In this document: piece after piece, positions 1 to 64,000 of the stretch
Layout of the letters: each line of letters starts with the position of its first letter
Numbering within the stretch: position 1 is the stretch's first letter
From: Sphingomonas crusticola
GTDB lineage: Bacteria; Pseudomonadota; Alphaproteobacteria; Sphingomonadales; Sphingomonadaceae
DNA length: 64,000 bases
Direction of reading: 5' to 3'
NCBI RefSeq assembly: GCF_003391115.1
Contig: NZ_QTJP01000001.1
Span: 1,798,001-1,862,000, forward strand
Translations under genes and position numbers: made by a program
The notes under the pieces: generated by a model
Databases searched by the model: none
The model's input: only the letters and a program-made list of their open reading frames with translations
Told to the model about the DNA's origin: nothing

Positions 1-253
1 GCAGATAGGTGATCCGGCCGCGCAACTTCGACCAGCATTCGGTCTTGGGCGCGAACTCGTCGAGACCCGCACGCAGATCCTCATCACTGCCGTCGCGCGA
101 GCCGATGCCGAGGATATGCAGATCCTCACCGATCAGCCCGTCGCCACACAGATTGGCGATCGCCGGCACCAGCAGCCGCCGCGCGAGATCGCCGGTCGCG
201 CCAAAGATCACCAGCGTGGCGGGAGGCGATGGCTTGAGCTTGGTCGCCGCCAC
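1..253 (-). CDS. zwf: Glucose-6-phosphate dehydrogenase, N-terminal part (cut by window edge)
   Basis: Only the first 84 or so codons lie in the window. The protein oxidises glucose 6-phosphate to 6-phosphogluconolactone with NAD(P)+, feeding the pentose phosphate and Entner-Doudoroff routes. The visible N-terminus contains the dinucleotide-binding fingerprint LVIFGATGDLARRLLVPA near residues 13-30, which is diagnostic for the family. The start is taken as the GTG at 253, because an in-frame TAG lies five codons upstream and no ATG fits. It sits 62 bases after gnd on the same strand and probably belongs to the tkt / tal-pgi / gnd operon. Rest of the gene is unseen. Confidence 0.9.
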   Translation of the reverse strand, partial: MAATKLKPSPPATLVIFGATGDLARRLLVPAIANLCGDGLIGEDLHILGIGSRDGSDEDLRAGLDEFAPKTECWSKLRGRITYL

Positions 254-314
254 TAGGCCGCAACCCTACCGGCCAAGAGGACGCACGCGGCAAGATCAAA
301 AGCCCCGGCAATCC

Positions 315-1292
315 TCACTGCGGCATCTCGACGTGCCCGCCAAAGCCGAAGCGCATCGCCGACAGCACCTGATCGGCAAAGGTGTGATCCACCCGGCTGC
401 GGTAGCGCGCAAACAAGGCGGTGGTCAGCACGTTGGCCGGCACCGCTTCCTCCATTGCCGCCTCGACCGTCCAATGGCCCTCGCCGGAATCGGCCACGCG
501 GCCGGAGAAATTCTCGAGCATGGGGTCCTTGGCCAGCGCGATCGCGGTCAAATCGAGCAGCCAGGAGGAGATGACCGAGCCGCGCCGCCACACTTCGGCA
601 ATATCCTTGAGGTTGAGGTCGAACCTCTCCTCTTCGGGCAGCTTGTCCGACTTCTTGCCCTTCAGGATGTCGAAGCCCTCGGCATAGGCCTGCATCAGGC
701 CATATTCGATGCCGTTGTGGATCATCTTGACGAAGTGACCTGCGCCCGCCGGGCCGGCGTGGATATAGCCCTTCTCGGCCCGCAGATCTTCCTGGGCCAG
801 ACCCGGCGTACGCGGAATCGTGCCCATGCCCGGCGCCAGCGCGTCGAAGATCGGGTCGAGGTGATCGACCACCGCCACCGGCCCGCCGATCATCATGCAA
901 TAACCGCGCTCGAGGCCCCACACGCCGCCGGAGGTGCCGACATCGACATATTCGACGCCTTTCTCGCGCAGCGACTTGGCGCGGCGGATATCGTCCTTGT
1001 AGAAGGTGTTGCCGCCGTCGATGATGATGTCGCCGCTTGTCGCATGGTCGGCCAGCGCCGCGATCGTCTGCTCGGTCGGATCGCCGGCCGGGAGCATCAC
1101 CCAGAAGATCGCCGGATTTTCCAGCTTGCCGCGCAGATCGTCGAGGCCCGAGGCAGCGACCGCGCCCTCCTTCACCAGATCGTCGATCGCCTGCTGGTTG
1201 CGGTCATAGACCACCGCCTCGTGACCCGCCTTCATCAACCGCCGGACAATGCCGGCACCCATCCGGCCGAGGCCGATCATCGCGATCCGCAT
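315..1292 (-). CDS. gnd: 6-phosphogluconate dehydrogenase, decarboxylating, short form
   Basis: Converts 6-phosphogluconate to ribulose 5-phosphate and CO2. At 325 residues it belongs to the short, often NAD-preferring group rather than the ~470-residue form of enteric bacteria. The Rossmann motif GLGRMG lies at residues 7-12, the substrate loop [10 protein letters not shown] at about 92-101, and the catalytic K189 and N193 in [10 protein letters not shown]. It lies downstream of tal-pgi with a 136-base gap holding a palindromic repeat, and upstream of zwf. Cofactor preference cannot be read from sequence alone and is inference. Confidence 0.93.
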
Positions 1293-1321
1293 AAACTTCT
1301 CCAGCTTGCGACACTTCTACT

Positions 1322-1418
1322 TCGTCGCCCCGCACTTGTTCCGGGGTCCACCGCGCCGCGCGATCAAGTCACCCGGATTCGCGTCGCGGTGGATGCCGGG
1401 CCAGGCCCGGCATGACGA
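1322..1418. repeat. Paired-arm palindromic intergenic repeat (type A)
   Basis: Two 34-base arms, 1322-1355 and 1385-1418, are imperfect inverted repeats of each other; both run TCGTC ... CCACCGCG read inward. Each arm holds its own small GC hairpin. The unit fills most of the gap between tal-pgi and gnd. The same design recurs at 8928, 25533, 53379 and 62364. It may act as a transcript-stabilising or attenuating structure between the two genes, which is inference. Confidence 0.75.
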
Positions 1419-1428
1419 TAAAAGGAGG

Positions 1429-4233
1429 TCAGTTGTTCAACGCTTCGGTCACCAACGCTTCGAGCCGGCTGAGGTCGCCGGTCTTGAGGTGCACGCGCAG
1501 CACGCGCTGTCCGCGCTCCGCCAGCACGTCGAGATCGCCCCGCGCCTGCGCAATCTGGACATTGCCGAACGTCGCCTTGCGCCCCGGTATGGCGAGGTCG
1601 GGATCGGGGTGGCGCGTAATCTCGATGAACACGCCGCTCTTGGGTCCGCCCTTATAGGCCTGGCCGGTCGAATGGAGGAAACGCGGGCCGAAGCCCGCAA
1701 TGGTGGCGACGCCTCTGGCCTCGACCACCGCCTCGCGCATGCGGGCGATCACCGCCTCATGCTCGTCATTGCGTTCGATATAGGCCAGGAAACCGACATA
1801 ATCGCCCGGGTTGGCGCTGGCCAAATGGGTGCGCAGGATTTCGACCGGATCGCTCGGCGCGAATTCATGCTCGCCCGGTGCGAAGAAGGCGAGTTCCGCA
1901 TGCTCATGGAACGGCGTCTCCGGGGCGAGGCTGCCGGATTGCTCGTAGGCATCCACCAGCTCGCGCGTCTTGATCTTGGCGTCCTCGACGTCGGGTTGGT
2001 CGAACGGATCGATCCCGATCACCGCACCCGCGACGGCCGTGGCGATCTCCCACCGGAAGAATTCCTGGCCGATCAGATATTTGTCGGACAGACCGATCTT
2101 CACCACCGGCTGGCCGGCGGCGATCAACGCATCGACATGGGCGTCAAGCTCCGCATCCTCGTCGCCCTTGAGCGACAGCACCGCGAAGATCCGGTCCCTG
2201 CCATAGTCTTCCGCCGGGCTCAGCGGCTCGAGGTCGACCGGCACGATGCCCTTGCCATGCTTGCCGGTGGATTCGGCGATGAGCTGCTCCAACCAGGCGC
2301 CGACCGGCTCCAGCTCGGGCGTGGTCAGGATGGTGAGCTTGTCGCGCCCCGAAACCGACGCTTCGCCGAGAATGGCGCCGAGGTGGAAGCCGGGATTGAC
2401 GCCGGGAGGCGCATCGGGCCCGCAGGCCTGCACCATCGGCGCGGCCTTGGCGAAGAAATCGTCGACGTCGATGCCCATCAGCGCCGCCGGCACCATGCCG
2501 AACACCGACAATACCGAATAGCGACCGCCAATCGCCGGGTCGCCGAGGAAGATGGCGGAATAGCCATGCTCCCTGGCGAGTTTCTCGAGCTTCGAGCCCG
2601 GATCGGTCACCGCGATGAAGCGGCTGCCATCCTTGCCCGCCAGCTCCCAGAAATAAGCCCGCAGCAATTCCGGCTCCATCGTCGAGCCCGACTTGGAGGC
2701 GACGAGGAACAGCGCCTCGCTCGGGTCGATCTTGCCGGCGATGGTGCGGATCTGGCCGGGATCGGTCGAATCGAGCGCGTGCACGGTGGGCGAGCCCGGC
2801 GCGGCGCCGATCATCTCGGCTAGCACTTCCGGCCCGAGGCTGGAGCCGCCCATGCCGAGCAACACCACATCCTTATGCCCCTTGGCCTTCTCGCCCAACG
2901 CCTTGAGCGCCGCATGATCGACCTGCTTGCCCTGGCCGGCCGCGAGCCAGCCGAGCCATTTAGCCTCGTCTCCGCCGGTCCACAGCGACGCGTCATGCTG
3001 CCACAGCCGCCGCGTCCAGGCTTCGGCCCGCGCCGTCTCGAGCCGCGCCTCGACCGCCTTGCCCAGCGCGTCGGGCAAGGACGCATCCAGCGTCGCGAGC
3101 TTGTCGCCCGCCAGCGCCGCGCGCTTGGCCGCGATCGCGCCGAGCAGCGCATCGGCCGCATCGGCGAACAATTTCACGCCGTCATGGACCAGCGCCTCGG
3201 TCACACCGGGCAGGTCGAGCCCGAGCCGGTCCGCCTCGGCCAGCACATGCTTGGCCTCGTCGACATTGGCATCCAGCGTCCGCGCCAGCGTGCCGTGATC
3301 GCGAAACGCGTCCATCGTCTTGGGCGGCAGCGTGTTGACCGTCTCCGGCCCGATCAGGCTGTCGACATAGAGCGTGTCGGGATAGGCCGGATCCTTGACC
3401 CCGGTCGACGCCCATAGCAGCCGCTGCGGCTGCGCGCCCTTCGCGGCGAGCGCCTTCCAGCGGTCCGACGCGACGAACGCCAGATACCATTGATAGGCCA
3501 TCTTGGCGTTAGCGATTGCGACCTTGCCGCGGACCGCCTTCAGCGCGTCGGACTCCGGATCATTGGCGGCCAGCCGCGTATCGATCTTCTTGTCGATCTG
3601 CGCGTCGATGCGGCTGACGAAGAAGCTGGCGACGCTCGCGATCTTGTCGATCGGCTCACCCTTCTTCACGCGCGCTTCGAGACCCGCGACATAGGCTTCG
3701 GCCACCGCGATATAGCTTTCCAGGCTGAACAGCAGCGTGACGTTGATGTTGAGCCCGTCCTCGATCAGCTGACGGATGGCGGGCGCGCCGGCCTTGGTGC
3801 CCGGCACCTTGATCATGAGATTGGGTCGGTCGACCTGCGGCCACAGGCGGCGCGCTTCCTCGATCGTCGTCTCGGTGCCGTTGGCGAGATAAGGCGAAAC
3901 TTCCAGGCTGACATAGCCGTCGAGCCCGCCGGTGCGGTCGTAGACCGGGCGCAACGTATCCGCCGCCGCCTTGATGTCGCTGATCGCGAGCGCTTCGTAC
4001 GTGTCTGTGATCGAGGCGCCGGCATGCGCCTGCACGAACTGGCTGAACTCCTCGTCATAGGCCTCGCCATGGCCCATCGCCTTCTCGAAGATCGAGGGGT
4101 TGGAGGTGACGCCGGTGACGCCATCCTCCTCCACCAGTTTCTTGAGGCCGCCCTCTTTCAGGAAGGTGCGGTCGACGAAATCGAGCCACGGCGCCTGGCC
4201 GCTGGCGCGCAGCTGATCGAGCAGACTGGTCAT
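1429..4233 (-). CDS. tal-pgi: Bifunctional transaldolase / glucose-6-phosphate isomerase
   Basis: A 934-residue fusion. Residues 1 to about 370 are a transaldolase of the mycobacterial/cyanobacterial type, with VTSNPSIFEKA at 42-52 and the Schiff-base lysine K142 in LMIKVPGTKAG. From about residue 390 the protein is a glucose-6-phosphate isomerase, with HALDSTDPGQI and VASKSGSTMEPELL as sugar-phosphate binding loops. One polypeptide thus links sedoheptulose/erythrose phosphate exchange to fructose 6-phosphate/glucose 6-phosphate interconversion. It starts one base after the tkt stop, so the two are almost certainly co-transcribed and coupled. Fusions of this kind are known in acetic acid bacteria and sphingomonads. 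Confidence 0.95.
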   Translation of the reverse strand: MTSLLDQLRASGQAPWLDFVDRTFLKEGGLKKLVEEDGVTGVTSNPSIFEKAMGHGEAYDEEFSQFVQAHAGASITDTYEALAISDIKAAADTLRPVYDRTGGLDGYVSLEVSPYLANGTETTIEEARRLWPQVDRPNLMIKVPGTKAGAPAIRQLIEDGLNINVTLLFSLESYIAVAEAYVAGLEARVKKGEPIDKIASVASFFVSRIDAQIDKKIDTRLAANDPESDALKAVRGKVAIANAKMAYQWYLAFVASDRWKALAAKGAQPQRLLWASTGVKDPAYPDTLYVDSLIGPETVNTLPPKTMDAFRDHGTLARTLDANVDEAKHVLAEADRLGLDLPGVTEALVHDGVKLFADAADALLGAIAAKRAALAGDKLATLDASLPDALGKAVEARLETARAEAWTRRLWQHDASLWTGGDEAKWLGWLAAGQGKQVDHAALKALGEKAKGHKDVVLLGMGGSSLGPEVLAEMIGAAPGSPTVHALDSTDPGQIRTIAGKIDPSEALFLVASKSGSTMEPELLRAYFWELAGKDGSRFIAVTDPGSKLEKLAREHGYSAIFLGDPAIGGRYSVLSVFGMVPAALMGIDVDDFFAKAAPMVQACGPDAPPGVNPGFHLGAILGEASVSGRDKLTILTTPELEPVGAWLEQLIAESTGKHGKGIVPVDLEPLSPAEDYGRDRIFAVLSLKGDEDAELDAHVDALIAAGQPVVKIGLSDKYLIGQEFFRWEIATAVAGAVIGIDPFDQPDVEDAKIKTRELVDAYEQSGSLAPETPFHEHAELAFFAPGEHEFAPSDPVEILRTHLASANPGDYVGFLAYIERNDEHEAVIARMREAVVEARGVATIAGFGPRFLHSTGQAYKGGPKSGVFIEITRHPDPDLAIPGRKATFGNVQIAQARGDLDVLAERGQRVLRVHLKTGDLSRLEALVTEALNN

Positions 4234-4234
4234 C

Positions 4235-6310
4235 TTAATTGCCCTTCCCGAGCAGTTCGTTGGCGACCTTCACGATATGGTCGGCGCTGAAGCCGAACTT
4301 GTCCTGAAGCTTGGCGATCGGTGCCGACGCGCCGAAGGTCGACATGGTGATGGTGCGGCCGGTGCGGCCGACATAGCGATCCCAACCGACCTCGCTGCCC
4401 ATCTCGACGGCGATCCGCGCGTCGATGCCGGGCGGCAGGACCGCATCCTTATAGGCCTGGTCCTGCTTCTCGAAGAGGTACCAGCTCGGCATGGACACGA
4501 CCTGGGAGCGCACGCCCGCTTCGATCAGCTTCTCGTGCGCAGCAACGACCAGGCTCACTTCGGACCCGGTGCCGATCAGCACGACTTCCGGGTCGTCCGA
4601 ACCGGCAAGCACATAAGCGCCCTTCATCAGCCCCTCGGCGCCGGCATATTTGGTGCGATCCAGCGTCGGCATCGCCTGACGCGAAAAGATCAATGCGGTC
4701 GGCTGGTCGCCCGAAAGCAAGGCGGCCTTCCAGGCCCATGCCGTCTCGTTCGCATCGCCGGGCCGGATCACGTTCAGGCCCGGAATCGCGCGCAGGGACA
4801 CCAGCTGCTCGATCGGCTGATGGGTCGGGCCATCCTCCCCGACACCGATCGAATCGTGCGTGAACACGAACGCAACGCCAATCTCCATGATCGCGGCAAG
4901 CCGGATCGGCGGCCGCATATAATCGGAGAAGACCATGAAGGTCGCCGAATAGGATCGCAGGTGCGACAGCGCCATGCCGTTGACCGCCGCGCCCATGCCA
5001 TGCTCGCGCACGCCGAAATGGAGGTTGCGCGCGTCATAGCTGCCCGCCTGGAACGAGCCGCCATTATCGATCAGCGTCTTGGTCGAAGGCGCCAGATCGG
5101 CCGATCCGCCGACCAGCCACGGCAGCTTGGGCGCGATCGCGTTCAGGACCTTGCCGCCCGCATCGCGCGTCGCCATGCCCTTTTCGTCTGCCGGGAAGGT
5201 CGGGATGTCCGCGTCCCAGCCCTCCGGCAATTTGTCGGCGAGCAGCGCGCCCAGTTCCTTGCCCAGTTCCGGCTCGGCCGCCTTGTAGCGCTCAAGCATC
5301 TCGAACCATGTCTCGCGCAACGGCTTGCCGCGCCCGGATATGGCGGCGTGGAAGCGCTCCGCAACGCCGTCCGGCACCAGGAATTGGGCATCTTCCGGCC
5401 AGCCATAGGCCTTCTTGGTGCCGCGGATATCGTCGGCGGTCATCGCCTCGCCATGCGCCTTGGCGGTGCCCTGGATCGAGCTGCCATAACCGATGATGCT
5501 GTGCACGACGATGAAGGTCGGCTTGTCGTCGGTCGCCTTGAACGTCTCGATCGCCGCCGCGACGGCAGCGGTATCGTTGGCGTCGTTCACGTGAATAACG
5601 TTCCAGCCATAGGCCTCGAACCTTTTGCCGACATCCTCGTCGAAGGCGAGATCGGTGCCGCCCTCGATCGACACATGGTTCGAATCGTAGATCCAGCACA
5701 GGTTGGACAGTTTCAGATGACCGGCGAGGCTCGCGCCTTCGCTCGCCACGCCCTCCATCATGTCGCCGTCGCCGCACAACGTATAAATGTCGTGATCGAA
5801 CAGCGTGTAGCCGTCGCGATTATAGCGCGCCGCCAGCCAGCGCTCGGCGATCGCCATGCCGACCGAATTGCCGCAGCCCGCGCCCAGCGGCCCGGTCGTC
5901 GTCTCGACCCCGGTCGTGTGGCGATATTCGGGATGGCCTGGAGTCTTGGACGAAAGCTGGCGGAAATTCTTGATGTCGTCGAGGCTGACCGCTTCGGCGC
6001 CGCTCAACTTGCCGTCCTTGTCGATCTCCTTGATCCCGGCGAGATGGATCAGCGAATAGAGCAGCATCGAGGCATGGCCGACCGACAGCACGAAACGGTC
6101 GCGATTGGGCCAATCCGGCCGGTCGGGATCGGTACGCAGATATCGCGACCACAAGGTATAGCCCACCGGCGCCAGCCCCATCGGCGTGCCGATATGGCCG
6201 GACTTCGCCTTGGCGACCGCGTCCATCGAAAGCGTGCGGATCGTGTCGATCGCTAGCCGGTCGGGCGAGCCGTCCTCGTGAAGGTCGGTGGGCGCGGGCT
6301 GGGTCGACAT
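4235..6310 (-). CDS. tkt: Transketolase
   Basis: Thiamine-diphosphate enzyme that transfers two-carbon units between ketose and aldose phosphates. The 691-residue length is normal. Visible signatures are the early HIGTPMGLAP segment, the thiamine-diphosphate motif beginning CGDGDMMEGVASEGAS, and the pyrimidine-domain motif HDSIGVGEDGPTHQPIEQL. It is the first gene of the minus-strand unit tkt, tal-pgi, gnd, zwf, so a promoter is expected in the 107 bases between it and rpiA. A GAAGGGAA stretch a few bases upstream of the ATG serves as ribosome binding site. Product assignment is secure. Confidence 0.97.
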   Translation of the reverse strand: MSTQPAPTDLHEDGSPDRLAIDTIRTLSMDAVAKAKSGHIGTPMGLAPVGYTLWSRYLRTDPDRPDWPNRDRFVLSVGHASMLLYSLIHLAGIKEIDKDGKLSGAEAVSLDDIKNFRQLSSKTPGHPEYRHTTGVETTTGPLGAGCGNSVGMAIAERWLAARYNRDGYTLFDHDIYTLCGDGDMMEGVASEGASLAGHLKLSNLCWIYDSNHVSIEGGTDLAFDEDVGKRFEAYGWNVIHVNDANDTAAVAAAIETFKATDDKPTFIVVHSIIGYGSSIQGTAKAHGEAMTADDIRGTKKAYGWPEDAQFLVPDGVAERFHAAISGRGKPLRETWFEMLERYKAAEPELGKELGALLADKLPEGWDADIPTFPADEKGMATRDAGGKVLNAIAPKLPWLVGGSADLAPSTKTLIDNGGSFQAGSYDARNLHFGVREHGMGAAVNGMALSHLRSYSATFMVFSDYMRPPIRLAAIMEIGVAFVFTHDSIGVGEDGPTHQPIEQLVSLRAIPGLNVIRPGDANETAWAWKAALLSGDQPTALIFSRQAMPTLDRTKYAGAEGLMKGAYVLAGSDDPEVVLIGTGSEVSLVVAAHEKLIEAGVRSQVVSMPSWYLFEKQDQAYKDAVLPPGIDARIAVEMGSEVGWDRYVGRTGRTITMSTFGASAPIAKLQDKFGFSADHIVKVANELLGKGN

Positions 6311-6417
6311 GTGATTCCCTTCTGTGGACGTCGGGCAGAGGGCCGATAGACCCGATATTGCGGCAGGTGCAACGCCTGGCAGGGGCTATTAACCCTTTCT
6401 CCCAAGGTAGGGCGGCT

Positions 6418-7104
6418 TTAGCCCGAGATAAGCCGTTCGCGGACGATTATTTGCCCGGCATCGGCCAAATAGAGCGCGTCCACCTCGTCGATGAACAGAC
6501 CGTGCCCTATCATGCCGGGAATCGATGACAGCTGCGCGGCAAGCGCGGCCGGGTCGGCCAGCATGCCGAAATGGCAGTCGAAGACGATATTGTCCTGATC
6601 CGTGCGATGCGGTTGGCCGTCCCGGAGGCGTAGGACGACCCTGGCACCCAGCCGCTCCAGCGCGGCCGCCACAAACGCCTGCGCGAACGGCAGCGTCTCG
6701 CACGGCACCGGCATCGCGCCGAGCTGGGCGACCGCCTTTGATCCGTCCGCGATCACCACCATCCGCCGGGCCGATGCCGCGACGCATTTCTCGCGCAGCA
6801 TCGCCCCGCCTGCGCCCTTGAGCGCGCGCATGTGCGGATCGATCTCGTCGGCGCCGTCGATGGCAAGATCGACCGACGAGACTTCCGAAAACGGCAGGAC
6901 GCTTATTCCCAGCGCCTTGGCCTGCGCCTCGCTTTTCAGCGACGTCGCCACCGCCCGGAATTTGAGCCCGGCCGCATGCCGCCGCCCCAGTTCGTCGATC
7001 AGGAACGCCGCGGTCGAGCCGGTGCCCAGCCCGACCAGCATACCGTCCTTCACCTCATCGGCGGCGGCGATTGCGGCGAGGCGTTTATCATCATCCTGGG
7101 GCAT
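6418..7104 (-). CDS. rpiA: Ribose-5-phosphate isomerase A
   Basis: Interconverts ribose 5-phosphate and ribulose 5-phosphate. The 228-residue protein has all RpiA hallmarks: GLGTGSTAAFLIDELG near residues 26-41, DGADEID with catalytic aspartates near 83-89, and KGAGGAMLREK. It lies 107 bases upstream of tkt on the same strand and completes the non-oxidative pentose phosphate set in this cluster (tkt, tal, rpiA). Whether it shares a transcript with tkt is not clear from sequence. Neither the length nor the composition is unusual. Confidence 0.95.
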   Translation of the reverse strand: MPQDDDKRLAAIAAADEVKDGMLVGLGTGSTAAFLIDELGRRHAAGLKFRAVATSLKSEAQAKALGISVLPFSEVSSVDLAIDGADEIDPHMRALKGAGGAMLREKCVAASARRMVVIADGSKAVAQLGAMPVPCETLPFAQAFVAAALERLGARVVLRLRDGQPHRTDQDNIVFDCHFGMLADPAALAAQLSSIPGMIGHGLFIDEVDALYLADAGQIIVRERLISG

Positions 7105-7211
7105 GGCGCGTCAGATGCGCCGTCGCCAGGCTGCAAACAAGCCCGGCGCTTTCAGGCGGGCTCCGGCGCATGGCAAAGCTCGGCGTGCGAAACCATTCCG
7201 GCCGCCCTCGC

Positions 7212-7973
7212 CTATCGCCGCACCCGCCCGAAACCGAGCGCCGCCAGCCACCCGAGCAACAACGACAGCGCGATCGCGGCCAGGCCGTATAGCAGGGGAT
7301 AGGTCTCCGCCGCCGTGGCCACGAAGCGCTCGAACCCCGATTTGCCGATCGCGATTTCGCGCGTTGCCGCCGCCACGATCCGGCCGTCGCGAATAAGATA
7401 GGTCTCGGCGGTATAATTGCCGATCGGCACGCGCGCCGGGATCGGCACCAGCGCGCGATACAGCACGCCCTCGCGGACCGACACCGTGCCGACATGTTCG
7501 GTATAAAGCCCGCCGCGACGCTTGAGCTCCACCAGGCCGCGCTGAAACCGCGCCTGCTCGTTCGCGCTGGAGCCATTCGCCGGCGACAGCAGCAGGTTGC
7601 CGATGCCGATCTCGTAAATGGCGGCCGTGCGCGGCGACACGAGTTGATCGAGCGGGCGTGAGGTCGCGACCGCGTAGAAGCTCGGAACCGAACGAAAACG
7701 CTCGCTCGCATGATTGACCCAGATGCCGGCCACCATGGCCTTTTCCCGCACCAGCAGAGGCTCTGACGGGCCCTTGATCACCACCACGATGTCGGTATCC
7801 GGCGCCGGCGCCCGCCCGCCCGGATAGAGGATCGCCCCGAACAGCAGCAGGTCTGCTCCCGTGAAGCTGTAGGCAATGTCGATCCTGGTATCGGACACGT
7901 CGGGCACCAGCCGCGGCTCGGCCGCACCCATCAGCAGCGGCCACGCGGCGAGCCAGGCGAGCCGGCGTCTCAC
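7212..7973 (-). CDS. TIGR02186-family membrane protein
   Basis: A 253-residue protein of the alphaproteobacterial family TIGR02186, whose function is unknown. It has an N-terminal signal-like segment (LAWLAAWPLLMG), a beta-rich periplasmic body with conserved GADLLLFGAI and IVVVIKGP segments, and one C-terminal membrane span (about residues 228-248). The start is the GTG at 7973, whose GTGA overlaps the stop of the upstream TauE gene, indicating translational coupling. In alphaproteobacteria this family commonly stands beside TauE/SafE exporters, so a role as periplasmic partner of the exporter is a reasonable inference. No catalytic motif is visible. Confidence 0.85.
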   Translation of the reverse strand: MRRRLAWLAAWPLLMGAAEPRLVPDVSDTRIDIAYSFTGADLLLFGAILYPGGRAPAPDTDIVVVIKGPSEPLLVREKAMVAGIWVNHASERFRSVPSFYAVATSRPLDQLVSPRTAAIYEIGIGNLLLSPANGSSANEQARFQRGLVELKRRGGLYTEHVGTVSVREGVLYRALVPIPARVPIGNYTAETYLIRDGRIVAAATREIAIGKSGFERFVATAAETYPLLYGLAAIALSLLLGWLAALGFGRVRR

Positions 7974-8881
7974 AGGCCTTGTACCGTATAGATGGCGTCG
8001 GGCCGCCAGGTCAGGCCGATCGCCATCCGGATCGCCACCGCCAGCACGATCAGCGCGAGCATCAGCCGCGCCCGTTCGGGGCGCACCCGCTGAACCAGCC
8101 GCGACCCAATCTGCGCGCCGATCACCGAACCGATCAGCAGCAGCCCCGCCAGCACCAGATCCACCGCATGCGTGGTGAGCGCATGGACCAGGGTCGTCGT
8201 CGCGGTTACGAACAGCCCCTGGAACAGGGAGGTGCCGACCACCACCCGCGTCGATACGCCAAAGATGTAAATCATCGCCGGCACCAGGATGAAGCCGCCG
8301 CCGACCCCCATAAGCACCGTCAGCAAGCCGGTCACCAGCCCCAGCAGGAAGGGTGCGAGCGGCGAAATGTAGAGGCCCGCGCCATAGAAGCGCCACCGCA
8401 TCGGCAGCGCCGCCACCAGCCGGCGATGCCGTTTCTGCGCGGGGGGCGATGTCCCCCGTTTCTGCGCCGCCGCGGTGCGGATCGATTCCCGCGCCATCGT
8501 CAGGCCGATCCAACCCAGCATCGCGACATAGAGCAGGCCGATGATCGTATCGATCTGTCCGGTCGACTGAAGCAGGCGGAAGATGAAACCCCCGATCACC
8601 GAGCCGACCGCACCGCCCGCGACCAGCACCGCCCCCATGCGGAAATCAACGCCCTGCCGCTTGCTGTGCGCCAGCAGGCCGGAGACGCTGGTGCCGGTGA
8701 TCTGCGTCGCCGAAGATGCCACCGCGACCGCCGGCGGCACCCCGTAGAAGATCAGCAATGGCGTCGTCAGAAAGCCGCCACCGACCCCGAACATGCCCGA
8801 CAAGATGCCGACCGCGCCACCGAGCAGCACGATCACCAGCGCGTTGACCGACAGGCCTGCGATGGGGAGGTAAAGGTGCAT
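7970..8881 (-). CDS. Sulfite/organosulfonate exporter, TauE/SafE family
   Basis: A 303-residue polytopic inner-membrane protein. It shows the internal duplication typical of the family: LSGMFGVGGGFLTTPLLIF near the N-terminus and LTVLMGVGGGFILVPAMIY in the second half. TauE/SafE proteins are anion exporters or uptake channels for sulfite, sulfoacetate and related compounds; the substrate here is not deducible. I place the start at the ATG at 8881 (MHLYLPIAGLSV), because upstream codons run into the palindromic repeat and look non-coding. The stop overlaps the start of the TIGR02186 gene. Confidence 0.88.
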   Translation of the reverse strand: MHLYLPIAGLSVNALVIVLLGGAVGILSGMFGVGGGFLTTPLLIFYGVPPAVAVASSATQITGTSVSGLLAHSKRQGVDFRMGAVLVAGGAVGSVIGGFIFRLLQSTGQIDTIIGLLYVAMLGWIGLTMARESIRTAAAQKRGTSPPAQKRHRRLVAALPMRWRFYGAGLYISPLAPFLLGLVTGLLTVLMGVGGGFILVPAMIYIFGVSTRVVVGTSLFQGLFVTATTTLVHALTTHAVDLVLAGLLLIGSVIGAQIGSRLVQRVRPERARLMLALIVLAVAIRMAIGLTWRPDAIYTVQGL

Positions 8882-8927
8882 GGCGGCGTTAGACCCGCTC
8901 CCGGCTGGCCTTTCAACCCGCACTCTC

Positions 8928-9054
8928 CGTCGCCCCAGCGAAGGCTGGGGCCCATGTCGCTCAGGGCTGGGCTGGGACGGTGAGGTAGCAACAACGCGCC
9001 GGCGGCATTCCGTGTTGAAAGAGCCATGGATGCCAGCCTCCGCTGGCATGACGG
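8928..9054. repeat. Paired-arm palindromic intergenic repeat (type A)
   Basis: The left arm begins CGTCGCCCCAGCG and the right arm ends with its inverted, diverged copy GCTGGCATGACGG. Each arm folds locally around AGGCTGG/CCAGCCT. It lies in the divergent gap between the TauE gene and the plus-strand hydrolase gene and must therefore lie close to both promoters. Confidence 0.7.
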
Positions 9055-9078
9055 CCTTGATAGCGAGTAGAAACCCTC

Positions 9079-9813
9079 ATGACCCAATATCTCGATCGCC
9101 CCGGCCTCCCCCGCCTCGCCTACGAGCTGCGCGACGGCGATGGCCCGACCATCGTCTTCCTGCCGGGCTATGGCTCGGACATGGCGGGCTCCAAGGCGGT
9201 CGCGCTCGACGCCTGGGCGGAGGCGCACGGCCAGGCGATGCTGCGGCTGGATTACCGCGGCTGCGGGCAGAGCGAGGGCGTGTTCGGGGAGGCGACGCTG
9301 GACGATTGGCGCGACGATGCGCTCGATGCGATCGACCACCTCACCCAGGGGCCGCTGATCCTGGTGGGATCGTCGATGGGCGGATGGCTGATGCTGCTGA
9401 TCGCGCTCGAGCGGTCGACGCGCGTCATGGGCTTGGTCGGCGTGGCCGCGGCGCCCGATTTCACGGAATGGGGCTATGACGAGGCGCAACGCGCGGCACT
9501 TGCCAGTGATGGACTGATCGTCAGCAATCATCCCGATTACGAGACGCCGGAGATCACCACCCGGGCATTTTGGGAAAGCGGTCAGGCCAAGCTCCTGCTG
9601 GATGGGGAGATCCCGATCGATTGTCCTGTCCGTCTTCTGCACGGCCTCGATGACAGCGACGTTCCGCCCTCGATCGCCTTCCGGCTGGGCCGCGCCCTCC
9701 GTTCAGCCGATATGCAGACGATGCTCGTCAAAGGCGGTGAGCACCGCCTGTCGCGGCCGGGCGATCTCGGCCTGCTGCTGACGACCGTCGCCGCCCTCAT
9801 CGAGAGTTTATGA
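9079..9813 (+). CDS. Alpha/beta hydrolase
   Basis: A 244-residue single-domain hydrolase, resembling the ABHD10/YtfL-like acyl-thioesterase or esterase group. The nucleophile elbow GSSMGG is at residues 97-102 (Ser99), the acid is most likely D192 in HGLDDSDVP, and the base is H222 in GGEHRLS, giving a complete Ser-Asp-His triad. The oxyanion loop FLPGYGSDM is near residue 27. No signal peptide is seen, so it is cytosolic. Its ATGA overlaps the following TPR gene. The substrate is unknown. Confidence 0.85.
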   Translation: MTQYLDRPGLPRLAYELRDGDGPTIVFLPGYGSDMAGSKAVALDAWAEAHGQAMLRLDYRGCGQSEGVFGEATLDDWRDDALDAIDHLTQGPLILVGSSMGGWLMLLIALERSTRVMGLVGVAAAPDFTEWGYDEAQRAALASDGLIVSNHPDYETPEITTRAFWESGQAKLLLDGEIPIDCPVRLLHGLDDSDVPPSIAFRLGRALRSADMQTMLVKGGEHRLSRPGDLGLLLTTVAALIESL

Positions 9814-10541
9814 TCCCTCTCCTGCTGCTTGCCGCCACCCTGACCGATATATCCGGCGACGCCGCGCGTAGTGCGGCCTGCCAGGCCTTGGCCGCGCGCG
9901 ACCCCGCCGCGGCGGTCGAGCAGGCGAGCGCATGGGCCGAGCGCGACAAGAGCGTTGCCTCACGCCAATGCCTCGGACTCGCCTTCGTTGCTGTCGAACG
10001 GTGGGCACCGGCGCAGGCCGCGTTCGAGCAGGCGGCGGCCGACGCGCAGGCCCAGCATATCGGCCGCCCCGCCGAATTGTGGAGCCAGGCGGCCAACGCG
10101 GCGCTCGCCGCCGATCAGCCCGCCAAGGCACGTCAGAATATCGATCAGGCGCTCGCCATTCCTGCGCTGCCGCCGACGCTCGCCGGCGAAGCATGGATCG
10201 ACCGCGCCCGCGCCGACGTCGCGCTCGATCAACTGCCACAGGCGCGGATCGATCTCGACAAGGGGTTGGCGCTGGTGCCGCAGGATCCGTTCGCCTGGCT
10301 GCTGTCGGCCACGCTCGCCCGCCGCCAACAGGACCTGCCGCGCGCGCAGAAGGATATCGCGATCGCGCTCAAATCGGCCGCAGACGATCCTTCCGTCCAA
10401 TATGAGGCAGGCAATATCGCCGCCGCAGCCGGACAGACCGACGCCGCCCGCGCGGCCTGGACCCGGGCCGCACAAATCGGCCCGGCCGACCCGGCGGGCA
10501 AGGCCGCCGCGGCTTCGCTGGCGCAGCCGCCATCGCAATAG
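9810..10541 (+). CDS. Tetratricopeptide-repeat protein
   Basis: A 243-residue helical repeat protein. After a short hydrophobic N-terminus (MIPLLLLAATL, possibly a signal peptide) it contains about five degenerate TPR units; the clearest runs from DQLPQARIDLDKGLALVPQD to PFAWLLSATLARRQQDLPRA. It starts inside the stop codon of the hydrolase gene (4-base overlap), so the two are translationally coupled. The likely role is protein-protein interaction in the periplasm or at the membrane. No enzymatic motif is visible. Confidence 0.75.
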   Translation: MIPLLLLAATLTDISGDAARSAACQALAARDPAAAVEQASAWAERDKSVASRQCLGLAFVAVERWAPAQAAFEQAAADAQAQHIGRPAELWSQAANAALAADQPAKARQNIDQALAIPALPPTLAGEAWIDRARADVALDQLPQARIDLDKGLALVPQDPFAWLLSATLARRQQDLPRAQKDIAIALKSAADDPSVQYEAGNIAAAAGQTDAARAAWTRAAQIGPADPAGKAAAASLAQPPSQ

Positions 10542-10683
10542 CCACGAGGGCGCAACAAGCACGCGCGCGTTTCCGTCGCGCTGCAACAAGAATGATCCAA
10601 ATCTTCGTGTAATTCGTCATGTTGCGTTGCGGCATCAGCGGGAAAAGGTTATTCTGGCGCTTGTTGATCAGGGGATTCGTTCG

Positions 10684-10962
10684 ATGCGAAGACCACGTCG
10701 CAGAACCGAACTGGGCTGCCTGCTGGGCAGGCACAAACACGGTCCGGTCGTTCATCTTGATCATCGCCTCTATTCCGAATGTTATCGCTGCGGCAGCGAC
10801 TTGATCAGGACGAGCCGTGGCTGGCGGCGTGCCCGGCCTGAACAGCTGCCTGCCGACTGGGCGGCGCAGTCTCCGCCTTCGATCGAATTGCCTTCCACTT
10901 TGTTGGCCGCGATGGCGTCGATGGCGGTCGCGGGAGCGGCATTCTATCTTGGCATATTGTAG
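10684..10962 (+). CDS. Small zinc-ribbon-like protein with C-terminal membrane anchor
   Basis: A 92-residue protein preceded by a good ribosome binding site (AGGGGA, about 6 bases before the ATG). Residues 12-38 carry CLLGRHKHGP followed by CYRCG, a Cys/His arrangement like the DUF1660-type small metal-binding proteins. The last about 25 residues form one hydrophobic span (LLAAMASMAVAGAAFYLGIL). It lies alone between the TPR gene and gloA. Function unknown; metal binding is inferred from the CxxC plus upstream C/H pattern. Confidence 0.6.
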   Translation: MRRPRRRTELGCLLGRHKHGPVVHLDHRLYSECYRCGSDLIRTSRGWRRARPEQLPADWAAQSPPSIELPSTLLAAMASMAVAGAAFYLGIL

Positions 10963-11021
10963 CTGAGCAAAGCGCGACAGCGGTTCAGTTCGGCAACCTG
11001 CCACGCTACAGCATCGCCGCT

Positions 11022-11438
11022 ATGACCAAATATCTTCACACGATGATCCGCGTGTCCGATCCGGCCGCGACGATTCGCTTCTTCGAGCTGCTCGGCCTGC
11101 GCGAGCTGCGGCGGATGGACAACGACAAAGGCCGCTTCACCCTCATCTTCCTTGCCGCGCCCGGCGACGAACATGCCCAGGTCGAGCTCACCCACAATTG
11201 GGACGAGGCGGGCTATGATGGCGGTCGTAATTTCGGCCACCTCGCCTACCGCGTCGACGATATTTACGACACGTGTCAGCGCCTGATGGATGCGGGCGTG
11301 ACGATCAACCGCCCGCCGCGGGACGGCCACATGGCGTTCGTGCGCACGCCCGACAATATCTCGGTCGAGCTGCTGCAGGATGGCCATCTGCCGCCGCAGG
11401 AGCCCTGGGTGTCGATGCCGAATACGGGCAGCTGGTGA
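11022..11438 (+). CDS. gloA: Lactoylglutathione lyase (glyoxalase I), VOC fold
   Basis: Isomerises the methylglyoxal-glutathione hemithioacetal to S-lactoylglutathione. The 138-residue VOC protein shows the four expected metal ligands: H6 (LHTMIRV), E55 (QVELTHNW), H73 (GHLAYRV) and E116 (SVELLQ). It is the first gene of a three-gene unit ending with gloB, the next enzyme of the same pathway. Its TGA overlaps the GTG of the nitronate monooxygenase-like gene. Assignment rests on family motifs and the neighbour gloB. Confidence 0.9.
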   Translation: MTKYLHTMIRVSDPAATIRFFELLGLRELRRMDNDKGRFTLIFLAAPGDEHAQVELTHNWDEAGYDGGRNFGHLAYRVDDIYDTCQRLMDAGVTINRPPRDGHMAFVRTPDNISVELLQDGHLPPQEPWVSMPNTGSW

Positions 11439-12487
11439 GGCGAGGCTGGCGCGATCGCAGGCTGCTCGATCGGCTGGGGATCGAGACGCCGATCGTGCAG
11501 GCGCCGATGGCCGGCGCGCAGGACGAGGCACTGGCGATTGCGGCGATACTCGGCGGGGCGGTCGGCTCGCTGCCCTGTGCGTTGCTTGCCGCCGATGCCG
11601 TCCGCGACCAGCTCGCCAGGGTTCGCGCCGCGGCGCCGGGCCCGCTCAATCTCAACTTCTTCTGTCATGACCTGCCGGATCGCGTTGATGATCGTGCGTG
11701 GCTGGCGGCGCTGCGGCCTTATTATGACGAATATGGCGTAGGCGAACCTGCCGCGCCGCCGCCGCTGCGACGGCCGTTCGACGATGCGACGTGCGCGCTG
11801 GTGGAAGAGCTTCTGCCTGAGGTGGTGAGCTTCCACTTCGGTCTGCCCGCACCGGCGCTGGTGGACCGCATTCGTGCCACCGGTGCGATGATCCTGGCCA
11901 GCGCCACCAGCCCAGGCGAAGCGCGCTGGCTGGCGGAGCGCGGCGTCGACGCCGTGATCGCCCAGGGCTGGGAGGCCGGCGGCCATGCCGGCCGTTTCCT
12001 GCCAGCGGATCCCTCGTCCCACATGGGTCTGATCGCTTTGGTGCCGCAGATCGCCGATGCCGTTCGCCTGCCGGTGATCGCGGCCGGCGGCATTGCCGAT
12101 GCGCGCGGCATCGCCGCTGCGCTGACGCTCGGCGCGAGTGCGGTTCAGATCGGCACCGCTTTTCTGGCTTGTCCCGAAAGCCGCATCAGCCCGCTCCACC
12201 GCACATTGTTGGGCGAGGAGGCGGCCGAGGCGACCGTCTCGACCAACGTCTTCACCGGGCGGCATGCACGCGGAATGGCGACCCGGCTGACGCGCGAATT
12301 GGGCCCGACCAGTCTTGTCGTTCCGCCCTTCCCGCATGGCGGCGACGCGCTGGCCGAATTGCGCAAGGCCGACCCGGCTGCCTTCGCCAATATGTGGGCA
12401 GGCCAGGCGGCGCGGCTGACGCGGCCCGAAGGCGCGGAAATCCTGACGCGGCGCCTTGCCGCCGAGACGCTGGAGTTGCTCGCATGA
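11435..12487 (+). CDS. Nitronate monooxygenase-like flavoprotein
   Basis: A 350-residue FMN TIM-barrel enzyme of the nitronate monooxygenase / 2-nitropropane dioxygenase family. Signatures are VQAPMAGAQD near the N-terminus, GWEAGGHAGRF in the middle (the conserved catalytic-histidine loop GGHxG), and the phosphate loop PVIAAGGIADARG with GASAVQIGTAFL. The start is the GTG at 11435, overlapping the gloA stop (GTGA), and its own stop overlaps the gloB start (ATGA). Being wedged between two glyoxalase genes suggests a role in handling toxic carbonyl or nitro compounds; that role is inference. Confidence 0.87.
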   Translation: MRRGWRDRRLLDRLGIETPIVQAPMAGAQDEALAIAAILGGAVGSLPCALLAADAVRDQLARVRAAAPGPLNLNFFCHDLPDRVDDRAWLAALRPYYDEYGVGEPAAPPPLRRPFDDATCALVEELLPEVVSFHFGLPAPALVDRIRATGAMILASATSPGEARWLAERGVDAVIAQGWEAGGHAGRFLPADPSSHMGLIALVPQIADAVRLPVIAAGGIADARGIAAALTLGASAVQIGTAFLACPESRISPLHRTLLGEEAAEATVSTNVFTGRHARGMATRLTRELGPTSLVVPPFPHGGDALAELRKADPAAFANMWAGQAARLTRPEGAEILTRRLAAETLELLA

Positions 12488-13212
12488 TCGAGGTCGTCCG
12501 CATCCCGGCGCTTCAGGACAATTATATCTGGCTGGCGCATGACGACATCAGCGGCGAGACGGTGGTGATCGATCCTGCCGAAGCGGCACCGGTGCTGGCC
12601 GAGGCCGAAGCGCGCGGCTGGCGGATAGGGCAGATCTGGAACACGCACTGGCATGCCGATCATGTCGGTGGCAACGCCGCGATCAAGGCCGCCACCGGTT
12701 GCACGATCACCGGGCCGGCGGCGGAATCGTCCAGGATCGCCACGCTCGATCGCCTGGTGCGCGAAGGCGATACGGTTCGCATCGGCGCGGTCGAGGCGAT
12801 TGTGCTGGAAGTGCCTGCCCATACCGCGGGGCATATCGCTTATTATCTGCCGGCCGCGGACATCGCCTTCGTCGGCGACACCTTGTTCGCGATGGGCTGC
12901 GGCCGGCTGTTCGAAGGAACGCCCGCGCAGATGTGGGCGAATATGCAGCGGCTGGCGGCGCTGCCACCCGCGACGCGCATCTATTGCGCGCACGAATATA
13001 CCCAGTCGAACGGCCGCTATGCGCTGGTGGCCGAGCCGGACAATCAGGCGGTCGTTGAACGGATGCGGGAGGTCGATACCGCCCGTGCCCAGGGCCTGGC
13101 GACCGTACCGACCACCATCGCCCTGGAACGCGCGACCAACCCGTTCATGCGCGCCGGCAGCGTCGAGGAACTCGCCCGGCGGCGCGCGGCCAAGGATGTT
13201 TTTCGCGGGTAA
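12484..13212 (+). CDS. gloB: Hydroxyacylglutathione hydrolase (glyoxalase II)
   Basis: Hydrolyses S-lactoylglutathione to lactate and glutathione, finishing methylglyoxal detoxification. The 242-residue metallo-beta-lactamase fold has THWHADHVGG at residues 54-63, the later AHTAGHIAYY histidine, GDTLFAMGCGRLFEG with the bridging aspartate, and the C-terminal CAHEYTQSN histidine, all diagnostic of GloB. The ATG at 12484 overlaps the preceding stop by four bases. With gloA two genes upstream this forms a compact glyoxalase operon. Confidence 0.95.
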   Translation: MIEVVRIPALQDNYIWLAHDDISGETVVIDPAEAAPVLAEAEARGWRIGQIWNTHWHADHVGGNAAIKAATGCTITGPAAESSRIATLDRLVREGDTVRIGAVEAIVLEVPAHTAGHIAYYLPAADIAFVGDTLFAMGCGRLFEGTPAQMWANMQRLAALPPATRIYCAHEYTQSNGRYALVAEPDNQAVVERMREVDTARAQGLATVPTTIALERATNPFMRAGSVEELARRRAAKDVFRG

Positions 13213-13261
13213 AGCTCGGCTCCGGAAGCCGCGACGAGCGTTGATGCAGAGGAGATGTGAG

Positions 13262-13654
13262 ATGCGCGAATTTGTCTATGGTCTGCTCGCCGCCAGCCTC
13301 GTCGCGGCTCCAGTCGCAGCGGCCCGCCAGACCCCAGAGAAACAGCTTGCCAAGCTGCTCCAGGGCCGCGTCGCCGGCAAGCCGGTGAGCTGTATCAGCC
13401 TTAGCCGATCCAGCAGTGATTCGATGAAGATACCGGGCCTTGCCATGGCCTATCGCCAGGGCGGAACGTGGTACGTCAATCGCTTCAGTGACGACTGCAC
13501 GCAATTGAGCGAGGACACGATTCTGGTCACGCACACGATAGGCTCACGCTTATGTCGCGGCGACAGCGCCGACTTGATCAGCGCCACCGGGCGCTTCCCC
13601 GTCGGCGCATGCATCTTCGGCGATTTCGTCCCTTACACGCGTCCTAAAGGCTGA
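13262..13654 (+). CDS. Small secreted protein of unknown function
   Basis: A 130-residue protein with a clear signal peptide (residues 1 to about 20, ending PVAAA) and a strong ribosome binding site (AGAGGAG seven bases before the ATG). The mature part has four cysteines (in VSCIS, DDCTQ, SRLCRG and GACIF), suggesting two disulfides in the periplasm. It resembles small hypothetical proteins common in sphingomonads; I do not recognise a named domain. It lies 49 bases after gloB and ends 10 bases before the convergent acyl-CoA ligase gene. Confidence 0.75.
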   Translation: MREFVYGLLAASLVAAPVAAARQTPEKQLAKLLQGRVAGKPVSCISLSRSSSDSMKIPGLAMAYRQGGTWYVNRFSDDCTQLSEDTILVTHTIGSRLCRGDSADLISATGRFPVGACIFGDFVPYTRPKG

Positions 13655-13664
13655 CCGACGGGAG

Positions 13665-15410
13665 CTATCCCTTCGCCCCGTATAGCGCGTCGAGCTGCGC
13701 ACCGTAACGATCGCGCAGCACATGGCGACGCACCTTGAGCGACGGCGTGAGCGAGCCATTCTCGATCGTGAACGGCTCGTCCGCGATCATGACGCGGCGG
13801 ACGCGCTCGATCACCGACAGGCCGGCATTGACCCGGTCGACCGCCGCCATCACGGCCTTGGTCACGTCGCTCCCGTCCGGCAGCGACGCCTCCCATTCCC
13901 TGTCGGGCACGATCAGGCCGACCAGGTAGGGCCGCCGGTCGCCGACCACCATCGCCTGCGCGATTTCGGGCTCGAGCGTGAGCATGCCCTCGACCCGCTG
14001 CGGCGAGACATTGTCGCCCTTGTCGTTGACGATCAGGTCCTTCTTGCGATCGGTGATCACGATCCGGCCCGCCTCGTCGAGATGGCCGACATCGCCGGTA
14101 TGGAGCCAGCCGTCGATCAGCACGCGCGCGCTTTCGGCATCGTTGCGCCAATAGCCGTGCATGACATTCTCGCCGCGCACGAGGATCTCACCGTCGGCCG
14201 CGATCCTCACCTCGGTGCCCATCACCGGCGGCCCGACCGTCTCCATCGCGATGCCCGCGCGCGGCCGGTTGACCGAAATGAGCGGCCCCGCTTCGGTCTG
14301 GCCGTAGCCCTGCAGCAAGGTCACGCCGAGCGCGCGGAAGAAGCGGCCGACCTCGGGATTGAGCGGCGCACCGCCCGACACCAATGCCTTCACCCGCCCG
14401 CCGAAGCGCGCGCGCACCTTCTTGCGCACCGTCAGGTCGAGCAGAAGGTCGAGCGGTTTGTCGGCGACGCTCTTCTTCGGCTTGGCATCGAGCGCGAGCG
14501 CCTGGGCGAGCAGCCATTGCGCGGCCTTGCCCTGTTTCTCGATCTGCTTGATGATCCGGCCGCGCAGCAATTCGAACAGGCGCGGCACCACGATCATGAT
14601 CGTCGGCCCGACTTCCTCCATGTTCGACGCGAGCTTCTCGATGCTCTCGGCATAATGGATCTGCCCGCCGAGGCTGATCGGGAAGTGCAGCCCGAACGTA
14701 TGCTCATAGGCATGGCTCATCGGCAGCAGGCTCAGGAATATCTCCAGCCCGGTCTTGAAATCCCCGCGGATGACGTCGCCCGCGCCCGCGCAATTTTGCA
14801 GGATCGCGCCATGATGCTGGCGCACGCCGCGCGGGGAGCCGCCGGTACCGCTGGTATAGATGACGCAGGCGATATCCTCGCGCTTGTAGGTCGCGCGGGC
14901 CGCCGCCGCCGCGACGTCGCCCGGCTGATCGGCGACCAGCTTGCTCCATTCGTGGATTCGCACCGCGCCGATCCGCTCGCGCTGCAGCGGCTCGATCCCG
15001 ATCACCATCTCGCATTCCGACGAGCGCGCCACCGCCGGCAGCAATGTCTTGGCCAATGCCGCGGTCGACACGATCGCCGCCCTGGCGCCGCTATCGTTCA
15101 GCACGTGCGCATGATCGCCGACGGTGTTGCTGGTATAAGCGGGGACGGTGATGCAATCGGCCGCCATGATCGCGAAGTCGGCGATCGCCCATTCGGGCCG
15201 GTTCTCGGACACGAGCAGCACCCGGTCGCATCGCTTCAGCCCCAGCCCGCGCAAGGCTTCCGCCAGCGCCGCCACCTGCCGCGCGGTCTCCGCCCAGCTC
15301 AGCGACCGCCAGGTCTCGCCCTCCTTCCAGAACAATAATGGCGCGTCTTGATGCTGCGCAGCACGCGCGAAAAACATCGCCACCAGATTGGGGAAGTGCT
15401 CGAGCGCCAT
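13665..15410 (-). CDS. AMP-dependent acyl-CoA synthetase (long-chain fatty-acid-CoA ligase type)
   Basis: A 581-residue adenylate-forming enzyme related to FadD15-like long-chain acyl-CoA ligases. The P-loop is YTSGTGGSPRGV, a variant of the usual YTSGTTGxPKG with Gly for the second Thr and Arg for Lys. The A5 motif LQGYGQTEAGP, the A7 motif GWLHTGDVG, the hinge TDRKKDLIV and the C-terminal catalytic lysine in LTPSLKVRR are all present, so the enzyme should be active. No membrane segment is visible. It faces the small secreted gene convergently. Chain-length preference is unknown. Confidence 0.88.
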   Translation of the reverse strand: MALEHFPNLVAMFFARAAQHQDAPLLFWKEGETWRSLSWAETARQVAALAEALRGLGLKRCDRVLLVSENRPEWAIADFAIMAADCITVPAYTSNTVGDHAHVLNDSGARAAIVSTAALAKTLLPAVARSSECEMVIGIEPLQRERIGAVRIHEWSKLVADQPGDVAAAAARATYKREDIACVIYTSGTGGSPRGVRQHHGAILQNCAGAGDVIRGDFKTGLEIFLSLLPMSHAYEHTFGLHFPISLGGQIHYAESIEKLASNMEEVGPTIMIVVPRLFELLRGRIIKQIEKQGKAAQWLLAQALALDAKPKKSVADKPLDLLLDLTVRKKVRARFGGRVKALVSGGAPLNPEVGRFFRALGVTLLQGYGQTEAGPLISVNRPRAGIAMETVGPPVMGTEVRIAADGEILVRGENVMHGYWRNDAESARVLIDGWLHTGDVGHLDEAGRIVITDRKKDLIVNDKGDNVSPQRVEGMLTLEPEIAQAMVVGDRRPYLVGLIVPDREWEASLPDGSDVTKAVMAAVDRVNAGLSVIERVRRVMIADEPFTIENGSLTPSLKVRRHVLRDRYGAQLDALYGAKG

Positions 15411-15480
15411 GGCCTCTCCTGGACGTAACGGTCTTCGCCGGATCGAAATCCCTTATAGGGCGAACCATGTCGATTCCCAC

Positions 15481-15566
15481 CCGCTCATCCTGAGTAGGGA
15501 TCGAGTAGCTGCGAAGCGGCGTATCGAGAGCCCGTATCGAAGGACCGGTCCCGTGCTCGATACGCG
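15481..15566. repeat. Palindromic intergenic repeat (type B)
   Basis: Begins CCGCTCATCCTGAGTAGGG and contains CGTATCGA-type words repeated in both orientations (TATCGAGAGC, TATCGAAGGAC, CTCGATACGC). It shares its outer arm with the elements at 17427 and 54954. It lies between ggt and the acyl-CoA ligase gene. Confidence 0.65.
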
Positions 15567-15622
15567 TGAAGCAGGAACGCCATGTCCCCCGGACATGGCT
15601 GCGATCGGGGCTGGTGTTCTGG

Positions 15623-17365
15623 TTATTCGTGCGGTGCGTTCGGCCCCCGTTCGATCCGATGGATGATCGTGCCTTGCCCGGTGACGCTCATCGCCACGCC
15701 TTCGCTGCGCGGATCGGCAGCGCCGCTCCAGCGGCCGCCGACCTGCTCGATGGCATTGGCCTTGAGCCCCAGCGGCGCCGCGCGCAATTGCTCGCCCAGC
15801 GCCGCAAGCGCCGGCAGCATCGGCTCCAATTGCGTCCCCTTCTCGACGACGCCCCCGGGATAAGGCGTGTAGATCAGCCCCATCGCGATCGCGTCCTGCG
15901 CGCTCATCTTCCAGTCGAGCACGCCGATCAGCGCCTTGGCGACCTGCGCGATGATGGTCGATCCGCCGGCCGCGCCGAGCGCGATCCGTACCTTGCCGTC
16001 GGGTCCGTAAACGATCGTCGGCGCCATCGAGCTGCGCGGGCGCTTGGTGCCCTCGACCCGGTTGGCGGCGAGATAGCCGTTCTTGGTCGGCTCGATATCG
16101 AAATCGGTGAGTTCGTTGTTGAGCATGGTGCCGTCGACGCTCAGCCCCGATCCGAACACGCTCTCGATCGTGGAAGTGACCTCGGCGACATTGCCCTGCG
16201 CGTCGGCCACCGCCATGTCGGTGGTGCCATGCTCCGGCCCCGGCGCGACCCGCACCCGCGGCGGCGCTCCAGCCGGCATGCCGGGCGCGACCTCCGCCAT
16301 CGTCGTCTGCGGCGCGATCAGCGCCGATCGCGCGGCGATGTAGGAGGGGTCGAGCAGGCCCTTCTGCGGAATGACGATATGGTCGCCATCGCCGAGATAG
16401 GCATCGCGATCGGCATAAGCGAGCCGCTCGCTCTCGGCGAGCAGATGCCAGGCGACGGGCGAGTCCTTGCCGAGCTTGGCAAGGTCGAACCGTTCGAGCT
16501 GCTTGAGGATCAGCAGCACCGTGATGCCGCCCGAGGATGGCGGCCCCATCCCGCAGACGCGATACACGCGATAGGTGCCGCACACCGGCGGCCGTTGCTT
16601 GGCCTGGTAGGCGGCGAGATCGGCGAGCGTCATCTGCGATGGATTGACTGACGCGCCGTTGACCGCCGCGACCAGTTTATGCGCGGGCTCGCCATGGTAG
16701 AAATAATCCGGGCCCTTGGCGGCGATCTGCGCCAGCAATGCCGCCTGCTCCGGATTCTTGAGGATCGTGCCGGTCGCCTTGGCCGACCCGTCCGCATTGA
16801 AGAAATGCGCCCGGCCCCAGTCCGAGATGATCGCCTTGCCGTAACTCGCCAGCGAATTGTGGAGCCTCGGCGTGATCGCGAAACCGTCCCGCGCCAGCGC
16901 GATCGCGGGCTGGAACAAGGCCGCCCAGGCCAGCCGGCCATGCTGACTATGCGCCAGCGCCATCATCCGCAGATTGCCGGGCACGCCGACGCTGCGTCCG
17001 CCCGGTACCGCGTCATTGTGCGGCAGAGGCGCTCCGTCCTTGTAGAACCAATAGCCGTTGGCCGCCGCCGGCGCCGCCTCGCGCCCGTCATAGCTGTCGA
17101 CCTTGCCGGCGCGCGCGTCGTGGTGGACCATGAAGCCGCCGCCGCCAATGCCCGAACTCTGCGGCTCGACCACGTTAAGCGCGAGCATCATCGCGATCGC
17201 CGCATCGGCCGCGCTGCCCCCCTGCCGCAATATCGCCACCCCCGCCGCCGCCGCGCGCGGATCGGCCGCCGAAACGATGCCCGAGGTGACGGCCGGGGAT
17301 TTGGCGGATGCCGCCGACAGCGGCAGGACGACGGCGCACAGCGCGAGCAACAGGCGTTGAATCAT
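15623..17365 (-). CDS. ggt: Gamma-glutamyltransferase
   Basis: Periplasmic N-terminal-nucleophile hydrolase that removes or transfers the gamma-glutamyl group of glutathione. The start at 17365 gives a 580-residue precursor with a signal peptide ending near SAASA. The self-cleavage threonine is in EHGTTDMAV, followed by the small-subunit motifs MLNNELTDFD and GAAGGSTII. IVSAADPRAAAAG near the N-terminus and GGFMVHHD are large-subunit landmarks. Longer upstream open codons were rejected, because the signal peptide begins exactly at this ATG. The gene is flanked on both sides by type B repeats. Confidence 0.93.
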   Translation of the reverse strand: MIQRLLLALCAVVLPLSAASAKSPAVTSGIVSAADPRAAAAGVAILRQGGSAADAAIAMMLALNVVEPQSSGIGGGGFMVHHDARAGKVDSYDGREAAPAAANGYWFYKDGAPLPHNDAVPGGRSVGVPGNLRMMALAHSQHGRLAWAALFQPAIALARDGFAITPRLHNSLASYGKAIISDWGRAHFFNADGSAKATGTILKNPEQAALLAQIAAKGPDYFYHGEPAHKLVAAVNGASVNPSQMTLADLAAYQAKQRPPVCGTYRVYRVCGMGPPSSGGITVLLILKQLERFDLAKLGKDSPVAWHLLAESERLAYADRDAYLGDGDHIVIPQKGLLDPSYIAARSALIAPQTTMAEVAPGMPAGAPPRVRVAPGPEHGTTDMAVADAQGNVAEVTSTIESVFGSGLSVDGTMLNNELTDFDIEPTKNGYLAANRVEGTKRPRSSMAPTIVYGPDGKVRIALGAAGGSTIIAQVAKALIGVLDWKMSAQDAIAMGLIYTPYPGGVVEKGTQLEPMLPALAALGEQLRAAPLGLKANAIEQVGGRWSGAADPRSEGVAMSVTGQGTIIHRIERGPNAPHE

Positions 17366-17426
17366 GGAGCCTTGATAGAGCGCGGCCTCCCTCGGGCAAG
17401 CGTGCAAAATGCAACCGCCCAACAAC

Positions 17427-17523
17427 CGCTCATCCTGAGTAGCCACTGAGCTTGACGAAGTGGCGTATCGAAGGACGTCCTTCGAGACGGGCTTGGACAG
17501 GCTCAGCCCTCCGCAGGACGAGT
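17427..17523. repeat. Palindromic intergenic repeat (type B)
   Basis: Starts CCGCTCATCCTGAGTAG like the elements at 15481 and 54954, then carries CTGAGCTTGACGAAG and, further on, GGACAGGCTCAGCCCT in inverted sense. It fills most of the 174-base gap between pyrD and ggt. Confidence 0.65.
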
Positions 17524-17539
17524 GCCACGGTCCGCCAAA

Positions 17540-18595
17540 TCACCGATAATCCGCGCCGATCGCCGCCTTGGCGTCGGCAAAGCCCTCGCGCGCCAGCAGC
17601 GCCGCCAGCTCGCGCTCGATCCGCCGCGCCAGCCCCGGCCCATGATAAACCAGCGCGCTGTACAATTGCACCAGGCTCGCCCCGGCCTTGATCCGCGCGA
17701 AGGCGTCCGCCCCGCTGGCGATGCCGCCGGCGGCGATCAGCGGCAGGCCGCCGCCGGTGGCAGTCCGGAAATCCCGCAACCGCGCCAGTGCGAGATCCCG
17801 CAGCGGCGCGCCGCTCAGGCCGCCCGCTTCGCCGGCATGCGCGCTCCGCAGCGGCGGCCGGGAGATGGTGGTATTGCTGACGATCAGCGCATCCACCCGC
17901 TGCGCCATCGCCACCCGTGCGATCGCATCCACATCCGCCGGCTCCAGATCCGGCGCGATCTTGAGGAAGATCGGCGTCCCGTCCGTCCGCGCCGCCATCA
18001 CCGCCGCCAGCAGGGCGTCGAGCGCGCCTTCGTCCTGCAGCGCGCGCAAGCCCGGCGTGTTGGGTGAGGAGATGTTGACCGTCAGATAATCCGCGACCGG
18101 CGCCATCGTCCGCACGCCTTGCACATAATCGGCGATGCGGTCTGCGGCATCCTTGTTGGCGCCGATATTGACCCCGACGATACCCGGCCGGCGGGCGCGG
18201 GCGCGCAGCCGCGCGAGCGCCGCCGGCTGGCCCTGATTGTTGAAGCCCATGCGGTTGATCACCGCCCGATCCTCGACCAGCCGGAACAGGCGCGGCCTGG
18301 GATTGCCCCCCTGCGGCAGCGGCGTCACCGTGCCCACTTCGACGAAGCCGAAGCCCAGCGCCAGGAATGCGTCCGGCGCCTCGGCATCCTTGTCGAGACC
18401 CGCCGCCAGGCCGATCGGGCTGGGGAAGCTCAGCCCCGCCACCTCCACCGCCAGCCGCGCATCGTGCCGCGCGGGCCGCGCCGGCAAGGCCCGCGCCATC
18501 CGCAACGCCAACCCGTGCGCACGCTCCGCATCGAGCGTGAACAGCAACGGACGGACGAGCGGATAAAGCGCCATGCCCGCGCTATAGATCGCCAT
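17540..18595 (-). CDS. pyrD: Dihydroorotate dehydrogenase (quinone), class 2
   Basis: Oxidises dihydroorotate to orotate in pyrimidine synthesis, passing electrons to quinone at the inner membrane. The N-terminal helix pair (ALYPLVRPLLFTLDAERAHGLAL) is the membrane-association domain of class 2 enzymes. FMN and substrate motifs are GLAAGLDKDAE, NRMGFNNQG, the catalytic serine in NISSPNTPGLR, and the phosphate-binding GGIASGADA near the C-terminus. The start is uncertain: ATG at 18595 (351 residues) is used here, and an in-frame GTG at 18610 is the alternative. Confidence 0.94.
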   Translation of the reverse strand: MAIYSAGMALYPLVRPLLFTLDAERAHGLALRMARALPARPARHDARLAVEVAGLSFPSPIGLAAGLDKDAEAPDAFLALGFGFVEVGTVTPLPQGGNPRPRLFRLVEDRAVINRMGFNNQGQPAALARLRARARRPGIVGVNIGANKDAADRIADYVQGVRTMAPVADYLTVNISSPNTPGLRALQDEGALDALLAAVMAARTDGTPIFLKIAPDLEPADVDAIARVAMAQRVDALIVSNTTISRPPLRSAHAGEAGGLSGAPLRDLALARLRDFRTATGGGLPLIAAGGIASGADAFARIKAGASLVQLYSALVYHGPGLARRIERELAALLAREGFADAKAAIGADYR

Positions 18596-18603
18596 CTTCT
18601 TGT

Positions 18604-18641
18604 TCGTCACCCCGGACTGGTTGCGGGGCGGCCCATCCTGA
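18604..18641. repeat. Single-arm remnant of a type A palindromic repeat
   Basis: TCGTCACCCCGGACTGGTT followed by GCGGGGCGGCCCATCC resembles one arm of the type A elements at 1322 and 53379, but no second arm is present. It lies between pyrD and the DUF1993 gene. Confidence 0.45.
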
Positions 18642-18646
18642 TGCGG

Positions 18647-19150
18647 CTAGGCGGCGCCGAGATAATCCATCTTGCCGATCGGCACGCCTTCCCTGCGCAG
18701 CAGCGCGTAGGCCGTGGTGACGTGGAAGAAGAAATTCGGCACCGCGAAACCGAGCACATAATCGCGCCCGCTGAAGGTCATCGTGCGGTTGGGCGTCTTG
18801 ATCTCGACCGTCGCATCCTCCTTGCCGTCGAAACCGTCGCGCGGTGTCGCCTCCAGGAATGCGATCGTCCTGGCGATGCGCGCGCGCAGATCGGCGATCG
18901 TCACCTCCTCATCGGCCATGGCGACATTCTCCACCCCGCCGACGCGCACCGCGACCCCCTTGGCGCTGTCGCTCGCGCGCTGGATCTGCCCGGTCAGCGG
19001 GGCCATGTCGGCGATCAGCCGCGCGGTGGTGAGCTCGCTCTCCGGCCGGCCCTGTTCCGCGAACCAGTCCGCGCCCTTGGCCAGGAAGGCGTCCATATTG
19101 CGGAACGCGCGGATGAAGACCGGAACGCTGATATCGTAGAGCGAAAGCAT
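18647..19150 (-). CDS. DUF1993 family protein
   Basis: A 167-residue cytosolic protein of the DUF1993 family, which has a DinB-like four-helix fold. Conserved features are the N-terminal SVPVFIRAFRNMDAFLAKG, the central RLIADMAPLTGQIQRASDSAKG, and the C-terminal FFFHVTTAYALLRREGVPIGKMDYLG. The start at 19150 follows the ribosome binding site AGGGAG. The histidine in FFFHVTTAY corresponds to a metal-ligand position in DinB-like folds, but a full triad is not evident. The biochemical role of the family is not established. Confidence 0.85.
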   Translation of the reverse strand: MLSLYDISVPVFIRAFRNMDAFLAKGADWFAEQGRPESELTTARLIADMAPLTGQIQRASDSAKGVAVRVGGVENVAMADEEVTIADLRARIARTIAFLEATPRDGFDGKEDATVEIKTPNRTMTFSGRDYVLGFAVPNFFFHVTTAYALLRREGVPIGKMDYLGAA

Positions 19151-19216
19151 GGGTGACTCCCTGTGAATTATGATTGAGCCGCCGAGATGGTGCGCTCGCG
19201 GAACCATACAACCGCC

Positions 19217-19313
19217 GGTCATGCTGAACTTGTTTCAGCATCCATCGGCACGCAGGAACCCAGGCCGATGGATGCGTGGGACAATGGATCCTGAAACGAG
19301 TTCAGGATGACGG
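19217..19313. repeat. Paired-arm palindromic intergenic repeat (type A variant)
   Basis: The left arm reads GGTCATGCTGAACTTGTTTC; the right arm is its diverged inverse, read on the minus strand as CGTCATCCTGAACTCGTTTC. Both arms continue into CAGNATCCAT. It lies in the divergent gap between the DUF1993 gene and uvrA, about 90 bases before the uvrA LexA box. Confidence 0.75.
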
Positions 19314-19400
19314 AAGAAGCTTCGCATCTTCAAATCCCGTCCTGCGTTCCCATCTGGAAGGTGCGGGCGCCCAAAGTCTTCGAGGGCGTGCTTGTAATCC

Positions 19401-19415
19401 GAACATAACTGGAAC
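19401..19415 (+). promoter_or_regulatory. LexA (SOS) box of uvrA
   Basis: GAACATAACTGGAAC matches GAAC-N7-GAAC, the reverse complement of the alphaproteobacterial LexA operator GTTC-N7-GTTC. It ends 11 bases before the uvrA start codon, so LexA bound here would block transcription or very early elongation of uvrA. uvrA is a classical SOS gene, which supports the call. Confidence 0.8.
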
Positions 19416-19426
19416 AAACTCGACCC

Positions 19427-22459
<3,033 letters not shown>

Positions 22460-22967
22460 TGTTCCTCTCGCTTGCGGGGAGGAGTTTGAGAGGGGGAGTC
22501 CCAATTTGACCGTTCCTGAAAAAAAGGAAAGGCCGGCCGGCTCGCCGCCCTGGCGCTGCTGCGCGCACCGTCAGCGCTGCGCCTGCTAGTTGATCCTAAG
22601 CATCCTGATCAGTGCCCAACGCGGGCGTCGAGAACCGTCTGGTGCGGTCGTATTCGCGGGAGGAGGGGCGAAAGTCGAGCGAGAATGTTGCGCAGCAAAC
22701 TGGGTGGCTTGACCGCGCTGGAGAAGTGACGTTCTATGTAGCAACGGTGTTGCGGAGCCGGTGAGCGGGAATATGAAGTTTGTCGCCGCAGCTATGTCGG
22801 ACGAAGAAGTGACGTTCGACTCGGTTATCGACAGCCACAGAAGGATAAGCGCAACTTTTAGAGAAAAGATGGACTAGGATATAAGCGAGTGGGAGTTTTG
22901 TTCCCGCTTATTATCTGGATTGGTGTTCCTTCAGGTTCACAGTCATCCCGCTAACAAGGCAACGATT
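22460..22967. other. 508-base gap between uvrA and the AT-rich gene; no convincing gene
   Basis: The first 150 bases are GC-rich and include a small hairpin (TTCCTGAAAAAAAGGAA, 22513-22529). Base composition shifts toward AT from about 22740, marking the left edge of a foreign segment. The only open frame with protein-like composition is the 34-codon one at 22773-22877, listed separately. No transposase, integrase or tRNA remnant was recognised. Confidence 0.6.
22773..22877 (+). CDS. Possible small ORF, 34 codons
   Basis: The frame begins MKFVAAAMSDEEVTFDSVID and ends in a TAG at 22877. It is polar and helical-looking, with no recognised family. No clear ribosome binding site precedes its ATG. 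It lies 90 bases upstream of the AT-rich deoxyribosyltransferase-like gene, in the same orientation, and could be a leader or small partner, a truncated gene remnant, or chance. Confidence 0.2.
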   Translation: MKFVAAAMSDEEVTFDSVIDSHRRISATFREKMD

Positions 22968-23870
22968 ATGGCTGAAAAGGAGCAAATGTTAGCCGACGAG
23001 CAGCCCGCTGCGTCTGAGCTGCGGTCTGATGTGCGCAAAGTGTGCGGGATCGTCATGCCGATTGCCGGGATTGATGATGAATATTCCGAAGAACACTGGC
23101 GCCGGGTGCGAAAAATCTTGCAACGAGCAATCGAGCGAGCCGGCTTACGATCTCAGCTCGTATGGGAGAATGCCGAAATAGACGTAATACAATCGGCGAT
23201 ATTGCAAAATCTCTATGAGAACGATGTTGTTGTATGTGACGTTAGCGCACTTAATCCCAATGTAATGCTTGAGGCTGGGCTCAGACTTTCAACTAAGCGG
23301 CCTACAATTATAGTAACGGACCGTGTTCAGAAGCCACCTTTTGATATAAGCACGATTGGATATATAGAATATCAAAGAAACTTAGAGTATAACTCCATAG
23401 AAGACTTCATAGAGAAATTATCTAAAAAGATTAAAAGTGTAACTGTTGCGGCTGAGGCCGGAAATTACCAATCATTTGTTGAACAGTTTAGATTTGAGAC
23501 CGTGACGCCGGCAACTGTTACTCTCACATCTGACGAATACATTAAAGACAGAATTGATGAATTAACTGCTGCTGTCGCGCGGATAGAGCGTTCTCAGCGC
23601 GCGCCTTCACCACCGAGAGCTAGATCAAGAGCAAACGCAACTCCTTCGAGATTCAAGAAAATTGCGGAATTGACAGGAAATTTTGATCAAGAAAAAGCTG
23701 ATGAAGTAGAAAAACTTATTGATCTAATTCCATACGTTTATTGTATTATAACAAACATAGGCGAGAATGAGTTCGAAATCGACATTCACATGATGGAAGC
23801 ATCTGACGCTGATGCTCAATCAATTATGAGCCGTGTTGTACAAATAATTGCGGACGCAGAAAGCTCCTAA
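22968..23870 (+). CDS. Nucleoside 2-deoxyribosyltransferase-like / STIR-like domain protein, horizontally acquired
   Basis: A 300-residue protein I do not recognise as a named gene. Residues 26-155 form a Rossmann-like domain: strand CGIVMPIAGIDD, then DVIQSAILQNLYENDVVVCD (72-91), then SALNPNVMLEAGLRL (93-107) and RPTIIVTD. D91 and E102 occupy positions typical of nucleoside 2-deoxyribosyltransferases, which share their fold with nucleotide-signal sensors and TIR-like NAD enzymes. Residues 190-210 look like a short coiled coil. Next comes a basic Pro/Arg linker (211-230), then a separate C-terminal domain (231-300). The start at 22968 has AAGG at good spacing; ATG 22986 is an alternative. 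The gene is far richer in A+T than its neighbours (17 G/C in 23341-23400), a sign of recent transfer. Substrate and role are unknown. Confidence 0.65.
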   Translation: MAEKEQMLADEQPAASELRSDVRKVCGIVMPIAGIDDEYSEEHWRRVRKILQRAIERAGLRSQLVWENAEIDVIQSAILQNLYENDVVVCDVSALNPNVMLEAGLRLSTKRPTIIVTDRVQKPPFDISTIGYIEYQRNLEYNSIEDFIEKLSKKIKSVTVAAEAGNYQSFVEQFRFETVTPATVTLTSDEYIKDRIDELTAAVARIERSQRAPSPPRARSRANATPSRFKKIAELTGNFDQEKADEVEKLIDLIPYVYCIITNIGENEFEIDIHMMEASDADAQSIMSRVVQIIADAESS

Positions 23871-24152
23871 GTCAGGTGGTCGGAGGAAGAGATGCAGCGC
23901 ACGACGTCATCAGCCGTCCGGGCCCGGCATGTCACGCGCGGCTGATCCATCCTGATCTTCGGCTTGGCTTCGAGGTGGTCGCGGACGTCGACAGTTCCGG
24001 GGACACAATACGCAATTCTAACGCTCGGCAGCGGCGCCCGGCCAGGGCAGCATTGCCAATAACGAGAATGGCCGAGGCGAGTATATCGCAGCAGCAAGGC
24101 GGCGCTCAACATGGCTCTTCGCAGATTCGCCACGCGCGATGCGGCAACTCGC
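23871..24152. other. Gap downstream of the AT-rich gene; nothing recognised
   Basis: Normal GC content returns within a few bases of the stop codon at 23870, which marks the right edge of the foreign segment. Both strands have open frames of 88-102 codons, but their predicted proteins are arginine-rich, lack a ribosome binding site and match no family I know. They are treated as non-coding. Confidence 0.5.
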
Positions 24153-24198
24153 TTCTAAAAACGCGCCGCAGCGCCCGGACATAATATCCGGGCGCTGC
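24153..24198 (-). terminator. Rho-independent terminator of the Zn-alcohol dehydrogenase gene
   Basis: A perfect 12-base stem (GCAGCGCCCGGA 24168-24179 with TCCGGGCGCTGC 24187-24198) encloses a 7-base loop. On the minus strand it is followed, after GGCGCG, by TTTTT. It lies 9 bases beyond the stop codon of the dehydrogenase gene. Confidence 0.8.
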
Positions 24199-24206
24199 GC
24201 TCTACG

Positions 24207-25382
24207 TCACCCGTGCGGGCGCATCACGACCTTGATGACGCCGTCTTCCTTGTCGCGGAACTTCTTGTACATCTCCGGGGCGTCTTCCAGGCTGGCCGGG
24301 TGCGTGACGACGAAGCTCGGGTCGATGTCGCCCGCCTCGATCCGCGCCAGCAGCGGCTTGGTGTAACGCTGCACATGCGTCTGCCCGCTCTTGATCGTCA
24401 GGCCCTTGTTCATCATCGCGCCGATCGGGATCTTGTCGCCCATGCCGACATAGACGCCCGGGACGGAGACCGTGCCGCCCATGCGGCAGCTCATGATCGC
24501 CTGGCGCAGCACATGCACGCGATCGGTCGCCAGGAAGGTCGCCGCCTTCACCTTGTCGACGACCGCATCGACCGCGCCATGGCCGGCCGCCTCGCACCCG
24601 ACCGCGTCGATACAGCTGTCCGGGCCGCGCCCCTTGGTGCGGAACTGCAGCTCGTCATAGACATCGACCTGCGAGAAATCGATCGTCTCCGCGCCGCCGG
24701 CCTCGGCCATGGCGAGCCGTTCCGGGACTTTGTCGATCGCGATGATGCGGCCCGCGCCCAGCATCAGCGCGGAGCGGATGGCGAACTGGCCGACCGGCCC
24801 GCAACCCCACACCGCGACCGTGTCGCCGGGCTCGATCTGCGCATTCTCGGCCGCCATATAGCCGGTCGGGAAGATGTCGGACAGGAACAATGCCTGCTCG
24901 TCGGAGACGCTGTCCGGCACCTTGATCGGGCCGATATCGGCCATCGGCACGCGCAGATATTCCGCCTGACCGCCGCAATAGCCGCCCAGCATATGGCTGA
25001 AGCCGAACAGGCCGGCGGGCGAATGGCCCATCGCCTTGATCGCCATCTCGGCATTGGGGTTGGTCCGCTCGCAGGCCGAAAAGAGGCCCTTGCGGCAGAA
25101 CCAGCAATCGCCGCAGCTGATCGTGAACGGCACGACCACGCGATCGCCGATCTTGAGATTGGTCACCTCGGAACCGAGCGCGACGACCTCGCCCATATTC
25201 TCGTGGCCAAGGATGTCGCCCGATTCCATCGTCGGCTGATATCCGTCCAGCAGATGCAGATCGGATCCGCAGATCGCGCAGGCGGTGACCTTGATGATGG
25301 CATCGCGCGGATGCTGGATCTCGGGCTCCGCGACATTGTCGACGCGCACGTCGCCTTTTCCATGCCAGACGAGTGCACGCAT
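24207..25382 (-). CDS. Zinc-dependent alcohol dehydrogenase (formaldehyde-dehydrogenase-like MDR)
   Basis: A 391-residue medium-chain dehydrogenase. Catalytic zinc ligands are C38 (CAICGSD) and H60-E61 (GHEN). The structural zinc cysteines C90, C93, C96 and C104 form the lobe [15 protein letters not shown]. The NAD(P) site is [12 protein letters not shown]. The extended C-terminal half places it near glutathione-independent formaldehyde dehydrogenase-like and threonine-dehydrogenase-like enzymes. I start at the ATG at 25382; the codons upstream to 25469 look non-coding. It is a single-gene unit with its own terminator. The substrate is not known. Confidence 0.88.
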
Positions 25383-25747
25383 CGGGATTCTCCAATTTCG
25401 AATTGAGGGCACCGGCCGTCGGTGCATGAGTGCGGACAACGTGCGCTCGGCGCGATCGGGCCCGCACAATCGTCCCGGCGCGGATCATCTTAACCTATGT
25501 GATCAAAAGACTTTCCTGCCGCGTCACGACCACGTCACCCCAGCGCAGGCTGGGGTCCATGGCTCTCTCCACGCACGCCACACGTGCGCGAAGAGAGGGA
25601 TGCCAGCCCTTGGCATGACGCGGAGAGTGGCCCGGCAGGCCACACCGCGCCCGGATCGCGCCGGACCGAGCCGTCAGGCCGCCTTTGCCAGCGCCACGAT
25701 CCGCGCCCGTGCGTTAACCCTGCCGGCGACAATATGGAGGCGCGACG
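25383..25747. other. 365-base divergent gap holding a type A repeat and two promoters' worth of space
   Basis: The gap lies between the minus-strand dehydrogenase and the plus-strand quinone oxidoreductase pseudogene. Apart from the palindromic repeat at 25533-25620 no gene or strong promoter motif is apparent. An AT-richer patch around 25488-25515 (ATCTTAACCTATGTGATC) is the likeliest promoter site. Confidence 0.5.
25533..25620. repeat. Paired-arm palindromic intergenic repeat (type A)
   Basis: The left arm is CGTCACCCCAGCGCAGGCTG and the right arm ends TGGCATGACG. The pair folds on itself through GGTCCATGGCTCTCTCC and AGAGAGGGATGCC. It is close in sequence to the elements at 8928 and 53379. 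Confidence 0.75.
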
Positions 25748-26657
25748 ATGCGAGCGGTGCGGATCTATGAATATGGCGGGCCGGACGTCCTGAATATGAG
25801 GACGACGTGCCCGAACCCGAGCTGGGCCCCGATATCGTGCTGATCAAATCGGTCGCGACGAGCGTGAACCCGATCGACTGGAAGGTTCGCTCCGGGGCCC
25901 GGCAGAAGGATTTCCCGCTGAACCTGCCCGCCATTCTCGGCAAGGATGTGAGCGGCGTGGTGACGGCGGTCGGCAGTGACGTGCGGGACTTCAAGCCCGG
26001 CGACACCGTCATCGCCATGGCGGATGCGACCTATGCCGGGATCGTGGCGGTCAAGGCGGCGTTGGTGACGCACCTGCCCGACGGCCTTGATCCGATCGAG
26101 GCGGCCGCCATCCCGCTCATATCGTTGACGGGCGATCAGCTCGTCCGGCGCGCCACCCAGGCGCAGCCGGGGCAGACGATCCTCGTCAGCGGTGCCCTCG
26201 GCAGCGTCGGCCGCGCGGCCGTCCACAGCGCGAAGACGCTCGGCGCCAGGGTCATCGCCGGCGTCCGCGCACGCCAGCTGGCCGAGGCGGAAAGTCTGGG
26301 CGCCGATGCCACCGTCGCCCTCGACGACGACGATGCCATCGCGCGGCTGGAGCCCGTCGATGGCGTCGCCGACACGGTCGGTGGCGAGACCGCGGCGAAG
26401 CTTCTCGGCAAGGTGAAGCCCGGCGGCCGCTTCGGCTATGCGTCGGTGCTCCCGGAAGAGGCCGCGAAAACGCGTCGGTCGAGGTGACCCGCGTGTTCGC
26501 GCAGCCCGATCCCGCCCGCCTCCGCACATTTGCCGAGGATATGCGCGACGGCAATTTCGTCGTGCCGATCAGCCGCCGCATGCCGCTGCACGACGTCGCC
26601 GCCGCGCACGAATCACTGGAAAAAGGCGGGGGCGGAAAGATCGTGCTGCTCACCTGA
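25748..26657 (+). pseudogene. NADP-dependent quinone oxidoreductase-like MDR gene, two frameshifts
   Basis: Zinc-less medium-chain reductase of the quinone oxidoreductase family, which reduces enones or quinones with NADPH. Homology runs through three frames. MRAVRIYEYGGPDVLN opens at 25748; the frame then slips near 25793-25797, where one base seems missing (a T would restore YEDDVPEPE). The long middle part (25799-26468) holds NPIDWKVRSGA, LGKDVSGVV and the cofactor loop VSGALGSVG. A second missing base in the AAAA run at 26467-26470 precedes the C-terminal part ending KGGGGKIVLLT at 26657. If real, the gene is dead; a homopolymer or consensus sequencing error is an alternative. Confidence 0.8.
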
Positions 26658-26688
26658 GCAGCGGATACGTCACCGACCGCCCGTAAAG

Positions 26689-27459
26689 TCAGGCGAGCTC
26701 GACGCCGGTCAGCTCCGCCAACCGCGCCAGCAGCCGATCCTGCACGCCTTCGTCCATCGCTGACGCCGCCGGCTCCTCCTGCCGCATATGGTGCCAGTAG
26801 CGGCCGCTGACCTTTGCGGCGGGATCGTCGCTTCCCGCCAGCCACGCCTGCGTGGCGGCGCCGGTGGCGATGTCGACCGGCGCGGAGGCCCCGCCCATCT
26901 TGGTGCGCACCCAGCCGGGATCGACCGCATTGCTCAGCACCTCCGGCCAGCGCCGCGCCAGCGCGAAGGCGAGCGCGACGATGTACAGCTTGCTCTCGCC
27001 ATAAGCGCGGCCCGCATCCCAGCGCCGCGCCGTCCAGTCGATATCGTCGAGCGCGCCGTCGCCGCCGCCGCGATGCAGCCCGCTGCTCATAGCGACTAGC
27101 CGGTCCGGCCGCTGCATCAGCGCGGTCAGCATGTAGGGCGCGAGCAAATTGACCGCGAGCGTGACGGCATGGCCCTCCGGCGTCGAACCGCGCGCGGGCG
27201 CATTGTAGACGCCGGCATTGTGGATGACCGCGTCCATCCGCCCGATCGCGTCGACCTGTCCGGCGATGCGGCGAACGTCCTCGGCCCGGCTGAGATCGCC
27301 GATCGCCACGCCGGCGGCCCGCTCCGCGAATTCGCCAAGCGCCGCCCGCCGCTCGGTCGTGCGCGCGTGGAGCACGATATCGTGGCCGTCCGCGATCAGC
27401 GACTGCGCCGCCGCAAGCCCGAGGCCGTCCGTACTGCCGGTGATGAAGATCCGTGCCAT
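26689..27459 (-). CDS. Short-chain dehydrogenase/reductase (SDR)
   Basis: A 256-residue Rossmann oxidoreductase. The cofactor loop TGSTDGLG is at residues 7-14, the structural motif NAG at 81-83, the catalytic serine in MSSGL near 125, and the YxxxK pair Y153/K157 in YGESK. The SxxGLG-type loop and length resemble retinol-dehydrogenase/light-dependent reductase-like SDRs of unknown substrate. The start at 27459 follows AGGGAAG at good spacing. It is convergent with the broken quinone reductase gene. Confidence 0.88.
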   Translation of the reverse strand: MARIFITGSTDGLGLAAAQSLIADGHDIVLHARTTERRAALGEFAERAAGVAIGDLSRAEDVRRIAGQVDAIGRMDAVIHNAGVYNAPARGSTPEGHAVTLAVNLLAPYMLTALMQRPDRLVAMSSGLHRGGGDGALDDIDWTARRWDAGRAYGESKLYIVALAFALARRWPEVLSNAVDPGWVRTKMGGASAPVDIATGAATQAWLAGSDDPAAKVSGRYWHHMRQEEPAASAMDEGVQDRLLARLAELTGVELA

Positions 27460-27614
27460 GGCCGCTTCCCTGAATACCAACGGGGGCCCAACGCGGGGAT
27501 GACGATCCGGATGCGAGAGACGCCGTCCGCCGAACAGAGGCAGAACATTCCGCTTGCGACAGCGGCTTTTCGGTGCAAGCTTGTGCGTGGAATCGGGGCG
27601 AGGGGCTTGGGGTT

Positions 27615-28211
27615 ATGAAGGACTATAAGGATCTGTCCGGCATCACGCGGTCGGCAGGCATCGCCGTGTGGGCTTTCATGGCGGTGAACCTGCTGTTCGG
27701 CATGGGCAATTTCTACGAGCTGAATCTCGCGGCAGCACCCCCCGCGCCGGATCATGTCGGCCCGGTCGAATATCTCGCCTTGCTCTATCTACTGATCTTG
27801 GCGGCAACGATCATCCTCGTCGGGCGATGGATCTACCGCGCGAGCAGCAACGCGCACACGCTGGCGAGCGACCTGACGATCGCGCCCGGCTGGGCCGTGG
27901 GCTGGTTCTTCGTGCCATTCGCCAATCTGGTGAGGCCGTTCCAGGCGATGAAGGAAACCTGGCTAGCGAGCCATTATCGCACGGGGCACGGCCGCGACGC
28001 ACCGACGTTGCTGTCGGTCTGGTGGGGTCTTTGGCTGCTCAACAATGTCCTTGGGCAGGCAAGCTTCAGGATTAAGGACGCCGCGCTTGCCGCCTCCTTC
28101 GATCTCGCCAGCGGCATCTTCGGCGTCCCGCTATGCGTGGCGCTGGTCATGATCTTCCGCCGGGTGACTGCCGCGCAACGGCAAGCCGCCGGCGAAGCAG
28201 CCTTCGCCTGA
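27615..28211 (+). CDS. DUF4328 membrane protein
   Basis: A 198-residue integral membrane protein of the DUF4328 family. About four hydrophobic spans are visible: AVWAFMAVNLLFGMG (residues 14-28), LALLYLLILAATIILVGRWIY (52-72), the amphipathic PGWAVGWFFVPFANLVRPFQAM region (95-116), and a last one near 170-188. The family motif WFFVPFANLxRPFQAMKExW is intact. The start ATG 27615 follows a G-rich ribosome binding site. Function unknown; no operon partner. Confidence 0.85.
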   Translation: MKDYKDLSGITRSAGIAVWAFMAVNLLFGMGNFYELNLAAAPPAPDHVGPVEYLALLYLLILAATIILVGRWIYRASSNAHTLASDLTIAPGWAVGWFFVPFANLVRPFQAMKETWLASHYRTGHGRDAPTLLSVWWGLWLLNNVLGQASFRIKDAALAASFDLASGIFGVPLCVALVMIFRRVTAAQRQAAGEAAFA

Positions 28212-28258
28212 GCTCGCGACAAGGATCCGCGGGGCCTGGGAAACGAGGAAGCTTCGCT

Positions 28259-28765
28259 CTACCGGGGTGGAGAAGCAGGGGGCGGGGGCGGGGGCGCTGG
28301 CGTGGCCACACAGGCAGGCGGCCAACATGGTCCGCTGTGCGCCGGCCGGATCGTATTATACAGGCGCAGTTGCACCCACACATAGGTGATCGGCGGCCTC
28401 GACGAGGCCGGCGGTTGGCCGGTCACGCGCAGCTCCTGCAGCAGCTTCCTCGCCGCGCCTTCATAGCCCTGGTTGGCGGGATCGATCCGCGTCTGGCAGC
28501 CCGACAGCCGGCCGCTCTTCCTGAGGATGCCGCATTCATAGCTGATCATGCCGAAGCGGCCCTCGGCGAAGGGGATGATCGTCCTCAGGCGGCTCGGCGG
28601 TGGAAGCTTTACCCCGATCTCGTCCCATTTGCGCTGGCGATAGGCATAGAAGATCGCATGGCCTTCCACGTCCGCGCCGGCGGTGGGGGACATGGGCGTT
28701 ACCGCGGCGGCCGGGCCGGCCTGGATCGTCGCCGCCATCAGCGGCAGGACCATCATCGCGCGCAT
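28259..28765 (-). CDS. Hypothetical secreted protein with proline-rich tail
   Basis: A 168-residue protein starting with a signal peptide (MRAMMVLPLMAATIQAGPAAA). The mature part contains two cysteines (ECGILRKSGRLSGC) likely to form a disulfide and ends in a run of prolines (TPAPPPPPPASPPR). It resembles hypothetical periplasmic proteins of sphingomonads; no named domain was recognised. Convergent with the DUF4328 gene, with 47 bases between the stops. An in-frame start further upstream is possible but would bury the signal peptide. Confidence 0.6.
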   Translation of the reverse strand: MRAMMVLPLMAATIQAGPAAAVTPMSPTAGADVEGHAIFYAYRQRKWDEIGVKLPPPSRLRTIIPFAEGRFGMISYECGILRKSGRLSGCQTRIDPANQGYEGAARKLLQELRVTGQPPASSRPPITYVWVQLRLYNTIRPAHSGPCWPPACVATPAPPPPPPASPPR

Positions 28766-28990
28766 ATTCGCCTCCAATCTGGGTGCGCCTGTGGACAGGA
28801 CGATTCGGCGGCTGAAAGGCTCCAACGGGAAGCTGATCGGCCTTATGCCGCGCAGCAAAGCTCGCAGCATGTCATAGACCTTCGGCTTGAAGCATATAGC
28901 GTATGATGCCCTGCACTTGGGTCCGGCGTGGTAGCGGGCCGGACGTCAAGTGAACGGCGCGACCTGACGTCCTCACCCCTTCGCGCAGCG

Positions 28991-29992
28991 CTAGGGCCGG
29001 CTCGCCATTTCCGCAGCCGGACCTCCCTCGAATTTCACCGCGACACCCGTGACATCCATTTTCTTCGCCACCATCGCCGTCATATGCGGCTCGCCGATGT
29101 TCGCGTGGATGACCGCATCCGCCCCCAGAGCCTTGGCCTTGTCCCAAAGCTTCCCGAATATCTTGGCCTGACCGGCAGGCGTATTCGGGTTGATGTTGTT
29201 GGCGGCGACCTGCACCGCGCCGATGATCTGATATTTGCGATCTACGTCGCCCAGATAGACGGGCAGGGATGCCACCGGTGCGCTCACGGTATGCGAGACG
29301 CTGGCGACTTGGGTCACAACCGCCGGAGTCACCACAGGCGCCGGCGCCGGAGCGACTGTCGGTGCCGCAGCCGGGGCCGTTGCCGCAACGGGCGCTGGCT
29401 TCGGCGCCGGGGGTGGCGGAGACGATGGGGTAGCCGGCGCGACCGCGGTAACCATCTGCGCGGCGCTCACGGTAAGTGCAGGTGCGGGGCTGACGCTGGC
29501 TACAGCTGCGGTTGGTGCGTCTTCCGCTTGGCGAATGAAGATCTCCTTCTCGATCTTCTCGAACGCGTCCTTGTAAACGGCCACGTCGTTGATGGCCTCT
29601 TCGTCGGACCAGTTGCCGTAGGCATTGCCCTTCACCTTCGCCATCACGAAGTTAAGACGCACCCGCGCGGAGCGCCCGCGCTCCTCGATGAAAGCCGTCA
29701 TCACTGGATTCTTCTTGGAGCTGCCGAAGCCGACGAACGGCACCCATGTCATGTGCCGCTCGCTCGTACCGATGCCGGTGATGAGGCCCGTATCCTTGTC
29801 GGCCGATCCGATGCGGAAACCTGCATCCTGCAGGACCGTCATCACCGCCGCAAAAGCCACGTTCTTCGACGCCTCGAAGTCGCGCGCCTGGATTTGCTGA
29901 AGCTCCAGGCCGCTGAGTTGCGGCTTCTTTGCGCTCGCGCCGCTCGATATCAAGGCGCCGTAAAGCGCCAGCAACACGACACCCCGTTTCAT
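28991..29992 (-). CDS. Two-domain secreted protein (lipoprotein-like N-domain, YbjQ-like C-domain)
   Basis: A 333-residue exported protein with signal peptide (ending SSGASA). Residues 25-150 contain a small alpha/beta domain (FEASKNVAFAAVMTVLQDAG, ADKDTGLITG) like those of BamC- or DUF4810-type envelope proteins. A Pro/Ala-rich linker of about 85 residues follows. The C-terminal part (about 245-330) has YQIIGAVQV and KAKALGADAVI, recalling YbjQ/DUF4156 heavy-metal-binding-like domains. It lies 11 bases after the BamE-like gene, so the two form an operon. The role is probably envelope-related; this is inference from fold-like motifs and the neighbour. Confidence 0.7.
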   Translation of the reverse strand: MKRGVVLLALYGALISSGASAKKPQLSGLELQQIQARDFEASKNVAFAAVMTVLQDAGFRIGSADKDTGLITGIGTSERHMTWVPFVGFGSSKKNPVMTAFIEERGRSARVRLNFVMAKVKGNAYGNWSDEEAINDVAVYKDAFEKIEKEIFIRQAEDAPTAAVASVSPAPALTVSAAQMVTAVAPATPSSPPPPAPKPAPVAATAPAAAPTVAPAPAPVVTPAVVTQVASVSHTVSAPVASLPVYLGDVDRKYQIIGAVQVAANNINPNTPAGQAKIFGKLWDKAKALGADAVIHANIGEPHMTAMVAKKMDVTGVAVKFEGGPAAEMASRP

Positions 29993-30003
29993 CGCTCCCC
30001 CCC

Positions 30004-30441
30004 TCAGAACGAGCTGCTGCGGCTCCTGAAATCGACAACCTTCTTATCCGGACCGAATTTGATGATCAGAGTCATCGTCCGCTGCGTCTCGGACGAATGG
30101 CTTTTCGACTTTCCGAAGCCGAGTCCGCCCCCGCCGGCCACACCACTGCCGCCGGCACCGATCAGCATGCCGATGGAGAAGCCCGAACTGCCGCTGCTGG
30201 TGACGGTCGCCTGTCGATCGTAAATCCAGACTTCCTGCCCCTGCGCGTCGAGCGTCGTAATATTGGGGGCGCCGAAGGTGGTGATCACGTCTTCCTGCGT
30301 GGTCGTTCCGACATGCAGGGTCATCTGCGCCATGCCGTGCGTCAGCATATTGGGAGCATTGTCCGCATCGTCCTTGTGTTTCGCGGACAGCGGCGATGCG
30401 ATCAGGCCTGCCATGATGGCGGCGCAGAGCAGTCTGGTCAT
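30004..30441 (-). CDS. BamE/SmpA-like periplasmic protein
   Basis: A 145-residue exported protein. After a signal peptide (MTRLLCAAIMAGLIASPLSA) comes the BamE-like pattern: GTTTQEDVITTFGAPNIT, then EVWIYDRQATV, then after a glycine/serine-rich insert TMTLIIKFGPDKKVVDF. There is no lipobox cysteine, so unlike true BamE it is probably soluble in the periplasm. The glycine-rich insert (GMLIGAGGSGVAGGGGLGFG) between strands is unusual for the family. It is the first gene of a two-gene unit with the 333-residue protein. Confidence 0.75.
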   Translation of the reverse strand: MTRLLCAAIMAGLIASPLSAKHKDDADNAPNMLTHGMAQMTLHVGTTTQEDVITTFGAPNITTLDAQGQEVWIYDRQATVTSSGSSGFSIGMLIGAGGSGVAGGGGLGFGKSKSHSSETQRTMTLIIKFGPDKKVVDFRSRSSSF

Positions 30442-30898
30442 GGGTCCCCCCCGGCAGGCGCTTCCGCGCTTATGAGTAGAATGGTCCGATTTATCAGGTC
30501 GTCAAGTGGTTAAGCTTCCGGAATGAAAGCCCACATCCCGGCAGTGCGCAGGCCGCTCACGATCGACGAGGCGACCCCCAGGGGCGCTGCAGCTTACCCG
30601 GGCAGTCCGCATTGACTGACTTGACATTCGTACGTACAAAGCGTACGCTCTCATGATGAGGTTCGGGCGCGGATGGCATCCTTCCCCACCGCAACCTTAG
30701 GCTCTTTCTCAGATTGGGCAGTGACGTCACAGCGGCCTGGATCGGGCATTCGTGCCGCGCAACGCCGCCGTGCTCCCCGGATTGCCGCCTCTGCGCTGCC
30801 CCGCCGATCGCCACGACCCCCAGATCATCAAGTTCGTTTCTGGTGTTTTTTTAAAATCCGGCCCGGCGTCGGGACGTAGGTGCGCGATGCGGTCGCCC
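30442..30898. other. 457-base gap with an orphan promoter/operator and no gene
   Basis: The gap separates the BamE-like gene from the three-gene unit at 30899-32083. It contains a promoter-like site at 30621-30649 (separate entry) that points to the right but has no intact reading frame behind it: the ATG at 30654 runs into TAG after 15 codons. A TTTTTTTAAAA run is at 30846-30856. The stretch looks like the decayed end of a lost gene. Confidence 0.5.
30621..30649 (+). promoter_or_regulatory. Promoter-like site with paired CGTACG operator words
   Basis: TTGACA (30621-30626), a 17-base spacer and TACGCT (30644-30649) form a good sigma-70 match. Two copies of the palindromic hexamer CGTACG sit at 30629-30634 and 30642-30647, the second overlapping the -10 element. 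This is the layout of a repressor operator such as those bound by TetR-type proteins. No intact plus-strand gene follows. Confidence 0.4.
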
Positions 30899-31408
30899 TC
30901 ACCCGCTCAGCTTGCACGCCCGCATCTGCCGGCCCTGTTCGCGCGCATCGTTGCGTTCGCGTGTGCTGATGCGCAGCATTTCGGCGAAACGCTGGCGGGC
31001 GGCTTCGCCTTCGCTCTGCAGCGCGCGATGGAGCGCGTCATAGGCGCGGGCGTGCGGGCCGCTATCGCGGCGTGCGGCATCGACGTCCGACCTGAAGCGG
31101 ATCGTGTCGGCAACGCCCAGCGTGCGGCAGATCCGGTGATAGGTGCTGTGGACCGCATTGCTGCGCATGCCCATCGCCATCTGCCGATTGTCGGAGGAAT
31201 CGGGCGCGGCGCATTCGCGCCAGAAATCGTCATAGGGCTCGCGCGTGCCGTCGCTGAAGGCGTAGAGCATCGCCAGCGTCACGCGCAGCGCGAAGGTGCG
31301 CGGATAGGTGTCGCGAATGCAATGTTCGGCGACCTCATCGAGCGCGACCAGGCCCATGAACACCAATTTGTGCCGCTCGATGCGAAGCGGCGGCGGGGCC
31401 TTGCTCAT
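30899..31408 (-). CDS. Hypothetical protein, last gene of a three-gene unit
   Basis: A 169-residue soluble, helix-rich protein with many Arg/Asp residues and no signal peptide. Segments such as RHKLVFMGLVALDEVAEHC and HSTYHRICRTLGVADTIRFR look conserved-protein-like, but I recognise no family. Its ATG overlaps the stop of the YozE-like gene (ATGA), so the two are translationally coupled. The function is likely linked to that partner. Confidence 0.6.
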   Translation of the reverse strand: MSKAPPPLRIERHKLVFMGLVALDEVAEHCIRDTYPRTFALRVTLAMLYAFSDGTREPYDDFWRECAAPDSSDNRQMAMGMRSNAVHSTYHRICRTLGVADTIRFRSDVDAARRDSGPHARAYDALHRALQSEGEAARQRFAEMLRISTRERNDAREQGRQMRACKLSG

Positions 31409-31887
31409 GCCAGCCGGTCATAGGCTCGCTCCGCATCGTCGAGCGCGGCAAAGGCGTCGCCGTCGGCGCCGGCCTGGTTGAAGCGCGCGCGCACCGCGTC
31501 GGCGTTGCCGTCCTTCGGAAAGAGCGGGTCGAGGCGCGCCGCCTTGGCCAGCTCGCCGACCGCACCGCCGCTCTTGTTCTGAGCGAGCAGCCATTTCACG
31601 AAGGATGGCGGGGGCGGGGTGACCGGCGCGGCAGGCGGTGCCGTCACCTCCGCTCGCGATTCGGCCTTGGGGGCGATCACGGGCGCGGCCATCGCGGGGG
31701 GCGCGGCCGACGGCGCGGGGGCGGTCATGCGCAATTCCATCTGGCGGGCCGCGAGCACGTCGTCGGGACGGCGCGGCGCCCGCGCCGGCGCCGGGCGATC
31801 GCGCGGCAGGCGCGGCTGGATCGGGCGGGCGATGTCGAGCCATTGCTGGCACGGGCGCTCCGCCGGATCGGGCATTGCCGAGGCCAT
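31405..31887 (-). CDS. YozE SAM-like domain protein
   Basis: A 160-residue protein. The N-terminal 90 residues are Pro/Ala/Arg-rich and look disordered. The C-terminal 65 residues (SFVKWLLAQNKSGGAVGELA ... DPLFPKDGNADAVRARF ... AYDRL) match the small helical YozE SAM-like domain, known from short firmicute proteins of unknown function. It is the middle gene of a unit in which the upstream gene ends one base before its ATG and the downstream gene overlaps its stop by four bases. The domain suggests binding of a nucleic acid or protein, which is inference. Confidence 0.65.
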   Translation of the reverse strand: MASAMPDPAERPCQQWLDIARPIQPRLPRDRPAPARAPRRPDDVLAARQMELRMTAPAPSAAPPAMAAPVIAPKAESRAEVTAPPAAPVTPPPPSFVKWLLAQNKSGGAVGELAKAARLDPLFPKDGNADAVRARFNQAGADGDAFAALDDAERAYDRLA

Positions 31888-31888
31888 G

Positions 31889-32083
31889 TCAGATCAGCTC
31901 CAATTGCGTGGCGTGCGCGGTGAAGGTCGCGCGCGCGCGCAACGCCGCCTCGACCGCCTGGCGATAATGGACGGTGCCGAAGCGCTCGGCCTCCTCGAAC
32001 CGGATCGGGGACCAATCGTCGGACGGATAACAGGCGTCGAAGATCGCCCGCACCGCCTCGCGCAGCCGCACATCGTGCCGCAT
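31889..32083 (-). CDS. Small hypothetical protein, first gene of a three-gene unit
   Basis: A 64-residue soluble protein containing REAVRAIFDACYPSDDWSPI and EAERFGTVHYRQAVEAALRA. The ribosome binding site GGAG lies eight bases before the ATG. It ends one base before the YozE-like gene. No family recognised. The tight spacing of all three genes argues that they act together. Confidence 0.6.
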   Translation of the reverse strand: MRHDVRLREAVRAIFDACYPSDDWSPIRFEEAERFGTVHYRQAVEAALRARATFTAHATQLELI

Positions 32084-32233
32084 GTCTCTTACTCCATACT
32101 GGTAACGACTCGCCGACTCGCGGCATCCATTATGGATAGAACATAGCGAGAACGTTGGGCAATGCGGAAAGCGTGCCGCGCCTGTTCAAAACGGCTAAGC
32201 GCTGGTGTACGAGGCGCGGAGGAGGCCTGGATC

Positions 32234-32623
32234 ATGCGTATCGCACAATGCCGTTGCGGCGCGCTGACGGCGCGCTGCGTCGGCGAGCCGGTTCGGATTT
32301 CGGTGTGCCACTGCCTGCCGTGCAAGCGCCGCTCCGGCAGCGCCTTCTCCGCGCAGGCGCGCTTCGCCGAGGGCGACGTCACGATCGAGGGCGCCGCCCG
32401 CGCCTATCGCCAGGCCGGCGACAGCGGCAGGGTCGCGACCTTCCACTTCTGCCCGGAATGCGGGGCGACCATCGCCTATCGCAACGAAGGGATGGAGGGG
32501 CTGGTGGCGATCCCGATCGGCGCGTTTGCCGATCCGGATTTCCCCGCGCCGAACTTCTCGGTTTACGAGAATCGCAAGCATCGCTGGGTCGAGATCGTCG
32601 GCGATAATATCGAGCATGATTGA
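32234..32623 (+). CDS. GFA-family (DUF636, Mss4-like) zinc protein
   Basis: A 129-residue protein of the glutathione-dependent formaldehyde-activating (GFA) family. Zinc-binding cysteines are C6/C8 (CRCGALTA), CHCLPC near 25-30, and CPECG near 75. The family name comes from a proposed activation of formaldehyde with glutathione, but most members have no proven reaction. The start ATG 32234 gives the standard N-terminus; upstream codons are rejected. Convergent with the deacetylase-family gene across a hairpin. Confidence 0.85.
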   Translation: MRIAQCRCGALTARCVGEPVRISVCHCLPCKRRSGSAFSAQARFAEGDVTIEGAARAYRQAGDSGRVATFHFCPECGATIAYRNEGMEGLVAIPIGAFADPDFPAPNFSVYENRKHRWVEIVGDNIEHD

Positions 32624-32625
32624 TC

Positions 32626-32657
32626 GGCGGGCTGTCCGGATCGCGCGCTAGCCCGCC
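32626..32657. terminator. Hairpin between convergent genes
   Basis: GGCGGGCT (32626-32633) pairs with AGCCCGCC (32650-32657) as a perfect 8-base stem with a 16-base loop, overlapping the stop codon of the deacetylase gene. No T-run on either strand, so termination would be weak or Rho-assisted. Confidence 0.4.
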
Positions 32658-33559
32658 GCGCCATATTCGGCGGCTAGTGTGAGCATGGTGCAAGCGTGGC
32701 GCCGCGCCACCGCCATGCGGTCGGCACCATATCCGCCGCCGAGCGCGCTTGCGAGCGGGAGGGCGCGATCACGCGCGGCGGCGGCGACGAAGCGGTCGCG
32801 CGCCTCCATGCCCGCGTCGGACAAGGCCAGCCGGCCGAGCCGGTCCTCGGCATGGGCATCGACGCCGGCCTGGAACAGGATCAGATCGGGGCGGAAATCG
32901 TGGAGCGCGGACGGCAGCGCCTCGGCCAGCGCGGCGAGATAATCGGCATCGCCGGTGCCGTCGGCAAGCCCGATGTCGCGCGTGGACTGCGCCTTGCGGG
33001 CGGGGAAATTCTTCTCGGCATGGATCGAGAGGGTGAAGATGTCGTCGCGGCCGGCGGCGAGCGCGGCGGTGCCGTCGCCCTGGTGGACGTCGAGGTCGAG
33101 AATCAGGATACGGCCGACCGCACCTTCGGCGATCAGGCGGTTGGCGGCGACCATCAGGTCGTTGAACACGCAATAGCCGGCGCCGGTATCGGCGAGCGCA
33201 TGGTGGCTGCCGCCGGCGCTGTTGGCGGCGAAGCCATGCTCCAGCGCAAGGTGCGCCGCGAGCCAGGTGCCGCCCGGCGACAGCTGCGAGCGGCGCGAGA
33301 CGCGGGGCGTCACCGGGAAGCCGATCCGCCGCTCCTTGGCGGGCGGAACCGCGCAGGAGAGCACCTCCTCGACATAGGCGGGGTCGTGCACCGCCTCCAG
33401 CCAGGCGCGCGGCATGATTTCGGGCGCATGGACGCGGTAGGGCAGGCGCGCTTCCTCCAGCGCCAGCATCACCAGCCCATATTTGTCGTGGGGAAAGCTG
33501 CTGCCGGGCGCGGCCGGCGCGACATAATCGGGATGGTGGACGACGTGCAGCACCGCCAC
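32648..33559 (-). CDS. Histone-deacetylase-family protein (AcuC/HDAC-like hydrolase)
   Basis: A 303-residue zinc hydrolase of the arginase/deacetylase fold. Visible active-site elements are the histidine pair in GGSHHAL, zinc ligands in LDLDVHQGDGT (Asp and His), and the second aspartate region FQAGVDAHAED. GYCVFNDLMVA is a conserved loop. Bacterial members deacetylate acetylated proteins, polyamines or small amides; the substrate here is open. It stands alone, convergent with the GFA gene. Confidence 0.9.
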   Translation of the reverse strand: MAVLHVVHHPDYVAPAAPGSSFPHDKYGLVMLALEEARLPYRVHAPEIMPRAWLEAVHDPAYVEEVLSCAVPPAKERRIGFPVTPRVSRRSQLSPGGTWLAAHLALEHGFAANSAGGSHHALADTGAGYCVFNDLMVAANRLIAEGAVGRILILDLDVHQGDGTAALAAGRDDIFTLSIHAEKNFPARKAQSTRDIGLADGTGDADYLAALAEALPSALHDFRPDLILFQAGVDAHAEDRLGRLALSDAGMEARDRFVAAAARDRALPLASALGGGYGADRMAVARRHACTMLTLAAEYGAAG

Positions 33560-33714
33560 ACCCTAGAGGATCGACGGGGGCGGCGGCAGAGGGATATGCG
33601 CCCCGTCTGGGCATAACGTGACGCGCTTCGCCGCGCCCGCGACTCGGCCCGGCGCGGTGCGGGGATACGCCGTCACGGTCGCTCGTTTCCCCCTCTCAAA
33701 CAGGAGGATGCCCG

Positions 33715-33903
33715 ATGTCCGACGATACCAGCGCGCGCCGCCCGCAGGATGCGAGCCGCATCTCGCTCGAGGAAGATTATGAGGTCCGTTACTGGACCAA
33801 TAAGTGGAACATCACGCGTGACGAGCTGGCTGCGGCGGTGAAGGCCGCCGGCCACAGCGCCGCCGCGGTCGCGCGTCACCTCGGCCGTTCCGACTATGAC
33901 TGA
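33715..33903 (+). CDS. DUF3606 protein
   Basis: A 62-residue protein of the DUF3606 family, seen as a short helical domain: ISLEEDYEVRYWTNKWNI, then RDELAAAVKAAGHSAAAVARHL. AGGAGG stands seven bases before the ATG, a very strong ribosome binding site, which suggests high expression. Members are small, often stress- or stationary-phase-associated soluble proteins of unknown function. It opens a run of four small genes on the same strand. Confidence 0.85.
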   Translation: MSDDTSARRPQDASRISLEEDYEVRYWTNKWNITRDELAAAVKAAGHSAAAVARHLGRSDYD

Positions 33904-33989
33904 GCCGGCCGGAGCCTCGCCCGCATAAGGCCGGGAAGGATCGATCGTCCGGCCGCGCCGTTGATGCAGCGGCTTTGGACGGAGATTTT

Positions 33990-34250
33990 ATGAAGATCGA
34001 GAAACTGGCGATCGGCAAGGAGGCACCGCCCGAGACCGACTGTATCCTGATCGAGGAAGGCAGCGACGGCAAATTCCGGCTGAACGCCTCCGCACTGGAC
34101 GTGGAAGAATCGGTCGCGATCGTCGGTGGCGGGCCTTACGCGACCTTTGAAGAAGCCGAAGCCGCCGGCCTCGCCTGGGCTGATAGCCATGGCGTCGAGA
34201 CCGTTTATGTCGAGCATATGCGGTCCGGAGCCGCGGCGCCGCTGCACTAG
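33990..34250 (+). CDS. Small hypothetical protein
   Basis: An 86-residue acidic soluble protein beginning MKIEKLAIGKEAPPETDCIL. The ribosome binding site GGAG stands five bases before the ATG. The segment GGPYATFEEAEAAGLAWADSHGVETVYVE looks like a compact alpha/beta unit and recurs in small proteins of sphingomonads, but I know no named family. A stem of 7 bases (CCGACGG 34278-34284 with CCGTCGG 34291-34297) downstream may end the transcript. Confidence 0.6.
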   Translation: MKIEKLAIGKEAPPETDCILIEEGSDGKFRLNASALDVEESVAIVGGGPYATFEEAEAAGLAWADSHGVETVYVEHMRSGAAAPLH

Positions 34251-34406
34251 CCGCACCTTTATTTCGGGGCGGTGCCCCCGACGGCGTGGCCCGTCGGTTA
34301 CTCCCTCACGACAGCATAATCCCATCAACGTCGCCGCGGCGCCGCCCGTCTGTTCAGGCGGGTGCCCGACCGTGGCCGCCACCCGTCAATATCGAGAGGA
34401 AATCGA

Positions 34407-34715
34407 ATGAAGATTGCTATTCTGGCCGCGATTGCGGCTGCTGTCAGCACCGGCGCGATCGCACAGGAGCATGATCAGCGGGGCTCGCACAATCCCGTGG
34501 TCAAGGACAGCCGTGTCCACGCCGTGCCGACGCCGGCGCGCGGCCGCAGCTCCTTTACCGAGAACCAGGCCAAGGGCCGCATCCCCAAGGCGGGCTTCAC
34601 CAACATCGGCGATCTGCGCAAGACCAGCGCCGGTAGCTGGCAGGGCCGCGCCATGCGTCACCGCCACGCCGTGATCGTCACGCTCGACTATAAGGGCAAC
34701 GTTACCGCCCGCTAA
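34407..34715 (+). CDS. PepSY-like small periplasmic protein
   Basis: A 102-residue protein with a signal peptide (MKIAILAAIAAAVSTGAIA). The mature part FTENQAKGRIPKAGFTNIGD followed by GSWQGRAM and HAVIVTLDYKGNV has the pattern of small PepSY-like proteins (helix with a GF motif, then two strands ending in DYKGNV). Such proteins are periplasmic and may inhibit proteases or bind metals; the role here is unknown. It ends 24 bases before the next gene and may be co-transcribed with it. Confidence 0.7.
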   Translation: MKIAILAAIAAAVSTGAIAQEHDQRGSHNPVVKDSRVHAVPTPARGRSSFTENQAKGRIPKAGFTNIGDLRKTSAGSWQGRAMRHRHAVIVTLDYKGNVTAR

Positions 34716-34739
34716 TCACTGCCCCTCAGGAGTATAGAT

Positions 34740-35378
34740 ATGTCCAGGACCCTCACGCGGCTGTTTGACGATTATGCCGACGCCCAGACGGCGGTGACCG
34801 AACTCGAGCGCCTCGGCGTTCCGCATAGCGACCTCAGCATTGTCGCCAACAATGTCCACGGCACGCATGGCCGCCACGATCAGGATGGCGATCATGACGT
34901 GACCGACGTCAATGACCATGGCGACGTCAGCCGCGGTCTTTCGACCGGCGCGGTGCTCGGCGGCGTCGGCGGCCTGCTCGCAGGCCTCGGCCTGCTGGCG
35001 ATCCCCGGCCTCGGCCCGATCGTAGCGGCCGGCTGGCTGGCATCGACCGCAGCCGGTGCCGCGATCGGCGGCGCCGGTGGCGCTGCGACGGGCAGCCTCG
35101 TCGGCGCATTGAAGAATGCCGGCCATAGCGAGGACGAGGCGAACGTCTATTCGGAAGGCGTGCGTCGGGGCGGCACGCTCGTTAGCGCCAAGGTCGACGA
35201 CGATCTGGTTGGCGAGACTGAAGCCGTGCTCGACGGCAACCGCGGCGTGAGCGCAACAACGCGCGGCGCCGATTATCGCCAGTCCGGCTGGACCGCATTC
35301 GACGAGACCGCCGCGCCGTATGGCGCGGACGAGATCGACCGCGATCGCGCGACCTATCGCCGCGAACACTCGCTGTAA
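34740..35378 (+). CDS. General-stress-protein-17M-like protein with glycine-rich membrane segment
   Basis: A 212-residue protein. Residues 1-40 (TRLFDDYADAQTAVTELERLGVPHSDLSIV) match the general stress protein 17M / YflT-like N-terminal domain. The middle (about 67-125) is a glycine/alanine-rich double hydrophobic hairpin (GLSTGAVLGGVGGLLAGLGL and AAGAAIGGAGGAATGSLVGA). The rest is a polar alpha/beta repeat of the N-domain (GVRRGGTLVSAKVDDDLVGE). It is likely an inner-membrane-associated stress protein. AGGAG precedes the ATG; a perfect terminator follows. Confidence 0.8.
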   Translation: MSRTLTRLFDDYADAQTAVTELERLGVPHSDLSIVANNVHGTHGRHDQDGDHDVTDVNDHGDVSRGLSTGAVLGGVGGLLAGLGLLAIPGLGPIVAAGWLASTAAGAAIGGAGGAATGSLVGALKNAGHSEDEANVYSEGVRRGGTLVSAKVDDDLVGETEAVLDGNRGVSATTRGADYRQSGWTAFDETAAPYGADEIDRDRATYRREHSL

Positions 35379-35383
35379 TCTGA

Positions 35384-35424
35384 GACGCAGGCCGGTGGCG
35401 CAAGCTGCCGGCCTGCGTCCGTTT
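35384..35424 (+). terminator. Rho-independent terminator
   Basis: A perfect 12-base stem (GACGCAGGCCGG 35384-35395 with CCGGCCTGCGTC 35408-35419) and a 12-base loop, followed by CGTTT, begin five bases after the stop of the stress protein gene. Confidence 0.75.
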
Positions 35425-35518
35425 CCCGATTGTCCCCAGCTTCGCGTCGCTTCCACGCGTTGCCGTTGGCCAAGTGGGAGCGGGCGCCGGGCGTGTCCGC
35501 CGCCCGTCCCGGTTTCGC

Positions 35519-35773
35519 CTAGCGGTAACGCCAGCCGCGATGCCAGCGCTCGCGATGCTGGTAATAGCGGCGGCCATCCCAATAGCCGCGGCCCGGATAA
35601 TAAGTGCCGATCACCAGCGTGCGTGGTCCGGCATAAACGGGTCCGCGATTGGGACGGCAATGACCGTAATAGTCGCGATGACCGCCCGGGCCGCAGCCCT
35701 GACGCGCATCGGCGGGTGCGGCGGCAACGAGCGTGGCTCCGGCAGCGAGGGCCAACAACAGATATTTCTTCAT
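35519..35773 (-). CDS. GCG_CRPN-type small secreted protein
   Basis: An 84-residue protein with a signal peptide (ending APADA) followed by GCGPGGHRDYYGHCRPNRG, the GCG...CRPN signature that opens a class of small secreted Arg/Gly/Tyr-rich proteins. The tail is rich in Tyr, Arg and Trp (YYPGRGYWDGRRYYQHRERW). It is exported and strongly basic; a structural or envelope-associated role is plausible but unproven. AAAGGAGAACGTC before the ATG gives a strong ribosome binding site. Transcribed divergently from hisG. Confidence 0.75.
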   Translation of the reverse strand: MKKYLLLALAAGATLVAAAPADARQGCGPGGHRDYYGHCRPNRGPVYAGPRTLVIGTYYPGRGYWDGRRYYQHRERWHRGWRYR

Positions 35774-35970
35774 GACGTTCTCCTTTACTGGCCCGGCGGA
35801 CGCAGCCCCGCGCCGGGCAGTGCTTGAACGCGGCAGGCGGGCGATTCCCGTCGCTGCCGATTTGCTCAACCCGCTGCGCGCGATCCGGTTCATCGGCGGG
35901 CCGACCGACCGGGCCGTGCAGGCGGCCAATGGTTGCCCCTCCCGGGTAAGGCCCGTAAAGCCGCGCCGCT

Positions 35971-36636
35971 ATGGCCGAGCCGATCATCATCGCAATTCCC
36001 AAGGGGCGCATCCTTGCCGAAGTGATGCCGTTGTTCGCGCGCGCCGGGATCGAGCCCGAGGCCGCGTTCGCCGACGAGGATAGCCGGGCGCTGCGCTTCG
36101 CCACCAACCGCGCCGACATCGGCTTGATCCGGGTGCGCGCCTTCGACGTCGCCACCTTCGTCGCGCATGGTGCCGCCCAGCTCGGCATCGTCGGCTCGGA
36201 CGTGCTGATGGAATTCGACTATTCGGAACTGTACGCACCGGTCGACCTCGGCATCGGCCATTGCCGGTTGAGCGTGGCCGAGCCGCGCGAACTGGCGGAG
36301 CGCGACGATCCGCGCGACTGGAGCCACGTCCGCGTCGCGACCAAATATCCCAACGTCACCCGCCGCCATTTCGAGGCGCGCGGCGTGCAGGCGGAATGCG
36401 TCAAGCTCAACGGGGCGATGGAGATCGCCCCGGTGCTCGGCCTTTCCAGCCGCATCGTCGATCTGGTTTCGTCGGGGCGCACCTTGGCGGAGAACGGGCT
36501 GGTCGAGGTGGAGACGATCGCCGAGGTCTCGGCCCGCCTGATCGTCAACCGCGCCGCCTTCAAGACGCGCGCCCGCGACGTGCTGCCGCTGATCGAGGCG
36601 TTTCGCGAAGCCGCGGGAGCCAATCGTGCGGCTTGA
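35971..36636 (+). CDS. hisG: ATP phosphoribosyltransferase, short form
   Basis: First step of histidine synthesis: ATP plus PRPP to phosphoribosyl-ATP. The 221-residue length marks the short HisG (HisG_S), which lacks the regulatory C-domain and needs the HisZ subunit; hisZ is not in this window. Motifs include [11 protein letters not shown] near the N-terminus, [10 protein letters not shown], and the PRPP-type loop [16 protein letters not shown]. It overlaps hisD by 11 bases and starts the operon hisG-hisD-nusB. Confidence 0.95.
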
Positions 36637-37906
36637 TGCGTCCGATCCGGGATTCGAGGCGGCCTTTACCGATCTGGTGAATGCGCGGCGCGAGGCGGAT
36701 GGCGACGTCTCGCGCGATGTCGCCACCATCGTCCGGGCGGTACGCGTCGCCGGCGACGGCGCGCTGCGCGACTATACGCGCGATTTCGATGGGCACGATC
36801 TCGACGTGACGGGCTGGGGCGTCAGCCGCGCGGAACGCCGCGCTGCGCTCGACGGGCTCGACCGCGAGTTGCGGGGTGCACTGGAGCTCGCCGCCGCGCG
36901 CATCGCCGCTTATCATTGCGACCAGAAGCCCGCCGACCGGGACATGACCGATGCCGCCGGCGTGCGGCTCGGCGCGCGCTGGAATGCGGTCGATGCCGCC
37001 GGTCTCTACGTGCCGGGCGGCCGCGCGGCCTATCCCTCGACCGTGCTGATGAACGCCATTCCGGCGCGCGTCGCCGGCGTCGGGCGCGTGACGATGGTGA
37101 CGCCCACCCCCAATGGCGAGATCAATCCGCTCGTGCTGGCAGCGGCGGAGATCGCGGGCGTCGACGAGGTGTGGCGCGTCGGCGGCGCGCAGGCGATCGC
37201 CGCGCTTGCTTACGGAACTGAGCAGATCCGCCCGGTCGATGTGATCGTCGGCCCGGGCAATGCCTGGGTCGCCGAGGCCAAGCGCCAGCTTTACGGCGTG
37301 GTCGGGATCGACATGGTCGCGGGCCCGTCCGAGATCGTGGTGGTCGCCGATGGGGCCAACGATCCCACGTGGATCGCCGCCGATCTGCTCAGCCAAGCCG
37401 AGCATGACCCGACCAGCCAGTCGATCCTGTTCACCGACGATGCCGCCTTCGCCGCCGCGGTCGAGCAGGCGGTCGCCGCACAACTCGCCGCGCTCGCGAC
37501 CGGCGCCACCGCCGCTACCGCGTGGAGCGACAATGGTGCGGTGATCGTGGTACCTTCGCTCGACGCGGCGATGCCGTTGGTCGATCGGCTCGCGCCCGAG
37601 CATCTCGAGCTCGCGCTCGACGACCCGGAAGCTTTGTTCGCCAAGGTCCGCCACGCCGGATCGGTTTTCCTCGGACGCTACACGCCCGAGGCTGTTGGAG
37701 ATTATGTTGCCGGACCCAATCACGTCCTCCCCACCGGTCGCCGCGCGCGCTTCGCGTCCGGCCTGTCGGTGCTCGATTTCATGAAGCGGACCAGCTTCAT
37801 CGCCTGCACGCCCTCCAGCCTGGCTGCGATCGGGCCGGCGGCGGTCGCGCTCGCCAAGGCGGAGGGCCTGCCGGCTCACGCCGCCTCCGTGGCGGTCCGG
37901 CTGTGA
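36626..37906 (+). CDS. hisD: Histidinol dehydrogenase
   Basis: Last two steps of histidine synthesis, oxidising histidinol to histidine with 2 NAD+. The 426-residue protein has [38 protein letters not shown], the zinc/substrate region [15 protein letters not shown] and LAPEHLEL, and the C-terminal [20 protein letters not shown], all strongly conserved. It begins within hisG and its TGA overlaps the GTG of nusB. Confidence 0.97.
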
Positions 37907-38358
37907 AGCGCGGCGCAGGACGGTCGCGCTCGCGCTCGGCCGCGCGGCTGGCGGCGGTGCAGGCCTTGTACCAGCAGGAGATGGAGGGCACGCCGCTGGC
38001 GCGGCTGCTCGACGAATTCCACCGCCACCGGCTCGGGGCGACGATCGAGGATGTCGAATATACCGATGCCGAGGTCGACTTTTTCGACGATGTCGTGCGT
38101 GGCGCCGAGGCACGGCGCGAGGAGATCGATGCCGCCATCACGAAGCGGCTGACGTCAGGCTGGAACCTGCCGCGGCTCGACCGGCCGATGCGCGCGATCC
38201 TGCGCGCGGGCACTTATGAGCTGATCGCCCGCGCCGACGTGCCGACCGCGACCATCATCAGCGAATATGTCGATGTCGCCGACGCCTTTTACGACAAGCG
38301 CGAAACGGGCTTCGTCAACGGGCTGCTGGATTCCGTAGCGAAGGACGTGCGGGTTTAA
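37903..38358 (+). CDS. nusB: Transcription antitermination factor NusB
   Basis: RNA-binding helical protein that joins NusE/S10 on boxA RNA in rRNA antitermination. The 151-residue protein starts at the GTG 37903, overlapping the hisD stop, and carries AARLAAVQALYQQEM at the N-terminus and VPTATIISEYVDVADAFYDKRETGFVNGLLD at the C-terminus, both NusB hallmarks. Its place behind hisD is odd functionally but shows translational coupling to the histidine operon. Confidence 0.94.
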   Translation: MKRGAGRSRSRSAARLAAVQALYQQEMEGTPLARLLDEFHRHRLGATIEDVEYTDAEVDFFDDVVRGAEARREEIDAAITKRLTSGWNLPRLDRPMRAILRAGTYELIARADVPTATIISEYVDVADAFYDKRETGFVNGLLDSVAKDVRV

Positions 38359-38363
38359 CCGCC

Positions 38364-38383
38364 CCTCTCCGAACGGGGAGAGG
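38364..38383. terminator. Hairpin between convergent nusB and rsh
   Basis: CCTCTCC (38364-38370) pairs with GGAGAGG (38377-38383) around a 6-base loop. It ends exactly at the rsh stop codon. No T-run is seen, so it is a weak or bidirectional terminator. Confidence 0.45.
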
Positions 38384-40501
38384 TCAAGCCGCCAGCGGCG
38401 CCCTCGGCTCCATTCGTTCGGCGCTGACGATCCCGTCGGCCGCGCGCAGGGCGGCGACGATGCGCATCAAATGGGCGACATCGTGGACCTCGATCACCAC
38501 CTGGAAGGTGTGGAAGCTCTCGTCGCGTTCGGCGAGGTTGATATTGACGATGTTGGCGCCCTGCGTGCCGAGAATGCCGGCCATGATGCCGAGCGAGCCC
38601 GGCTGATTGCGCACGATCACGCACAGGCGCGCGGTGCCGCCGTCGCTGCCGTCGCCCCAGGCGAGATCGACCCAATCCCCCTCCGGCGCGGCCTGCAGCA
38701 CCGGGCATTCGATAACATGCACCTCCACCGCCGCATCGGGGCGGCGCACGCCGACGATACGGTCGCCCGGCACCGGCGTGCAGCAGGGTGCGAGCGTAAA
38801 GGCGACGCCGGGCGTGAGCCCCTTCATCGAGATCGCGCTCTGCTGCGACGGGCGGACATTGGCGCCGAGCCCGCCGGTCGAGCCCGGCATTAGCGCCTCC
38901 ATCACCTGCGCGTCGGTCAGCGTGCCGCGTGCGATATTCTCCATCAGACGGTCCGCGTCCGGAAGTTTGAGCCGCTTGAGCGCTTCTGCCTGCGCATCGG
39001 GCGAGAGCGTTGCCGGCATGCGCGAGACGATCGCGTCGTAGAAGCGCCGGCCGAGCGCGACCATCTCGGCATGCTCCTTCTGACGCACGAAGCGGCGGAT
39101 CTTGGCGCGCGCCTTGCCGGTCGCGGCGAAACCCATCCACGCCGCCTGTGGCTCCTGCGCCTTGGAGCGCAGGATCTGGACCTGATCGCCATTCATGATC
39201 TGCGTGCGCAGCGGCACGACCCGGCCGTTGATCTTGGCGCCGACCGTTTGGTCGCCGAGATCGGTATGGACCGCATAAGCAAAGTCCACCGGCGTCGCGC
39301 CCTTGGGCAGCTGGATCAGCTCGCCCTGCGGCGTGAAGGCGAAGATGCGATCCTGATACATCGCCATGCGCGTATGTTCGAGCAGCTCCTCCGGGCTGGC
39401 GGCATGGTCGAGGATCTCGACGAGATCGCGGATCCAGCGCGAATTGACGTCGGGCTGGATCATGCCGCCTGCTTTGTAGGCCCAGTGCGCGGCGACGCCG
39501 AACTCGGCCTCGGCGTGCATCTTTTGCGTGCGGATTTGGATCTCGATGCGCACCCGCTCATGGTGCATCACGGCGGTATGGAGCGAGCGATAGCCGTTGC
39601 GCTTGGGCGTCGAGATATAATCCTTGAACCGGCCCGGGACCATCGGCCAGCGCTCGTGCAGCAGGCCGAGCGCGCGGTAGCATTGCTCGGTTTCGTCCAC
39701 GAGCACGCGGAACGCCATCACATCGGACAATTGTTCGAAGCTGATGTGGCGCTCGGTCATCTTGCGCCAGATCGAATAAGGATGCTTCTCGCGCCCCTCG
39801 ACCTCGGCCTTGATCCCTTTCTGCGCTAGCAGCAGGCGGATGCCCGAGGCGATACGCGCGACCTGGTCGCCACCGCCCTGCTTGAGCTGCTCGAGCCGCT
39901 TGGTGATCGAATCATAAGCTTCGGGCTCGAGTTCGGCGAAGGCGAGCGTCTGCATCTCCTTCATGAATTCGTACATGCCGATGCGCTCGGCGAGCGGCGC
40001 ATAGATATCCATCGTCTCGCGCGCGATGCGGCGGCGCTTTTCTTCCGACGGAATGAATTTCAGCGTCCGCATATTGTGCAGCCGGTCGGCAAGCTTGACC
40101 AGCAGCACGCGGATGTCATCCGACATGGCGAGCAGGAATTTGCGCAGATTCTCGGCGGCGCGCTCATTGTCGCTCTGCGCCTCGATCTTCGACAATTTGG
40201 TGACGCCGTCGACCAGCCGCGCCACGGAGGGCCCGAAGCTCTTCTCGATCTGCTCGGGCGTGGCGAGCGTGTCCTCGACCGTATCGTGCAGGATCGCGGT
40301 GGCGATGGTTTCGTCGTCGAGGTGGAGGTCGGTGAGGATACCGGCGACTTCGATCGGATGGCTGAAATAAGGGTCGCCATTGGCGCGCTTTTGGCTGCCA
40401 TGCGCCGCCATCGAAAAGACATAGGCGCGGTTGAGCAAGGCCTCGTCGGCGGTGGGATCGTAACTCAGGACCCGATCGACCAGCTCATATTGGCGCAACA
40501 T
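38384..40501 (-). CDS. rsh: Bifunctional (p)ppGpp synthetase/hydrolase Rsh (RelA/SpoT)
   Basis: Makes and degrades the stringent-response alarmone. Starting at ATG 40501 it has 705 residues. The N-terminal HD hydrolase domain shows AILHDTVEDT; the synthetase domain shows PGRFKDYISTPKRNGYRSLH, whose RFKD marks bifunctional enzymes rather than synthetase-only RelA. The TGS domain FTPQGELIQLPKGATPVDFA and a C-terminal ACT domain complete the family layout. Alphaproteobacteria normally carry this single long Rsh. It is convergent with nusB and has the iron-uptake unit divergently upstream. Confidence 0.96.
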   Translation of the reverse strand: MLRQYELVDRVLSYDPTADEALLNRAYVFSMAAHGSQKRANGDPYFSHPIEVAGILTDLHLDDETIATAILHDTVEDTLATPEQIEKSFGPSVARLVDGVTKLSKIEAQSDNERAAENLRKFLLAMSDDIRVLLVKLADRLHNMRTLKFIPSEEKRRRIARETMDIYAPLAERIGMYEFMKEMQTLAFAELEPEAYDSITKRLEQLKQGGGDQVARIASGIRLLLAQKGIKAEVEGREKHPYSIWRKMTERHISFEQLSDVMAFRVLVDETEQCYRALGLLHERWPMVPGRFKDYISTPKRNGYRSLHTAVMHHERVRIEIQIRTQKMHAEAEFGVAAHWAYKAGGMIQPDVNSRWIRDLVEILDHAASPEELLEHTRMAMYQDRIFAFTPQGELIQLPKGATPVDFAYAVHTDLGDQTVGAKINGRVVPLRTQIMNGDQVQILRSKAQEPQAAWMGFAATGKARAKIRRFVRQKEHAEMVALGRRFYDAIVSRMPATLSPDAQAEALKRLKLPDADRLMENIARGTLTDAQVMEALMPGSTGGLGANVRPSQQSAISMKGLTPGVAFTLAPCCTPVPGDRIVGVRRPDAAVEVHVIECPVLQAAPEGDWVDLAWGDGSDGGTARLCVIVRNQPGSLGIMAGILGTQGANIVNINLAERDESFHTFQVVIEVHDVAHLMRIVAALRAADGIVSAERMEPRAPLAA

Positions 40502-40599
40502 CGACTCAAGATGGGGTTTCCTGCGGGCACAAGGCAAGCGCCAAGCCTCCTCTGCCGCTTTAAAAGCGCAGGAAGCGGCGAAACAGCCTCATTTAAGAA

Positions 40600-40645
40600 T
40601 GCGAAACGTTCGCAATAAGGTTGACGTTGCGAACGACTCTCATTA
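40600..40645 (+). promoter_or_regulatory. Fur-like iron-regulatory region
   Basis: TTGCGAACGACTCTCATTA (40627-40645) reads on the other strand as a Fur-box-like TAATGAGAGTCGTTCGCAA. Just upstream lies a perfect inverted repeat TGCGAA-ACG-TTCGCA (40600-40614). Both share the TGCGAA word. They lie 54-99 bases before the start of the TonB-dependent receptor, in a position suited to repression by iron-loaded Fur or a related regulator. Confidence 0.55.
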
Positions 40646-40698
40646 GCGGACAGGCATCGAGGGCGAAACAATCGCCGGCAGCTTCGCAAAGGGAAACC

Positions 40699-43191
40699 AT
40701 GGCCCGCACCGCCGAAACCAAGCCTTCCGACTGGGCCAAGCCCGCCTTCCTGGCGCTTTCCTGTGTCGGCTTCGTTTCCTCGGCGCACGCCGCGGTGGAT
40801 GCCGCCAACGACACGGCCGAAGCGGACGCTGCCGACCGGCCTGAAGTCGTCGTCACCGGCCGCCACGATGACAAGCCCGCCAACGTCAAGCTGACCGCGC
40901 CGCTGATCGACACGCCGCGTTCGATCACGATCCTGCCTGAGACGCTGATCAAGGACACGGGTTCGGCCAGCCTGGTCGACGCGCTTCGCACCGTGCCCGG
41001 CATTACTTTCGGCGCTGCCGAAGGCGGCAACCCGATCGGCGACCGCCCTTTCATCCGCGGCTTCGACAGCCAGGGCTCGACCTATGTGGATGGCGTGCGC
41101 GACATCGGCGCGCAAACCCGCGAGGTCTTCGCGATCGAGCAGATCGAGGTGGTGAAGGGATCCGACAGCGTCCTCGGCGGGCGCGGCTCCGCCGGCGGCA
41201 CGCTCAACATCGTTTCAAAGCTGCCCAAGCTCGCCGATTTTGCGCGCGGCGACGTCAGCTATGGCAATGCCGATTACAAGCGTGCCACGATCGACGTGAA
41301 CCACAAGCTCAACGACATCATCGCGGTGCGGGTCGAGGGCATGTGGCACGACCAGGATGTCGCGGGGCGCGATGCGATCTGGCAGAAGCGCTGGGGCATC
41401 GCGCCGTCGATCACGATCGGGCTCGGCACGCCGACGCGGCTGACGGCATCCTATTACCATCTCCACTCGAACGAATTGCCCGACAGCGGGCTGCCTTACG
41501 GTTATGTCTGCTCGGCGACGGTCTGCAACGCACCGGCTGGCGACTTCGTCCTGTCGGAGCCGGTCCATCACGTCACCACCAAGGGTGGCATCACCGGAAC
41601 CGTGCCTTATTCCACCTTTTACGGGCTCAAGGATCGCGACTTCCGCAAGTCCAATACCGACCAGTTCACGATGCGCGCCGAACATGATTTCGGCAGTGAC
41701 ATCATGCTGCGCAACACGGCGCGCTTCAGCCACACCTGGCAAGGCTATAGCTTCCTGCTGCCCGACGATTCGACCGGCAATGTGATCGGCACCACGACCA
41801 CCAACGCCACCACCGGCGGCGTCACCCAATATACCAATGGCGGCTATGTCTGGCGGCGCGCCAATACCCGCGCCGGCGTCACCAACACCCTGATCAACCA
41901 GACCGATCTTACCGCCAAGTTCGATACCGGGCCGCTCAAGCATAGTGTCGCCACCGGCGTTGAGTTTTCGAGCGAGGATGCGCACCGCGGCACCTATGTG
42001 ATGGCAACAGGATCGACGATCAGCCCGCGCTGCAATAGCAATACGATCGCGCGTTATTATTGCACGTCGCTGTTCGCCCCGAACCCCAATGATCCATGGG
42101 TAAATTACGCAAGCGACACGTCGAGCGTGCCGACGCCCGTCGTACGCAGCCCCGGCTATGGCGACATTTTCAACAAGGGCATCACGCGCGCCGCTTACCT
42201 GTTCGATACGGTTTCGTTCGGCGACTGGCTGATCGCCAATGTCGGCGCGCGTTATGACGATTTCACTTCGACCGTGCGGCCGGGTCGCGCGACCGTGACC
42301 GCGCCGTCGATCGAGCTGCGCCGCCGCGACCGCGACTGGAGCTATCAGGCAGGGCTCGTCGCCAAGCCGACCAGGAATAGCAGCCTGTACGTTTCCTACG
42401 CGACCAGTGTCACGCCGCCGAACAGCCTGCTGGGTGAGGGGTCGGAACAGAATTCGGTCGGAACGACCGTCACGCCCCTGCTCGACCAGCTCAAGCCGGA
42501 AAAGACCAAGTCGCTCGAGGCCGGCGCCAAGGCCGACATATTGGGCGAACGGCTGTCGCTGACCGCCGCCGTCTTCCGCACCGAGAGCAGCAATGCACGC
42601 GTATCGATCGACGCCAATACGGTTGCCTTCATCGGCAAGAAGCAGGTCGAGGGGTTCGAGCTCGGCTTCAACGGACGCATCGCCAAGGGCTGGACCATCT
42701 TCGGTGGTTATTCCTACCTCGATGCCAAGATCAAGGAAGCCGGCCTGAGCGCGCTGACGGCCGCCGCGGTGCCCGGCCAGGCGGCCAAGACGGTCTATGT
42801 GCCGTCCATCAATAACGGCAAGCGCTTCCCGCAGACCGCCAAGGACAGCTTCACGGCCTGGACAACCTACGAGACCAACGCCTTCTCGATCGGCGGCGGC
42901 GCCTTCTACACCAGCCGCGTGTTCGGCGGTTATAGCGACAACCGCACCGCCACCCAGAATGCGGCAGGCGTGGTGACGATCAACCCTGCAACGACAATAT
43001 TGGCCCGCTCGATCCCAAGCTATTGGCGCTTCGATGCGCGGGCGAGCTACAAGCTCGACAAGCATATCGAGCTAAGCGTCAACGCGCAGAATTTGACCAA
43101 CAAGCGCTACTTCAACCAGGCCTATGCCAGCCACTATGCCTCGGTTGCCCCGGGCCGCACCGTGTTCGGCACGCTGAGCGTCGATTATTGA
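40699..43191 (+). CDS. TonB-dependent siderophore receptor
   Basis: An 830-residue outer-membrane receptor. The signal peptide ends near SSAHA; the plug domain follows with the TonB-box-like PEVVVTGR, then DTPRSITILPETLI and RPFIRGFDSQGSTYVDGVRD, IEVVKGSDSVLGGRGSAGGT and a 22-stranded barrel ending with an aromatic residue (GTLSVDY). The CirA/Fiu-like TIGR01783 siderophore-receptor layout suggests uptake of catecholate-type iron chelates. ATG 40699 follows AAAGGGAAACC. It heads a four-gene iron unit with a Fur-like site upstream. Confidence 0.93.
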   Translation: MARTAETKPSDWAKPAFLALSCVGFVSSAHAAVDAANDTAEADAADRPEVVVTGRHDDKPANVKLTAPLIDTPRSITILPETLIKDTGSASLVDALRTVPGITFGAAEGGNPIGDRPFIRGFDSQGSTYVDGVRDIGAQTREVFAIEQIEVVKGSDSVLGGRGSAGGTLNIVSKLPKLADFARGDVSYGNADYKRATIDVNHKLNDIIAVRVEGMWHDQDVAGRDAIWQKRWGIAPSITIGLGTPTRLTASYYHLHSNELPDSGLPYGYVCSATVCNAPAGDFVLSEPVHHVTTKGGITGTVPYSTFYGLKDRDFRKSNTDQFTMRAEHDFGSDIMLRNTARFSHTWQGYSFLLPDDSTGNVIGTTTTNATTGGVTQYTNGGYVWRRANTRAGVTNTLINQTDLTAKFDTGPLKHSVATGVEFSSEDAHRGTYVMATGSTISPRCNSNTIARYYCTSLFAPNPNDPWVNYASDTSSVPTPVVRSPGYGDIFNKGITRAAYLFDTVSFGDWLIANVGARYDDFTSTVRPGRATVTAPSIELRRRDRDWSYQAGLVAKPTRNSSLYVSYATSVTPPNSLLGEGSEQNSVGTTVTPLLDQLKPEKTKSLEAGAKADILGERLSLTAAVFRTESSNARVSIDANTVAFIGKKQVEGFELGFNGRIAKGWTIFGGYSYLDAKIKEAGLSALTAAAVPGQAAKTVYVPSINNGKRFPQTAKDSFTAWTTYETNAFSIGGGAFYTSRVFGGYSDNRTATQNAAGVVTINPATTILARSIPSYWRFDARASYKLDKHIELSVNAQNLTNKRYFNQAYASHYASVAPGRTVFGTLSVDY

Positions 43192-43193
43192 GG

Positions 43194-43937
43194 ATGGCGG
43201 ACCAAGCGGCGATCGCAAGCATCAACGCGCTCAGCGCGGATGAGCTCGCGCGCCGCTTGTCCGGACCGCGCGAAGACGTCGCTGCCTTCGTGCGCGAAGC
43301 GGCCGAAGCCGGCTCGGCCGAGGCTCAGGCCCGGCTCGGCCAGATGCTCCTCGACGGCGACGGGATTCCCCCTGATCCGCGCCAGGCCTTCACCTGGTTC
43401 GAGCGCGCCGCCAATGCGGGCCACCTTGAGGCGGCCAACATGGTCGGGCGCTGCTACGATCTCGGCTGGGGCGTGCCGGCGGACAAGGTTCGGGCCGCCG
43501 CGTGGTTCCGTCAGGCAGCCGCGCGCGGCCTTACCTGGGCCAAATATAATTATGCGACGATGCTGGCGTTGGGCCGGGGTGTGCCGAGGGACCGGGCAAT
43601 GGCGCTGACGTTGTTTAGCGAGGCCGCCGACGATGGTTATGCCAAGGCGCATAATTTCGTCGGCAGCTTTCATGAGGATGGCTGGGTGGTCGCACCCGAC
43701 CTGGCGGAAGCCGCCCGCCGCTACGCGATCGCGGCAGCCGGCGGCGACTTTCGCGGCCAGTTCAATCATGGCCGCATGCTCGCCTTGCGCGGAGAAACCG
43801 AAGATGCGCTGCACTGGATGGAACGCGCCTGGGATGGCGGCAATGCCCGCTTCCGCGCGCAGATGATCGACTATCTGCTGCGCCAGGGCGAACCCTATTT
43901 GTCGGCCATCGCGCGGCTGAGCGGACGCGCCGCATGA
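43194..43937 (+). CDS. SEL1-like repeat protein
   Basis: A 247-residue solenoid of SEL1 repeats: [34 protein letters not shown] and three or four further units (for example DNYA-type [20 protein letters not shown]) ending near residue 220. It begins two bases after the receptor stop and overlaps the PiuC-type gene by four bases. No signal peptide. SEL1 proteins are protein-protein adaptors; SEL1 genes of this kind recur between TonB receptor and PiuC genes, suggesting a role in the same iron system. Confidence 0.85.
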
Positions 43938-44605
43938 TCGTCATTCCGCAGGTCATCGATAGCGAAATGCTGCGCAGCATGAATGACCGGCTCAATGCAG
44001 CATCGTGGATCGACGGCAACGCCACCTCTGGCCATCAGTCCGCGCTGGCCAAGGCCAATCGCCAGCTTCCCGAGGATGGCGCCGAGGCGCGTGCACTGGG
44101 CGAGATCGTGCTGGACGCCCTCAGCCGCTCGCCGCTGTTCATCGCCGCCGCGCTGCCGCTGAAGGTCTATCCACCGTTGTTCAATCGCTACGGTGTCGGC
44201 GAAGGCTTTGGCGATCATGTCGACAGCGCTGTACGCATCCGCAGCGGGAGCGACTTCCGGGTGCGCAGCGACTTGTCGGCAACGCTCTTTCTGAGCGATC
44301 CCGCCAGTTATGACGGCGGGGAGTTGCTCGCCGAGGGCCAGGCGCCGATCAAGCTGCCGGCGGGCGATATGATTGTCTATCCGGCCTCGAGCGTGCATCG
44401 CGTGACGGCGGTCACGCGCGGGACGCGGACGGCGAGTTTCTTCTGGATCCAGTCGATGGTCCGCGACCACAGCGCGCGCACGATGTTGTTCGATCTCGAC
44501 CGCTCGATCCAGGAACTGACCGCGTCGGCCGGTCCGGGCGCGCCCGCGCTGGTAAGACTGACCGGCGTCTATCACAATCTGCTGCGCCGTTGGGCGGAAC
44601 TCTGA
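43934..44605 (+). CDS. piuC: PKHD-type Fe(II)/2-oxoglutarate hydroxylase (PiuC/YbiX family)
   Basis: A 223-residue 2-oxoglutarate-dependent oxygenase. The iron triad is H95 and D97 (GDHVDSAV) with H155 (SVHRV); R165 (TRGTRT) should bind 2-oxoglutarate. The C-terminal extension ([13 protein letters not shown]...[15 protein letters not shown]) is typical for the family. Members sit beside TonB-dependent siderophore receptors and are thought to modify or break down the imported chelate, though the reaction is not proven. Overlaps the SEL1 gene by four bases. Confidence 0.9.
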
Positions 44606-44613
44606 GGGGCAAT

Positions 44614-45666
44614 ATGACGAAAGTGCAGTTGAGGAACGTCTGGTTTCAGATCCACAAATGGATCGGCATCATCCTCGCGATCATATTCATCCCCCTATCC
44701 TTTACCGGATCGATGCTGGTGTGGGACGAGCCGCTCGATCGCCTGCTTCAGCCGTCGCATTATGCGGAAACCGGTCCTGCGGCTTTGCCCGCCTCGGCTT
44801 ATGTCGCCGCCGCGCGCCAGAGCTTGCCCGCCGGCAGCACGATCGTCAGCCTGGCGATTGGAAAGGGCCCGGTGATGGTCACCGCCACGCCACCCCAGCC
44901 GAGCAAGATGCGCGGGCCGCCACTGCGGCTGGCGGCATGGATCGATCCCGCCACCGGTAGGTTGATCGACAGCGGGCTATCGGCCAGCCCGGTCCTGCGA
45001 TGGGCGCACATCTTCCACGGCAGCCTTCAGATTCCAGGCTCCGGGCGGGCGGTCGTCGGCTGGCTCGGCGTGCTGATGCTGATCTCGTCCCTGACCGGCA
45101 TCTGGTTGTGGTGGCCGCTGTCCGGGCGCTGGACGCGCGGCTTCCGCTGGCAGCGCCAGCCGGCGCTCGACGCCAATCTCCATCACATGATCGGCTTCTG
45201 GATATCGTTACCGCTGGCGTTGCTGTCGCTCACCGGCGTGATCATCGCGTGGCCGCAGATGATGGGCGGCGGCGGCATGCGGCGGCCGATGTCCGCGCCG
45301 CTCGCCACGCCGCAACTCACGGTCGATCGGGCGCTGACCGCCGCTTCCGTCAAAGGGCCGGTGACGATCACATGGCCGACCGACAAGACGCCGTGGACGA
45401 TCAAGCCGGCGCGCGGCGCCCCTGTGAAGATCGATGATGCGACGGGCACGCTCGCAACCGCGGACAACAAGCCGGAGCCTCCGCGCGCGCGTCCGCTCTA
45501 TCGGCGGCTCCACGACGGCACCAATATGGGCGTGATCTTCCAGATCGTCATCTTCCTGGCCGGAATTGCCCCCGCCATATTGGGCGTGACCGGCATCATC
45601 ATGTGGCTGCGGACCCGCAAGTGGCGCGGGCAGGTCGCGCAGCGCCGCGCGGGCGTGCGCGGCTGA
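44614..45666 (+). CDS. PepSY-associated transmembrane protein
   Basis: A 350-residue inner-membrane protein of the PepSY_TM / iron-regulated membrane protein family. The first span (WIGIILAIIFIPLSFTGSML) with the preceding HKW histidine, a middle span (VVGWLGVLMLISSLTGIWLWW), another near FWISLPLALLSLTGVIIAWP, and a last one (GVIFQIVIFLAGIAPAILGVTGIIMWL) are visible, with periplasmic PepSY regions between. Homologues are linked to siderophore reduction or release. GAGGGG precedes ATG 44614. Last gene of the iron unit. Confidence 0.88.
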   Translation: MTKVQLRNVWFQIHKWIGIILAIIFIPLSFTGSMLVWDEPLDRLLQPSHYAETGPAALPASAYVAAARQSLPAGSTIVSLAIGKGPVMVTATPPQPSKMRGPPLRLAAWIDPATGRLIDSGLSASPVLRWAHIFHGSLQIPGSGRAVVGWLGVLMLISSLTGIWLWWPLSGRWTRGFRWQRQPALDANLHHMIGFWISLPLALLSLTGVIIAWPQMMGGGGMRRPMSAPLATPQLTVDRALTAASVKGPVTITWPTDKTPWTIKPARGAPVKIDDATGTLATADNKPEPPRARPLYRRLHDGTNMGVIFQIVIFLAGIAPAILGVTGIIMWLRTRKWRGQVAQRRAGVRG

Positions 45667-45726
45667 GGAAGCGAGTCGGGCGATATCCACCGGATCGAGA
45701 TCGGCATGTGCCGAGGAATCTCGGCG

Positions 45727-46164
45727 CTAGTGGCTCTCGTCGGGCGCTTTACCCGTCGGCGAAAGCTCGATCACGAGAACGGCCGCGATCCAGACGGCTA
45801 TGGTCGCGGCCAGACGCTGCACGTCGCGCCAGGGCAAGCCTTGCGGCCTGAACGAAGGTACGAACAGGCTGGAGGCGACGATCGCCGCCCAAAGCGCCAT
45901 CGTCACATAAGCATAGGCCCTTCGCTCCGAGCTCGACACGTTACGCAGCGCCATGACCGTTCCGGCCAGAAGTATGATCACCTTCACATAATCGCCCAAT
46001 GCCAAGCCATCGAGGCTTCCCAGATTGGCTCCTAGCAGCGCCCCGAAGAAGAGGTTGATACCATCCACCGTTGCCAGCTTCTCGCGGTGTGTCTGCCTCA
46101 GAAACGGATTCACGACGCCTCTCGCCCTGGCCAAGGACAGTCCGGCGAGGCGTAACCGCGGCAT
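45727..46164 (-). CDS. Small multi-span membrane protein
   Basis: A predicted inner-membrane protein of unknown function with four hydrophobic spans: GINLFFGALLGANLG, YVKVIILLAGTVMAL, YAYVTMALWAAIVASSLFV and LAATIAVWIAAVLVIEL. The ATG at 46164 lies three bases after the parB stop (145 residues); an in-frame GTG at 46113 with GAGAGG before it would give 128 residues and a more typical N-terminus. It is convergent with the iron unit. No family recognised. Confidence 0.6.
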   Translation of the reverse strand: MPRLRLAGLSLARARGVVNPFLRQTHREKLATVDGINLFFGALLGANLGSLDGLALGDYVKVIILLAGTVMALRNVSSSERRAYAYVTMALWAAIVASSLFVPSFRPQGLPWRDVQRLAATIAVWIAAVLVIELSPTGKAPDESH

Positions 46165-46169
46165 GCCGA

Positions 46170-47048
46170 CTAGATGCTCTCGCCGCTGAGCCGCTGACAG
46201 ACCATGTCGAGCTGGTCGAGCGTGGCGTAACCGATCGTCACGCTGCCGCCCTTGCCGGTGTGGGCGATGCTGACCTTCAGGCCGAGCTGGTCGCGCAGCT
46301 GGCGCTCGAGCATCGCGACATCGGCATCCGCCGCTGGGGCGGCGCGCGGTGGCTGTTCGGCGCGCTTGGCCTTGCCGCCACGCGCCAGTTGCTCGGTTTC
46401 GCGAACCGAGAGGCCGCGCTTGATGACCTGCTCCGCCAGCGCCTCCGGATCGGCCGACCCGATCAGGGCGCGCGCATGGCCCATGCTGAGCCGGCCGTCG
46501 GCCACCGCCTGGCGCACGCTCATCGGCAGGTCGAGCAGGCGTAAGAGATTGGCGATATGGCTGCGCGACTTGCCGACCAGCTTCGCGATCGCCTCCTGCT
46601 TATGGCCGTAATCGCGCGAAAGCCGGTGGTAGGCGTCGGCCTCCTCGATCGCGTTGAGGTCCTGGCGCTGGATATTTTCGATGATCGCGATTTCCAGCGT
46701 CTCGGCATCGCCCATTTGGCGGACGATCACCGGCACTTCGTGCAATTGGGCGCGTTGGGCCGCCCGCCAGCGCCGCTCGCCCGCGACGATCTGATAATAG
46801 CCCGCCTCGGACGGGCGCACGACGATCGGCTGGATCAGGCCGCGATCGCGCAGCGATTGGGCGAGTTCGTCGATCGCGGCATCGTCGAAATGGCGGCGCG
46901 GCTGAGCCATGTTGGGGGTGAGCCGGGCGGTGCTCATCATCTGGATACCGGCCGGGCGCTGCGCCTCCCCGGCGATTGGTTGCTCGCGCGCAACCTCGCC
47001 GAGCAGCGACGACAGCCCCCGGCCCAGCCCGCGTTTGACCTCGCTCAT
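46170..47048 (-). CDS. parB: Chromosome-partitioning protein ParB
   Basis: CTP-dependent DNA clamp that loads at parS and spreads to organise the origin region. The 292-residue protein starts with GLGRGLSSLLGE; the N-terminal CTPase domain carries the motif YYQIVAGERRWRAAQRA. The central helix-turn-helix (GKSRSHIANLLRLLDLP) reads parS. The C-terminal dimer domain follows a charged linker. Two parS sites lie in this same cluster. It is 16 bases downstream of parA. Confidence 0.96.
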   Translation of the reverse strand: MSEVKRGLGRGLSSLLGEVAREQPIAGEAQRPAGIQMMSTARLTPNMAQPRRHFDDAAIDELAQSLRDRGLIQPIVVRPSEAGYYQIVAGERRWRAAQRAQLHEVPVIVRQMGDAETLEIAIIENIQRQDLNAIEEADAYHRLSRDYGHKQEAIAKLVGKSRSHIANLLRLLDLPMSVRQAVADGRLSMGHARALIGSADPEALAEQVIKRGLSVRETEQLARGGKAKRAEQPPRAAPAADADVAMLERQLRDQLGLKVSIAHTGKGGSVTIGYATLDQLDMVCQRLSGESI

Positions 47049-47064
47049 CGCCCTTCCTTCAGGT

Positions 47065-47844
47065 TCATGCCGCCACCGCCGGCACCGGCAGGCGCGCGAT
47101 CATCTCGCCCGCCAGCGCGATATAGGCTTCCGAGCCGGGGCAGCGGTGATCGTAGACCAGGGCCGGCAGGCCGTGGCTCGGCGCCTCCGACAGGCGCACG
47201 TTGCGCGGTACGGCGGTTTTGAAGACTAGGTCGCCGACCACGGCGCGCACGTCCTCCGCTACCTGCTCCGACAGGCGGTTGCGGCGATCATACATGGTCA
47301 GCGCCACGCCCAGGATGGAGAGATCCGGATTGAAGCGGCCGCGCACGCGCTCGACCGTCTGCAGGAGCTGGCTCATCCCCTCTAGCGCAAAGAATTCGCA
47401 TTGCAGCGGGATGAGCAGGCTGCGCGCTGCGACTAGGGCATTGATGGTGAGCAGGCCGAGCGACGGCGGGCAATCGATCAGGCAGACGTCCCAGCGCGCC
47501 TCCGACCCGGCGAGCGCCCGATCGAGCCGGTGGGTGCGATCCGGCAGATCGGCGAGTTCAACCTCGGCTGCCGCCAGGTCTTGCGTCGCGGCGACGATGT
47601 CGAGCCGCGGAACTTGGGTCGGGATGACCGCGTCCAACAAACCGGACTCTCCGATAAGCACTTGATAAACCGAGACATTTCTTGCGGAACGCTCGACCCC
47701 AAGGCCGGTCGAGGCGTTACCCTGCGGATCGAAGTCGATCAGCAGCACGCGAAATCCGGTCGCGGCCAGTGCGGTTGCGAGGTTGATCGCCGTGGTGGTC
47801 TTGCCGACCCCGCCCTTCTGATTGGCAATCGCGATCCGGATCAT
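47065..47844 (-). CDS. parA: Chromosome-partitioning ATPase ParA
   Basis: Walker-type ATPase that moves ParB-parS complexes. The deviant Walker A motif KGGVGKTT is at residues 10-17, with DFDPQGNAS and the Walker B region CLIDCPPSLGLLT. The 259-residue length is normal. The ATG at 47844 overlaps the rsmG stop by one base (TGATG), so it is probably translated by coupling. Longer upstream frames are excluded by this overlap and by the family N-terminus [12 protein letters not shown]. Confidence 0.97.
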   Translation of the reverse strand: MIRIAIANQKGGVGKTTTAINLATALAATGFRVLLIDFDPQGNASTGLGVERSARNVSVYQVLIGESGLLDAVIPTQVPRLDIVAATQDLAAAEVELADLPDRTHRLDRALAGSEARWDVCLIDCPPSLGLLTINALVAARSLLIPLQCEFFALEGMSQLLQTVERVRGRFNPDLSILGVALTMYDRRNRLSEQVAEDVRAVVGDLVFKTAVPRNVRLSEAPSHGLPALVYDHRCPGSEAYIALAGEMIARLPVPAVAA

Positions 47845-48470
47845 CAGCGCTTCCTCGGAGTGACGTCCGTAGCGACGATGATCGCCGCCTCGGAATCGGT
47901 GACGCTCGGAACGAGTTCGAACACACCCTGCCACGATCCGTGCGTCGCTTCCAGTTCCTCCGCCGCCCTCCGCCCCTTCGGTAATACCCACCGTGTGGTT
48001 TTATCGGCGAACGGTGTCGCCAGCGTCAGCAGCTTGTCCAGCGGCGCGAACGCACGCGCGCTGATGACGTCGAAGCGGCGCGGCTTCATCTTTTCGAGCG
48101 CGCTGCCGATGATCTCGACCCGGTCGACGATACCTGCGGTCAAGGCCGCGCCCTGCAAGAAGGCAATGCGCTTGGCGCGCGATTCGACCAATGTCACCTT
48201 TCGGCCTTCGCTCAGCAGGGCAACGATCAACCCGGGAAACCCTGCCCCGGAGCCCAGGTCGAGCCATGTATTCCAATCGGGCGCAAGATCGAGCAGCTGC
48301 GCGGAGTCGACTATATGGCGGGCCCAAATCGCATCAAGCGTCGAAGCGGCGATAAGGTTCTGCGCGGTCGACTGGATACGCAGGAAGGCAATGAAGCGCT
48401 CGATCGCGTCGAATGTTTCACGTGGAACATTGCGAGCAACTAGCCAGGATCTGGCCTCGTCCTCAGTCAT
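47844..48470 (-). CDS. rsmG: 16S rRNA (guanine527-N7)-methyltransferase RsmG
   Basis: S-adenosylmethionine-dependent methylase of G527 in the 530 loop of 16S rRNA; loss gives low-level streptomycin resistance in several bacteria. The 208-residue protein shows [13 protein letters not shown] near the start, the SAM site [12 protein letters not shown], and [12 protein letters not shown]. Starts inside the mnmG stop (4-base overlap). A parS site is embedded in its N-terminal coding region. Confidence 0.96.
48414..48429. promoter_or_regulatory. parS centromere site 1 (inside rsmG)
   Basis: TGTTTCACGTGGAACA differs from the canonical parS TGTTTCACGTGAAACA at one position and keeps the central palindromic CACGTG. 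It lies within codons 14-19 or so of rsmG, where it encodes part of NVPRETFD. Confidence 0.9.
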
Positions 48471-50260
48471 GCGGCGCGGCGCTGCGCGGCCACCAGGATC
48501 GCTGCCAAGGCTGCGGGTGTGATACCGCGAATACGCGTGGCAGCGGCGAGATCGGACGGGCGTGCCGCTTCGAGCCGCTCGACCATTTCGTTGGAAAGGC
48601 CGCCGATCGCCCGATAACTGGCGATGTGGGCGAGGCTGGTATTGGCGTCCGCACGCAGCCGTTGGACCTCGGCATGCTGGCGGGCGAGGTAAGGCGCATA
48701 ACGCGCATCGTCGATCGCCTCGACAATGACGTCGCTGGCAAAATCATCGCCCAGCGAAGCGCTCAGCTCCGATTGCACATCTTCTCCCTGCCGGATGCGC
48801 TCGCCAAGCGAGATGCCGCGTTCGCGGCGGGCAATTGCTTCGCCGGCGCGGCCGATTTGCGCGAGCCGCGCCTCGATTGCGCGACGGCGCGCTAGGCTTA
48901 CCCCGTCACAAGCCATCGCAATCGCACCGAGGCGGCTCACCGCATTGTCGGCGCGCAACCGCAGCCGATATTCGGCACGGGCGGTAAGCATGCGATACGG
49001 TTCGGTAACACCCTGCAAGGTGAGGTCGTCGATCATCACCCCGATATAGGAATCGGCACGGTCCAGCAGCACCGGCGCCAGCCCGCAGGCGTGAGCGGCC
49101 GCATTGAGTCCCGCGATCAAGCCTTGAGCGCCGGCCTCTTCATAGCCGGTGGTGCCATTGATCTGGCCAGCGCAATAAAGGCCCGGGATCGCGCGCAGCG
49201 CCAAGGCGGGGGTGAGGCTGCGGGGATCGAGATAATCATATTCGACGGCATAGCCCGGCCGCACAATATTGGCGCTTTCCAGTCCCTCGATTGAGCGAAC
49301 CATGTCGTGCTGGACGGCAGCAGGTAGCGAAGTGGAAATGCCGTTGGGATAGACGAGATGATCGGCCAACCCTTCCGGCTCAAGGAAGATTTGGTGTCCG
49401 TCGCGGTCACCGAACCGAACGACCTTGTCTTCGACCGACGGGCAATATCGCGGCCCAAAGCCCTCCATCGCGCCGCTGAACACCGGCGAATCTGACAGGC
49501 CCGCGCGAATGATGTCGTGCGTTCGCGCATTGGTTCTGGTCAGCGCGCACTCGACCTGTGGCAAGGCGCGTCCGCTGCTCAGCGGCGACATCGTCCAGGG
49601 ATCGACATCGGAAGGCTGCCGTTCCAGCTTCGCCCAATCTATCGTCCGTCCATCGAGCCGCGGCGGCGTGCCGGTCTTCAGCCGACCCATCGGCAGGGCG
49701 AGTTCACGCAATTGCGCGGCGAGCGGTATCGCTGCCGCCTCTCCGCTACGGCCGCCGGCGGTCTGCTCAAGTCCGCAGTGGAGCTTGGCGCCCAGGAAGG
49801 TGCCGGTAGCGAGAATGACCGCCTTTGCCCTGATGTGCGCGCCATCGGCGAGCGCTACGCCTGTGACTTCGCCACCTTCGATCAGCAGCGCGTCGACGGC
49901 GCCAGGCACCAGGAAGAGATCCGCCTGGCTGGCGACCATCTGTTGCGTCGCGTGACGGAAACGTTTGCGATCGGCCTGGATGCGCGGGCCATGAACCGCC
50001 GAACCCTTGCTGCGATTCAGCATGCGGTGATGGATCGCGGCCGCATCCGCCGCGCGTGCCATCAGACCGTCGAACACGTCCAGTTCGCGGACGAGATGGC
50101 CCTTCCCTACCCCGCCGATCGCCGGGTTGCAGGACATGGCGCCGATCTGGTCAACGTCCATCGTGATGAGGGCGACCCGCGCGCCGCGACGAGCGGACGC
50201 TGTCGCGGCCTCGCATCCGGCATGGCCGCCGCCGACCACGATCACGTCAAACTGGCGCAT
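48467..50260 (-). CDS. mnmG: tRNA uridine-5-carboxymethylaminomethyl modification enzyme MnmG (GidA)
   Basis: FAD enzyme that with MnmE installs the 5-carboxymethylaminomethyl group on wobble uridines. The 597-residue protein starts [18 protein letters not shown] with the FAD fingerprint, has [16 protein letters not shown] and the cysteine-bearing [19 protein letters not shown], and a C-terminal helical domain ending [14 protein letters not shown]. Frames extending upstream are rejected because they run into the parS site. Its stop overlaps rsmG. Confidence 0.97.
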
Positions 50261-50296
50261 GGGTTTCGCTAACGGCAGGCTGGACTTGGAGTCAAT

Positions 50297-50312
50297 TGTT
50301 CCACGTGAAACA
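50297..50312. promoter_or_regulatory. parS centromere site 2 (mnmE-mnmG gap)
   Basis: TGTTCCACGTGAAACA differs from the canonical site at one position and is the exact reverse complement of site 1. It fills the gap immediately downstream of the mnmE stop codon and 36 bases before mnmG. Confidence 0.92.
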
Positions 50313-51608
50313 TTACTTGCCGATGCAGAACTGACCGAACAAGGCATCAAGCATATCCTCGACCCCGGCACGGCCGGTGATCCGGTCCAGCGCCAACCGC
50401 GCGTGGCGGAGATGCTCGGCGATCAGGATCGGATCGTCGTAGCGGGCGGTGTCGAGCTCCCGGTGGGCTTCGCCGATCAATTGCCGATGCCGGGCGTTGA
50501 GCGCCACCGCGTCCGCTGCCGGCAACAAGCGCGCCACGCGCGCACCCAACAGCAGCTTCAACTCGGCGAGGCCGGCTCCGGTCAACGTCGAGACGGCAAT
50601 ATCGCTCCTGCCAGCGCCCGGTCTGCCGAGATCCGACTTGGCCCGGATCAGGAGCGCGCGTTCGGGATATGGGCAAGCGTCGGGCTGCCCAAGCCACAAT
50701 ATCAGGTCGGCCGTTTCCATCGCCGCTTTGGCGCGCGCCACACCGATCTGCTCGACCTTGCCCGTCGACGTACGAAGCCCGGCGCTGTCGATCAGCAGGC
50801 ATGCCACGCCTCCGAGTAAGACCGGCACTTCGATGATATCGCGCGTCGTTCCTGCAACGGGGGAGGCAATCGCCGCCTCTCGTCCGGCTAAACCATTGAT
50901 AAGGCTTGACTTTCCGGCGTTGGTGGGACCCGCGACGACAATCCGTACGCCGTCCCTCAGGCGCTCGGCGGGCGGCTGGGCGAGTGCCTCAGCCAAATCT
51001 TGGACCAGGGTAGCAAGCGCTGCTTTTTCCCCTTCCCCAAGCGCGGGCACATCCTCTTCCTCCTCGCCAAACTCGATCGCCGCCTCGACGCGCGCGCTCA
51101 GCGCCAGCAGCCTCTCCTGCCATTCCGCTACCAGCCGCCCAAGGCCGCCCTCGGCCAAGCGCAAGGCCTGCCGCCGCTGGCCGTCGGTTTCGGCCGCGAG
51201 CAGATCGGCTAGCCCCTCCGCCTGAGCGAGATCGAGGCGACCGTTGGTGAAGGCACGCCGGGTGAATTCCCCGGCCTCAGCCATGCGCAGTCCGGGCATT
51301 ACCCCTAGCGCCGCCAGCACCGCAGCCACGACCGCGCGGCCGCCATGGAGGTGCAACTCGGCGCTATCCTCCCCCGTGGCGGTTGCAGGGCCGGGCAGCC
51401 ACAATATCAGCGCGCGGTCGAGCAGCTCGCCCTCCCCATCGCGTAACGTCGCCGAAACCGCCCGGCGCGGCGACGGCAGGCGTCCGGCGAGATAGGTCAG
51501 TGCCTCGCCCGCGGCCGGCCCGCTGATCCGAACGATGGCGATCGCGGCGGGCAAGGCACCGCTCGAAAGCGCGAAGATGGTAGGCCGCGCCTCGGCGCTC
51601 CCGCTCAC
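50313..51608 (-). CDS. mnmE: tRNA modification GTPase MnmE (TrmE)
   Basis: GTPase partner of MnmG. The start is the GTG at 51608, which overlaps the stop of the upstream DUF6489 gene. The 431-residue product begins [22 protein letters not shown] after ten residues (tetrahydrofolate-binding domain). The G-domain has the P-loop [12 protein letters not shown], the G3 motif DSAGLRTS and the K-loop-type [13 protein letters not shown]. The protein ends with the catalytic cysteine motif CIGK. Confidence 0.96.
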
Positions 51609-51841
51609 GTCTTGGCGGTGCCCGTCATCTGCTCGATCATTTTCTGCCACGCATTCATGCCCATTTCGCCCATCGGCGACCAGGTGCGCATCATCGTCTC
51701 GAGCATGTCGGGCGTCATGCCGTTGGTCATCGCCTCCCGCACCTTCTCCAGATACAGTTCGTGGATCGGCGACATGTCGGGCAGGCCCATGAAGCGGCGC
51801 GCTTCCTCCGGCGTGCAATCGACGTTCATGGTGATGTTCAT
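51605..51841 (-). CDS. DUF6489 family protein, coupled to mnmE
   Basis: A 78-residue protein beginning MNITMNVDCTPEEARRFMGL. Two helix pairs follow (LEKVREAMTNGMTPDMLETM and MNAWQKMIEQMTG), giving a methionine-rich helical mini-protein of the DUF6489 family. It resembles the small phasin-like or poly-beta-hydroxybutyrate-associated proteins in composition, but no function is established. Its stop overlaps the mnmE GTG start (GTGA), so it is translated just ahead of mnmE. Confidence 0.8.
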   Translation of the reverse strand: MNITMNVDCTPEEARRFMGLPDMSPIHELYLEKVREAMTNGMTPDMLETMMRTWSPMGEMGMNAWQKMIEQMTGTAKT

Positions 51842-51942
51842 CGGCCGCTGGCTCCGGTTGCGGTTGAGGCGCGCGGGGCGGATGGTAGAACAAGCGGAGC
51901 GGAGCGTCCATGCTGCAGCTGACCGCGCAATATAGGTGATCC

Positions 51943-52659
51943 ATGGGTGAGATGATCGAAATCCCGACACTCGACGGCGAAGCGCGCTTTGCCGCCTATC
52001 TGGCCGAGCCGGGAGGCGCTCCGAGGGCGGCAATCATCGTCATCCAGGAGATATTCGGGGTGAATGCCAACATCCGTCGCAAGGTCGATGAGTGGGCGGC
52101 AAAGGGCTATCTTGCGCTCGCGCCCGACATGTTCTGGCGGTTTGCGCCCGGCTATGATGTCGATCCCGACATACCCGAGCAGCTGGCACAGGCCATGGCG
52201 CAGCGCAGCCAGTTCGATACGGACAAGGCGGTGGCCGATGTCGAAGCCGCCCTGCGCCACGCTCGCGCGATCGGCGTAGGCAAGGTCGGCGTGGTGGGGT
52301 TCTGCTGGGGCGGCGCGATCGCCTATCTCGCCGCGACCCGCACCGATGCCGACGCCAGCGTCGGCTATTATGGCCGCCTGATCGCCGAGCACCTCAACGA
52401 AGCGCACGCGATCGCGAGGCCGCTGATGCTGCACTTCGGCGAGGAGGATCCGTCAATTCCCACGGATGTACGCGCAAAGATCAGCGAGGCATTGGCTTCC
52501 AACCCGCGCGTCACGATCCACGAACATGCCGGCGCCGGACATGGCTTCGCAGCGGCCTTCGGCAAGCGCCGCAACGAAAATGCTGCGCAGCATGCGGACG
52601 CGCTAACCGATGAATTCTTCGAGCATCAGATTAGGCATAACTTCCTACGATCCAGCTAG
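51943..52659 (+). CDS. Dienelactone hydrolase family protein
   Basis: A 238-residue alpha/beta hydrolase with the dienelactone-hydrolase nucleophile C121 in GFCWGG, an early conserved glutamate (IQEIFGV, E36), a probable acid aspartate in FGEEDPSIP, and the histidine in AGHGFAAAF. The classic enzyme opens dienelactones in the chlorocatechol/beta-ketoadipate routes; many genomic members are general esterases. Transcribed divergently from DUF6489-mnmE. No pathway neighbours, so substrate is open. Confidence 0.9.
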   Translation: MGEMIEIPTLDGEARFAAYLAEPGGAPRAAIIVIQEIFGVNANIRRKVDEWAAKGYLALAPDMFWRFAPGYDVDPDIPEQLAQAMAQRSQFDTDKAVADVEAALRHARAIGVGKVGVVGFCWGGAIAYLAATRTDADASVGYYGRLIAEHLNEAHAIARPLMLHFGEEDPSIPTDVRAKISEALASNPRVTIHEHAGAGHGFAAAFGKRRNENAAQHADALTDEFFEHQIRHNFLRSS

Positions 52660-52684
52660 GCTGGGATAACAATGCGGTGCGCGT

Positions 52685-53329
52685 TCAACTGAACAACGTC
52701 AGCACGCCGACCTTGGGATTGACCACGCCCTCGTAGACCATCTTCAGCGCGACGAAGAAGATCACCGCCAGGCCAACATAACCGATCCAGCTATACCGCT
52801 CGATCAGCCGCGCCAGGAAGCTGGCAGCAACGCCCATCAGGATGACCGAGAGGACCAGCCCAATGATGAGGATGCCCGGGTGGGCGTGCGCGGCGCCAGC
52901 GACAGCGAGCACATTGTCCAGGCTCATCGACACGTCGGCGATGGCGACGGCCCAGGCCGCGGCGGCGAAGCTCCGAGCGGGCTTGAGCCCGTCGTGGCTC
53001 TGCGCATGATCGCCGCGCAATTCGCGCCACATCTTCCAGGCGACCCACAGCAGCAGCAAGCCACCGGCGAAGGTCAATCCGACGACCTGCAGCAGCTGCG
53101 TCACTGCAAGCGCGAAGGCGATGCGCAGTACGAGTGCCGCGATGATGCCGATCAGGATGACCTTGCGGCGTTGCTCGACGCTCAGCCCGGCGGCGATCGC
53201 GCCGACGACGATGGCATTGTCGCCGGCGAGCATGATGTCGATCATCAACACCTGCAGAAACGCCGACAAAGCGGCGGGCGAGCCGATGTTGGAGAAGTCC
53301 GCGATGATATGTTGCCAGAGCTCGGTCAT
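52685..53329 (-). CDS. TerC/YjbE-family integral membrane protein
   Basis: A 214-residue protein with about seven spans. FLQVLMIDIMLAGDNAIVVG and VAIADVSMSLDNVLAVAGAAH carry the paired DN motifs that mark the TerC family, which moves Mn2+ or other metals out of the cell or into exported proteins. WVAWKMWREL follows the third span. I searched the upstream region for a yybP-ykoY-type manganese riboswitch and saw none; a type A repeat occupies part of it. The metal specificity is inference from the family. Confidence 0.88.
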   Translation of the reverse strand: MTELWQHIIADFSNIGSPAALSAFLQVLMIDIMLAGDNAIVVGAIAAGLSVEQRRKVILIGIIAALVLRIAFALAVTQLLQVVGLTFAGGLLLLWVAWKMWRELRGDHAQSHDGLKPARSFAAAAWAVAIADVSMSLDNVLAVAGAAHAHPGILIIGLVLSVILMGVAASFLARLIERYSWIGYVGLAVIFFVALKMVYEGVVNPKVGVLTLFS

Positions 53330-53378
53330 GGCAGCCTGATATGAAGCGTCGGGCGCGGTGTCGAGAATAACCCGCCTT

Positions 53379-53473
53379 CGTCATCCCGGCGCAGGCCGGG
53401 ATCCATATCTCTATCCACCGAAGGGCGCCTCCGGGATGAGAGCCATGGGCCCCAGCCTGCGCTGGGGCGACGG
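53379..53473. repeat. Paired-arm palindromic intergenic repeat (type A)
   Basis: The left arm CGTCATCCCGGCGCAGGCCG and the right arm GGCCCCAGCCTGCGCTGGGG ending CGACGGG are inverted, diverged copies. It lies between rho and the TerC gene, ending 20 bases past the rho stop codon. Confidence 0.75.
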
Positions 53474-53492
53474 GTTATCTTAGCGGCAAGCT

Positions 53493-54749
53493 CTACTGAT
53501 TCATCGAATCGAAGAAGTCTTCGTTGGTCTTCGAATCCTTCATCTTGTCGAGCAGGAACTCCATCGCATCGGTCGTGCCCATCTGCATGAGGATGCGGCG
53601 CAGCACCCACATCTTGGACAGCTTGCCCTTGTCGAGCAGCAGCTCTTCCTTGCGCGTGCCCGACTTGCCGACGTCCATCGCCGGGAAAATGCGCTTGTCG
53701 GCCACCTTGCGGTCGAGCACGATTTCCGAGTTACCGGTGCCCTTGAACTCTTCGAAGATGACTTCGTCCATGCGGCTGCCGGTGTCGATCAGCGCGGTGG
53801 CGATGATCGAGAGCGAACCGCCTTCCTCGATATTGCGCGCGGCGCCGAAGAAGCGCTTGGGACGCTGCAGGGCGTTCGCGTCGACGCCGCCCGTCAGGAC
53901 CTTGCCCGACGATGGCACGACCGTGTTGTAGGCGCGGCCGAGGCGCGTGATCGAGTCGAGCAGGATGACGACATCCTTCTTGTGCTCGACCAACCGCTTC
54001 GCCTTCTCGATCACCATCTCGGCGACTTGGACGTGGCGGGTGGCGGGCTCGTCGAAGGTCGAGGAGACAACCTCGCCCTTCACCGAACGCTGCATGTCGG
54101 TAACTTCCTCCGGCCGCTCGTCGATCAGCAGCACGATCAGGAAGACTTCGGGATGGTTGTCGGTGATGGCCTTGGCCATATTCTGCAGCATCACGGTTTT
54201 GCCGACGCGCGGCGGCGCGACGATCAAGGTGCGCTGGCCCTTACCCTGCGGCGAGATCAGATCGATCACGCGCGCCGACTTGTCTTTGACGGTCGGGTCC
54301 GCCGGATCGAGCGTAAGCTTCGATTCGGGATAAAGCGGCGTCAGATTGTCGAAATTGACGCGGTGACGCACCACGCTCGGGTCGTCGAAATTGACCTGCA
54401 GGAGCTTGGTCAGGGCGAAATAGCGTTCGCCATCCTTGGGATCGCGGATCTCGCCTTCAACCGTATCGCCGGTACGCAGGCCGAACTTACGCACCTGGTT
54501 GGGGCTGACGTAAATGTCGTCCGGACCCGCCAGATAATTGGCTTCCGGCGAGCGCAGGAAACCGAAACCGTCGGGCAAAACCTCGATCGTGCCGAGACCC
54601 AGGATGGTTTCGCCTTCCTCGGCCTCCGCCTTGAGGATGCCGAACATCAGATCCTGCTTGCGCATCGTCGACGCGCCCTCGACGCCGCGTTCTTCCGCCA
54701 TCGCGACCAGCTCGGCCGGGGTCTTCTTCTTGAGGTCTTTGAGATGCAT
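53493..54749 (-). CDS. rho: Transcription termination factor Rho
   Basis: Hexameric RNA helicase that ends transcription. The 418-residue protein has the cold-shock RNA-binding domain [20 protein letters not shown], the Walker [13 protein letters not shown], Walker [17 protein letters not shown], and the Q/R-loop region. Its place between the TerC gene and the hem cluster, close to the origin, is the usual alphaproteobacterial location. ATG 54749 gives [20 protein letters not shown], the standard N-terminus. Confidence 0.98.
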
Positions 54750-55094
54750 TGGGGGCGTATCCGGTGGTGCGATGTGGGGGAGGAACGGCGCGAACGAAGC
54801 GACTGTTCAAAGCTGGATGGCTGATCGGGCGCTCGCAAGGAATGCGGGCCCAAGGTGGTTCGGGGCGTAAGTTACGCCGGCGCCATCGTCAAGCGGGAGA
54901 TGGTGTCGGCATGGATCGGGTTCAAGGCGGCAGGCGATCCGGAGCTCTCAACCCCGCTCATGCTGAGTAGAGACCGAGTAGGCCTGTAAGGCCGTATCGA
55001 GGGCTCGTATCGAAGCACGACCCTTCGATACGCGTTCTCGATACGCTGCTTGCGCAGCTGCTCGACCGCTACTCAGGATGAGCGGTATCCAAAC
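54750..55094. other. 345-base gap between rho and hemJ, mostly repeat
   Basis: The rho promoter must lie at the left end of this gap. The right end holds the large type B repeat (54954-55085) that abuts the end of hemJ. Between them the sequence is GC-rich and shows no open frame with coding character. Confidence 0.5.
54954..55085. repeat. Paired-arm palindromic intergenic repeat (type B)
   Basis: The outer arms are CCGCTCATGCTGAGTAG and its inverted partner CTACTCAGGATGAGCGG, matching at 16 of 17 positions. Inside are several TATCGA words in both orientations (GTATCGAGG, TATCGAAGC, TTCGATACG, CTCGATACG), forming nested hairpins. This is the best preserved type B element in the window. Confidence 0.8.
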
Positions 55095-55553
55095 CTAGAA
55101 CGGCTTTAGAACCACCAGAATGACGATCGCCGCGGTCGCGATGCCGGGAACCTCGTTCATGATGCGCAGCGCCTTGCCGCTCACCGGCCGTTCGCCGCGT
55201 GCGAGCTTCTTGCCATAGCCAACCATGTAGCCATGATAGCCCGACAGGCCGATGACGAGCGCAAGCTTGGCCATCAGCCAGCCGCTGTTCCAGAAATGGC
55301 CGACCGTGGCGAGCGTGATGCCGAGGATCCAGACAAGGGTCATCGCCGGCGTGATGATGATGTTGCGCAGCTTCGCCTCGCGCTCGATCCAGCGGCGCTC
55401 TTCCTGGCTGCCGGGCGTCGATTCCTGATGGTAGACGTAATAACGCGGCAGCAGGAACAGCCCCGCAATCCAGAAGATCACGAAGATGATGTGGGCGGCC
55501 TTGATCCAAAGGTAGGTCAACGAGAGGATATATCCCAGGCTGGGGAGGCTCAT
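55095..55553 (-). CDS. hemJ: Protoporphyrinogen IX oxidase HemJ
   Basis: Oxidises protoporphyrinogen IX to protoporphyrin IX in heme synthesis, replacing HemG/HemY in most alphaproteobacteria. The 152-residue membrane protein has four spans: YLWIKAAHIIFVIFWIAGLFLLPRYYV with the conserved histidine, then IIITPAMTLVWILGITLA, LMAKLALVIGLSGYHGYM with another histidine, and IATAAIVILVVLKPF. The motif GYHGYM and RxMNE near the C-terminus are typical. Its ATG overlaps the hemE stop (ATGA). Confidence 0.92.
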   Translation of the reverse strand: MSLPSLGYILSLTYLWIKAAHIIFVIFWIAGLFLLPRYYVYHQESTPGSQEERRWIEREAKLRNIIITPAMTLVWILGITLATVGHFWNSGWLMAKLALVIGLSGYHGYMVGYGKKLARGERPVSGKALRIMNEVPGIATAAIVILVVLKPF

Positions 55554-56620
55554 GCGCGCAGCATAGCGAGCAGTTGCTCGACATGCGAGATCGGTGTGTC
55601 CTGTAAAATGCCGTGACCGAGATTGAAGATATGGGGCCGTTTCGCAAACGCCGCGCGAATGCCGGCAACCGCCGTGGCGAGCCCATCGCCGCCCGCCACC
55701 AGCGCGAGTGGATCGAGATTGCCTTGCACCGGCAGACTGGCCGGTAGCGCACCATCGGCCCAGACGGGATCCATCGTCTCGTCGATCCCCAGCGCGTCGA
55801 CCCCCGTCTCGCGCGCATAGACGGGCAATTTTTCACCGATTCCCTTGGGAAAACCGATGATCGGAATCCCCGGCCGCCGGCTGCGCAGCGCTTCTACGAT
55901 CGCGCGATTCGGGACGATCACCCAACGCTTGAATTCTTCGGGCGCAAGGCTGCCGGCCCAGCTGTCGAACAATTGCACTGCTTCCACGCCGGCGTCGATC
56001 TGGTCGCACAGATAGTCGACGGTCGCGGCGACGATGGCGTCGATCAGCCGCCGGAATGCCGCTGGGTCGCGGTAGGCCAGCCGCCTGGCGGGATTCTGGT
56101 CCTTGGTGCCCTGCCCCGCCACCATGTAGGTCGCGACCGTCCACGGCGATCCTGCGAAGCCGAGCATCGTGGTGTGCGGCGGCAATTCGGCTACCACGCG
56201 GCGGACCGTCTCGAAGATCGGCGCGAGCATCGCCGGCTCGGGCGAAAGCGCGCTCATGTCGCCGTCGAGCAATTGCGGCGCGAGCCGCGGCCCCTCGCCG
56301 GTTTCGAACCACAGATCCTGGCCGAGCGCCTGGGGGATGACGAGGATGTCGGAAAACAGGATCGCGCCGTCAAAGCCGAAGCGGCGGATCGGCTGGAGTG
56401 TGATCTCGGCCGCGGCTACCGGATCGTAGCACAAAGCGAGAAACCCGCCTTTCTCCGCCCGCAGCGCGCGATATTCGGGCAGATAGCGCCCCGCCTGACG
56501 CATCAGCCAGACGGGCGGCGGATCGCGCCGTTCCCCGCTCAATACCCCGAGCAAGGGCCGGTCGAACGCATGCCGATTTTCCAGGGCGATCTTTTCCGGA
56601 ACCGTGACCACGCAATGCAT
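55550..56620 (-). CDS. hemE: Uroporphyrinogen decarboxylase
   Basis: Decarboxylates uroporphyrinogen III to coproporphyrinogen III. Motifs are PPVWLMRQAGRYLPEYR near the N-terminus, the catalytic aspartate loop GAILFSDILVIPQALG, GFAGSPWTVATYMV, and the C-terminal FNLGHGILQDTPISHVEQL. At 356 residues it is normal. ATG 56620 is taken as start, but the AAAAGG upstream is directly adjacent to it; the in-frame GTG at 56611 has better spacing and may be the true start. It borders the presumed replication origin. Confidence 0.96.
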   Translation of the reverse strand: MHCVVTVPEKIALENRHAFDRPLLGVLSGERRDPPPVWLMRQAGRYLPEYRALRAEKGGFLALCYDPVAAAEITLQPIRRFGFDGAILFSDILVIPQALGQDLWFETGEGPRLAPQLLDGDMSALSPEPAMLAPIFETVRRVVAELPPHTTMLGFAGSPWTVATYMVAGQGTKDQNPARRLAYRDPAAFRRLIDAIVAATVDYLCDQIDAGVEAVQLFDSWAGSLAPEEFKRWVIVPNRAIVEALRSRRPGIPIIGFPKGIGEKLPVYARETGVDALGIDETMDPVWADGALPASLPVQGNLDPLALVAGGDGLATAVAGIRAAFAKRPHIFNLGHGILQDTPISHVEQLLAMLRA

Positions 56621-56932
56621 CCTTTTACTTAATATAAGAGTTTAAAAGGATTCTGGAGGAGTCAGTAGGCTGGCGTTTAGCGGGGCTTATTCCCGCCACC
56701 CAGATTTGCCAACAGCTTGACATGCCCGGACGTGGCGGTTCGCCGCGAGTCCCGCAAGCTTCCCCCGATATCCACAGGCAAGGGCATAGCGTGAATCCCC
56801 TGTGGATGGCCATGTCGGCGACTTTCGCAAGTCGGGCATGATCCGATCGCCTTGCCGCCCCGCCACCTAATCCGCTAGCTCTGCCCCCATGGTTCTCCAC
56901 AGGCAATTATCCAATAAAATCGACGCTTGCTG
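56621..56932. other. Probable chromosomal replication origin (oriC)
   Basis: The 312-base gap lies between hemE and the PPDK-regulator gene, the place of oriC in Caulobacter and relatives. It has an AT-rich stretch next to hemE (56623-56650). Degenerate DnaA boxes are ATATCCACA (56768-56776), CCATCCACA on the minus strand (56801-56809), TTCTCCACA (56893-56901) and TTATCCAAT (56907-56915). Four GANTC sites occur (56649, 56659, 56747 and 56793). No gene is visible in it. The surrounding parAB, parS, rsmG, mnmG and hemE genes strengthen the call. Confidence 0.7.
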
Positions 56933-57751
56933 ATGCGGCTGCATCTTCATCTCCTGTCGGATTCGACCGGCGAAACTCTGGAAGTGATCGCCAAGGCGGG
57001 CGTCGCCCAGTTCGACGGGGTCGAGGTCATCAAGCATTTCTGGCCGATGGTGCGCTCCGAAGGCCATCTCGACCGCGTTCTCACCGAGATCATCCAGCGC
57101 CCCGGCCTGATCATCTATACTTTGGTCAATTCGGAGGTGCGCCGCACGCTCGAAGCGCGCTGTCGCATGGCGGGGTTGCCGCTGGTGGCGGCACTCGATC
57201 CGGTAACCGAGGCGTTGCAGCGCCTGCTCGGCCAGGAGGCCAAGGCCAAGCCCGGCCGCCAGCACGCGCTCGACGCCGCCTATTTCGCGCGGGTCGATGC
57301 GATCCAGTTCACGATCGCGCATGACGACGGCATCGCGCCCGAGGATTGGGAGGAGGCGGACATCGTGCTGGCGGGCGTCTCCCGCTCGTCGAAGACGCCG
57401 ACGTCGATCTATCTCGCCAATCGCGGTTATAAGGTCGCCAATATCCCGCTCGTGCTGGAATCGCCGCCGCCCAGGCAATTGTTCGAGGTGACCAAGCCGC
57501 TGATCGTCGGCCTCACCACCAGCCCCGACCGGCTGATCCAGATCCGCCGCAATCGCCTGTTGTCGCTCAACCAGGTGACGGAGACCGCCTATGTCGATCA
57601 GGAGGCCGTCGCGCGCGAGCTGGCGGCGGCACGACGTATATTTGCGGACCGTGGCTGGCCGGTGATCGACGTCACCCGCCGCTCGATCGAGGAGACCGCG
57701 GCGGCGATCATCAACCTGATCGGCGAACGCGACGGCGCGGGCCCGGCATGA
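56933..57751 (+). CDS. ppsR: Pyruvate, phosphate dikinase / phosphoenolpyruvate synthase regulatory protein (DUF299)
   Basis: Bifunctional ADP-dependent kinase and Pi-dependent pyrophosphorylase that switches pyruvate phosphate dikinase or PEP synthase off and on. The 272-residue protein starts MRLHLHLLSDSTGETLE; the nucleotide-binding P-loop is GVSRSSKTPTSIYLANRGYK, and LVGLTTSP-like VGLTTSPDRL follows. ATG 56933 is preferred over the TTG at 56927. It is the first gene to the right of the origin and overlaps maf by four bases. Confidence 0.94.
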   Translation: MRLHLHLLSDSTGETLEVIAKAGVAQFDGVEVIKHFWPMVRSEGHLDRVLTEIIQRPGLIIYTLVNSEVRRTLEARCRMAGLPLVAALDPVTEALQRLLGQEAKAKPGRQHALDAAYFARVDAIQFTIAHDDGIAPEDWEEADIVLAGVSRSSKTPTSIYLANRGYKVANIPLVLESPPPRQLFEVTKPLIVGLTTSPDRLIQIRRNRLLSLNQVTETAYVDQEAVARELAAARRIFADRGWPVIDVTRRSIEETAAAIINLIGERDGAGPA

Positions 57752-58347
57752 CCGAACTGATCCTCGCCTCGCAATCCGCGTCGCGCCGCGCCATGCTGGA
57801 GGCGGCGGGCGTGCCGTTCACGGCCGAGGCGGCGCGGGTCGACGAAGACTCGATCAAGCAGTCGATGCTGAGCGAGGGCACGGACGGCCGCCGCCTGGCG
57901 GATGCGCTGGCCGAGATGAAGGCGATCAAAGTGTCGCAGCGTCATCCGACCGCCTTGGTGCTGGGATGCGATTCGACCGTAACCGCCGCCGACGGCGACC
58001 TGATCGACAAGGCCGAGACGCGCGAGGAGGCCGCGAACCAGCTCCGTACGCTTGCCGGCACCACCCACCGGCTCACCAGCGCAGCCGTAGTGGCCCAGAG
58101 CGGCGTACCGGTCTGGCGCCATGTCGATACCGCCAAGTTGACGATGCGCGCCTTTTCAGACGAGTTCCTGGAAGCCTATCTCGACGCCGAATGGCCGGCG
58201 ATCGGCGGATGTGTCGGCGGCTACCGGATTGAGGGGCGCGGCGCCCAATTATTCAGCCGGATCGACGGCGATCATTTCACCATCCTCGGCCTGCCGCTGT
58301 TGCCGCTGCTCGACTGGCTGAGGGTGCGCCAAGTGGTCGCGACGTAG
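57748..58347 (+). CDS. maf: Maf-family nucleoside-triphosphate pyrophosphatase
   Basis: Hydrolyses modified or non-canonical nucleotides (dTTP/UTP/m7GTP-type activities are known). The 199-residue protein opens LILASQSASRRAMLEAAG, has DSTV in VLGCDSTVTA, the TLAGTTHRLTSA loop, and the GGCVGGYRIEGRGAQLFSRIDGDHFTILGLP C-terminal segment. The order ppsR-maf-aroE-coaE-dnaQ beside the origin is conserved in alphaproteobacteria. Starts within the ppsR stop codon. Confidence 0.94.
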   Translation: MTELILASQSASRRAMLEAAGVPFTAEAARVDEDSIKQSMLSEGTDGRRLADALAEMKAIKVSQRHPTALVLGCDSTVTAADGDLIDKAETREEAANQLRTLAGTTHRLTSAAVVAQSGVPVWRHVDTAKLTMRAFSDEFLEAYLDAEWPAIGGCVGGYRIEGRGAQLFSRIDGDHFTILGLPLLPLLDWLRVRQVVAT

Positions 58348-58372
58348 CGCGTATCGGCGCCGTTATCAGGGC

Positions 58373-58561
58373 TCAGAATTCCGTCGGCTGAACGCGGTCG
58401 CGGAAGGCAAATGCCGCTTGCTGATAGAGGCCGACAATGGTGGCGATCACGCCGCCACGGCTACCCGCTTCATATAATTTGCTGACCGTCGAGCCGGTTC
58501 GTTCGTCGACGATCCGTCCAAACCAGGCTCCGGTGCGGCTTTCCCAGATCTCGGCGACCAT
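58373..58561 (-). CDS. Small conserved-looking protein antisense in the maf-aroE gap
   Basis: A 62-residue soluble protein beginning MVAEIWESRTGAWFGRIVDE. Segments SRTGAWFGRIVDERTG and GGVIATIVGLYQQAAFAFRDR have ordinary protein composition, and AGAGGGG stands seven bases before the ATG. It runs against its neighbours and occupies the gap between maf and aroE without overlapping either. No family recognised. If real it probably has its own promoter near 58600. Confidence 0.5.
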   Translation of the reverse strand: MVAEIWESRTGAWFGRIVDERTGSTVSKLYEAGSRGGVIATIVGLYQQAAFAFRDRVQPTEF

Positions 58562-58689
58562 AACACGCCCCTCTTATTTCAGGTTGGCAGGTCTTGTTTC
58601 GTCTCGACAACAGAATCCGCAGCTTCGAGGCAAGTTCCATGGGCGATTCTTTGCTTGTCAAAATGTCCGGCGGGCTCGAACGAAATCCT

Positions 58690-59544
58690 ATGAACGCTTT
58701 TGCCGAAGTGATCGGAGACCCGATCGCGCAATCCAAGTCGCCGATCATGCACGGCTTCTGGCTGGAGCAAGCCGGGATCGACGGGAGCTATGGCCGCAGC
58801 CATCTGACGACCGATGCCTTGCCCGATTTCTTCGCCGCGCGGCGTAGCGATCCGCATTGGCGCGGGTGCAACGTCACCCTGCCGCACAAGCAGGCGGTGA
58901 TGCCCTTGCTCGATCGCATCGATCCGACGGCGCAGGCGATCGGCGCGGTCAATACGATCGTGTCGCGCGACGGCGTGCTGATCGGCCACAATACCGATGC
59001 GCCAGGTTTCCTCGAACCGTTGCGGCCGCAGCTGGCCGAGCGGCATTTGCTGCGCACCGCGCGCATCTTGGGCACCGGCGGCGCCGCGCGCGCGATCGCG
59101 CATGCGCTGTGGGAGGAAGGCTTCACGCTGATCATCGCCGGGCGGGATCTCGCCAAAGCCCAGGCGCTGGCCGACGCCTTCGGGCCGCAGGACGTGCATG
59201 TCTGCACGCTCGATACGTTCGCGCGCCCGCTCGATTTCGACTGGGGCGAGGCGGGCGACCGGCTCGACCTGGTGGTCAACGCGACCTCGCTCGGCATGAC
59301 CGGCAAGCCGCCATTGCCGATCGACTTCTCAAACCTGCCACCGGGCGCCATCGTCTATGATGCGATCTACGCGCCGCTGGTCACGCCTTTGCTCGCCGAA
59401 GCGCAGGCGCGCGGTCATCCGACTATCGACGGTCTCAGCATGCTGATCGGCCAGGGGCGGATCGCGTTCGAGCATTTCTTCGGGGCGGTGCCGCCGTCCG
59501 ACCCGGACAGCGAAGCCGAGTTGCGGGCGCGGCTCACCGCATGA
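58690..59544 (+). CDS. aroE: Shikimate dehydrogenase
   Basis: NADPH-dependent reduction of 3-dehydroshikimate to shikimate in aromatic amino acid synthesis. The 284-residue protein shows IGDPIAQSKSPIMHGFW, the catalytic lysine loop GCNVTLPHKQAVM, GAVNTIV, NTDAPGF, the nucleotide loop ILGTGGAARAI and VNATSLGMTG. I use ATG 58690 because the preceding codons (58594-58689) do not resemble the family. Thirteen bases separate it from coaE. Confidence 0.96.
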   Translation: MNAFAEVIGDPIAQSKSPIMHGFWLEQAGIDGSYGRSHLTTDALPDFFAARRSDPHWRGCNVTLPHKQAVMPLLDRIDPTAQAIGAVNTIVSRDGVLIGHNTDAPGFLEPLRPQLAERHLLRTARILGTGGAARAIAHALWEEGFTLIIAGRDLAKAQALADAFGPQDVHVCTLDTFARPLDFDWGEAGDRLDLVVNATSLGMTGKPPLPIDFSNLPPGAIVYDAIYAPLVTPLLAEAQARGHPTIDGLSMLIGQGRIAFEHFFGAVPPSDPDSEAELRARLTA

Positions 59545-59557
59545 ATAAGGGGGCCGC

Positions 59558-60157
59558 ATGAGCATCGTGCTTGGCCTGACCGGCTCGATCGGCATGGGCA
59601 AGTCCACGGTCGCGGCGATGTTTCGCGAGAAGGGCATACCGGTGTTCGATTCGGATGCCGCGGTGCGCCGCCTGCAGGGACCGGGCGGATTGCTGCTCGC
59701 CGCGATCGAGGCGCTCCATCCGGGCGTGACCGGGCCGGGCGGCGTCGATCGCGTGCGGCTCGGCGCGGCGGTCATGGGCAACAAGATCGCCTTGCACCGG
59801 CTCGAAAGGCTGATTCATCCCGAGGTCGAGCGCGAGCGGCGCCGGTTCCTGCGGCGGTATCGCGCGCGGCCTTTGGTGGTCGCGGACGTGCCGCTGCTGT
59901 TCGAGAAAGGCTTCTGGCGGCGCGTGGATCTGATCGCGGTCGTGTCGGCCCCCGCCTGGAAGCAGAATGCGCGCGTGCTCGGGCGGGCCGGCATGAGCTG
60001 GGCGCGGCTGGAACAGGTGCGCGCACTGCAGCTGCCGGACGCCGCCAAACGCCGCCGTGCCGATTTCGTCATCCCGACCGGAGGCTCGATCCAGACGACG
60101 CGAGCCGCCGTCCGCCGCATCATCGCGGCTTGCATGGCGCGCGGCATAAGCGGATAG
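59558..60157 (+). CDS. coaE: Dephospho-CoA kinase
   Basis: Last step of coenzyme A synthesis: phosphorylates the 3'-hydroxyl of dephospho-CoA. The 199-residue P-loop kinase has GLTGSIGMGKSTVA at residues 6-19, FDSDAAVRRL (substrate aspartate), LIHPEVERER and VADVPLLFEKG. It is seven bases ahead of dnaQ on the same strand. Confidence 0.96.
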   Translation: MSIVLGLTGSIGMGKSTVAAMFREKGIPVFDSDAAVRRLQGPGGLLLAAIEALHPGVTGPGGVDRVRLGAAVMGNKIALHRLERLIHPEVERERRRFLRRYRARPLVVADVPLLFEKGFWRRVDLIAVVSAPAWKQNARVLGRAGMSWARLEQVRALQLPDAAKRRRADFVIPTGGSIQTTRAAVRRIIAACMARGISG

Positions 60158-60164
60158 TCTGCCC

Positions 60165-60869
60165 ATGCGCGAAATCGTGTTCGACACTGAAACCACGGGC
60201 CTCAGCCCGCATGACGGCCATCGCCTGGTCGAGATTGGCTGCGTCGAGATTTTCAACCGGTGCGAGACCGGCCGCTCGTTCCACGCTTATATCAATCCCG
60301 AGCGCCACATGCCGAGCGAGGCGGAGGCGGTGCATGGGCTCTCGGCGACTTTCCTGTCGGACAAACCCTGCTTCCACGCGATCGTCGACGACCTGATCCA
60401 ATTCCTCGGCGACAGTCCCCTGGTCGCGCACAATGCCGCGTTCGATTTCGGCTTCCTCAACTGGGAGCTCGCCAATTGCGGGCGCGACCCGATCTGCCTC
60501 AGCCGCATGATCGACACGCTGGTGATGGCGCGCAGCCGTCACCCGGGCGCCAAGCACAGCCTGGATGCGCTGTGCACGCGCTATGGTGTCGATCGCAGCC
60601 AGCGCATCAAGCATGGCGCGCTGCTCGACGCGGAGCTGCTGACGCAGGTCTATGTCGAATTGTGCGGTGGCCGGCAGATCGGCCTCTCGCTCGCCGAAGA
60701 GCGCGCGGTCGAAGAGGCGGTCTCGTTCGCGGTCGCCTCGGCGGCGGTGCAGCGCATTGCGCGTCCGGCTCGACCGCATAAAGCGAGCGACGTGGAACTG
60801 GCGCGTCACGCAGCGTTTATCCAGAAGCTGGTCGATCCGGTGTGGGAGCTCGTCCCCGCCGTGGGTTGA
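60165..60869 (+). CDS. dnaQ: DNA polymerase III epsilon subunit (proofreading exonuclease)
   Basis: 3'-5' proofreading exonuclease of the replicase. Of 234 residues the first 175 or so form the DEDDh exonuclease: FDTETTGLSP (D7, E9), HNAAFDFGFLNWEL with the third aspartate, and KHSLDALCTRYGVDRSQR...HGALLDAELL with the catalytic histidine and last aspartate. The C-terminal tail links to the polymerase alpha subunit. Last gene of the origin-right series before hpf. Confidence 0.95.
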   Translation: MREIVFDTETTGLSPHDGHRLVEIGCVEIFNRCETGRSFHAYINPERHMPSEAEAVHGLSATFLSDKPCFHAIVDDLIQFLGDSPLVAHNAAFDFGFLNWELANCGRDPICLSRMIDTLVMARSRHPGAKHSLDALCTRYGVDRSQRIKHGALLDAELLTQVYVELCGGRQIGLSLAEERAVEEAVSFAVASAAVQRIARPARPHKASDVELARHAAFIQKLVDPVWELVPAVG

Positions 60870-60933
60870 CGCGGGCGAGCGGCGGGGCTTGTAAGCGCCG
60901 CTTTCCCATCCAGCGCCGAGTAAGGAGAATGTT

Positions 60934-61506
60934 ATGGATATCCGGGTGTCTGGTCATCAGGTCGATACCGGCGATGCGCTGCGCGTTCATGTCGAGGAGC
61001 GGCTGCAGGCGCTGGCGGAGAAATATTTCTCCCGCTCGATCTCGGCCCACGTCACGTTCGGCCAGGGTCCGCACAACAGCTTCTCGTGCGATATCGTCGC
61101 GCATGTCATGCAGGGCGTGATCCTGAAGGGTGCCGGACAGGGCAATGAGGCGCATCCTGCCTTCGACCAGGCCGCCGACCGGATCGAGACCCAGCTGCGC
61201 CGCTATATGCGCCGCCTCAAGGGCCGCCATGCGGGGCCCGCGGCCGGCGAGATCGAGGCGAGCGCGGGCTATACCGTCTTCCAGCCACCGGCGGAGGAAG
61301 AGGATATTGGCGGCGATCATCCGCCGGTGGTCGCCGAAACGCGGGTCGACGTGCCGGAGGCGAGCGTGTCCGACGCGGTCATGATGCTCGACCTGCGCAA
61401 CACCAACGCCCTGCTGTTCAAGAATTCGGGCACCGGCGCGTTCAATATGGTGTATCGGCGCGGCGACGGCACGATCGGCTGGGTGGAACCGCAGCGCGCC
61501 GCCTGA
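60934..61506 (+). CDS. hpf: Ribosome hibernation-promoting factor, long form
   Basis: Binds the 30S decoding region and dimerises idle ribosomes into 100S particles. The 190-residue length marks the long form: an S30AE/RaiA-like N-domain (residues 1-100, starting MDIRVSGHQVDTGDALRVHV) and a C-terminal dimerisation domain (about 132-190: ETRVDVPEASVSDAVMMLDL ... FNMVYRRGDGTIGWVEP). AAGGAG is at ideal spacing. It is followed by ptsN, a frequent partner in proteobacteria. Confidence 0.95.
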   Translation: MDIRVSGHQVDTGDALRVHVEERLQALAEKYFSRSISAHVTFGQGPHNSFSCDIVAHVMQGVILKGAGQGNEAHPAFDQAADRIETQLRRYMRRLKGRHAGPAAGEIEASAGYTVFQPPAEEEDIGGDHPPVVAETRVDVPEASVSDAVMMLDLRNTNALLFKNSGTGAFNMVYRRGDGTIGWVEPQRAA

Positions 61507-61554
61507 TCCGGGCGCGCCCCGCACGACCATCTGTTCGACGGACTTTGTAAGATT

Positions 61555-62022
61555 ATGGACGATCTCTCCGACCTGCTGAATCCCGACGCCGCCCTCATCG
61601 GCGTCGCCGCTCCCAACAAGAAAGCCCTCTTCCAGCAGCTCGCGGCCAGTGCCGCGACGCTGACCGGGCTGGACGCGCGCGTCATCGTCGAGCGCCTGCT
61701 CGAACGCGAACGGCTGGGGTCGACCGGGTTCGGCGGCGGGGTCGCCATTCCGCACGGCAAGATGGACGGGCTCGATCATGTGACCGGCCTCGTCGCCCGC
61801 CTGGCATCGCCGATCGATTTCCAGGCGATCGACGGCATGCCGGTCGATCTGGTGTTCTTGCTGCTGTCGCCGCCCGATGCCGGGGTTGAGCATCTCAAGG
61901 CGCTCGCGCGCGTCAGCCGCAAGCTGCGCGACCGGGCGTTCGTCGCCAAATTGCGCGGCGCCGCTTCACCCGATGCGCTCTACGCCTTGTTCGCCCACAC
62001 CGACACGCGCGACGCGGCCTGA
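61555..62022 (+). CDS. ptsN: PTS IIA-Ntr regulatory protein PtsN
   Basis: Terminal phosphoacceptor of the regulatory nitrogen PTS, acting on transporters and kinases rather than sugar uptake. The 155-residue EIIA-mannitol/fructose-type domain has the phosphorylated H67 in GVAIPHGKMDGL; FLLLSPPDAGVEHLKALAR is a family landmark. No sugar-specific PTS domains are attached. Three bases separate it from the DUF1491 gene. Confidence 0.93.
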   Translation: MDDLSDLLNPDAALIGVAAPNKKALFQQLAASAATLTGLDARVIVERLLERERLGSTGFGGGVAIPHGKMDGLDHVTGLVARLASPIDFQAIDGMPVDLVFLLLSPPDAGVEHLKALARVSRKLRDRAFVAKLRGAASPDALYALFAHTDTRDAA

Positions 62023-62024
62023 CC

Positions 62025-62351
62025 GTGACTCCCCGGCTTACCGCCGGGATGCTCGTATCCGCACTGATCCGCCGCGCCGAGGAGCTGGGCGGCAACGGCA
62101 TGGTGCTCGCCAAAGGCGATGCGACCGCGGGCGCGATCCTGATCCAACTGGCCGAACGCGGCGTGCCCGGCGATCTGCTCGAACGGCGGCTGGACGAGGC
62201 GGGCGTCTATCGATGGTCACCCACCGGCCCGGAAGATGTCGATCAACGCAGCGATTATATTGCCCGTCGGCGGCGGACGGATCCTGACTTGTGGGTGATC
62301 GAACTGGACGTCGCAGAGGCGATGACGCTGGTCGAGGATATTGCCAATTAG
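62025..62351 (+). CDS. DUF1491 family protein
   Basis: A 108-residue soluble protein of the alphaproteobacterial DUF1491 family. It starts at the GTG 62025, two bases after the ptsN stop. Conserved are VSALIRRAEELGGNGMVLAKGDATAGAILIQ and ERRLDEAGVYRW, and the family ending RTDPDLWVIELDV. Function unknown; the tight placement behind hpf-ptsN suggests co-transcription. Confidence 0.88.
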   Translation: MTPRLTAGMLVSALIRRAEELGGNGMVLAKGDATAGAILIQLAERGVPGDLLERRLDEAGVYRWSPTGPEDVDQRSDYIARRRRTDPDLWVIELDVAEAMTLVEDIAN

Positions 62352-62363
62352 CTCAGCCTAAAC

Positions 62364-62447
62364 ATCACGCCGGGCTTGGTCCGGGGTCCACCGCGCATAG
62401 CGTCCCGCGTGCGTGGTCGGATGGATACGATAACAAGCCCGGATGAC
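62364..62447. repeat. Palindromic intergenic repeat (type A)
   Basis: The left arm ACGCCGGGCTTGGTCCGGGG followed by TCCACCGCGC matches the left arm of the element at 1322; the right arm GGATGGATACG...CAAGCCCGGATGAC is inverted and diverged. It lies between the DUF1491 gene and the mmcB LexA box. Confidence 0.65.
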
Positions 62448-62468
62448 AATCTGTCATGCCTTCCCCCC

Positions 62469-62483
62469 GTTCCCGACCTGTTC
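62469..62483 (+). promoter_or_regulatory. LexA (SOS) box of mmcB
   Basis: GTTCCCGACCTGTTC is a perfect GTTC-N7-GTTC site. It ends 15 bases before the mmcB start codon. Regulation of mmcB by LexA is established for Caulobacter, which makes this site credible. Confidence 0.85.
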
Positions 62484-62498
62484 TAATCTCAACGAATC

Positions 62499-62981
62499 AT
62501 GGCCAGCCTGCCTCACTGCTTCGACGACGCGCCTTTATGCGCGGCCGATGTCGCGCGCGGCGTCGCGCGATTGCTGTGGCGGCAGGATCTGGTCGGGATT
62601 TGCGAAGTGCCGCTCGGCAATGGCCGGCGAGCGGACATCATGGCGATCGACGCCAAGGGCTGCATCACCATCGTCGAGATCAAATGCTCGCGCGCCGATC
62701 TGCGGGGCGACGGCAAGTGGCACGAATATCTCGATTATTGCGACCGCTTCCTGTGGGCGGTGCCGGCCGGCTTTGCGCTGGAGCCGTTCGATGAACCGCA
62801 TTTCCGGCCCGATATCGCCGGCCTGATCGTCGCCGACCGCTATGATGCGGAGATGTTGCGCGCGCCGCAGGTGCGGCCGCTCGCGGCCGCGCGGCGCAAG
62901 GTCGAGACGCTGCGGTTCGCGCGCCGCGCGGCGCAGCGGCTGCTGGGGTCGCTCGATCCCGGCCTGGCCGGCCTGGACTAG
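62499..62981 (+). CDS. mmcB: MmcB family DNA-repair protein
   Basis: A 160-residue protein of the MmcB family (mitomycin C resistance), with a restriction-endonuclease-like fold: VPLGNGRRADIMAIDAKGCI TIVEIKCSRADLRGD carries the PD-(D/E)xK-type D...ExK pattern (DIMAID, EIK). KWHEYLDYCDRFLWAVP follows. In Caulobacter the gene is SOS-induced and helps survive mitomycin C. It has its own LexA box and ends in a CTAG that is shared with the stop of the convergent ankyrin gene. Confidence 0.9.
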   Translation: MASLPHCFDDAPLCAADVARGVARLLWRQDLVGICEVPLGNGRRADIMAIDAKGCITIVEIKCSRADLRGDGKWHEYLDYCDRFLWAVPAGFALEPFDEPHFRPDIAGLIVADRYDAEMLRAPQVRPLAAARRKVETLRFARRAAQRLLGSLDPGLAGLD

Positions 62982-63583
62982 CGGACCGGGCCGGAAATGG
63001 CCTTCTTCGGCGCCGGCTTGGCATCGGAAAGGATCTTGACCAGCGCCGCGCCGCGCGGATCGTCATTGGCGTAATCCAGCGCGCTCTTGCCCGCGATCGT
63101 GTCGGCGATCTTCGGATCGGCGCCGGCTTCCACCAGCTGCCGCACCACCACCACATCCTTGCGATGCACGGCCAGGATCAGCGGCGTTTCGCCATTATTG
63201 TTGACGACGTCGACCTTGGCCCGCTGCAGCAGCAGATAATTGGCCGCGGTCGGGTCCCCCGCCAGCGCCGCCACATGCAGCGGCGTATTGCCCTGGCGGT
63301 CCTTGAGGTCAGGAATCGCGCCCTTGCTCAGCAGGAAGGCGACCCAATTGTCATTATGCTGCTTGATGACGATGTGCAGCGCGCTCTCGCCGGTGCTGGG
63401 ATCGCGCGTGTTGAGTACGGGCGCGCCCGGCTTGGCGAGCAACTCGGTCGCCTTGTCGCCATCGGCATCGCGCACCGCCTTCAGGAAATTGTAGCTGTCG
63501 GAGAATTGCGCCGCCGCCGGCACGGCCCAGGCGAGCGCGAGCCCGCACAGCATCGCCCTGGAAACGCCGTTCTTCAATGCCAT
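62978..63583 (-). CDS. Ankyrin-repeat secreted protein
   Basis: A 201-residue protein with a signal peptide (MALKNGVSRAMLCGLALAWA, cleavage near AAAQF) and four or five ankyrin units; typical ones are GNTPLHVAALAGDPTAANYL and GETPLILAVHRKDVVVVRQLVEAGADP. It ends with a short basic tail. Ankyrin proteins of this type are periplasmic binding modules. Its stop codon overlaps that of the convergent mmcB gene. Confidence 0.9.
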   Translation of the reverse strand: MALKNGVSRAMLCGLALAWAVPAAAQFSDSYNFLKAVRDADGDKATELLAKPGAPVLNTRDPSTGESALHIVIKQHNDNWVAFLLSKGAIPDLKDRQGNTPLHVAALAGDPTAANYLLLQRAKVDVVNNNGETPLILAVHRKDVVVVRQLVEAGADPKIADTIAGKSALDYANDDPRGAALVKILSDAKPAPKKAISGPVR

Positions 63584-63633
63584 ATGAGTATCCCCGTCGC
63601 TCGCTGCGCTTGTCAGCGGCCTGATAGCAAAGC

Positions 63634-64000
63634 ATGGCTAAGCACACCATGAACAAGACATTGGCGGCGTTCGGACTTGCGGCATGCGGTGCTGCCTCAT
63701 TGGCGCTGGCGTCGTGCAGCCGCCAGCCGCCGGAAACGGCGCCGCTTGCCGGCGCGCGTATCGGCGGCCCGTTCACGCTGACCGATCAGGACGGCAAAAG
63801 CTTCTCCAGCACCGCGCTGGAGGGCCGCTATCGGATCGTCTATTTCGGTTACACTTTCTGTCCCGATGCCTGCCCGACCGACATGCAGGTGCTGGGCAAG
63901 GCGATGCGCCAGTTCGATGCCAGCGATCCGAAAAGGTCGGCCAAGGTCCAGCCGATCTTCATCTCGGTCGATCCCGCGCGCGACACCCCGGCCGCGCTCA
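63634..64000 (+). CDS. SCO1/SenC-type copper chaperone, N-terminal part (cut by window edge)
   Basis: Thioredoxin-fold protein that delivers copper to cytochrome c oxidase. An N-terminal lipoprotein-like signal (LALASCSRQ, possible lipobox cysteine) leads into GGPFTLTDQDGKSFSSTAL and YFGYTFCPDACPTDMQV with the copper-binding CPDAC pair; FISVDPARDTP follows. The start may be ATG 63634 or ATG 63649. The protein is incomplete at 64000. It is divergent from the ankyrin gene. Confidence 0.9.
   Translation, partial: MAKHTMNKTLAAFGLAACGAASLALASCSRQPPETAPLAGARIGGPFTLTDQDGKSFSSTALEGRYRIVYFGYTFCPDACPTDMQVLGKAMRQFDASDPKRSAKVQPIFISVDPARDTPAAL

Follow-up and report, generated by a model that had tools for sequence, protein, structure and literature searches.

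The question raised by this locus of Sphingomonas crusticola is what a lone AT-rich gene does behind uvrA on a GC-rich chromosome. The window, the whole stretch of 64,000 nucleotides that was analysed, has a GC content of about 66%. The gene and its surroundings are as follows.

19427-22459, plus strand: uvrA, the 3' flank of which is an insertion hotspot
22460-24206, no strand: occupied hotspot interval in Sphingomonas crusticola, from uvrA to the alcohol dehydrogenase gene
22968-23870, plus strand: AT-rich gene (GC 0.434, GC3 0.389) for a TIR/NDT-like protein of 300 residues with a variable C-terminal domain
24207-25469, minus strand: zinc-type alcohol dehydrogenase (ADH) gene, the right neighbour, outside the system

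The gene and its relatives

The open reading frame begins with an ATG at 22968; an alternative TTG at 22920 would add 16 residues. It is a real gene and not a chance frame, because 160 homologous loci were recovered. The genome of Sphingomonas crusticola has a single copy of it. In 900-base windows the GC content is 0.431 at the gene and 0.60-0.72 elsewhere in the window, and its GC3 of 0.389 compares with 0.88 for uvrA, 0.865 for the ADH gene and 0.874 for pyrD. Only one of the 21 tiles of 3 kb shows a GC dip larger than 0.12, the tile that contains the gene. The sequence-only reading was thus right in calling it the sole strongly AT-rich gene of the window, and its count of 17 G/C among the 60 bases of 23341-23400 proved exact when repeated by hand.

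Neither flank of the gene contains a tRNA, a long direct repeat or an integrase remnant, and no phage remnant was found around the gene behind uvrA. A terminator-like hairpin of the ADH gene occupies 24167-24199. An origin from a mobile element with visible ends was considered and rejected, the flanks offering just one 13-base direct repeat, AGAAGTGACGTTC, at 22722-22734 and 22805-22817, within the degenerate interval that precedes the gene.

Profile scans recovered the family from 160 loci, half of them (80) in bacterial genomes and half (80) in viral contigs; its members were fetched by short conserved peptide patterns. The proteins are about 300 residues long, and the closest relatives are 54-61% identical across the matched part. 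In 131 of the 160 loci the gene has a GC content 5 points or more under that of its flanks, so that low GC characterises the family, as is typical of mobile cargo genes. Relatives found by tblastn reside in temperate phages of Escherichia, Klebsiella, Staphylococcus, Dorea and Latilactobacillus, and also on plasmids. Presence is sporadic: of 298 genomes from the same order, just 7 have any family match; the E. coli homologue (WP_001551510.1) was found in 23 of 5426 genomes. The family is uncharacterised and phage-spread. Literature searches on this family and on hydroxymethyl-CMP hydrolases of prophages returned nothing on point, nor any activity or phage assay of a member.

Single-sequence scans of the 300-residue protein against Pfam and NCBIfam gave nothing above cut-off, a single-sequence search of the PDB gave nothing specific, and PADLOC made no specific assignment for the family. 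Direct sequence similarity connects the protein to two PHROGs families of unknown function, phrog_3634 (E 1.1e-17, residues 23-221) and phrog_10872 (E 8.7e-13, residues 16-166); unlike these, the Sphingomonas crusticola copy is chromosomal and has no recognisable prophage around it. The PADLOC profile of a CBASS TIR effector, PDLC00733, matches the protein with E 1.4e-8 over only 74 of its 388 positions, and seven relatives with E 9.5e-5 to 4.8e-12. The match is partial, and there is no CD-NTase gene here, the neighbours being uvrA and the ADH gene.

The 124 scanned members match ten Pfam families at E <= 0.01. PF05014, the family of NDT, DNPH1 and MilB, is matched by 49 of the 124; the 300-residue protein has no match to it, and the relatives stay under the gathering cut-off of 28.8 bits, the best at 19.9. 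PF10137 matches three of the 124 weakly and the 300-residue protein not at all; relatives score 15-16 bits against a gathering cut-off of 24.7. DUF4062 is not among the ten families, and membership in it was rejected. Judged by the tests made, the protein belongs to none of NDT, DUF4062, PF10137 and CBASS.

Fold, active site and variable C-terminal third

The structure of the protein was modelled with AlphaFold2 on the 124-member alignment. The mean pLDDT is 83.7, and most of the N-terminal domain reaches about 90-98. The features of the protein, all on the plus strand, are listed below.

23037-23453: conserved N-terminal Rossmann-type TIR/NDT-like domain, residues 24-162 (22-162 in the model), presumed catalytic (model, fold matches and conservation)
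23199-23201: codon of I78, which stands where NDT/DNPH1 have the catalytic Asp (D80), from the alignment to chain 8rpt_B
23271-23273: codon of E102, presumed catalytic Glu in the motif N-P-N-V-x-x-E-x-G, invariant and aligned with E104 of DNPH1
23529-23600: helical stalk or linker, residues 188-211 (model secondary structure)
23652-23864: hypervariable C-terminal ferredoxin-like domain with S6-like topology, residues 229-299, presumed sensor (model)

The modelled N-terminal domain fits three structures equally well: MilB (Z 13.6, 140 aligned residues, 3.7 A), DNPH1 (Z 13.5, 125 aligned, 2.6 A) and the TIR domain of SfSTING (Z 13.4, 118 aligned, 2.2 A). Further matches are TIR-STING (Z 12.2) and the SARM1 TIR domain (Z 11.9), and Foldseek matches an NDT with E 3.6e-6. 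Such fold matches are also common to non-enzymatic TIRs and response regulators. The placement of the domain in the NDT/TIR (STIR) group, proposed from the sequence alone, agrees with these folds and with the PF05014 matches, and the model likewise bears out the proposed helical linker followed by a separate C-terminal domain.

Eleven residues (P31, D91, N96, N98, V99, E102, G104, R106, F125, D126 and Y135) are invariant across the 148 unique sequences; the family motif reads CGxxMPI...CDvSxxNPNVxxELGxR. Invariance of the motif columns is partly built in, because members were fetched by conserved peptide patterns; E102, however, lies outside the viral search patterns, and R106, F125, D126 and Y135 lie outside every pattern. 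E102 is kept in 148 of 148 members, including all 70 of the viral set that was not selected for it. D91 and E102, the loss of which across the family had been named as an argument against an effector, are thus both retained.

In DNPH1, E104 acts as the nucleophile and D80 donates a proton to the leaving base (PMC10603095), while in TIR-like NADases the catalytic residue is a conserved Glu (PMC13174449). An ungapped profile alignment over the catalytic helix and strand of DNPH1, weak by its E values of 0.55-1.6, places E104 on E102. The position of D80 was read from the D80A mutant chain 8rpt_B, where it is Ala; in the corresponding column of the family, 140 of the 142 scored members have Ile and the other 2 have Val. 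D91 was considered as the catalytic Asp of an NDT and rejected, since the same alignment puts that Asp at I78. On these alignments, the family keeps the Glu common to NDT and TIR enzymes and lacks the acid that defines NDT. Replacement of the Asp by Ile or Val with the Glu kept favours TIR-like cleavage of NAD+ (or of a nucleotide) over nucleoside transfer. The likeness to NDT suggested earlier therefore stands for the fold, while the chemistry is more likely TIR-like. From sequence comparison, the protein would most likely cleave NAD+, the rival activity being nucleotide hydrolysis.

This rival corresponds to a phage enzyme of the nucleotide pool that hydrolyses a (modified) nucleoside monophosphate as MilB (hmCMP) or DNPH1 (hmdUMP) does, and either helps the metabolism of the resident phage or destroys the modified precursors of competing phages. 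MilB and DNPH1 are indeed the best fold matches, the top viral structure match carries the name CMP/hydroxymethyl CMP hydrolase, and several homologues lie within phage replication modules. Such an enzyme is nevertheless unlikely, as the column of the catalytic acid is Ile or Val in all 142 scored members, the hypervariable C-terminal third is needless for metabolism, and the chromosomal copy occupies a slot common to defence genes. The present protein shares with NDT, DNPH1 and MilB the fold and the nucleophile Glu; it differs from them in the lost acid and in the additional stalk and variable C-terminal domain.

With the CAP12/PCTIR TIR effectors and TIR-STING (PF10137) the protein has in common the TIR fold and a Glu motif of the NV-x-x-E-L-G type; in PF10137 the catalytic Glu lies in a consensus of this type. 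In contrast to them, it falls below the Pfam cut-off and has neither a STING domain nor a cyclase gene nearby.

The C-terminal domain has a beta-alpha-beta-beta-alpha topology, which is unchanged when the domain is modelled alone (pLDDT 77). Its structural matches are a circularly permuted S6 (Z 11.3), other ferredoxin-like folds and C-terminal domains of the MscS type; no function is read from them, because these matches are only generically ferredoxin-like and speak of shape. The sequence of this part is hypervariable. The C-terminal thirds of the 148 proteins fall into 122 clusters, 109 of them singletons (E 1e-3), and most members have no alignable similarity there, whereas the N-terminal domain aligns easily. 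The C-terminus of the Sphingomonas crusticola protein has no sequence relatives among the 148 family proteins; the similarity of the closest genome relatives (61% identical) ends at residue 208-227 and that of the closest viral relative (55%) at residue 264. A constant N-terminal domain with a hypervariable tail is the pattern expected of a sensor under an arms race, and from this variability the C-terminal domain is presumed to be the sensor.

The extreme C-terminus shows another peculiarity. Among 140 full-length members of the family, 16 have the ending -PF, which in 15 of them is hydrophobic-P-F, compared with 8 of 1194 neighbouring proteins (p 3e-11). These tails occur on unrelated C-terminal domains, for example in loci L087, L134, L151, L198 and L200. 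The -(I/L/V)PF ending resembles the C-terminal tail of SSB.

Phage and chromosomal settings

Relatives sit in accessory slots of temperate phages. The Pantoea copy (L014) lies between a CI-type repressor and an integrase in a P2-like element, the Klebsiella copy in an early region flanked by replication genes and ninB, and the E. coli copy close to the integrase in a prophage at yfhL. As judged by eye, the near relative L041 adjoins a CI-like repressor and L121 lies in a phage structural cluster; many other relatives are beside repressor or integrase genes. Phage hallmarks were found in at least 28 of the 80 genome loci and at least 46 of the 80 viral loci, counts that are lower bounds because the query set was limited. 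Phage genes of unknown function that occupy such slots are not all defensive.

The closest Sphingomonas relative (L042, 5897-10097) lies, by eye, between recJ and a convergent tyrosine integrase, and may be a minimal element of integrase plus cargo. A homologue from a different genus of this bacterial family (L030), 33-36% identical to the Sphingomonas crusticola protein, directly follows, by eye, the terminase gene gpP and the portal gene gpQ of a P2-like prophage. The cos-proximal site of P2 carries old and tin, and antiviral systems have been validated there (PMC9122126). The L030 copy occupies this P2-like antiviral hotspot; the copy in the window, by contrast, is in a chromosomal slot behind uvrA.

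One alternative is a signalling enzyme that turns NAD+ or nucleotides into a second messenger in the manner of ThsB, with its partner effector encoded elsewhere. It would agree with the TIR-like fold, with some neighbours of family members that are weakly ThsB-like or ATPase/TOPRIM-like, and with the co-occurrence of the E. coli homologue and a separate TIR-domain gene in one prophage. No conserved partner gene was seen beside the members examined, however, and the gene is solitary between uvrA and the ADH gene, which makes signalling improbable. In the E. coli prophage (L201) the TIR-domain gene and the homologue, at 7510-8271 and 9001-9918, are four genes apart.

The frequent position beside CI-like repressors and integrases could also be that of a prophage regulator or exclusion protein devoid of enzymatic activity, with a retained nucleotide-binding Rossmann fold. 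Against this stands the full conservation of E102, N96, N98, R106, D126 and Y135 across distant phyla, which indicates an active site; moreover, chromosomal stand-alone copies have no phage to control. A non-enzymatic role is accordingly very unlikely.

The chromosomal site was compared among related bacteria. Within the genus, uvrA is conserved and its right-hand neighbours vary; the adjacency of uvrA and the ADH gene is absent from the genus relatives examined, and the gene is missing behind uvrA in the five of them whose flank was read. Because these relatives have other right-hand neighbours of uvrA, an exact empty-site junction is not obtainable. Among 25 genomes of the same bacterial family, with kinship ignored and the distal flank and the 64-kb window as controls, 13 show a GC dip larger than 0.12 less than 3 kb from uvrA; at 3-6 kb, 0 of 24 do (Fisher p 3e-5).

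Most of the relatives read carry an AT-rich insert in the slot, and its contents differ from genome to genome. In G241 a GmrSD_N protein (NsnA E 6e-62, PD-T4-2_A E 3e-45) is paired with a HEPN protein; G302 has a Beta_protein (E 2.5e-36) together with an IrrE peptidase, similar to PD-Lambda-2, G299 a NACHT NTPase and G298 a gene of 43% GC with no function assigned; G300 has no AT-rich insert behind uvrA. In other genera the occupants are an OLD/AriA-like ATPase (G142, E 2e-53), PDC-S06 (G137, E 4e-78), PDC-M53B (G308), PDC-M38A with a weak second match (G296), and a protein that looks by eye like DUF4062 and ends in DEDIPF (G315). The uvrA 3' flank is thus a recurrent slot, occupied in related bacteria by known or candidate defence genes; no description of a uvrA defence hotspot was found in the literature. 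The earlier description of the gene as alone between housekeeping genes needs amendment in this respect: the gene is solitary between uvrA and the ADH gene, but its place is a recurrent slot for defence genes. Nor do homologues lie in consistent metabolic operons, an arrangement set beforehand as speaking against an effector; they are found in prophages and in a defence hotspot instead.

The slot corresponds to 22460-24206 of the window and to the same site in loci L025, L026, L027, L029, L236, L237, L242, L243, L248 and L251. In L025 (G241; reversed, about 3400-4560) a second copy of the final ~120 bases of uvrA lies about 1 kb further downstream; the duplication flanks a small toxin-antitoxin-like pair and is a possible trace of slot filling. 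The DUF4062-looking frame of G315 (L236, 56-1034) appears to be split over two frames, maybe by a frameshift in the assembly.

That the gene is merely newly landed foreign DNA without function in this host, as its GC3 of 0.39, its strongly foreign codon usage and its absence from the site in the five genus relatives might suggest, is most improbable given an intact reading frame, the retention of every family-invariant residue and a slot in which relatives hold intact defence genes.

Proposed mode of action

The protein is probably a stand-alone anti-phage sensor-effector, in which sensing, oligomerisation, NAD+ cleavage and abortive infection would follow one another. The C-terminal domain would recognise a phage product or a change induced by infection, and recognition would make the protein assemble into oligomers by way of its stalk, as TIR NADases do. 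E102 of the N-terminal domain would then break the N-glycosidic bond of an abundant nucleotide, with NAD+ as the likeliest substrate, and the infected cell would stop or die ahead of phage release. Temperate phages would spread the family as superinfection-exclusion cargo, and copies would also be dropped into chromosomal defence slots.

The layout is that of the DUF4062 or Swarozyc systems: one gene, a TIR-like domain with a conserved Glu, a helical stalk and a C-terminal auxiliary domain. The DUF4062 TIR-like NADase with its C-terminal auxiliary sensor is anti-phage as a single gene; the C-terminal domain senses the phage, and the systems occur in defence islands (PMC13174449). The DUF4062-looking protein of G315 shares the uvrA slot in a related genus. 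The present family differs from DUF4062 in its motif, in being largely phage-borne and in its ferredoxin-like C-terminal domain. By analogy, the best reading is that the protein works like Swarozyc or TIR effectors while belonging to no named family.

A wider proposal is put forward more tentatively. The family may be a set of phage-spread one-gene immune receptors, in which a constant TIR/NDT-like N-glycosidase domain is combined with an open-ended set of sensors, some with SSB-like tails that could tether the protein to replication or repair factors, and the uvrA flank may be an as yet undescribed defence slot. If so, 'hypothetical' proteins of E. coli, Klebsiella, Paenibacillus, Bacteroidota and sphingomonads, among others, would be sensor variants around one enzyme. 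Their triggers could be found by escape mutants, and would tell how quickly the immune receptors of bacteria are retooled. The uvrA slot would be a simple place to seek new defence genes in Sphingomonadaceae.
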